A stretch of 21,068 bases of DNA from a virus. This document shows, piece by piece, positions 1-21,068 of the stretch. A model generated the notes under the pieces. The model was not told where the DNA came from. It did not search any database and was given only the letters and a program-made list of their open reading frames with translations. Each line of letters begins with the position of its first letter. Positions within the stretch are counted from its first letter, which is position 1. The position numbers and the translations under genes are program-made. Location: IMG/VR virus record IMGVR_UViG_3300021963_000778, positions 1-21,068 of that record, one strand, 5' to 3'.

Positions 1-1
1 G

Positions 2-763
2 CTCGTGCAATACGGGTCCAAAATCATCCTCACCGATGTTTTGCTGGCCACGGAATTGTTCTCGCATCTGGCGCAGGCCACCAAGCAACTCGGCGAAGAC
101 GCCGCGCTGCACGCCGACACCCTCTGCCACCGCGCTCTGGTTCAGGATTCCTCGACCAGCACTGGCACCGGTGTTGCCGTCAAGTCCTATGCTCGTTATG
201 CCCAGAACGGCACCAACGGCACGACCTTCGGCACGGCCTCCACCCCCAACAGCAGCATGACCGCCACCGACCTTCTGGACGGTGCGACCAGCCTGTTCAT
301 CGCTCGCGCCCCCAAGATCAAGGACGGCTACGCGCTCGTTGCGCACCCCGCCGTTATCCGCGATCTCCAGCAGGACGACGATTGGCTGAAGGTCTCCAGC
401 TACTCCGCCCCGGATCAAATCTTCAAGGGCGAAACTGGCAAACTGTTCGGCGTGAGCGTGATTAGCTCCACCAACGTTCAGACGTTCAACACCTCCGCCT
501 CCGGCGTGGGTGAAGCCACGGTCAGCACCGGCGCGGTCTACGCGAATGTGTTGCTCGGCGGCGGTGCGTTTGGCGTTCCGAGCCTGTCCTCGGTTGCCGC
601 TTCCGGTTCGCCCTTCGCTCCGAAGGTCACGATCCTCGATGCAGCCGACAAGTCCGACCCCTACGGCCAGCGCGTCGTGGCGTCCTTCAAGACGTTCTAC
701 GCGGCCAAGCAGCTCGACCCTCGGTTCTTCCGGGTGTTGTTCAGCAAGTCGAACTACTCGTAA
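2..763 (+). CDS. Major capsid protein, N4-gp56 family (3' part only)
   Basis: The reading frame is open from the left edge of the window, so the N-terminus is missing; the GTG at 5 is only an internal codon. The 253 visible residues follow the C-terminal plan of the N4-gp56 major capsid family. There is a QYG..I..TDVLL..TELFSH segment, then LGEDAALHADTL, then a helix with ATDLLDGATSLFIARAPKI. Next comes a YALVAHPAVIRDLQQDDDW block, GETGKLFGVSVI, an AFGVPSLS strand region, and DPYGQRVVASFKTFYAAK near the end. The product forms the icosahedral shell. Codon choice is strongly biased to G/C-ending codons, as expected for a very highly expressed gene. A strong hairpin follows the stop at 803-840. 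Family assignment is from remembered motifs, with high confidence. Confidence 0.9.
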   Translation, partial: LVQYGSKIILTDVLLATELFSHLAQATKQLGEDAALHADTLCHRALVQDSSTSTGTGVAVKSYARYAQNGTNGTTFGTASTPNSSMTATDLLDGATSLFIARAPKIKDGYALVAHPAVIRDLQQDDDWLKVSSYSAPDQIFKGETGKLFGVSVISSTNVQTFNTSASGVGEATVSTGAVYANVLLGGGAFGVPSLSSVAASGSPFAPKVTILDAADKSDPYGQRVVASFKTFYAAKQLDPRFFRVLFSKSNYS

Positions 764-802
764 TTCTAATGGGAGCCATGCTGATTATCGGTATGGGTCC
801 CC

Positions 803-840
803 GGAAGGCGGGGGAGGGTAAAACCTCCCCCGCTCCTTCC
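803..840 (+). terminator. Strong GC hairpin after the capsid gene (terminator- or processing-like)
   Basis: A perfect 10-bp stem (808-817 with 824-833, GCGGGGGAGG/CCTCCCCCGC) closes a GTAAAA loop. The stem extends by five more pairs (803-807 GGAAG with 836-840 CTTCC) past a 2-base bulge at 834-835. It is the strongest hairpin I noticed in the window and sits 40 bases after the capsid stop. There is no T-run after it, so it is not a classic intrinsic terminator. A leaky terminator, RNA-processing site or mRNA 3'-end protector are all possible. An AAGGAG ribosome binding site for the next gene follows directly at 844-849. Confidence 0.55.
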
Positions 841-855
841 ACCAAGGAGAAGTCG

Positions 856-1113
856 ATGAAAGAAGGTATGGTTAAGCTTCCTCTGTCCATGTTCGAACTC
901 GGTGAGGGCGAGGAAAACGCCAACCCCGAAGTCGGCGACATGGTGGAACTTGAAGGCAAGGTGGAACGGATTGACGGCGATATGGCCATCGTGAGCGTGA
1001 GCAATGCGATGTCCGAGGAGCCTGAAGCCGAAGAATCCAACAAGCCGGAGATGTCCGAGGAAGACCGGATGATGAAGATGGCCGAGGAATCCGACAAGGA
1101 GAACTACTCCTAA
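856..1113 (+). CDS. Small acidic protein next to the capsid gene
   Basis: This encodes 85 residues and is probably a virion- or capsid-associated protein; the specific role is not known to me. I chose ATG 856 because AAGGAG lies six bases upstream (844-849). The more upstream ATGs (769, 781) would place the strong hairpin inside the coding region. The middle holds a beta-rich segment with VGDMVELEGKVERIDGDMA, a pattern often seen in small proteins beside phage capsid genes. The C-terminal third is very acidic with many Glu, Asp and Met (EEPEAEESNK, EEDRMMKMAEE). It ends in KENYS, echoing KSNYS at the end of the capsid protein. The stop overlaps the next start as TAATG. Confidence 0.75.
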   Translation: MKEGMVKLPLSMFELGEGEENANPEVGDMVELEGKVERIDGDMAIVSVSNAMSEEPEAEESNKPEMSEEDRMMKMAEESDKENYS

Positions 1114-1391
1114 TGCCGATCTACCAGTACGAAGACACCCGAAACGGATCTGTCGTCGAACTGGAGAAGCCGGTTGCGGAGCGGGACTCAGTCCCGCGTT
1201 ACCTTAAAAGGTTCCAAGTGCCACAAAGATTGAGCCTGGTGGGGGTTGGCGAACCCCTCGACAATCCGCTGGGAGTCAATCAAACAAATCTTATGAAGGG
1301 GTATTACCGCCAGGAACAAAAGCTTGGCAGTAGATTCAAGAGCAGACACACGCCAGATAGCATCAAACGTGCGGCGGCTCAAAGGAGATAA
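1113..1391 (+). CDS. Small phage protein with FmdB-like N-terminus lacking zinc cysteines
   Basis: This encodes 92 residues of unknown function. It starts at an ATG overlapping the previous stop, with AAGGAG about 11 bases upstream. The first residues (MPIYQYEDTRNGSVVELEK) look like the opening of FmdB-type zinc-ribbon proteins (MPIYEY.C..CG). No cysteine occurs anywhere in the protein, so it cannot bind zinc in that way. The middle has a turn-rich PQRLSLVGVGEPLDNP stretch. The C-terminus is basic (FKSRHTPDSIKRAAAQRR) and could bind nucleic acid or an acidic partner such as the preceding acidic protein. Its place between capsid and appendage genes suggests a head-related role, which is inference only. 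Confidence 0.75.
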   Translation: MPIYQYEDTRNGSVVELEKPVAERDSVPRYLKRFQVPQRLSLVGVGEPLDNPLGVNQTNLMKGYYRQEQKLGSRFKSRHTPDSIKRAAAQRR

Positions 1392-1396
1392 ATTAT

Positions 1397-1591
1397 ATGG
1401 CAAGTGAGTTTCAGCGCAGTCCTATCAAGGCGAAGAACAAGGCCGTCCGTATCGACGGTCAGGGCTTCACCAACGTCATTGAGTTCACGGCTTCGTCCAG
1501 CGGCGGCACGGTTAACACCGTTGCGACCGCCCCGGCTTCGCTCAACGTGACCCTCAACGGCACTTCCTACCGCATCGCACTGCACAGCTAA
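1397..1591 (+). CDS. Small putative virion protein
   Basis: This encodes 64 residues. An AAAGGAG site lies about ten bases before ATG 1397. The sequence begins with a basic stretch (SPIKAKNKAVRIDGQGF), followed by beta-rich, Ser/Thr/Gly-rich sequence (FTASSSGGTVNT, SLNVTLNGTSYRIALHS). This composition resembles decoration or small structural proteins found between phage capsid and tail genes, but I do not recognise a named family. It reads directly into the following gene, whose ATG starts one base after this stop. The pair is probably translated in a coupled way. Confidence 0.75.
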   Translation: MASEFQRSPIKAKNKAVRIDGQGFTNVIEFTASSSGGTVNTVATAPASLNVTLNGTSYRIALHS

Positions 1592-1592
1592 G

Positions 1593-1832
1593 ATGCGTCT
1601 CTTATCTCGACTCACCCTTGGTGATGCCGGGACGATCATCGCATCGTCGGCTTCCACGAACACTGGAAGCTACGATGCGGTGACCGCTCTTACGCAGGCC
1701 ACGGCGACATTGACCATCAGCGGTTCAACCACCACGGCGACGATTGGCCAAGGAGTTACCATCTATGGCGACATCGCCAGCGTGGTGAATTCTGCTGGCG
1801 GTCAGGTTGCCATCTACGTCCGCAAGGACTAA
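1593..1832 (+). CDS. Small beta-rich structural protein
   Basis: This encodes 79 residues. It starts at ATG 1593, one base after the preceding stop, with no clear ribosome binding site, so coupling to the previous gene is likely. The sequence is mostly Thr, Ser, Ala, Gly and Val. It has the pattern SYDAVTALTQATATLTISG followed by GQGVTIYGDIASVVNSAGGQ. Short phage head/tail proteins of this sort commonly have a 'G-T-I-Y-G-x-I-x-S-V ... SG-x-V' ending, so a decoration or adaptor role is plausible. No catalytic motif is visible. Confidence 0.7.
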   Translation: MRLLSRLTLGDAGTIIASSASTNTGSYDAVTALTQATATLTISGSTTTATIGQGVTIYGDIASVVNSAGGQVAIYVRKD

Positions 1833-1844
1833 AGGAGGCCCGTC

Positions 1845-2249
1845 ATGGGTCGCCAGTGGAACACAATTATTGAGAGCCTTGGTCCGCTTACCGGCGGATC
1901 AATGTCTATTAGCGCAAATCTTACTGACATTGAGGCGTTGCTTACCACGCTTCAGGCGGATGTGGCGGATGGTATTCCGCCCATTCGTGGCACGACCAGC
2001 ACTGGAACTCTTACTGCTGGCACGACCAACGGAACCTTGTTCGCCACCAATTCCACCCGCAACTATCTTCTGGTGCAATGCACAAGTGGAACAGTGTTTA
2101 TTGACACTAACGGCACGGCCAGCGCAACCGATGACATTCAGCTTACCGCAGGGCAGGGCATTACTTTTGAGGGTAGCTTCGTCCCCACCGGTGCAATTGC
2201 AGCGATTACTTCCACAGGAACTGCCAGAGTCATAGGAGTACAGGGTTAG
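1845..2249 (+). CDS. Putative small virion/appendage protein
   Basis: This encodes 134 residues. An excellent AAAGGAGG site lies upstream of ATG 1845. The N-terminal 45 residues look helical (LTDIEALLTTLQADVADGI). The remainder is a Thr/Gly-rich beta segment (TTSTGTLTAGTTNGTLFA, then LVQCTSGTVFIDTNGTASA), ending in strands with ITFEGSFVPTGAIAAITSTG. A helical anchor followed by a beta domain is a common layout for small fibre or decoration proteins. The Thr-Gly vocabulary is shared with the fibre proteins downstream. The function is unproven. Confidence 0.75.
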   Translation: MGRQWNTIIESLGPLTGGSMSISANLTDIEALLTTLQADVADGIPPIRGTTSTGTLTAGTTNGTLFATNSTRNYLLVQCTSGTVFIDTNGTASATDDIQLTAGQGITFEGSFVPTGAIAAITSTGTARVIGVQG

Positions 2250-2252
2250 TTT

Positions 2253-2978
2253 ATGGGCTTCTTCGGCGGCGGAGGCGGGGCGGCTCCCGCAAACATGGTC
2301 GGAGCCACAAGCTCCACCGCAGGCACGGCGGGCTTGGTCCCCGCTCCGGCGGCGGGGGAGCATAATGCCGTGCTTGGAGGTCAGGGGGCTTTTTTGCCAG
2401 CCCTGTTAAGGTCAAAAGTTACAGGCTGGGGTGGAACAAGGTTTTTTGCGCCCATAGGGGCAGGAAACAATACTCAAGACAGTACAATCACGCAATCAAA
2501 CGCCTCTTCTAGAGCATTGTTGAGTCCTATCTTACTGCCTTCTGGATCAATTAACAATCTTGGGATTTTTGTTGTGTCATCCCCCTCGGCAGGCACAGGT
2601 TATGTCGCCTTGTATAATTCGACCAATGATGGACTGCCCAACGCTCTTGTGACTTCTGGTTCATTTAGCCATGTCAATGCCGAGGCAAATGTGGCAAAAA
2701 CAATTTCAATTAGCCCATCGGTTGCGATTAGGGCTGGTTTGTATTGGGGGGCGGTTCATTCTGGAATACCAAATCCGCAATTTAGGGCTGGAGGCAGGGG
2801 CAATTTTTTGATGTCAATATTTTTTGGTGCTGAAGATGGTAGTGGATCATTTAACACCGGTGGAAACAGCTCAAGCGTCTACTTAACCATCGCATCGGCA
2901 GGAACATGGCCAGATCCAGCCGGAACTTTCAATTATACTAATAACGGACATCCAAATATCTATGTGGGTTTCGCATGA
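2253..2978 (+). CDS. Tail fibre-like appendage protein
   Basis: This encodes 241 residues. After a Gly-rich start (MGFFGGGGGAAP) comes MVGATSSTAGTAGLVPAPAA. This is the short module (GATSS.AGTAGLVPAP..G....L...G.F) that recurs in many phage tail fibre and appendage proteins and probably attaches or trimerises them. The remaining ~190 residues are a beta-rich domain (LLPSGSINNLGIFVVSSPSAG, GYVALYNSTNDGLP, NIYVGFA at the end) that may be the exposed receptor-contact part. From about 2390 to the end the DNA is markedly richer in A/T than the flanking genes, suggesting a swapped-in tip domain. The final ATGA overlaps the next start. Confidence 0.8.
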   Translation: MGFFGGGGGAAPANMVGATSSTAGTAGLVPAPAAGEHNAVLGGQGAFLPALLRSKVTGWGGTRFFAPIGAGNNTQDSTITQSNASSRALLSPILLPSGSINNLGIFVVSSPSAGTGYVALYNSTNDGLPNALVTSGSFSHVNAEANVAKTISISPSVAIRAGLYWGAVHSGIPNPQFRAGGRGNFLMSIFFGAEDGSGSFNTGGNSSSVYLTIASAGTWPDPAGTFNYTNNGHPNIYVGFA

Positions 2979-3295
2979 AAAATGAAGTTTATCACAATGG
3001 GGTTTTGATTAAAAAAATAGATTTGCGTGAACTTGCTGACGCAAAAAGGCTTAATATTGATTACAAAAAAGAGCAGGCAACTCAAGCTATTCAATCCGCC
3101 GGCCTAGACGAATCCACCCAACAAAACGCCGCCATCGGCATCTACCCGCCAGAGCGTTGCGAGGCGATCAAGTCCTACATCGCCGCCTGTCGAAACGAAT
3201 ACCTGCGTTGCAAGGCTCTGATCCTATCTGCCCAGACCAACGACGAGGCCGATGCCGTCCAGTTTGTCGCCCCGCCGGTGCCGGAGGGGATCTAG
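2975..3295 (+). CDS. Small accessory protein of the fibre region
   Basis: This encodes 106 residues and starts at the ATG in the ATGA overlap with the fibre gene. The N-terminal 40 residues are Lys-rich (YHNGVLIKKIDLRELADAKR). The rest is a helical region with RCEAIKSYIAACRNEYLRCKALI and ends in a Pro-rich tail (APPVPEG). I do not recognise a named family. The position directly after a fibre gene is where fibre-assembly chaperones often sit. Base composition changes abruptly inside the gene near 3097, A/T-rich before and G/C-rich after, so the two halves may have different histories. Confidence 0.75.
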   Translation: MKNEVYHNGVLIKKIDLRELADAKRLNIDYKKEQATQAIQSAGLDESTQQNAAIGIYPPERCEAIKSYIAACRNEYLRCKALILSAQTNDEADAVQFVAPPVPEGI

Positions 3296-3298
3296 TCC

Positions 3299-3580
3299 AT
3301 GTGGAAAACCCTCGCCATCTGGCTCACCAATTTGAGTTTGCGTTTCTTGATGACGCAAAAGGAGTACGCCTGTTTCAGGGAGGCTTTGAGGTTTGCCGGG
3401 GAGAACAACACGGTGGCGAGGGAAACGAAGTACATCGGGAAGGTGAAGCACCTGCTATCCGTCAACCGCTCGATCAAGCGCATTGTGGAGGAGGGTCGGG
3501 ATCGGGACGAGATTGTGGACGCTGTCGTGCATCTGGCTGTTGCGTTAAAGTATCTGGAGGGTAGGGGTCGTGAGTCTTGA
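3299..3580 (+). CDS. Hypothetical small helical protein
   Basis: This encodes 93 residues of unknown function. A GGAGGGG site lies upstream of ATG 3299. The N-terminus is amphipathic to hydrophobic (WKTLAIWLTNLSLRFLM) and could associate with a membrane. The rest is predicted by eye to be helical and charged (RSIKRIVEEGRDRDEIVDAV). It overlaps the next gene, which encodes a coiled-coil plus membrane-segment protein, by 11 bases. The two could form a lysis or membrane pair, but no motif proves this. Confidence 0.7.
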   Translation: MWKTLAIWLTNLSLRFLMTQKEYACFREALRFAGENNTVARETKYIGKVKHLLSVNRSIKRIVEEGRDRDEIVDAVVHLAVALKYLEGRGRES

Positions 3581-3824
3581 CGAGATCCATGAACTTCGGG
3601 AAAAATTCGGGTCGATGGCCGAGCGGCTGGCTAGGATGGAAGAGCGTCAAGTTACCCTGATCGGCATGGTGGAACGCTCTTTATCCAGCTTTGGCGACCT
3701 GTCCAATAGGGTGACTTCCCTGGAACACCTTAAAACCAAGATGCTCCTTGTGGCAGGCTCGATTGGTGCTATTGTCAGTGTGGTCTGGGATGCCGTACGC
3801 TCCAGACTTACCCCAGGAGGATAA
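3570..3824 (+). CDS. Coiled-coil protein with one C-terminal membrane segment (holin/XhlA-like candidate)
   Basis: This encodes 84 residues from GTG 3570, with GGAGG about nine bases upstream. Residues 3-52 are a charged heptad-like helix (LREKFGSMAERLARMEERQ, then LSNRVTSLEHLKTK). Residues 57-74 form a single hydrophobic segment (MLLVAGSIGAIVSVVW), followed by a short basic tail (DAVRSRLTPGG). A soluble coiled coil followed by one C-terminal transmembrane helix is the layout of XhlA-type haemolysin/holin-associated proteins. Many phage holin-like proteins also look like this. No classic endolysin gene is adjacent, so the lysis role is inferred from topology alone. Confidence 0.7.
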   Translation: MSLDEIHELREKFGSMAERLARMEERQVTLIGMVERSLSSFGDLSNRVTSLEHLKTKMLLVAGSIGAIVSVVWDAVRSRLTPGG

Positions 3825-4703
3825 ATGCCCACTTTAGGTACACAGAATATCTCGACCAGCTATCCGCAGCTTCTTAAGACTTTTGGTACGAGCGGCCTGC
3901 CATCGGCTGGTGCTGTTGAAGTTATCACAGATGGAGACAATACATCATCGGCTCTTTCGATTGGAATTGATGCCGTACAAAGCACCGGATCATTCACAGT
4001 TTCAAGCAATAGCAGTCTTCTTGGGCCTGTCACTTTCGGAACCAGCCTAACCGCATCCACTGGAACCGCCACCATCGGGACTCTTTCAGTTGGCACGGCT
4101 ACCATCAGCACGGCGACAATTCCTCTTCAGCTTGGGGCGATTACTTTCGGATCAAGCATCACAGCGTCAACTGGCACGGTTACTTTAGGAACGGCCACAA
4201 TCAGCACGGCAACAATTAGCAGTGCAACAATTCCAAGAATCAATGGAGCTACCACTTTTGCAACTGGTTTCACATCTTCGACTGGCACGAATACGATTGG
4301 GACTATTGAATCAACGACAATCAACAATAGCGGCCTTGTTACAGTTGGCACGCTGGAGATTGGCGGAACAGCAGGACCTCTTATAACAAAAGTATCCTAC
4401 GGAACGGCAGCGTTTACTGGCTCTACATTTCAAGACCTAGACTCAGCAACGGCTGGATCAAATGTTACAACAGGAACATTCACAGTAACAGGTGCAGCCT
4501 TGGGAGACATTGTCTTTGGTGGGCTTACATCAATTGGTTCAAGCACAGGCACAAACGCTACCTTAGCCCAAAGGCTAATTCCTTCGTTTAGGGTTGAATC
4601 GACAGATACGATTCGATATGTAATACTTAATACAGACACAGTTTCCCACGGCACAACTCCAGCAGGCACGCTATACGCAACCGCACTGAGGTTTGCGGCT
4701 TAA
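3825..4703 (+). CDS. Thr/Gly repeat fibre or spike protein
   Basis: This encodes 292 residues with a strong AGGAGG site four bases before ATG 3825. Residues ~60-170 are low-complexity repeats built on T-A-T-I and S-T-G-T units (for example TGTATIGTLSVGTATISTAT and ASTGTVTLGTATISTATI). They alternate polar and hydrophobic residues as in a beta-helical or trimeric shaft. The first ~50 residues and the last ~90 (VTGAALGDIVFGGLTSIGSS, FRVESTDTIRYVILN) are non-repetitive. The C-terminal piece resembles a small jelly-roll-like domain common at the end of appendage proteins. The protein is probably part of the host-contact apparatus. Confidence 0.75.
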   Translation: MPTLGTQNISTSYPQLLKTFGTSGLPSAGAVEVITDGDNTSSALSIGIDAVQSTGSFTVSSNSSLLGPVTFGTSLTASTGTATIGTLSVGTATISTATIPLQLGAITFGSSITASTGTVTLGTATISTATISSATIPRINGATTFATGFTSSTGTNTIGTIESTTINNSGLVTVGTLEIGGTAGPLITKVSYGTAAFTGSTFQDLDSATAGSNVTTGTFTVTGAALGDIVFGGLTSIGSSTGTNATLAQRLIPSFRVESTDTIRYVILNTDTVSHGTTPAGTLYATALRFAA

Positions 4704-4704
4704 T

Positions 4705-5646
4705 ATGGCAATTAAATTCAATCGCTCCCAGACTTTTGCCACCAACGGCACGGTGACTGCCGCCGGGTTGCACAACCTGATTGACGGCACGGACATCTAT
4801 CAGGCGTTGATCACTGACCAGACCAACCTTACTTCGGTTGGCTCCGGCGACGAGCTATTAATTGCCGATGCGGATTTAACCGCAAATGACGCGCCTCGCG
4901 CCGTTACGGTAAACGAGTTGTTTGAGGATGCGTTGACGATCAGCACCTACACCAACGCCAATATCAATAACATTTCCTACGGCACATCCACCGGCACTCG
5001 GCTTGTTTCCACCAATGCCTCAATCACTACCGGAACGATCCCGAGCCTTACCTCCAGCACGGCCAGCATCACTATTGGGACTATCCCGAATCTAACCGCA
5101 GGAACCACAACTTCGACTGCCGCCAACATCACCAACGGAACGATCCAGACGCTTACTTCAAGCACGGCCACGATTACGGGTGGAACATTCAGCGGATCGG
5201 TAAATAGCACGGTCGGAACAATTGGCAATTTCACAACCACGTTATCGGGCGATGTTACGATTAGCACAGGGACAGCAACTGTCGGCACCCGTGTAGCCGT
5301 GGTCAACACGGCTCAACAATATACCAGAGCACATAATTTTGCGGCTACTGCGCTGACCATTACCAGCGGAACCGTTCCCTGGGATCTGTCACAAAACCAA
5401 GTTGCAACTATTTCCGTCAATACAACCACAACCATGAATACGCCAACAAATCCGCAGGCTGGCGCAACCTATGTGCTAATCGTAACGCAAAGCGGTGGAA
5501 ATAATACTCTGTCTTTTAGTACGGCTTACAAGTTCACAGGTGGTAATGTTCCAGTTCTTTCAACTGGCGCATCTCAGGTTGATGTTCTTTCCTTTGTAAC
5601 AAACGGAACTGTACTCTACGGAGTATCTAGCCAGAACTTCTCGTAA
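4705..5646 (+). CDS. Second Thr/Gly repeat fibre or spike protein
   Basis: This encodes 313 residues. I chose ATG 4705 (MAIKFNRSQTF), two bases after the preceding stop, over the TTG at 4693. Residues ~1-85 form a non-repetitive head (HNLIDGTDIYQALITD, ADLTANDAPRAVTVNELFED) that resembles attachment domains of phage fibres. The centre has about four degenerate 15-19-residue repeats of the form TASITxGTIxxLTSS, a likely beta-structured shaft. The last ~100 residues hold AVVNTAQQYTRAHNFAATAL and a VATISVNTTTTMNTPTNPQ segment, a fold often seen at fibre tips. It is a neighbour and likely partner of the gene at 3825. Confidence 0.75.
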   Translation: MAIKFNRSQTFATNGTVTAAGLHNLIDGTDIYQALITDQTNLTSVGSGDELLIADADLTANDAPRAVTVNELFEDALTISTYTNANINNISYGTSTGTRLVSTNASITTGTIPSLTSSTASITIGTIPNLTAGTTTSTAANITNGTIQTLTSSTATITGGTFSGSVNSTVGTIGNFTTTLSGDVTISTGTATVGTRVAVVNTAQQYTRAHNFAATALTITSGTVPWDLSQNQVATISVNTTTTMNTPTNPQAGATYVLIVTQSGGNNTLSFSTAYKFTGGNVPVLSTGASQVDVLSFVTNGTVLYGVSSQNFS

Positions 5647-5652
5647 CCTACA

Positions 5653-8007
5653 ATGCCTTGGCCTGTCCATCCAAACGGCCTGCTTGGAGCGCAAGGCGAT
5701 AATGACTCCTACCGAGTTGAACGTAGCCTGCGGTTTAATTCGGCGGATTCTGCGTATTTGAATTGGACTGCGGCAAGCGCAACAAATCAGCAAGTAGTTA
5801 CTCTAAGTTTTTGGGTAAAGAGGAGCGCACTTGGAAGCCGACAGGCATTATTTTCATGGGCAGGAGTCTCAACTGGAAATAATCATTCCGTTGAATTTAC
5901 GGCATCAGATACAATAAATATCTATTCGGTTGGGACTGCGGCATCGCTAAACCTAAATTCAAGCCAAGTATTTAGAGATCCAAGCTCTTGGTATCATATT
6001 ATTTTCTCCGTTGATACAACTCAGGCAACTGCGTCAAACAGATTGCGTCTTTATGTGAATGGAGTGGAGGTAACATCATTCGGAACAGCAACATACCCAT
6101 CTCAAAACGCAAGCCTACAAATAAATTCAGCAAATGCGATAAACATAGGAAGAAGGGTTGATAATACGGGTGCTGGAATTTTCAACGGCTACCTCACCGA
6201 AATTAACTTCATTGACGGCCAAGCCCTAACCCCATCCAGCTTCGGCGAAACCGATGCCATCACAGGCCGCTGGAAGGCTAAGGCGTACAGTGGGACGTAT
6301 GGAACGAATGGGTTTTATCTGAAGTTTGCCGACAACAGCGGAACGACTGCAACAACGCTTGGGAAAGACTCAAGCTCAAACGGCAACAACTGGACTCCGA
6401 ATAACTTCTCCGTCACCGCAGGCGCAGACAACGACAGCCTTGTGGACAGCCCGACGAATTATGGTTCGGATACTGGATTAGGTGGTGAGGTGAGGGGGAA
6501 TTATGCAACGCTGAACTCAATCGCAGGAGGCGCATCCACACTGGTTGACGGGAATCTAAGACCATCCACGGACGGTATTCGTTTATCCACAATCGGAATG
6601 TCGTCAGGCAAGTGGTATGCCGAAATGAATGTGATTGCGGTTGGAACACAATCCGATTTTGGAATACATACTGGAACAGGATTTAATACCTACGTTGGAA
6701 GTACGTCATCTGGATATAGCTATAATAGTGATGGCAAAAAATACAATAACCTTACTGGTTCTGCCTATGGAGCAACCTACACGACCGGAGATGTAATTGG
6801 ATGTGCGTTTGATGCTGATGCTGGAACTATTGTTTTCTATAAAAATGGGGTTTCTCAAGGAACGGCATTTACTGGGCTAACAAGCGCACCATATTTCTTT
6901 GGCATTTACGGAAGGAGTTCGGCAACCGCAAACAATGTCTATATAAACTTCGGCCAACGCCCCTTTGCCTACGCCGCCCCTTCCGGCTTCAAGGCTCTCT
7001 GCACCCAGAACCTACCGCAACCGACAATCCAGAAGCCTAGCAAGTATATGGATGCCTTGGCCTACACCGGCACCGGCGCATCCAATGCCATCTCCAGCCT
7101 TAGCTTCAGCCCGGATCTGGTGTGGATTAAGAATCGTGGGACGACGACAAGCCACGCCATTTACGATACGACCAGAGTAGCGCAGTCACAGCTTTCCAGC
7201 GACACAACCGGGGATCAGGTCACAAGCTCAAGCGGTCTTACTTCATTCGATGCTAACGGTTTTACCATCGGAAATAGCACGCTAGTCAATACCAGCGGGA
7301 CGCAATATGTTGCATGGAGTTGGGATGAATCGGTTCAGGCCGGTATGGATATTGTGAGCTACACCGGCAACGGAGCTAATCGCACAATCTCGCACAATCT
7401 TGGCGTTGCTCCCAAAATGATTATTGTCAAGGCTCGCACCACGGCAGGGGCGGATCAGGGTTGGCCGGTATGGCATACGTCTATTGCCAATACCACATAC
7501 CTGACGTTAAACACAACTTCTGCTACCGCTACGGGTACAGATTACTGGAACTCCACCAGCCCAACATCCAGCGTCTTCTCGGTTGGAGCAAATGCAGCGG
7601 TTAATGCAAATAACGACACATATATCTCTTACCTGTTTTCCGAAATCGAAGGCTACTCCAAGTTCGGAAGCTACACCGGAAACGGATCAGCAGACGGGCC
7701 GTTTGTGTGGTGCGGGTTTAGGCCGAGGTGGTTGATGATTAAGAGGGCAGATACTCCGGCAGTTCTTACTGGATGGGGTATTAGCGATGCCGCAAGAAGC
7801 GATTCAAATGTTGTTTCTCTTGGATTTGCAGCAGATCAAAATCTTGCAGAGTTTTCTGGAAGCTCAACAACTGCATCTCCATACTTGGATTATTTATCAA
7901 ATGGATTTAAGTCAAGAAACACTGGAGGAGGTCAAAACGCATCTGGTGTTACTTACATCTTCGCCGCCTTTGCCGAATCACCTTTCAAATACGCCAGAGC
8001 AAGATAG
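5653..8007 (+). CDS. Large modular adhesin: LamG + SPRY + three DUF7483-like repeats
   Basis: This encodes 784 residues. Residues ~24-192 are a concanavalin A/LamG-type lectin domain (SLRFNSADSAYLNWT, VVTLSFWVKRS, WYHIIFSVDTT, RLRLYVNGVEVTSFG, GYLTEINFIDGQAL). Residues ~300-440 look like a SPRY/B30.2 domain (SSGKWYAEMNV, DVIGCAFDADAGTIVFYKNG, NNVYINFGQRPFAY). From ~470 there are three repeats of about 100 residues starting YTGTGASNAI, YTGNGANRTI and YTGNGSADGP. Each contains a PDLVWIK/PKMIIVK/RWLMIK strand, as in the DUF7483 phage family. The protein probably binds cell-surface glycans or proteins as a receptor-binding adhesin. DNA of the LamG and SPRY domains and of part of the last repeat is A/T-rich, while linkers are G/C-rich, suggesting module exchange. 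Confidence 0.85.
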   Translation: MPWPVHPNGLLGAQGDNDSYRVERSLRFNSADSAYLNWTAASATNQQVVTLSFWVKRSALGSRQALFSWAGVSTGNNHSVEFTASDTINIYSVGTAASLNLNSSQVFRDPSSWYHIIFSVDTTQATASNRLRLYVNGVEVTSFGTATYPSQNASLQINSANAINIGRRVDNTGAGIFNGYLTEINFIDGQALTPSSFGETDAITGRWKAKAYSGTYGTNGFYLKFADNSGTTATTLGKDSSSNGNNWTPNNFSVTAGADNDSLVDSPTNYGSDTGLGGEVRGNYATLNSIAGGASTLVDGNLRPSTDGIRLSTIGMSSGKWYAEMNVIAVGTQSDFGIHTGTGFNTYVGSTSSGYSYNSDGKKYNNLTGSAYGATYTTGDVIGCAFDADAGTIVFYKNGVSQGTAFTGLTSAPYFFGIYGRSSATANNVYINFGQRPFAYAAPSGFKALCTQNLPQPTIQKPSKYMDALAYTGTGASNAISSLSFSPDLVWIKNRGTTTSHAIYDTTRVAQSQLSSDTTGDQVTSSSGLTSFDANGFTIGNSTLVNTSGTQYVAWSWDESVQAGMDIVSYTGNGANRTISHNLGVAPKMIIVKARTTAGADQGWPVWHTSIANTTYLTLNTTSATATGTDYWNSTSPTSSVFSVGANAAVNANNDTYISYLFSEIEGYSKFGSYTGNGSADGPFVWCGFRPRWLMIKRADTPAVLTGWGISDAARSDSNVVSLGFAADQNLAEFSGSSTTASPYLDYLSNGFKSRNTGGGQNASGVTYIFAAFAESPFKYARAR

Positions 8008-8015
8008 GAGACCAT

Positions 8016-8279
8016 ATGTGGATCACATCAACCAATAACATCATCCGCCAACCCCAAGGCATCCGCATTGAAGATGTCAACCATCCGGCCAGCATCTTCT
8101 GGTGCTGGAGCAAGGAACAACTTGCCCAGATCGGGGTCAAGCCCTACCACCCGGCCAGCGTACCCGCTGGCGAAAGGGTCACAGGCGCGTATACTGAGGA
8201 GGTGGATGGCGAGGTGTACGAGCGTTTCAACACCGAGCCTATTCCGCAACCCGAGGAGCCAGTAAATGACCCTGTCTGA
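8016..8279 (+). CDS. Small accessory protein after the adhesin
   Basis: This encodes 87 residues with AGGAG six bases before ATG 8016. The sequence contains FWCWSKEQLAQIGVKPYHP followed by GERVTGAYTEEVDGEVYER and an acidic Pro-rich end (IPQPEEPVNDP). I remember this general pattern ('W-s-x-e-x-L-x-x-I-G-x-x-P-y ... v-d-G-x-v-y') from small proteins placed after tail fibres in phages, where an assembly role is suspected. No enzyme motif is visible. The last 14 bases overlap the next gene. Confidence 0.75.
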   Translation: MWITSTNNIIRQPQGIRIEDVNHPASIFWCWSKEQLAQIGVKPYHPASVPAGERVTGAYTEEVDGEVYERFNTEPIPQPEEPVNDPV

Positions 8280-8964
8280 AATAGCCCAATACGCCGGTGA
8301 GAAGGTCGGCAAGACCGACTCCGAAACGCTGACATTCCTCCAGAAAGCCGCAAGCTTGGCTTACCGCCGGGTCTGGAACTTTGCCCCTTGGCGCGAGACT
8401 GTCACCAGTTCCACCTACTCGGTCGGAACCAACCGCACCATCACCCTTGGAACCAACGTGGAGACCCCGCTCTCCGTATCCTATGACCAATCCGAAGTTG
8501 AACCCATCGACCTTGCCACCATCATCAGCCAAGACGCTGATCTGCTCGAAGACACCCGCACGGGTACTCCGGTGCTGTATCACTTTACTGGCCGCAATAC
8601 GAGCGGAGTTGCACAGCTTGATCTGTATCCGCGATTGGAAACTGCTGGGACGATAAGTCTGCGGGTGGTGGAGAAGCTGAAATGCCTTACCAGGACAAAC
8701 ATTATCGTTGATTTCCCGCCAACCACGCAGGCGTTGGATGACGAGCTTCGCCTACCCCACGTTCACCAGGTTGTGCTTTCGCTTACCCACGCCGATGCCT
8801 TGGAGCGTGAACGGCAATACGCCAAGGCGCAGTCAGTCGTTCAGACCGCCAATGCCGACCTTGCGGCGATGGCCAACTACGAACTGAGCCAGGTGGGCGG
8901 GATCAAGCAGATTACTCCGTCCAGCTTGGGCGACCTCACCACCGAAGAAATTACCGCCTCCTAA
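8266..8964 (+). CDS. Head-tail adaptor / tail tubular-like protein
   Basis: This encodes 232 residues starting at ATG 8266 inside the preceding gene, with GAGGAG upstream. The N-terminal helices (LSEIAQYAGEKVGKTDSET, FLQKAASLAYRRVWNFAPW) are typical of adaptor proteins that sit under the portal. A beta domain (PLSVSYDQSEVEPIDLATI, AQLDLYPRLETAGTISLRVV) follows. Next is a characteristic helical hairpin (LRLPHVHQVVLSLTHADALE, then RQYAKAQSVVQTANADLAAM), the signature of P22 gp4/T7 gp11-like phage adaptors. The protein should join portal and tail. Its stop overlaps the hub gene as TAATG. Confidence 0.7.
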   Translation: MTLSEIAQYAGEKVGKTDSETLTFLQKAASLAYRRVWNFAPWRETVTSSTYSVGTNRTITLGTNVETPLSVSYDQSEVEPIDLATIISQDADLLEDTRTGTPVLYHFTGRNTSGVAQLDLYPRLETAGTISLRVVEKLKCLTRTNIIVDFPPTTQALDDELRLPHVHQVVLSLTHADALERERQYAKAQSVVQTANADLAAMANYELSQVGGIKQITPSSLGDLTTEEITAS

Positions 8965-10883
8965 TGCCATACTACTCGGACAACCTCGACGACCTATTGG
9001 CGTTTGACGGCATCCGCAGTTTTGCGGGCGGTCAGGCCAGCGGTCTGCAATCAGACCTCTTGGCTGAGAACCAAGTTCAGCAGTTGGTCAATATGACCTT
9101 GTCACCAAAGGGCAGCCTTGAAACACGCAAGGGCGTTACAAGCTTTAGCACCACATCGACAAGTCAGAGGGGGTCGATTGGCGGGATGCGGTATTATGAT
9201 ACTTCGCAGTCCGAAAGGCTTGTGACAGTAACCCAAGGCAGACTTTATACAATTGATTCAAATGGGAATGCACAGTTACGTCCAGCAGATGAAATATGGA
9301 ACGACATTACAAGAACTTGGGGTAGCGAAAACCAGCAGTGGGCGGACGGTTTTTCGACAAACTTTGATGTCAAGGTCAGCATGGCGCAGTTCAACGACAA
9401 GATGTATCTGGCCGATGCGGATGGACCACTTTACTATTTTGACGGAAACACAACCGGAGGAACAGGGATTGCGACCAGACAGGGCGGCAAGGTAAGGGCG
9501 ATCACCATCTCAACCGGCGGAACAGGCTATACCAGCGCAACGGCTATCGTGACTGGGCCGGATTGGGGCGGCACGCTTCCAACCCTGATTACGCAAGTGG
9601 CCGGCGGGGCCGTCACCGGAGTAACCGTGGTGGATGGCGGTTCTGGCTATTCCGGCGCACCGACCGTGACAATTATTGGCAACGGCTCCGGTGCTACCGC
9701 AACCTCCACGGTAAGCCCGCCTCCGCTCAATCTCAGGCTTTTAATCAACACCGGCAACCGCCTATTTGGAGTCGGATCAGCCGGGAACCGCAACACGCTT
9801 TACGCTTCTGACATTCTGGATGCCTCAATTTGGGATGCGGCAAACTCGGTCGTCGTAAACGCCGATGACGGAGATGAGATCACCGCCATCGTTCCCTATT
9901 ACGAGAACCGAATCATCGTCTTCAAGAAACGGCGCATATTCCAAGTTACGATTCCTCCAGACATGACCAGCGCGGCGGATTGGGTGATCCAGCTTATCTC
10001 CAATAACACCGGTTGCGTGGCTGAAGGTTCCGCCGTACAGGTCAATTCCGACATTTTCTTCCTTTCCGATGACGGCATCCGCTCGCTGGTCCGGTCTGCG
10101 GCGGACGATTTCACCTCGGTAGGTCTGCCATTGTCAGAGGTCGTCAAGGATGTGATCCAGGAAATCAATGTTGCCAAGATAGGCATAGCTACTGCCCATT
10201 TTTACGACAACCGCTACTTCCTTGCGATACCCACCGCATCGAACGATTTTAACGATACCATCATTGTTTACAACACGGTGCTGGGCGCATTTGAGGGAAC
10301 ATGGACTCCGAATGTCATGCAGTTTGCTTTGACCAATTTCCAAGATCAAGGCTTGCGGTTGATGATGAAATTGACAACGGGGCAGATTACCAAGTATAGC
10401 GGATACAAGACTCCGGCACAGGTCACAACCGCAGATTATCAGGATTTTGGAGTTTACACCACAACCTATGGAACGACCACAACGACATCAACCGGCGTGT
10501 TTAACTACGAGTCTTATGTCCGAACAAAGGACTTTAATTTCGGCGATCCATTTGCGGTAAAATATGGAAGTCATTTTGAGGTTATTTTCGACGATTCATT
10601 TTCGACCGATACGACCATCTCCATCCAGCGGGACATCGACGTTGGAGATATTGACGTTCAGCCCAACCTCAATGTTTCCAGCGCAGCCCTTACACTAGAG
10701 TTTCAATTGCCCGCTCAGTTGCCATCCTCGGTCAAGAAAAGGCTTGCCAGCGATCTTCGGACATATCAGAAATGGCGTTTGTTGAATATCAAGATTGCCA
10801 GTGCGGCCAATAAGCTCGCCATCCGCCAAATCACGGCTGCGGCCAATCCTGACACCATTGAGGTGCAGAAGAACATCTCGTGA
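8964..10883 (+). CDS. Tail hub / stabilization protein (P22 gp10- or T7 gp12-like)
   Basis: This encodes 639 residues. Beta-propeller-like blades are seen along the protein (ERLVTVTQGRLYTIDSNG, KMYLADADGPLYYFDG, NRLFGVGSAGNRNTLYAS, RIIVFKKRRIFQVTI, DIFFLSDDGIRSLVR, NRYFLAIPTASNDFNDTI). This is the plan of the stabilization proteins of podovirus tails, which form the hub or nozzle. Near the start is LVNMTLSPKGSLETRKGV, a usual opening for the family. Residues ~173-252 form an insert with two GGxGYxxxxxV-type beta repeats. The gene lies directly after the adaptor, as expected for a tail assembly operon. Its last bases GTGA overlap the next start. Confidence 0.75.
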   Translation: MPYYSDNLDDLLAFDGIRSFAGGQASGLQSDLLAENQVQQLVNMTLSPKGSLETRKGVTSFSTTSTSQRGSIGGMRYYDTSQSERLVTVTQGRLYTIDSNGNAQLRPADEIWNDITRTWGSENQQWADGFSTNFDVKVSMAQFNDKMYLADADGPLYYFDGNTTGGTGIATRQGGKVRAITISTGGTGYTSATAIVTGPDWGGTLPTLITQVAGGAVTGVTVVDGGSGYSGAPTVTIIGNGSGATATSTVSPPPLNLRLLINTGNRLFGVGSAGNRNTLYASDILDASIWDAANSVVVNADDGDEITAIVPYYENRIIVFKKRRIFQVTIPPDMTSAADWVIQLISNNTGCVAEGSAVQVNSDIFFLSDDGIRSLVRSAADDFTSVGLPLSEVVKDVIQEINVAKIGIATAHFYDNRYFLAIPTASNDFNDTIIVYNTVLGAFEGTWTPNVMQFALTNFQDQGLRLMMKLTTGQITKYSGYKTPAQVTTADYQDFGVYTTTYGTTTTTSTGVFNYESYVRTKDFNFGDPFAVKYGSHFEVIFDDSFSTDTTISIQRDIDVGDIDVQPNLNVSSAALTLEFQLPAQLPSSVKKRLASDLRTYQKWRLLNIKIASAANKLAIRQITAAANPDTIEVQKNIS

Positions 10884-11269
10884 CGGCTGTGGAGTTTATC
10901 GAGGCTTCCGGCGTACCGGAGTCAACTTGGCCAACCTTTAGGGAATGGTTTAACTGGCACTCTGAGCGTGGCCTGGTTGGGGTAGCCAAGTATGGGGATG
11001 AGGTTGCCGGGGTAGCCATTGCCAGGTGCATTAAGGGAATGGAAGCCCCTGAGCCTTATGAACATGACGAAGCTGGAGAGAGTGTGTTCGTGGACTTGAC
11101 CGTGACCTCGATTGATGGTAAAAGTAACGCCTTGAGTCGCAAGGCTCTAAAGTGCCTGCTGAGTATCCTTTGGGATAGATTCGGTCCGCGCAGGAGGATC
11201 ACCTTCAAGCGTAACGGCACATATAAGGAGTACGACTACTACAATTTTATGCGAAAGGCACTAAACTAA
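10880..11269 (+). CDS. Small GNAT-like protein in the tail operon
   Basis: This encodes 129 residues from GTG 10880, overlapping the previous stop. The order of elements fits a short acetyltransferase-like fold: GLVGVAKYGDEVAGVAIARC (two strands), SVFVDLTVTS (central strand), KALKCLLSILWDRFGPRRR (helix), and ITFKRNGTYKEYDYYNFMRK at the end. A clear acetyl-CoA-binding R/QxxGxG/A loop is not visible, so activity is doubtful. T7-type phages carry a similarly sized, GNAT-like protein (gp13) in the corresponding place. It may be a structural or assembly factor. The assignment is tentative. Confidence 0.7.
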   Translation: MTAVEFIEASGVPESTWPTFREWFNWHSERGLVGVAKYGDEVAGVAIARCIKGMEAPEPYEHDEAGESVFVDLTVTSIDGKSNALSRKALKCLLSILWDRFGPRRRITFKRNGTYKEYDYYNFMRKALN

Positions 11270-11730
11270 TGGGCGGCGGACCATCCATCCCGGCACCCCC
11301 TCCTCCTCCCGACCCCCTAAAGGCGGCGCAGGCCAACGATCTTTTCTATCGCTCATCCTTGGAAACCTACATCCAGAAGCAACCCGATGTGGCTGCGCTT
11401 GAGCAGAGGCTTCGCGAGAAGTATATGCCACGCCAGCGCGAACTGGAACGCCAGATGTCAGCCATCGACCTTCAGCGTTCCGCCCAAGCACAGCTTCAGG
11501 TTGAGCGCGAACTAGGTCCGCAGCGTTCCCTAGAGGCTATGCGCCGCCAGTTTGAGATGTCCCCGGAAGCCTTTGCCACACAGCGTGCGCTTGGACAGCA
11601 AGCCGCCACTCAGTTTGCCCGTATTTACGGATCTTCACCGATGGGCGCGGTTCCCGCTGAAGTCCAGCAATCAGCAGGCGTTCAGCCGGTGGATTATCTG
11701 ACGGGATTACCAAGAACAGGGATTGTTTAA
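11269..11730 (+). CDS. Putative internal virion/ejection protein (small)
   Basis: This encodes 153 residues starting at the TAATG overlap. It opens with MGGGPSIPAPPPPPDP, a Gly/Pro-rich leader frequently found in phage internal or tail-core proteins. A long charged helix follows (LEQRLREKYMPRQRELERQ, then MSAIDLQRSAQAQLQVEREL). The C-terminal part is Gln/Ala-rich (RALGQQAATQFARIYGSSP). The position before two further helical proteins and the 1184-residue protein supports a role in the internal core. No enzymatic motif is seen. Confidence 0.75.
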   Translation: MGGGPSIPAPPPPPDPLKAAQANDLFYRSSLETYIQKQPDVAALEQRLREKYMPRQRELERQMSAIDLQRSAQAQLQVERELGPQRSLEAMRRQFEMSPEAFATQRALGQQAATQFARIYGSSPMGAVPAEVQQSAGVQPVDYLTGLPRTGIV

Positions 11731-11731
11731 T

Positions 11732-13603
11732 ATGGCAGCAAAAACCAAGCCGCTTCCAGCCGATGTCGTAACCAGACAACAGCAATATGCTGATCTTGGC
11801 CTTGCCAATGCCACCAGCTACACGACCGCAAATGCGCTTGATGCGGCTCTTGTAAAGGAAGTTTACAAACTTGATCCTGCAAAATACACCGGCAAGAAGG
11901 GTGTTGTTAATGTTGCCGGAGCAAAGGCTGAATACGACTTCCAGCAGCCCAAGCTTTCCAAGCCAGCAACCGACCCAACCAGCTTTACGCAGGCCGTAAA
12001 CAATTACGCCAATGCAATCAGGACGTTGCAGACGATTGGTGCCGACAATGTAAACAAGACCGATCTTGCCACGCTCAATTCTGCCGCTAGGTCGGTGCGT
12101 GATTTTGATTCCAAGGATCTGAGCGAAAACGCCAAGCTTATCATTTCCAATGTCGGAGACGCCGTTGATGCCATCAATTCCATCAACAACCAAAGACAGG
12201 CTATTGAAAGAAAGCAGAACCTTATACGCGGATTGGATGAGAATGGTGCCCCATTGCCAAAGGGCCAAAAGGTTGATGCCAAGGCCGAAAGGGCAAAGCT
12301 AACCGTTCTTCAGGACGAATATCAACGCATTGTCAACACGGCAAACCAGACCGCTCCAAAGCTTGAGGAATCGCTTGCCCGTTTTGGGCTTTCCGACATT
12401 TCCAGAGGAATTGGCGCACCTGTTGCTGGAGCGGCCAAGGTTGACACTGGACTTGCCGCGTTACGCGGAGAGCAGGTGTTTGGAACGGGCGCACTTCAGG
12501 GCCGTCTCAATATAAACGTCACCGACGATCAGATTCTTGGTGACATCAATACCGCCCGCCGCAACGAGTACAAAAGTCTTTACGACATCGGAACTGCCGC
12601 CGTCACCGACCTGCAAAGCCAGCTTTCCACGGCAAACGCATTCTTGGCGGATCTTCCCGCTGGTGATCGCCGCAGGGTTGAGGCACAGAAGACAGTTGAT
12701 AATCTAAACAAGCAGTTGTCCGAGGCACAGGCCGACACGCTGGAAGCGCGGAATCTTTACGAGAACTACCAGCCCGTCAGCGGCACGCAGGCCCAGACCG
12801 CCATCTCCTCATTCCGCGAATCTCTTCGCCTGCCGGAAGAGCGCACGCTTCAGCAGATCGAAACCATCGACCCAGAAATGGGTCGCACGGTGCGTGCGCT
12901 ATCAAGCCAGTATGGCCAGATGGCGGCCCAGCCTATCGGGCCAACCACCACTCCGCAGACCGAAGAACTTCGTCAGACCATCGAGCAGGAGGCATTAAAC
13001 CAGCTTCGCCTTGGCTCGACCATTGGGGCCGAGGAACGGCGTGGGTACGAGCAGGCCATCCGTGCCGCGCAGACCGCCCGTGGTAACATTGCTGGCCTTG
13101 GCCCGGCGGTGCAAGAAGCGGCTTCAATCGGTGCCGCCGGGGAACAACGCAAGCTTGCGCGTTACGGGGCGGCGACTCAATTCCTTGGATCAGGCGAAAC
13201 CACCGGAGCGGCCCTGGCGCGGGATCTTGGATTTAGAAACGCGCTGGAGCAATCGCGCTTGGGTGCAGCCGCAGGATTTGTGGCTGGCGGTCCGAGTATG
13301 TACAACCTGGCCTCCCAAAGGCTTGGCCAGCAACAGGCGGCACTTGGCCAGTATCTTGCCGCAGCCCAGCCACAGCAAACCACCGGCTTCCAAGCCACGC
13401 CATCGCAGTTCAATCCGTATTCCTACGTCAACCCTAATGCAGGGTTCATCGGGGCGCAGAATGCGGCGCAGATTTACAATACGCTTGCGGATTACCAGTC
13501 CTCAACTTATGGAGCGCAAATTGGAGCAATTTCTAGGCAGCCAAGCGGTGCTGAACAATTTGGTCAAATTGCAACTGGACTCAGCAATTTAATCAAGATA
13601 TAA
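11732..13603 (+). CDS. Large coiled-coil internal virion protein
   Basis: This encodes 623 residues from ATG 11732, two bases after the preceding stop; the TTG at 11723 is less likely. The protein is largely helical and Ala/Gln/Glu-rich with long coiled-coil stretches (for example VTDLQSQLSTANAFLADLPA and AQKTVDNLNKQLSEAQADTL). Its C-terminal ~60 residues hold NPYSYVNPNAGFIGAQNAAQ and YGAQIGAISRQPSGAEQFGQ. I recognise this ending from internal or core proteins of podovirus-like marine and environmental phages. It probably assembles inside the capsid around the portal and leaves with the DNA. The next gene follows after eight bases with AAGGAG. Confidence 0.75.
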   Translation: MAAKTKPLPADVVTRQQQYADLGLANATSYTTANALDAALVKEVYKLDPAKYTGKKGVVNVAGAKAEYDFQQPKLSKPATDPTSFTQAVNNYANAIRTLQTIGADNVNKTDLATLNSAARSVRDFDSKDLSENAKLIISNVGDAVDAINSINNQRQAIERKQNLIRGLDENGAPLPKGQKVDAKAERAKLTVLQDEYQRIVNTANQTAPKLEESLARFGLSDISRGIGAPVAGAAKVDTGLAALRGEQVFGTGALQGRLNINVTDDQILGDINTARRNEYKSLYDIGTAAVTDLQSQLSTANAFLADLPAGDRRRVEAQKTVDNLNKQLSEAQADTLEARNLYENYQPVSGTQAQTAISSFRESLRLPEERTLQQIETIDPEMGRTVRALSSQYGQMAAQPIGPTTTPQTEELRQTIEQEALNQLRLGSTIGAEERRGYEQAIRAAQTARGNIAGLGPAVQEAASIGAAGEQRKLARYGAATQFLGSGETTGAALARDLGFRNALEQSRLGAAAGFVAGGPSMYNLASQRLGQQQAALGQYLAAAQPQQTTGFQATPSQFNPYSYVNPNAGFIGAQNAAQIYNTLADYQSSTYGAQIGAISRQPSGAEQFGQIATGLSNLIKI

Positions 13604-13611
13604 GGAGATTT

Positions 13612-14298
13612 ATGGCAGTATTTGATTTACCAGCAATGATGGAGATGTTCAGACAAGATGAACTCCAGAAACAGGCGTTGGCAGAGGCTCAAAGAAAACA
13701 GGCCATGGAAGAACAACCCGATGTTGATTTTACATTTGAAAAAGGCGGTCTCAAGGTTAAGGGCAAACTGAAGGATCTTCCTCGACTAAGCCAAGACCCT
13801 GCGCTATCCCCATATCTTCAGGGAATTGGCAACACTCTTACAAACGAGCAGGCTTTGGATAACGAGGAAATTCAGGTTCAGCGCGAAGAACTTAATGATC
13901 GTCTTCGCAAAATTGCCTCAGACAAAATGAAGCAGGAGCTTGAGATCGCCAAGGGCGATACCCGCGCCTTCCGCGCCGAGCTTGGGCTTGGTGCCTTGGG
14001 CTTGAGAAAAAGATCCGACATTATGAAGGAACTTGAGGCCGAGCGCGGAGTGGTTCAAGGAAAGCTTGCAGAGCTATCTTTCGACCGTCAGGCTGGACAA
14101 ATGGCGCAACCCGCAATGGAAGAGGTTGAGGCTGGCGCACCTATCGCCCCCGCCACGCAGCCGGTTCAGCCAGCGCAGGCTGTTGCAGAAACCGTGCCTT
14201 CCTTTAATTCCGCAGCCGAAGCGCGTGCGGCTGGCGTAAAGCCTGGTCAGACGGTAATCATCAAGGGTCAAAGAGGTACGCTTCAGCCGAAGCGATAA
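13612..14298 (+). CDS. Putative internal virion protein with C-terminal small beta domain
   Basis: This encodes 228 residues with AAGGAG upstream of ATG 13612. The first two thirds are helical and charged (MMEMFRQDELQKQALAEAQR, EEIQVQREELNDRLRKIAS). Then comes a Pro/Ala/Gln-rich linker (APIAPATQPVQPAQAVAE). The last ~35 residues (FNSAAEARAAGVKPGQTVII, KGQRGTLQP) match a small domain often found at the end of phage internal proteins ('f-s-s-a-e-A-x-a-a-G-x-k-x-G-d-x-V-x-v-x-G'). The domain probably binds a partner or DNA. It lies between two larger internal proteins, and I infer it is co-packaged. Confidence 0.75.
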   Translation: MAVFDLPAMMEMFRQDELQKQALAEAQRKQAMEEQPDVDFTFEKGGLKVKGKLKDLPRLSQDPALSPYLQGIGNTLTNEQALDNEEIQVQREELNDRLRKIASDKMKQELEIAKGDTRAFRAELGLGALGLRKRSDIMKELEAERGVVQGKLAELSFDRQAGQMAQPAMEEVEAGAPIAPATQPVQPAQAVAETVPSFNSAAEARAAGVKPGQTVIIKGQRGTLQPKR

Positions 14299-14301
14299 GT
14301 C

Positions 14302-17300
14302 ATGGCCAGGGGCTTGAGGCAACCGGCCAGTGAGCCTGAACTTGAGTTCGTTCCAGAACAGGAACAGGATCTTGAATTTGTACCCGAAGCACAGGACGGC
14401 AATCTAACCAAGGCCCAATACATCGCATCCGGCGGTAAGCCGGAGGCTGTGATTTCCCCTGAGCGCGAGGCAGTGCTTCGCGCAGAAACCCAAAGACAGC
14501 TTCAGGCTGGCGCAACACCCGAACAGGCCGCACAGGCAGCGGGTGAGGCGGTTGACGCAATGGGTGCAATCAAAAGACCTGACGGCACTATTGCCGAAGG
14601 ATTCAAGCCAACCGAACAGGCACTGGCCGAAGGCATTATTGAAAAACCTGCCATACCAGCCGTAAGGGAGGCGCAAAAGCTTGGCATCGAAACCGTGTCG
14701 TCAGGCACCGACAAAGATACGGGCGGTGGATTTGCTATCGGCAAAGACAAGAATGGTAAACTTGTCCGCATCGAATCATCGCCGCAGGGTGAGATTGATG
14801 TGTTCGAGATTGAGGAGCAGCCGTCCATGCTTGGCGCAATCGGAAGGACGCTGGCACGGGAGGTTCTGCCGACTACGGCTGGCGGGGCAGCCGCAAGGGC
14901 AGGATTTGCGTTAACACCTGGGCCTCTACCGGCAAGGATTGCGGGTGGACTTGTGGCTGGCACGGCGGCATACCTTGGAGCAGAGAAGGCGCAGAGAGCG
15001 GCTCTTGGCGCGGCTCTTGGGCCGGAACGAATCGCAAGGGTTGAAGAAGTTTTACAGAAAGACATTGAGCAGTATCCTATTGCCACAACCGCAGCCTCAA
15101 TTCTGACACCAACACTTGGGGGTGTCGCAGGATTGGCAAAACCGGCCATTCAGGCATTTCGTGGTGCTGGAGCAAAAGCAGTCACGGAGGCGGCAGAGGC
15201 AGTTCCTGCCGCAGTTGTAAGGCCAGCCGCAGAGGTGGCGCAGGCCGCACCTGCGGCGGTTGAGGCTGCGCCTGCCGTTGCAGAAGCGGCGGCAAAACAG
15301 CCGCCAATAAAGCTTCCAGAAGAAACCGCGCAGACGGGAGTTAGGGCTGTCGGTAAGAGGTTAGTAAAAGACCCGTTGCTTGATCGCGGAGTACGCGAGA
15401 GATTGGCGCAGAGCGAAGATATTCAGTACGGCAAGTTCAAGCGCAAGGCTTTTGAAGAGGCAATGGCAAGTGCCGGAATTGAGGATGTTCAAAGACTTGC
15501 AGATACAGGCACAGCACCTCAAAAAGTTGTTGCAAAAGCAGAATTAATAGCAAGAGCATCAAAGGGAAGCGTTGCCGAATTAGAGTCCGCAGTAAATCGA
15601 GTGCTTAGAGAAGCAAACGCTACCGAGGCCGGTCAAATTGCCGAAGCAACAAAATCACTTAGAAGCACAACGTCTCAAGGATATTTTTACACACTTGTTG
15701 GGGCATTGCAAAAATCAAACCGAATGCTTACGGATGACTTGCTTGCACAAGGTAGAAAGCTTTTCGCCGTCAAGACACGGCTGCAAACAAGGTTTGACGA
15801 ACTTGCAAACAAGGCAAGGCAGACACTGGATGATGCCGATATTCTAAAGGCGACAAGGGCGGAAAAAGTTTTGCAGGAAAGTTTGTTTAGGTTGCAGAAT
15901 TTTGAAAGCAGGCTTATCCCAAAGAAGTTTTTTGGCGAAACCCTGCCGACCGTAATTCAGGGAAATCTTCTTGCCCCTCTTTCCATTGCAACAAACTTGT
16001 GGAGCAATGCGGTCAGCGCATTGCCTCGCATACTTACAAGACAGGGAGCTTTTGTCAGCCAGGAAGTAACCAGAGCATTCCAAGGTCTTTTCGGTGCAAA
16101 GCTTGGACCAAGGCAAATATCCTCTCCAATATCATTGGCTGGAACCAGAAGGATTGGGGAAAGCCTTAAAGCATTGGGGCGCGGTATGGCTGAAGGAGTG
16201 GTTGGCTTGCGCCGTGGTATCAGTGCGGAAGGATTGCTGGCAGGTGAGAGGATTCGAGGATTTCAACCCATCCAGGCATTTAAGCAGTTCTGGACCGGGG
16301 CCGGATTGGCCAAGCCTGTGCAGACAGGATGGAAGGGTCTTGGCGCAAACATACTTGACCGGGCAAGACTTGCCGCAGAGGCATCTTTGGGCGCACCGCC
16401 AGAAACAATGTTGCGCTTGCTTCAACTTGGTGATACTCCGTTCAGGCGCATGGCGCAAGCCAGACTTCTTTCCGAGTCGGCACAGCTTGTAGGAAAGACA
16501 GGCAAGGCAGTGTCAGTTGCCACAAGACTTCCGACCGGAAGAGAACTTGCCAAGATTGAGGAAGAGGCAGCACAGGCCGTGTTCCAGCAAGATACGCCGT
16601 TAGCTAGGGCAGCCCTTAGTGCGGCAAATATGTTCGGACTTGGAACAAAGTTTGGTCCGGCAAGGCTTATCGGAAAAACAATCATTCCTTACGCCAAGAC
16701 TCCGGCCAACGTCATTGACGAAATGTTGGACTATTCGCTTCCTGGGTATGCAATGGTATTTAAGGGAATACCGGCAATGAAAGCTGGCAACACCAGGGAA
16801 GCACAGCTTGCCATCGGAAAGACCATTACAAGTTTAACTATCGGAGCCGTGGCTAAGACCCTTTCAGATGCTGGTGTTATTGGTGGAAGAGCGGAGGAAA
16901 CTGAGAAGGCAAGAGACATTCAGTATAAGGCATTGCCACCCAGAACCATTAACATCAGCGCACTGAATAGAATGGCAGAGGGTGAGTCAACCGAACTTCA
17001 GCCGGGAGACAGGGTAATTAACCTTGAGAAGCTTGGCATTGTTGGCGGAATGATTGCCACCTGGGATGCCGCAAGCAAGGCAACCGAGGGTGGTGATTTT
17101 ATCAGCCCAGAATTTGTGACCGCCTTAGTGCCTGAAACGCTTTCTTTTGCCATGAATCAAAGTTTTCTTAAGGGTACAAACAGCCTGCTTTCCGCCATGC
17201 TGGATGGGCAAGGCACGACAATGGACAACTGGATTGCCAACTATTTTGGAACTGTGTCATCCATTCCATTCCCAAATACGCTTTCAGCAGTATCAAGGGC

Positions 17301-17856
17301 CATGCGGGAATCCCTACCGGACAAGATCCAGGTAAAGGACATTCAGGGTGAGTTTCCGGAAAGCACATTGAATTTGTTTGGAGAAGTTCTCAAAAGAAGG
17401 CTACCGGGTGCAGATGAGGATTTGCCGAGAAGGATAGACGTTTGGGGCAGGGAAATTCCACAGACACCAGAAGGTGCAGATCCTGTTGCATACAACTTCC
17501 TTGATGTTACCAAAGGTCGCAACGCAACCTACGACCCGATCACTATTGAGATATACAGACTGTTCAAGGAAACCGAAGATGGCGATGTCATCCCGCCCAA
17601 GCCGCAAAGAAACTTCACAATCGACAATGTGAAATACAGGCTTTCGCCGGAGCTTTACGAGGAGTATTCCAAAGTGCGTGGTCGGGCCAACCGCAGGGCT
17701 GCCGAAGAGCTTTTTAGAAGCAAGGAGTTCAGGTCGCTAACAAAGGAGGAAAAGGTTGTGGCTATCCGCAATGCTTACGCCCAAGTAGGTGACGATGCCA
17801 GAATCCAGTTCCTGCAAAAGAACAGGCGTAGGATTATGAGAGGAGAGAAACAATGA
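14302..17856 (+). CDS. Large internal/polyvalent virion protein with LPD38-like region
   Basis: This encodes 1184 residues, the largest gene here, in the size range of the T7 gp16 ejection protein. Near the N-terminus are two copies of LEFVPE (residues 14-19 and 24-29). Small-residue hydrophobic stretches follow at ~190-240 and ~258-285 (PLPARIAGGLVAGTAAYLGA), then an Ala/Pro-rich linker at ~290-335. A long helical region fills most of the rest. Around residues 775-870 the sequence (FGPARLIGKTIIPYAKTPAN, then LTIGAVAKTLSDAGVIGG) resembles large polyvalent protein-associated domain LPD38. Polyvalent proteins are thought to be delivered into the host with phage or plasmid DNA. No catalytic domain is obvious. 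The final ATGA overlaps the muramidase gene, so the two are coupled. Confidence 0.75.
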   Translation: MARGLRQPASEPELEFVPEQEQDLEFVPEAQDGNLTKAQYIASGGKPEAVISPEREAVLRAETQRQLQAGATPEQAAQAAGEAVDAMGAIKRPDGTIAEGFKPTEQALAEGIIEKPAIPAVREAQKLGIETVSSGTDKDTGGGFAIGKDKNGKLVRIESSPQGEIDVFEIEEQPSMLGAIGRTLAREVLPTTAGGAAARAGFALTPGPLPARIAGGLVAGTAAYLGAEKAQRAALGAALGPERIARVEEVLQKDIEQYPIATTAASILTPTLGGVAGLAKPAIQAFRGAGAKAVTEAAEAVPAAVVRPAAEVAQAAPAAVEAAPAVAEAAAKQPPIKLPEETAQTGVRAVGKRLVKDPLLDRGVRERLAQSEDIQYGKFKRKAFEEAMASAGIEDVQRLADTGTAPQKVVAKAELIARASKGSVAELESAVNRVLREANATEAGQIAEATKSLRSTTSQGYFYTLVGALQKSNRMLTDDLLAQGRKLFAVKTRLQTRFDELANKARQTLDDADILKATRAEKVLQESLFRLQNFESRLIPKKFFGETLPTVIQGNLLAPLSIATNLWSNAVSALPRILTRQGAFVSQEVTRAFQGLFGAKLGPRQISSPISLAGTRRIGESLKALGRGMAEGVVGLRRGISAEGLLAGERIRGFQPIQAFKQFWTGAGLAKPVQTGWKGLGANILDRARLAAEASLGAPPETMLRLLQLGDTPFRRMAQARLLSESAQLVGKTGKAVSVATRLPTGRELAKIEEEAAQAVFQQDTPLARAALSAANMFGLGTKFGPARLIGKTIIPYAKTPANVIDEMLDYSLPGYAMVFKGIPAMKAGNTREAQLAIGKTITSLTIGAVAKTLSDAGVIGGRAEETEKARDIQYKALPPRTINISALNRMAEGESTELQPGDRVINLEKLGIVGGMIATWDAASKATEGGDFISPEFVTALVPETLSFAMNQSFLKGTNSLLSAMLDGQGTTMDNWIANYFGTVSSIPFPNTLSAVSRAMRESLPDKIQVKDIQGEFPESTLNLFGEVLKRRLPGADEDLPRRIDVWGREIPQTPEGADPVAYNFLDVTKGRNATYDPITIEIYRLFKETEDGDVIPPKPQRNFTIDNVKYRLSPELYEEYSKVRGRANRRAAEELFRSKEFRSLTKEEKVVAIRNAYAQVGDDARIQFLQKNRRRIMRGEKQ

Positions 17857-18623
17857 AGTTTAGTGTAAACGCATCCTCCAGCCGAGAACTTCGCAATGAC
17901 ATGGTTTCCAGAGAGCTTACCGGATCTCCATACACAGCCGTTCCAGAAGAGATAAGGCGTAGTTATCCCATCGAAACAAAGGCAAAGGAGCAGCCCATAA
18001 GGCAGGAACAGGTTGTGGCAGAACCTGAATTTGAATTTGTACCGGAGAAAACATCCATGACAACCCAACCATCACAAGACCCGCTTCAGCTTGCAGCCCT
18101 CAAGACGGTTGATTTTGAATCGAGGAAAGACAAACAGGGAAATCTTCAGGTCTACAAATTGCCAGCCGGTGACATGGGTGGTAACTTTGAGGTGGCCGGA
18201 ATCAACGACCGTTATCATCCTGAAGCCTTCAAAAGAATCTCGTTGCTCCCGGCGCAGGAAAGAGCGGGAGCAGCAGCGCAATATATCAAAGAATACACAT
18301 CCCCGCTCGTCTCAAAACTGCCCAACGCCATCCAGCCATTCGCGCAGGATCTCGCGTTTAATCGAGGGATGGGCGGCGCAACGAAGTATATCCAGCAAGG
18401 ATTAAACTCGCTTGGCGTGAATGTGTCCGTGGATGGCAGGCTTGGGCCGCAAACCATGGCTGCCATTAACAAGGTTCAGCCACAAGCCTTGATGCGTGCC
18501 GCCAGCGATGCACAGCTTCGGGATGAATATAGAATGGCCAACAGAAACCCGGCCAGAAAACCACTTCTGCGCGGGCTTGAGAACAGGATAAGGAATAGGT
18601 TGGCTATTCTTGGCTCTGCCTAG
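17853..18623 (+). CDS. GH108-type muramidase with virion-protein N-terminus
   Basis: This encodes 256 residues from ATG 17853. An N-terminal extension of ~75 residues contains EPEFEFVPE (57-65), nearly identical to the tag in the preceding internal protein. Residues ~85-250 follow the glycosyl hydrolase 108 / phage N-acetylmuramidase layout. DFES at 87-90 puts Glu89 at the place of the catalytic Glu of the EGG motif. This is followed by AGDMGGNFEVAGINDRYHP, FAQDLAFNRGMGGATKYIQQ, VDGRLGPQTMAAIN (peptidoglycan-binding-3-like) and a C-terminal LLRGLENRIRNRL. The predicted role is cutting the glycan strands of peptidoglycan. Shared tag and gene overlap argue for virion-carried lysozyme aiding DNA entry, though an endolysin role is possible. 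Its stop is shared with the opposing gene at a CTAG. Confidence 0.8.
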   Translation: MKFSVNASSSRELRNDMVSRELTGSPYTAVPEEIRRSYPIETKAKEQPIRQEQVVAEPEFEFVPEKTSMTTQPSQDPLQLAALKTVDFESRKDKQGNLQVYKLPAGDMGGNFEVAGINDRYHPEAFKRISLLPAQERAGAAAQYIKEYTSPLVSKLPNAIQPFAQDLAFNRGMGGATKYIQQGLNSLGVNVSVDGRLGPQTMAAINKVQPQALMRAASDAQLRDEYRMANRNPARKPLLRGLENRIRNRLAILGSA

Positions 18624-18967
18624 TCTTTGTCTTTTGATGATCCGACAAAGACAGCACCCTTATTCATATAGGCAGATCCTGCCTTTATGGTAGCAGATGT
18701 GCCATAAAAAAAGTTTCCAGATTTTGATATAAATGTTCCGTCTTTGCCAACAAAGCTTTTGCCAGATTTGTAATAAAATCCATCAGTTGAAATTATTGAT
18801 CTGCCAGATGAGGATGAGTACACCATTCCGCCATCCTCTGATATTACGCAACCTCTGCCGGACGAAAATCCGTTCTTTTTGATGACAGCACCAGCAAAGT
18901 CATCGGAGTCATCCTCCCCCATCACCGGTGCCACCAGCACCGCCATTAGGAATAGTATTGCTTTCAT
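18620..18967 (-). CDS. Secreted small repeat protein, likely phage moron
   Basis: This encodes 115 residues and is the only clear minus-strand gene. The start at 18967 gives a textbook signal peptide: MKAILFLMAVLVAPVMG, with likely cleavage before EDDSDD. The reading frame stays open upstream to ~19357, but that part covers the opposing gene and looks non-coding. The mature part has about five short repeats of the form S-G-(R/K/N)-x-x-(hydrophobic)2-(S/G)-x-D-G (residues 36, 54, 68, 83, 96), suggesting a small beta-solenoid. There is a single Cys (40). No ribosome binding site is visible. The gene lies between late and replication modules, in opposite orientation and A/T-richer sequence, which is typical of a moron that alters the host envelope. 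I do not recognise the family. Confidence 0.65.
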   Translation of the reverse strand: MKAILFLMAVLVAPVMGEDDSDDFAGAVIKKNGFSSGRGCVISEDGGMVYSSSSGRSIISTDGFYYKSGKSFVGKDGTFISKSGNFFYGTSATIKAGSAYMNKGAVFVGSSKDKD

Positions 18968-18994
18968 GCGTAAAAAGTATAATGAGTTGGCGTG
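18968..18994. promoter_or_regulatory. Compact divergent promoter region
   Basis: This A/T-rich 27-base gap separates two divergent genes. On the + strand a perfect TATAAT lies at 18978-18983. The predicted transcription start (about seven bases on) would fall at or next to the GTG/ATG start of the rightward gene. No good -35 is seen at 16-18 bases. On the - strand, TATACT (18981-18976) has a TTGACC (19002-18997) 15 bases upstream, and its start would fall at or next to the ATG at 18967. Both genes lack a good ribosome binding site, so leaderless or near-leaderless transcripts are likely. Confidence 0.45.
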
Positions 18995-19393
18995 ATGGTC
19001 AACACAAAAGTGAAACTTAATAACAGGCAGATTGGGGCGGTCGGTGTGGCCAGGGTGGCGGGTGCGCTGTTCAGGAACGGGTACAGCGTGCTTGTGCCGA
19101 TGGAGGACTTCGGACATGGGTATGATATTGTCGCAGAGAAAAACGGAAAGTTCTTTAGGATTCAGGTCAAGACAACCGCAAAGGCCGAGGACCGAAAACT
19201 TCATTATCGCTTTATGACATCTGGTGGAAAAAATCGAAAGACAACCTACACAAAAACCATGGTAGATTATATTGTCTGCTGGGCGATGGACGAGGATCTG
19301 TTCTGGCTTCTTGAGCCATCGGATTGCAAGGCACCAACCAAGAAATTCTATCCACAAACAGGCTCATCATGGCGAATCATAAACGATCTCTGA
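18995..19393 (+). CDS. I-Ssp6803I-like PD-(D/E)XK protein with altered motif I
   Basis: This encodes 132 residues from ATG 18995; an in-frame GTG at 18992 is an alternative. The sequence VARVAGALFRNGYSVLVPME, then GHGYDIVAEKNGKFFRIQVK, matches the group I intron endonuclease family of PD-(D/E)XK proteins (I-Ssp6803I type, with Q-x-K in place of E-x-K). Asp44, Gln57 and Lys59 keep the family spacing. The motif-I Glu expected around residue 19 is Ala, so activity may be weakened or the residue supplied elsewhere. No intron is evident around it. It could be a free-standing homing-type nuclease, a restriction-like effector, or a DNA-repair nuclease. It overlaps a 60-residue gene by 25 bases. Confidence 0.7.
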   Translation: MVNTKVKLNNRQIGAVGVARVAGALFRNGYSVLVPMEDFGHGYDIVAEKNGKFFRIQVKTTAKAEDRKLHYRFMTSGGKNRKTTYTKTMVDYIVCWAMDEDLFWLLEPSDCKAPTKKFYPQTGSSWRIINDL

Positions 19394-19551
19394 CCCCCAA
19401 GCAGGCTTGGCGGCTGTTCGAAGATGCCATTAAGGATACTGATGATATTGATAAGGCTGCCGAATGGATACGCAGGCACCCGCAGGTTGCCAGGAAGATG
19501 ACCGGTGCTGGGTTATTAGCCTGCTTTGACGAGGACATAAAAAAGTATTGA
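19369..19551 (+). CDS. 60-residue partner of the PD-(D/E)XK protein
   Basis: This encodes 60 residues (MANHKRSLTPKQAWRLFEDA...), starting at ATG 19369 inside the end of the nuclease-like gene. An upstream TTG at 19324 is less likely. The sequence is all-helical by eye, with a basic N-terminus and an acidic middle (KDTDDIDKAAEWIRRHPQ). The overlap suggests translational coupling and possibly a shared function with the nuclease-like protein (partner, inhibitor or regulator). No known motif is visible. Confidence 0.6.
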   Translation: MANHKRSLTPKQAWRLFEDAIKDTDDIDKAAEWIRRHPQVARKMTGAGLLACFDEDIKKY

Positions 19552-19565
19552 CTCATTTTTGACAC

Positions 19566-19580
19566 GCCCCAATGTGGGGC
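19566..19580 (+). promoter_or_regulatory. Short GC hairpin before the nuclease start
   Basis: GCCCC (19566-19570) pairs with GGGGC (19576-19580) around an AATGT loop, ending directly at the ATG at 19581 and holding the alternative ATG 19572 in its loop. No ribosome binding site is clear for either start. The stem could limit start choice or translation, or be chance, because it has only five pairs. Confidence 0.3.
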
Positions 19581-20015
19581 ATGGCAATCAATTCAAGACG
19601 CAAGGGCGCGGCAGGCGAGCGGGAGTTTGCATCTTACCTAAGAGAGCAAGGCTGGCAGAAAGCACGGCGCACCCAACAATATGCCGGTGATCCCGAAGGC
19701 GGTTCCGGGGATGTGGTCTGCGCGAACTTCCCATTTCATTGCGAGGTCAAGCGTTGCCAGCAGATCAAACCGGAGCAATGGATGGCGCAGGCCAAAGGCG
19801 ATGCGCCGGAGGGCAAGATCCCGGCGGTGTTCTTTCGCCGCAACGGAGAGAAGAAGTGGTTGGCCATCATTGAGGCCGACGACCTTTGCGAGATCGCTCG
19901 CCATATTGCCCCACCAAATTTCACGGTCGATGTTGTCCAGACCGCGCCAGTTGCCACGACCGTAGCCCAAGGATTTGTAATGCCTTCCACCCCACTAAAC
20001 CCAAACCAAATATAG
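19581..20015 (+). CDS. Resolvase-like PD-(D/E)XK nuclease
   Basis: This encodes 144 residues from ATG 19581 (MAINSRRKGAAGEREFASYL); the ATG at 19572 would add MWG. The opening is the hallmark of a phage endonuclease family related to Holliday-junction resolvases. A complete catalytic set is visible: Glu13 (AAGERE), Asp44 (GSGDVV) and Glu55-Val-Lys57 (CEVKR). Downstream are QWMAQAKGDAPEGKIPAVFF and KKWLAIIEADDLCEI, which also fit the family. The C-terminal 30 residues are likely flexible (Pro/Thr-rich). The enzyme probably cuts branched or structured DNA during phage replication or before packaging. It sits next to ssDNA-binding and exonuclease genes. Confidence 0.8.
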   Translation: MAINSRRKGAAGEREFASYLREQGWQKARRTQQYAGDPEGGSGDVVCANFPFHCEVKRCQQIKPEQWMAQAKGDAPEGKIPAVFFRRNGEKKWLAIIEADDLCEIARHIAPPNFTVDVVQTAPVATTVAQGFVMPSTPLNPNQI

Positions 20016-20029
20016 AAAGGTAAAATAAT

Positions 20030-20677
20030 ATGAGCCTAACCATCAGTGAAACATCCAAAAACACGGAACGTCAGTTGCCCGAAGCCGGAGCGACCGTGGG
20101 CGTTCTATTCAGCCTAGTCGATCTCGGAACCCAGGAAGTGACCTGGGACGGAGAGACCAAGTGGACACCCAAACTCCGCTTGGCTTTCGAGCTGCCCGAA
20201 CAGGTGATCGAAGGCGAGGTGACGGAGAACGGCAAGACGACCAAGGTGACGAAGCCGATGGTCGTTTCCATCGAACTGACCCGTAGCCTTGGCGAGCGTG
20301 CAACCCTGCGGAAGCACCTCGAAACTTGGCGCGGTCAGGCGTTCACCAGCAAGGAGCTTGCCAGCTTCAGCCTCAAGAACCTCTTGGGCAAGGCTTGCTT
20401 GCTGACCTTGGTTCACAAGACCAGCCAAGCCGGACGCAACTACTGCGCGATCCAAGGCATCGCCAAGTTGCCCAAGTCGATGAAGGCTCCGGCCACCACC
20501 CAGAACAGCCAGGTCTTTTACGAGATCGAGCAGGGTGAGGGGGGTCAGTTCGGCGAACTGCCGGAATGGCTTCAAGAGAAGATCCGTTCCAGCAAAGAGT
20601 TGTCCGGTGCGTCTTCGGCACCGCAGGGCAAGGCTGCCACCAGCACTGACGCAGACGGCAACCCGATGCCGTTCTAA
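20030..20677 (+). CDS. Phage OB-fold-type ssDNA-binding protein
   Basis: This encodes 215 residues with an AGAAAGG site before ATG 20030. The core (ATVGVLFSLVDLGTQEVTWD, KLRLAFELPEQVIEGEVTE, VVSIELTRSLGERATLRKHL, SLKNLLGKACLLTLVHKTSQ, CAIQGIAKLPKSMKAP) matches a widespread phage family that lies beside RecB-type exonuclease and replication genes and is taken to bind single-stranded DNA. The last residues, DADGNPMPF, resemble the acidic PF-ending tail by which bacterial SSB recruits partners. Codons are strongly biased to G/C endings, like the capsid gene, implying high expression. It is followed four bases later by an exonuclease gene. Confidence 0.75.
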   Translation: MSLTISETSKNTERQLPEAGATVGVLFSLVDLGTQEVTWDGETKWTPKLRLAFELPEQVIEGEVTENGKTTKVTKPMVVSIELTRSLGERATLRKHLETWRGQAFTSKELASFSLKNLLGKACLLTLVHKTSQAGRNYCAIQGIAKLPKSMKAPATTQNSQVFYEIEQGEGGQFGELPEWLQEKIRSSKELSGASSAPQGKAATSTDADGNPMPF

Positions 20678-20681
20678 TCAG

Positions 20682-21068
20682 ATGGCTCTTACCCTAACCC
20701 AGAAAGAGCCTAGCCAATCCCGTCTGGTCCAAACGGACCAGGCGGGACATTGGTATACGGAACAAGGCGAGTCCGCCCACGTTGTCATAGGAAAGAACGG
20801 CAACGAGCGCAACACAACGGTTACGGACGCACGCAAGATGGGCTTGCTTCCATCGGTCACGAGCGTTCTGGGCATCATGGATAAACCTCAACTCACGGCA
20901 TGGAAGATCGAGCAGGCCATCATGTCCTCGCTCACGCTTCCGAAGGAGGACGGTGAAACACTCGAAGAGTATGCGAAGCGGGTCGTCAAAGACTCGAAGC
21001 AATCCACAACCAAGGCGGCGGAACACGGCACGAAAATGCACGAACAAATGGAGCATATCCTACTTGGA
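20682..21068 (+). CDS. RecB-family exonuclease (5' part only)
   Basis: The frame from ATG 20682 is open for 129 codons to the right edge, so the gene is incomplete here. After ~55 residues comes LLPSVTSVLGIMDKPQLTAW, then KIEQAIMSSLTLPKEDGE, then RVVKDSKQSTTKAAEHGTKM and HEQME. This is the N-terminal half of phage RecB-like PD-(D/E)XK exonucleases; GTxxHxxxE is their motif I. The D..ExK motif would lie beyond the window. The start has no clear ribosome binding site and probably depends on coupling to the preceding gene. Two hairpins cover its first 65 bases. The product likely resects DNA ends for recombination. Confidence 0.8.
   Translation, partial: MALTLTQKEPSQSRLVQTDQAGHWYTEQGESAHVVIGKNGNERNTTVTDARKMGLLPSVTSVLGIMDKPQLTAWKIEQAIMSSLTLPKEDGETLEEYAKRVVKDSKQSTTKAAEHGTKMHEQMEHILLG
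20684..20710 (+). promoter_or_regulatory. Hairpin over the exonuclease start
   Basis: GGCTCTT (20684-20690) is complementary to AAGAGCC (20704-20710), a 7-bp stem with a 13-base loop. The stem begins at the third base of the ATG start codon. It could occlude the start in the mRNA, making translation depend on ribosomes arriving from the upstream gene. Confidence 0.35.
20718..20747 (+). promoter_or_regulatory. Long hairpin with AAAC tetraloop inside the exonuclease gene
   Basis: Bases 20718-20730 pair with 20735-20747 in a 13-bp stem with one G-U pair, closed by an AAAC loop (CTGGTCC/GGACCAG core). It codes for the residues QSRLVQTDQAG, so the structure lies within the coding region. There is no T-run after it, so a terminator is unlikely. 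It may control translation or mRNA stability, or be a protein-binding inverted repeat at DNA level. Confidence 0.45.

Follow-up and report, generated by a model that had tools for sequence, protein, structure and literature searches.

The 784-aa gene at 5653..8007 of a virus fragment (IMG/VR record IMGVR_UViG_3300021963_000778, positions 1 to 21,068; this stretch of 21,068 nucleotides is referred to as the window) very probably encodes a tail-fibre adhesin with three cassette slots, whose evolution proceeds by exchange bounded by conserved joints. Each slot, namely LamG, SPRY and the distal part of DUF7483 (DUFc), is filled by one of many highly divergent alleles, and the cassettes move independently of each other and of the neighbouring genes. 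A reading made from the sequence alone had suggested that conserved linkers serve as recombination points for swapping binding domains. This idea is supported by the independence of the cassettes, the clustering of switch points at the joints and one example in a pair of cultured phages. It needs the qualification that alleles of the same fold, and not usually different domain types, are traded.

The fibre gene and its parts

The 784-aa protein matches Pfam DUF7483 at residues 461-777 (3.1e-95, above the cut-off) and SPRY at residues 345-434 (2.1e-15), as well as the PHROG families 19943 (virion structural protein, 9.6e-186) and 24898 (tail fiber, 1e-70). It is probably a host-binding fibre, with the label taken from PHROG and binding being predicted. 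The following parts can be distinguished, where 4-fold GC denotes the GC content at 4-fold sites:

5653..8007, + strand: tail-fibre / adhesin gene, 784 aa, with the order LamG - L1 - SPRY - L2 - DUF7483
5653..5742, + strand: N-terminal block, residues 1-30; r 0.57-0.88 with the gene at 8964 (20-residue windows)
5743..6192, + strand: cassette 1, putative LamG-like jelly roll, residues 31-180, hypervariable; 4-fold GC 0.25 (residues 19-180)
6193..6510, + strand: conserved block L1, residues 181-286 (about 106 residues); consensus 0.80-0.94 over 181-285, 4-fold GC 0.61 (residues 181-284), exchange edges at both its ends
6202-6249, + strand: linker 1 peptide INFIDGQALTPSSFGE, residues 184-199, inside L1
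6511..6951, + strand: cassette 2, SPRY, residues 287-433, hypervariable; 4-fold GC 0.37 (residues 285-434)
6949-6999, + strand: linker 2 peptide FGQRPFAYAAPSGFKAL, residues 433-449, opening the second conserved block
6952..7047, + strand: conserved block L2, residues 434-465; consensus 0.76-0.89, 4-fold GC 0.69
7048..7728, + strand: proximal and middle DUF7483 repeats, residues 466-692, of intermediate conservation
7603..7749, + strand: fourth junction zone, residues 651-699, preceding the last cassette and containing the conserved stretch GYSKFGSYTGNGSADGPFVWCGFRPR
7729..7956, + strand: cassette 3, distal DUF7483 (DUFc), residues 693-768, hypervariable; 4-fold GC 0.07 (residues 691-766)
7957..8007, + strand: conserved C-terminus, residues 769-784 and stop; median nucleotide identity 0.92 (21 same-lineage loci)

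Pfam LamG gave no match at 0.01 in the window's own protein; among 63 aligned members, a profile search detected DUF7483 (PF24299) in all 63 and Laminin_G_3 in 20. The first slot is strand-rich in the structure model, with strands from 25-28 to 179-188, and parts of residues 227-282 in L1 have a pLDDT under 50. The best Foldseek matches of this model are SPRY structures, with a target-normalised TM of up to 0.86 among the 50 matches listed, and the laminin and neurexin matches span several domains with a high rmsd.

Conserved joints alternate with hypervariable cassettes

We kept 80 of 377 relatives, in each of which a single reading frame matched; three are cut (residues 178-784, 155-784 and 1-710). 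The alignment of 69 sequences comprises the 71 of these 80 loci that were aligned, minus three duplicates, plus the window, the other nine having been left out as duplicates (eight with no differences, one with a single difference). Consensus frequency, taken as 15-residue means over this alignment, is 0.76-0.94 in the joints versus 0.29-0.77 in the three cassettes, confirming the expectation of stronger conservation in the linkers. The stereotyped linker peptides that had been pointed out are also borne out, one within the first conserved block and one at the start of the second. A third conserved block (residues about 661-690, consensus 0.79-0.85) lies ahead of the last variable segment.

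A larger full-length set was drawn from 323 L1-containing reading frames, overlapping loci on the same contigs among them. Of these, 169 distinct sequences had one match each to LamG, L1, L2, DUFa and DUFc, a length of 650-900 aa and a position off contig ends. Dereplication at 98% left 161 sequences, 155 of which had enough flanking sites for a comparison of composition.

Cassettes are exchanged independently among relatives

Among the 12,880 pairs formed by the 161 sequences, the LamG cassette is at least 90% identical at the nucleotide level in 11 pairs, and in 10 of them another cassette is below 65%; the same is true for 11 of 12 such pairs for SPRY and for all 30 for DUFc. The loci L010 and L029, for instance, have identical LamG cassettes (1.00), with SPRY at 0.39 and DUFc at 0.52, and L017 and L046 have nearly the same DUFc (0.99), with LamG at 0.58 and SPRY at 0.37. 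Across pairs, the identities of L1 and L2 correlate at 0.55, whereas SPRY, which lies between them, correlates with them at 0.14 and 0.17. Identity in the gene at 8964-10883 (43 sequences, 903 pairs), whose own two halves correlate at 0.99, follows the nucleotide identity of L1 (0.67), L2 (0.49), DUFa (0.71) and DUFb (0.45) more closely than LamG (0.13), SPRY (0.10) and DUFc (0.18); 20-residue windows from 461 to 580 in the DUF7483 repeats give r 0.43-0.78 with this gene. Against this, the gene at 8266 is barely linked to any of the fibre segments, the joints among them (nucleotide r 0.04 for L1, 0.19 for L2 and 0.38 for DUFa).

The same picture emerges within the lineage of the window, defined by more than 90% nucleotide identity in the gene at 8266. 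In the 21 same-lineage loci from the 169-sequence set (18 distinct after dereplication, with three near-duplicates among 22 rows at 0.90 or above), the median identity to the window is 0.84 for L1, 0.89 for L2, 0.92 for the C-terminal end and 0.96 for the next gene, but 0.49, 0.49 and 0.53 for LamG, SPRY and DUFc, for which the highest values are 0.58, 0.60 and 0.60. When trees were built from six segments of 43 sequences, each segment rejected all five trees obtained from the others (AU p <= 0.0023), and no more than 2 of 40 splits were common to any two trees. The tree of L1 and L2 combined also conflicts with that of the neighbouring gene (2 of 40 splits in common), indicating either recombination in the joints as well or poor resolution of their tree.

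One might instead argue that the cassettes diverged by point mutation under diversifying selection, with no exchange, while the linkers were held back by purifying selection. At shared residues, the identity at linker 4-fold sites is 0.41 for L1 and 0.46 for L2, which agrees with purifying selection, even though these values still exceed those expected from composition (0.27 and 0.30). Near-identical cassettes in otherwise different fibres, however, refute divergence without exchange as the whole explanation, and it is likewise contradicted by a lineage with different cassettes, by segment trees that reject each other and by the HTVC011P-Greip pair described below. We therefore regard it as very improbable. 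A diversity-generating retroelement or similar targeted mutator rewriting the variable parts would also produce hypervariable segments flanked by constant ones. This is the least probable of all the explanations considered, since near-identical cassettes are re-used between phages and the variable stretches, of about 75-150 residues, are whole domains. At 3000-10000 of the window, nothing resembling a template repeat for the variable parts was found; as the window is a fragment of which some genes were scanned, the absence of a reverse transcriptase would carry little weight.

We found no close copies of the window's cassettes among 68 LamG loci, 30 SPRY loci and the 161-sequence set, and hence no donor could be traced for the window's fibre. 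The nearest sequences reach no more than 64% identity to its LamG when 61 residues are compared, 54% when the comparison exceeds 100 residues, and 55% identity to its SPRY. Searches with the capsid and the gene at 8964 gave only remote matches among the rows listed (24.5-31.2% identity).

Identity switches fall at the joints

Near-identical tracts end abruptly, with a drop to low identity, at 991 places in 523 of the 12,880 pairs; neither these edges nor the pairs can be counted as independent events. Of the edges, 737 lie in the four main joint zones, which include the two with the linker peptides, with 215 at the border of LamG and L1, 231 at that of L1 and SPRY, 224 at that of SPRY and L2 (residues 426-450) and 67 in the fourth junction zone (residues 651-699). 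The cassette interiors, which make up 41% of the length, contain six in LamG and none in SPRY or DUFc. Of the 206 position-and-group components into which the edges collapse, linker and junction zones (29% of the length) hold 153 and cassette interiors seven, although the bins used shift a few edges over zone borders. The positions partly reflect detectability, because the joints stay similar under selection and a crossover inside a joint appears at its border.

We infer that exchange occurs by homologous recombination with the joints as crossover sites. Co-infecting relatives would cross over where the joints are homologous in DNA (median identity 0.84-0.89 in the lineage). The outer strands of the joints may complete the folds of the jelly rolls, which would allow most alleles to fold in most backbones. 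Each exchange would then alter the surface glycan or protein bound by the fibre, and cassette trading could yield new combinations without the whole fibre being rebuilt. Crossovers occurring anywhere, with survival of those at joints alone, are expected to leave an identical pattern.

The sequence-only reading had also raised the question whether environmental phages carry different domains between the same linkers. Divergent alleles do lie between them, but the domain type is mostly constant. The swapping is allelic and the fold of the slot is kept, with rare exceptions such as a mini-SPRY: 16 of 304 gaps between L1 and L2 are 110-119 aa long, the five sequences listed being mini-SPRY (about 112 aa), and a further 7 of the 304 reach at least 390 aa.

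Cultured and database phages

Matches to this widespread fibre family come from pelagiphages, cyanophages, Roseobacter and other phages. Fibres with the LamG-SPRY-DUF7483 order of the window occur in pelagiphages, cyanophages, Roseobacter phages and Methylophilales phages and are 32-43% identical to its protein among the 40 records listed; 46 of 74 database records span 80% or more of the query. The ten pelagiphages compared have the fibre as two genes split near the L2 joint, whereas the window has one gene. We compared 14 of 18 annotated phage regions, including the environmental-sample sequence ctXG6705 and omitting RB11-B, RN05-S, HTVC202P and ACG-2014e, which have a different gene layout. 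Of the resulting 91 pairs, 25 are listed, and one of these has a near-identical cassette beside diverged ones, namely HTVC011P and Greip, both listed with host HTCC1062 (SPRY 0.92, LamG 0.58, DUFc 0.61). Most pairs of database phages, with conserved joints and diverged cassettes, would by themselves fit divergence without exchange.

This pair also bears on the possibility that the mosaics are assembly chimeras. The 161 sequences are IMG/VR metagenome contigs, joints common to co-occurring phages could mislead metagenome assemblers, misjoins would be expected at the joints, and the direct evidence for exchange in database phages comes from one pair. Such artefacts are nevertheless a very unlikely source of the pattern. 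The HTVC011P-Greip pair shows the exchange pattern, and the same mosaic fibres were obtained from different data sets, with no differences along the entire gene in eight of nine pairs checked and one in the ninth; these repeat-assembled pairs include L017/L018 and L046/L047, members of exchange pairs. Moreover, the window's cassettes are matched in none of the 21 lineage loci.

Relation to known mosaic adhesins

Mosaic adhesins are already known. In the T-even gp38 adhesin, hypervariable receptor-binding segments alternate with conserved glycine-rich motifs (see Tetart et al.), and in the window fibre, too, conserved motifs separate the hypervariable segments and are the sites of exchange. We conclude that it works like gp38, but do not class it as a member: the gp38 fold has a polyglycine-II sandwich according to PMC12892980, no gp38 family is among the Pfam and PHROG matches, and the best structural matches are SPRY. 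What varies in it is entire domains, namely the putative LamG jelly roll, the SPRY jelly roll and a DUF7483 tip, and it belongs to other phages. In addition, a synonymous composition contrast follows the units, which we state of the window fibre alone and not of gp38.

Near-identical phage cores with variable host-recognition regions are described in the available excerpts of Bellas et al. 2020 (PMC7468147) and Mizuno et al. 2014 (PMC3909814), with re-used variants down to about 40-46% nucleotide identity in the former. As excerpted, these studies treat genes and regions, to which Mizuno et al. add individual domains of a gene; the window fibre differs in that a single gene has several independent slots and the zones of switching are mapped. 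Smug et al. 2023 (PMC10684548), in the text available, define domain mosaicism via otherwise non-homologous proteins or domains. As this definition needs non-homology, the trading of homologous, fold-preserving alleles seen here would probably be missed by it. Literature searches, with most subscription journals outside their scope, found no paper on a phage tail fiber with LamG and SPRY, on DUF7483 or on low-GC variable domains. For the evolution of host recognition, the fibre offers a combinatorial model with three slots, whose joints are mapped and for which many natural alleles are at hand. It can now be tested whether each slot binds different receptors and whether synonymous composition marks intragenic exchange units.

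Synonymous composition of cassettes and joints

The sequence-only reading had described an alternation of A/T-rich domains (LamG at about 5700-6175, SPRY at about 6600-6950 and part of the last repeat at about 7780-7950) with G/C-rich joins (about 6180-6460 and 6950-7110). A sliding-window plot agrees and is far from uniform, with GC 0.39-0.47 over about 5700-6200, 0.39-0.44 over about 6600-6950 and 0.39-0.42 over about 7750-8000, versus 0.52-0.54 over about 6150-6550 and 0.53-0.61 over about 6900-7200. By segment, GC is 0.42 in LamG, 0.53 in L1, 0.42 in SPRY, 0.60 in the L2 join and 0.40 in the distal last repeat. The standard deviation of GC in 150-bp windows was equalled in 0.2% of 2,000 codon shuffles and in none of 2,000 synonymous-codon resamplings that kept the protein. 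Taken singly, the lowest and highest windows did not stand out from the codon shuffles (p 0.20 and 0.09), and stood out moderately from the synonymous resamplings (p 0.036 and 0.012). The contrast between segments is chiefly in the third position, GC1 and GC2 being nearly alike; 4-fold GC is 0.25, 0.37 and 0.07 in LamG, SPRY and DUFc versus 0.61 and 0.69 in L1 and L2. This mainly synonymous contrast is found again in relatives, as low synonymous GC recurs in the same slots of relatives with very different genome GC, and L1 and L2 exceed the flanking genes on average by 0.09 and 0.14.

The A/T-rich stretches could be a recent, still unadapted import from an AT-rich donor phage, in line with a cassette 4-fold GC below that of neighbouring genes and with lower slopes on genome GC (0.44-0.55 for the cassettes versus 0.76-0.80 for L1 and L2). 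The deficit, however, occupies the same slots family-wide (4-fold GC below that of the flanking genes in 120, 128 and 120 of 155 genomes for LamG, SPRY and DUFc), so the shift does not mark a single recent import. As exchange among family members cannot by itself bring down the mean of the family, and as the window's LamG and SPRY have no close copy in the searches, we consider a recent import unlikely.

A stronger contender, which falls just short of an even chance, is that composition follows regional conservation or translation, exchange being incidental to it. Conserved stretches would keep the genome's GC-ending codons and fast-changing ones would drift towards AT. Along the protein, 4-fold GC correlates at 0.84 with conservation and at 0.65 with backbone linkage, and the partial correlations are 0.70 for conservation given linkage and 0.13 for linkage given conservation. 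Linkage as the cause of the AT shift is thus unsupported once conservation is removed, and at a 20-residue scale conservation accounts well for 4-fold GC. Yet at equal conservation the cassettes are AT-richer, so column conservation is not the sole cause. Columns with a consensus of 0.7-0.9 have a 4-fold GC of 0.29 in LamG, 0.26 in SPRY and 0.15 in DUFc versus 0.49 in L1 and 0.63 in L2. The gap is smaller in columns above 0.9, where LamG (0.45) and SPRY (0.37) are GC-richer than the rest of those cassettes, DUFc is at 0.27, and L1 and L2 are at 0.54 and 0.56. The relation is also uneven in four neighbouring genes (r 0.53, -0.16, 0.80 and 0.35; 0.46 over 71 windows). A dependence of composition on conservation is compatible with joint-bounded exchange.

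Under joint-bounded exchange, the AT-rich synonymous composition is a property of exchanged, fast-evolving cassettes as a class; joints track the GC of their own genome, and cassettes track it less and sit lower. We tentatively speculate, while regarding it as rather doubtful, that circulating cassettes settle at a low, weakly genome-dependent 4-fold GC and that crossover joints are kept at or above genome GC. If general, such a fingerprint would make phage adhesin recombination units readable from a single sequence. The upkeep of joint GC could be due to codon selection or to GC-biased conversion at recombining joints. In the pelagiphages compared, unlike in the window, 4-fold GC does not exceed 0.16 anywhere between LamG and DUFc, both included.

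Fibre architecture and predicted structure

The 21 kb window, labelled as a virus record in its database, encodes a probable tail-fibre adhesin, in which three hypervariable cassettes (LamG, residues 31-180; SPRY, 287-433; DUFc, the distal DUF7483 segment, 693-768) lie among the conserved joints L1 (181-286) and L2 (434-465) and the remaining DUF7483 segments, DUFa and DUFb.

5653-8007 (+), fibre gene, 784 residues
Residues 345-434 of the fibre protein, SPRY (Pfam)
Residues 461-777 of the fibre protein, DUF7483 (Pfam)

Five PHROG families match the protein; one of them is labelled virion structural protein and another tail fiber protein. Pfam gave no LamG match in the first slot of the window's own protein, and one in 20 of 63 aligned members. 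The AlphaFold2 model (59 sequences; mean pLDDT 78.8, pTM 0.50) is strand almost throughout, with SPRY domains as its top matches among solved structures. Since modelled strands flank the LamG cassette at residues 25-28 and 179-188 and SPRY at 287-292 and 428-431, both presumed jelly rolls are predicted to end within or beside conserved blocks. Parts of L1 (227-235 and 249-282) have a pLDDT below 50.

Joints are conserved and cassettes move independently

Consensus frequency, as 15-residue means over the window and 68 relatives (69 sequences), was 0.80-0.94 at residues 181-285, 0.76-0.89 at 436-465, 0.79-0.85 at 661-690 and 0.80 at 766-784, and 0.29-0.77 in the three cassettes. Among the 21 loci (18 distinct) of the same lineage, defined by >90% nucleotide identity to the window in the 8266 gene, median identity to the window was 0.49 for LamG, 0.49 for SPRY and 0.53 for DUFc; outside the cassettes it was 0.74 at the N-terminus, 0.84 in L1, 0.89 in L2, 0.76 in DUFa, 0.66 in DUFb and 0.92 at the C-end; beyond the fibre gene it was 0.79 upstream and 0.96 for the gene that follows. 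None of these 21 loci exceeded 0.60 identity to any of the window's three cassettes.

Between cassettes, pairwise identities show almost no correlation (LamG-SPRY 0.15, LamG-DUFc 0.13, SPRY-DUFc 0.07), halves of a single segment correlate at 0.27-0.66, and L1 and L2 correlate at 0.55 despite the SPRY cassette between them. Identity in the 8964-10883 gene, whose own halves correlate at 0.99, follows the nucleotide identity of L1 (0.67), L2 (0.49) and DUFa (0.71) vs 0.13, 0.10 and 0.18 for LamG, SPRY and DUFc. In 20-residue windows, linkage to this gene was 0.57-0.88 at the N-terminus, 0.40-0.71 at residues 191-280 and 0.41-0.78 at 441-580, and -0.03 to 0.18 in LamG, -0.04 to 0.20 in SPRY and 0.00-0.26 in DUFc. 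The border windows 181-200, 271-290 and 431-450 combine low linkage (0.19, 0.06 and 0.06) with a mean identity that remains at 0.79, 0.69 and 0.78, the pattern that crossovers at these places would leave. The 8266 gene correlates at no more than 0.38 with every fibre segment, joints included, which counts against a simple picture. In topology tests of 43 sequences, every segment tree was rejected for each other segment (AU p ≤0.0023); segment trees share at most 2 of 40 splits, and joints conflict likewise with the 8964 gene.

Recent exchange and its switch points

Among 12,880 pairs of relatives, a cassette with at least 90% DNA identity was found in 11 (LamG), 12 (SPRY) and 30 (DUFc), and a second cassette lay below 65% in 10, 11 and all 30 of these, respectively. 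Tract ends recur at residues 271-289, 177-193, 431-432, 468-477, 586-593 and 655-682. A scan unseeded by cassettes picked out 820 near-identical tracts, spread over 523 pairs. Of their 991 abrupt ends, 215 lie at LamG|L1, 231 at L1|SPRY, 224 at SPRY|L2 and 67 in the zone 651-699; LamG's N-terminal edge has 57, the L1 core 54, the L2 core 77, DUFa/b 54 and the N-terminus 6; the interiors of LamG, SPRY and DUFc have 6, 0 and 0. The sequence-only reading had suggested the linkers as domain-swap points, and this is supported. Its two linker peptides overlap the LamG|L1 (171-195) and SPRY|L2 (426-450) zones with their 215 and 224 ends.

Chimeric assembly of metagenome contigs could also produce such mosaics. 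Against this, the isolates HTVC011P (Stopavirus) and Greip, both with HTCC1062 as listed host, are near-identical in SPRY (0.92) and diverged in LamG (0.58) and DUFc (0.61), and the same mosaic gene recurs in nine contig pairs from separate data sets, eight without a difference and one with a single difference. The isolate evidence for exchange is this one pair, the sole near-identical exchanged cassette among the 25 listed of 91 database-phage pairs. HTVC204P-Greip (L1 0.92, L2 0.91, C-end 1.00; LamG 0.60, SPRY 0.55) and HTVC103P-HTVC104P (L1 0.87, L2 0.90; LamG 0.54, SPRY 0.53) have conserved joints around diverged cassettes, compatible with exchange without proving it. The HTVC103P and HTVC104P genomes each have two fibre sites (tblastn), which suggests that the fibre module is duplicated. 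In pelagiphage records L331-L340 the fibre is two neighbouring, often overlapping genes with the break near L2, and this joint tolerates such a break; in HTVC202P three genes span the same stretch.

In the published accounts covered here, exchange of adhesin segments at conserved motifs has its precedent in T-even gp38, whose mode of variation the fibre gene resembles, and both domain mosaicism in fibres and shuffling of host-recognition regions among nearly identical phages are reported. In the literature searched, mostly titles, we found no description of a three-slot LamG-SPRY-DUF7483 fibre or of a synonymous contrast matching cassettes and joints.

Slot contents

The order LamG, L1, SPRY, L2, DUF7483 holds in most of 323 L1-bearing reading frames, which include overlapping loci. 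L1-L2 gaps (n=304) measure 130-189 residues in 279 cases, 120-129 in 2, 110-119 in 16 and at least 390 in 7. Fourteen distinct gap sequences lack a SPRY-profile match: five of 112-114 residues, seven of 144-176 and two long. The five, in which a mini-domain replaces SPRY between the same joints (L025, L029, L045, L046, L213), look like one shrunken SPRY class; L029 and L213 gave no Pfam SPRY match at 0.1. From gap lengths and contents, each slot retains one fold class, and exceptions are rare. The check proposed with the sequence-only reading, whether different domains lie between the same linkers, turns up only those exceptions, in gaps of 110-119 or at least 390 residues. By eye, a second LamG-like stretch can be made out in the two long gap sequences; loci with such a gap include L125 and L127, and some relatives have a nested second DUF7483.

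Composition

A sliding plot agrees with the A/T-rich domains and G/C-rich linkers first noticed by eye. The contrast is mainly synonymous, the fourfold GC of the window's gene being 0.25 for LamG, 0.61 for L1, 0.37 for SPRY, 0.69 for L2 and 0.07 for DUFc. Its 150-bp GC variation exceeds that of all 2,000 same-protein versions with redrawn synonymous codons, and all eight fourfold codon families are higher in L1 and L2 than in LamG and SPRY (69 sequences pooled), narrowly for leucine and arginine.

Across 155 genomes, the fourfold GC of cassettes averages 0.14 less than that of the flanking genes (it is the lower value in 120, 128 and 120 genomes for LamG, SPRY and DUFc), and L1 and L2 exceed the flanking value by 0.09 and 0.14 on average. 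Against flanking fourfold GC, cassettes have slopes of 0.44-0.55, and L1 and L2 slopes of 0.76-0.80. Of 14 database phages, only Roseobacter phage CRP-811 clearly has the window's pattern (LamG 0.31, L1 0.64, SPRY 0.26, L2 0.59, DUFa 0.43, DUFb 0.43, DUFc 0.18); MEP301 has it weakly, ten pelagiphages are close to zero throughout, and SS120-1 and ctXG6705 are low throughout. Cassettes are AT-richer than joints even at equal column conservation, the contrast narrowing in the most conserved columns, and at the 20-residue scale conservation accounts for fourfold GC better than linkage does. The AT shift may come from relaxed codon selection in fast-evolving stretches or from a circulating pool that leans towards AT, or the contrast may come from GC-biased conversion at the joints.

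Other genes of the window

For the capsid and stabilisation-like genes (5-763, 8964-10883), the matches listed from the phage collection are all remote (24.5-31.2% identity), so on those matches the backbone seems to come from a lineage with no near relative in that collection. The gene at 2253-2978 has one homolog among the compared loci at the thresholds used, vs 26-41 for nearby genes, and may be lineage-specific; many compared loci stop short of it. Two nuclease genes may belong to a phage recombination module.

18992-19393, PD-(D/E)XK nuclease (PF11645)
19572-20015, PD-(D/E)XK nuclease (PF24608)

In the neighbouring, repeat-rich gene at 3825-4703, conservation falls to 0.63-0.75 over residues 181-260 (window about 4365-4600), which are AT-richer (fourfold GC 0.30-0.39); its C-terminal part is possibly a further variable region.

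Follow-up and report, generated by a model that had tools for sequence, protein, structure and literature searches.

A short peptide tag occurs in matched variants in a large, putatively ejected protein and the neighbouring predicted muramidase of uncultured phages

Results

The window analysed in this study is the whole of the IMG/VR virus record IMGVR_UViG_3300021963_000778 (positions 1 to 21,068), and the locus of interest comprises three consecutive genes on its plus strand. They encode a 228-aa protein (13612 to 14298), to which no function is assigned and which has no match in PHROG or Pfam, a large protein of 1184 aa (14302 to 17856), and a predicted muramidase of 256 aa (17853 to 18623) with an N-terminal extension of about 75 residues. 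The muramidase matches a PHROG family annotated as endolysin (E 1e-10) and the Pfam family PG_binding_3 (E 2.7e-9; 37.5 bits against a cutoff of 24.6), by which its product is predicted to be a peptidoglycan hydrolase; a match to a GH108-like PDB entry is weak (E 0.5). Only three distant matches to it were found in GenBank phages. Within residues 1 to 35, a stretch of the form KFxVxxSSSRxLRxxMxxREL is partly conserved.

The large protein of the window has no Pfam or PHROG match, and sequence and fold searches against the PDB gave nothing significant. Because it has no relative in GenBank phages or in the bacterial and archaeal genome collection, the phages concerned are regarded as an uncultured group. 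Its AlphaFold2 (AF2) model is poor (pTM 0.28), and a Foldseek search with this low-confidence model against viral models yielded 11 matches at E 1e-3 or better, two of them to named polyvalent proteins: a "large polyvalent protein-associated domain 3" protein (E 9e-10) and a "PolyVal ADP-ribosyltransferase" (E 2e-9). The large protein of one relative, L195, contains an insert resembling ART-PolyVal, with a score (23.6 bits) below the Pfam cutoff of 31.2. Judged by these fold matches, the large protein looks like a phage protein of the polyvalent or ejection type. The ADP-ribosyltransferase-like insert corresponds to residues 326 to 446 of the L195 protein (4908 to 8804 of that locus), and the large proteins of L195 and the longer ones of L133, L134 and L031 carry extra domains inserted after a Gly-rich segment.

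Three copies of a short tag lie on the plus strand. Tag 1, EPELEFVPE (14332 to 14358), forms residues 11-19 of the large protein, tag 2, LEFVPE (14371 to 14388), forms residues 24-29 of the same protein, and the muramidase tag, EPEFEFVPE (18021 to 18047), forms residues 57-65 of the 256-aa reading frame. These copies and their residue positions, first described in an initial annotation, were confirmed from the translations. A pattern search of both strands found DNA encoding EFVPE at exactly three places in the record, all of them tag copies, and the reversed pattern gave no match on either strand. The closest pair of 9-mers from the large protein and the muramidase is identical at 8 of 9 residues, a value equalled in 3 of 2000 block-shuffle trials. 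The codons differ between the copies as had been reported (gttccagaa, gtacccgaa, gtaccggag), and the DNA of the copies agrees at just 12 of 18 bases in the window and at 13-14 of 18 in four relatives; the likeness is therefore one at the protein level, and the earlier view that it does not stem from a recent DNA duplication stands.

Tags 1 and 2 sit in the disordered N-terminus of the large protein (residues 1-51, tags included, have pLDDT <50 in the AF2 model), and the muramidase tag sits in a linker preceding the catalytic domain. The initial annotation had placed two copies in the large protein, both N-terminal; these are real, but a related third copy, site 3 (VFEIEE, plus strand, 14800 to 14817, residues 167-172), ends a small four-stranded beta domain predicted at residues 130-169. 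It overlaps the last strand of this domain, and a strand at residues 165-169 is present in two AF2 models.

IMG/VR was scanned for relatives, which yielded 80 loci with the muramidase as query, 61 with the large protein, and further loci with other queries. In addition to the large protein and the muramidase, the relatives encode terminase, portal, scaffold, capsid protein and tail genes, and genes for products of about 125 aa, 150-180 aa, 480-820 aa and 228 aa. The motif proposed at the outset, EPE[LF]EFVPE, is conserved, but its exact spelling is local, and the relatives share the looser form [LFY]-[DE]-[FVI]-[VI]-[PE]-E. Among the reading frames of 156 fetched loci, many of which are near-copies of one another, a relaxed form of the motif occurs 143 times in the forward proteins against 6 times in the reversed ones. 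In fragments of about 11 records, the largest of 41.7 kb, it is nearly confined to the large protein and the muramidase, the other matches being at the start of a 122-157-aa gene, which untagged phages possess as well, and one elsewhere. An upstream gene of 122-129 aa whose product starts with a [VI]EYIE-like sequence was set aside as a candidate, since untagged phages have it too. The exact spellings were also rejected as a general phage code: scans of viral contigs with EFEFVPE, PGYEIIE and YEIVEEP found matches outside the group within proteins unrelated to these two, one example lying near residue 600 of a protein of 770-786 aa.

Matched tag variants in the large protein and the muramidase were seen in at least three lineages. 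In lineage A, the type of the window, the large protein begins MARGLRQPA[SN]EP[ED]LEFVPE..LEFVPE and the muramidase tag reads [FL]EF[VI]PE. In lineage B, the N-terminus of the large protein is mostly MAI[EG]PELEFVPEQEQDLEFAPL, tag 2 is LEFAPL or LEFVPL, site 3 is FELEPE and the muramidase tag is [LF][DE]F[IV]EE; matching is inexact here, the muramidase having EE instead of PE alongside an unchanged LEFVPE as tag 1 of the large protein. In lineage C (L064, L068 and L200), the large protein carries LPGY[ED]VIEP near its N-terminus and LPGYDVIEE at about residue 160, and the muramidases of the three different phages carry LPGYEIIE[G/E]. BLOSUM scores of the lineage C muramidase tags are 35-39 against the tags of their own large proteins and 9-16 against A or B tags; lineage A tags score 33-39 against A and 5-16 against C. 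Within the cassette of up to five genes, the muramidase linker matches the N-terminus of the large protein, or its site 3, best in lineages A and C; in lineage B this region ranks first or second.

These spellings bear on a reading in which the tags imitate the last strand of the beta domain, so that strand addition or exchange would dock the muramidase on the large protein itself and no third protein would take part. Site 3 overlaps the last predicted strand, and in lineage C it (LPGYDVIEE) is nearly identical to the N-terminal tag (LPGYEVIE) and the muramidase tag (LPGYEIIE); in lineages A and B, however, site 3 (VFEIEE, FELEPE) is only loosely tag-like, and the structure models are of low confidence. 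We consider such mimicry unlikely.

A further reading is that a head-maturation protease trims the large protein and the muramidase at the motif, as in T4 and giant phages. The maturation-protease sites of some phages resemble short acidic motifs with a final E, and internal proteins are typical substrates of these enzymes. However, no protease family was recognised by Pfam among the 23 ORFs of the 41.7-kb relative, the scaffold and capsid genes adjoin with no protease gene between them, the last position of the tag is often P or G in lineage C, and two copies ten residues apart would be redundant. This reading has a very slim chance of being correct.

Among 46 distinct tagged muramidases, the tag is written in 24 ways at the DNA level but in 10 at the peptide level. 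Mean pairwise identity reaches 0.66 within the tag, compared with 0.33 over the preceding 12 residues and 0.57 over the eight that follow. In 41 large proteins, LEFVPE of tag 1 has one amino-acid version and seven DNA versions. The tags might instead have no common binding partner and represent an acidic flexible linker that was copied between neighbouring genes and retained by descent. Both tags do lie in flexible sequence of biased composition, their genes are neighbours, and composition alone matches fairly well (null maximum of 36 against 39 observed in the window). That the tag is kept while the linker upstream of it diverges, that its type shifts in both genes together and that an identity of 8/9 is rare in shuffles all speak against this account, which we regard as improbable.

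We then compared 73 distinct muramidases with genomic context, 44 of which neighbour a member of the tagged large-protein family and 23 an unrelated large protein; in the remaining 6 the neighbour is cut. The tag is present in 44/44 of the first set and in 0/23 of the second. Loss of the motif in close relatives, which the initial annotation had named as an outcome that would count against it, was not seen, as both genes are tagged wherever this large protein is present; muramidases of sister phages with a different large protein, by contrast, are without the tag. The catalytic domain of the untagged muramidases is still clearly related, and no alternative tag common to the muramidase and its neighbours was found in the untagged phages. 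The partly conserved stretch in muramidase residues 1-35 extends to untagged muramidases, and a second, more universal signal may therefore precede the tag.

The unrelated large proteins occupy the same slot in the same gene order and measure 1360-1630 aa, 708 aa or 692 aa. A profile comparison found no similarity between the tagged and untagged large-protein families. The replacement protein found in most of the untagged phages has relatives among Cellulophaga phage proteins annotated as virion structural, and it is also related to a PHROG with this annotation. Together with the polyvalent-type matches of the large protein, this lends support, short of proof, to the idea that a protein packaged in the head and ejected is encoded in this slot. 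Two unrelated large proteins in this slot (L084, 4662-6788; L100, 4917-6995) begin with GIVEFPDD and GIGKIEIPDG, which are possibly a second class of N-terminal address.

Similarity of the portal (88-94%), scaffold (75-87%) and capsid protein (92-96%) is about equal with or without the tag. The untagged genome G016, for example, matches lineage A at 88% in the portal, 80% in the scaffold and 92% in the capsid protein, and lineage B is about equally close. Presence of the tag thus goes with the type of large protein and not with the phage backbone, which is about equally similar in tagged and untagged phages. In a tree of the catalytic domain, the tagged and untagged groups part essentially once, so the counts do not represent many independent events; the large-protein and muramidase genes are adjacent and may pass on as one block, which adds to this non-independence. 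With only three or four lineages, the co-variation likewise rests on few independent events. Two candidate recombinants parting the tag from the catalytic domain were rejected by window-by-window identity: in L150 a D-type tract lies only inside the catalytic domain, and L241 is intermediate, so that neither gives a clean test.

The gene for the 228-aa protein is exchanged together with the large protein. Untagged phages lack it. In lineage C the 228-aa product shows 24% identity or is undetected, against 55% identity for the large protein and 96% for the capsid protein. In the window and in 42/42 tagged relatives compared, exactly one codon lies, in frame, between its stop codon and the ATG of the large protein; in untagged phages the spacing before the large-protein gene differs. 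Joint folding of the 228-aa protein with the N-terminus of the large protein (TAA read through, table 6) gave a pTM of 0.25 and no usable interface.

Discussion

The motif itself, its conservation, its matched variants and its absence where the large protein differs are the observations to be explained, and a docking or sorting motif common to both proteins would be expected to diversify in parallel in the two, as the tag does. We give an even chance to the explanation that a short docking motif brings two separately encoded proteins to one site in the virion core. The tag would be an extended, acidic-hydrophobic, beta-strand-like linear motif carried on flexible segments of two late gene products: the tail at the N-terminus of the large protein and the linker of the muramidase. 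Through it, both proteins would bind the same surface during head assembly, and the muramidase would be packaged, and probably ejected, along with the large protein. All relatives are uncultured, and the location of the muramidase in the virion is a prediction from the genes. The initial annotation had already favoured a docking or sorting function; that view gains from the tag being conserved at the protein level, limited to these two proteins and diversified in both together, but EPE[LF]EFVPE is not the general form of the motif.

The bound surface would most likely belong to a protein whose gene is swapped along with that of the large protein. The 228-aa protein and the large protein are the best receptor candidates because only they co-vary with the tag, while the portal, scaffold and capsid protein do not; the receptor may thus be the 228-aa product, or else the small beta domain within the large protein, with its tag-like last strand.

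In a different role for the same contact, the tag would keep the muramidase tethered in the cytoplasm to the large protein or to a partner of that protein, delaying lysis until heads are assembled. No second lysis enzyme was recognised by Pfam among the 23 ORFs of the 41.7-kb relative, so the muramidase could also be a plain endolysin, a point that weighs against the docking explanation; its gene is the last of the late cassette, and endolysin is its PHROG annotation. By itself, however, such a control of lysis leaves the two tags of the large protein unexplained, and we think it quite improbable.

Returning to the docking motif, cargo selection into the heads of short-tailed phages is poorly known; signals have been shown in T4 and P1, and regions in P22. 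Internal proteins of T4 share a capsid targeting sequence (PMC3012670). As in T4, a short conserved peptide is found here on otherwise unrelated proteins, addressed to the core in T4 and predicted to be head cargo here; the comparison is one of arrangement and claims no sequence similarity. Unlike the T4 sequence, one copy lies in an internal linker (residue 57), repeats are present and no maturation protease was recognised. In P1, 30 N-terminal residues of DarB suffice to direct a reporter to the capsid, and 9 are too few (PMC9024508). The tags described here likewise lie in the N-terminal tail of a very large protein, for which head packaging is predicted; P1, however, offers an experiment with one protein, whereas here a prediction concerns two proteins with matched spelling. 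Compared with a targeting sequence of the T4 or P1 type, the tag is shared between proteins, all tagged relatives having it in both genes; as to N-terminal placement, it occupies residues 11-29 of the large protein but a non-terminal position in the muramidase.

The ejection proteins gp7, gp16 and gp20 of P22 are recruited by the scaffold, and N-terminal parts of gp7 and gp20 are held responsible for incorporation via the scaffold (PMC8402733). The present phages resemble P22 in being short-tailed and in the predicted involvement of N-terminal parts. In P22 the scaffold is needed, whereas the scaffold here is about 80% identical in tagged and untagged phages and is therefore not the co-varying partner. 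For polyvalent proteins, lysozyme domains have been proposed to help breach peptidoglycan on entry (PMC5512222). The large protein matches this class by fold, in a low-confidence model, and a relative has the ADP-ribosyltransferase-like insert; unlike in polyvalent proteins, the muramidase is a separate gene product bearing the same tag, not a fused domain. By analogy, the tag may work like the T4, P1 and P22 signals, and we do not class it as a member of the capsid targeting sequences.

A more far-reaching proposal, which we put forward tentatively and hold to be doubtful on balance, is that the tag is part of an exchangeable address code, in which tag type and cognate receptor, either the 228-aa protein or the beta domain, evolve and swap as one cassette and the muramidase must match the resident ejection protein. 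If true, such a code would be a cargo-loading barcode, attaching enzymes to the ejection complex with no need to fuse genes. A signal legible in the sequence and varying jointly in two proteins of one phage would allow cargo to be predicted from genomes, it points to a small, testable receptor in the 228-aa protein, and it could serve to load reporter enzymes into the heads of such phages.

Two flanking genes are also variable. The gene at 11723 to 13603 in the window, upstream of the 228-aa gene, belongs to the 480-820-aa kind; its N-terminus differs in nearly every relative, its C-terminal part is more conserved, and its types do not track the tag. On the minus strand, at about 18620 to 18985, a gene convergent with that of the muramidase encodes a small protein that starts like a signal peptide (MKAILFLMAVLVAPVMGEDD...) and contains Gly-rich repeats; tagged and untagged relatives have a comparable gene at this position, with strongly variable sequence.
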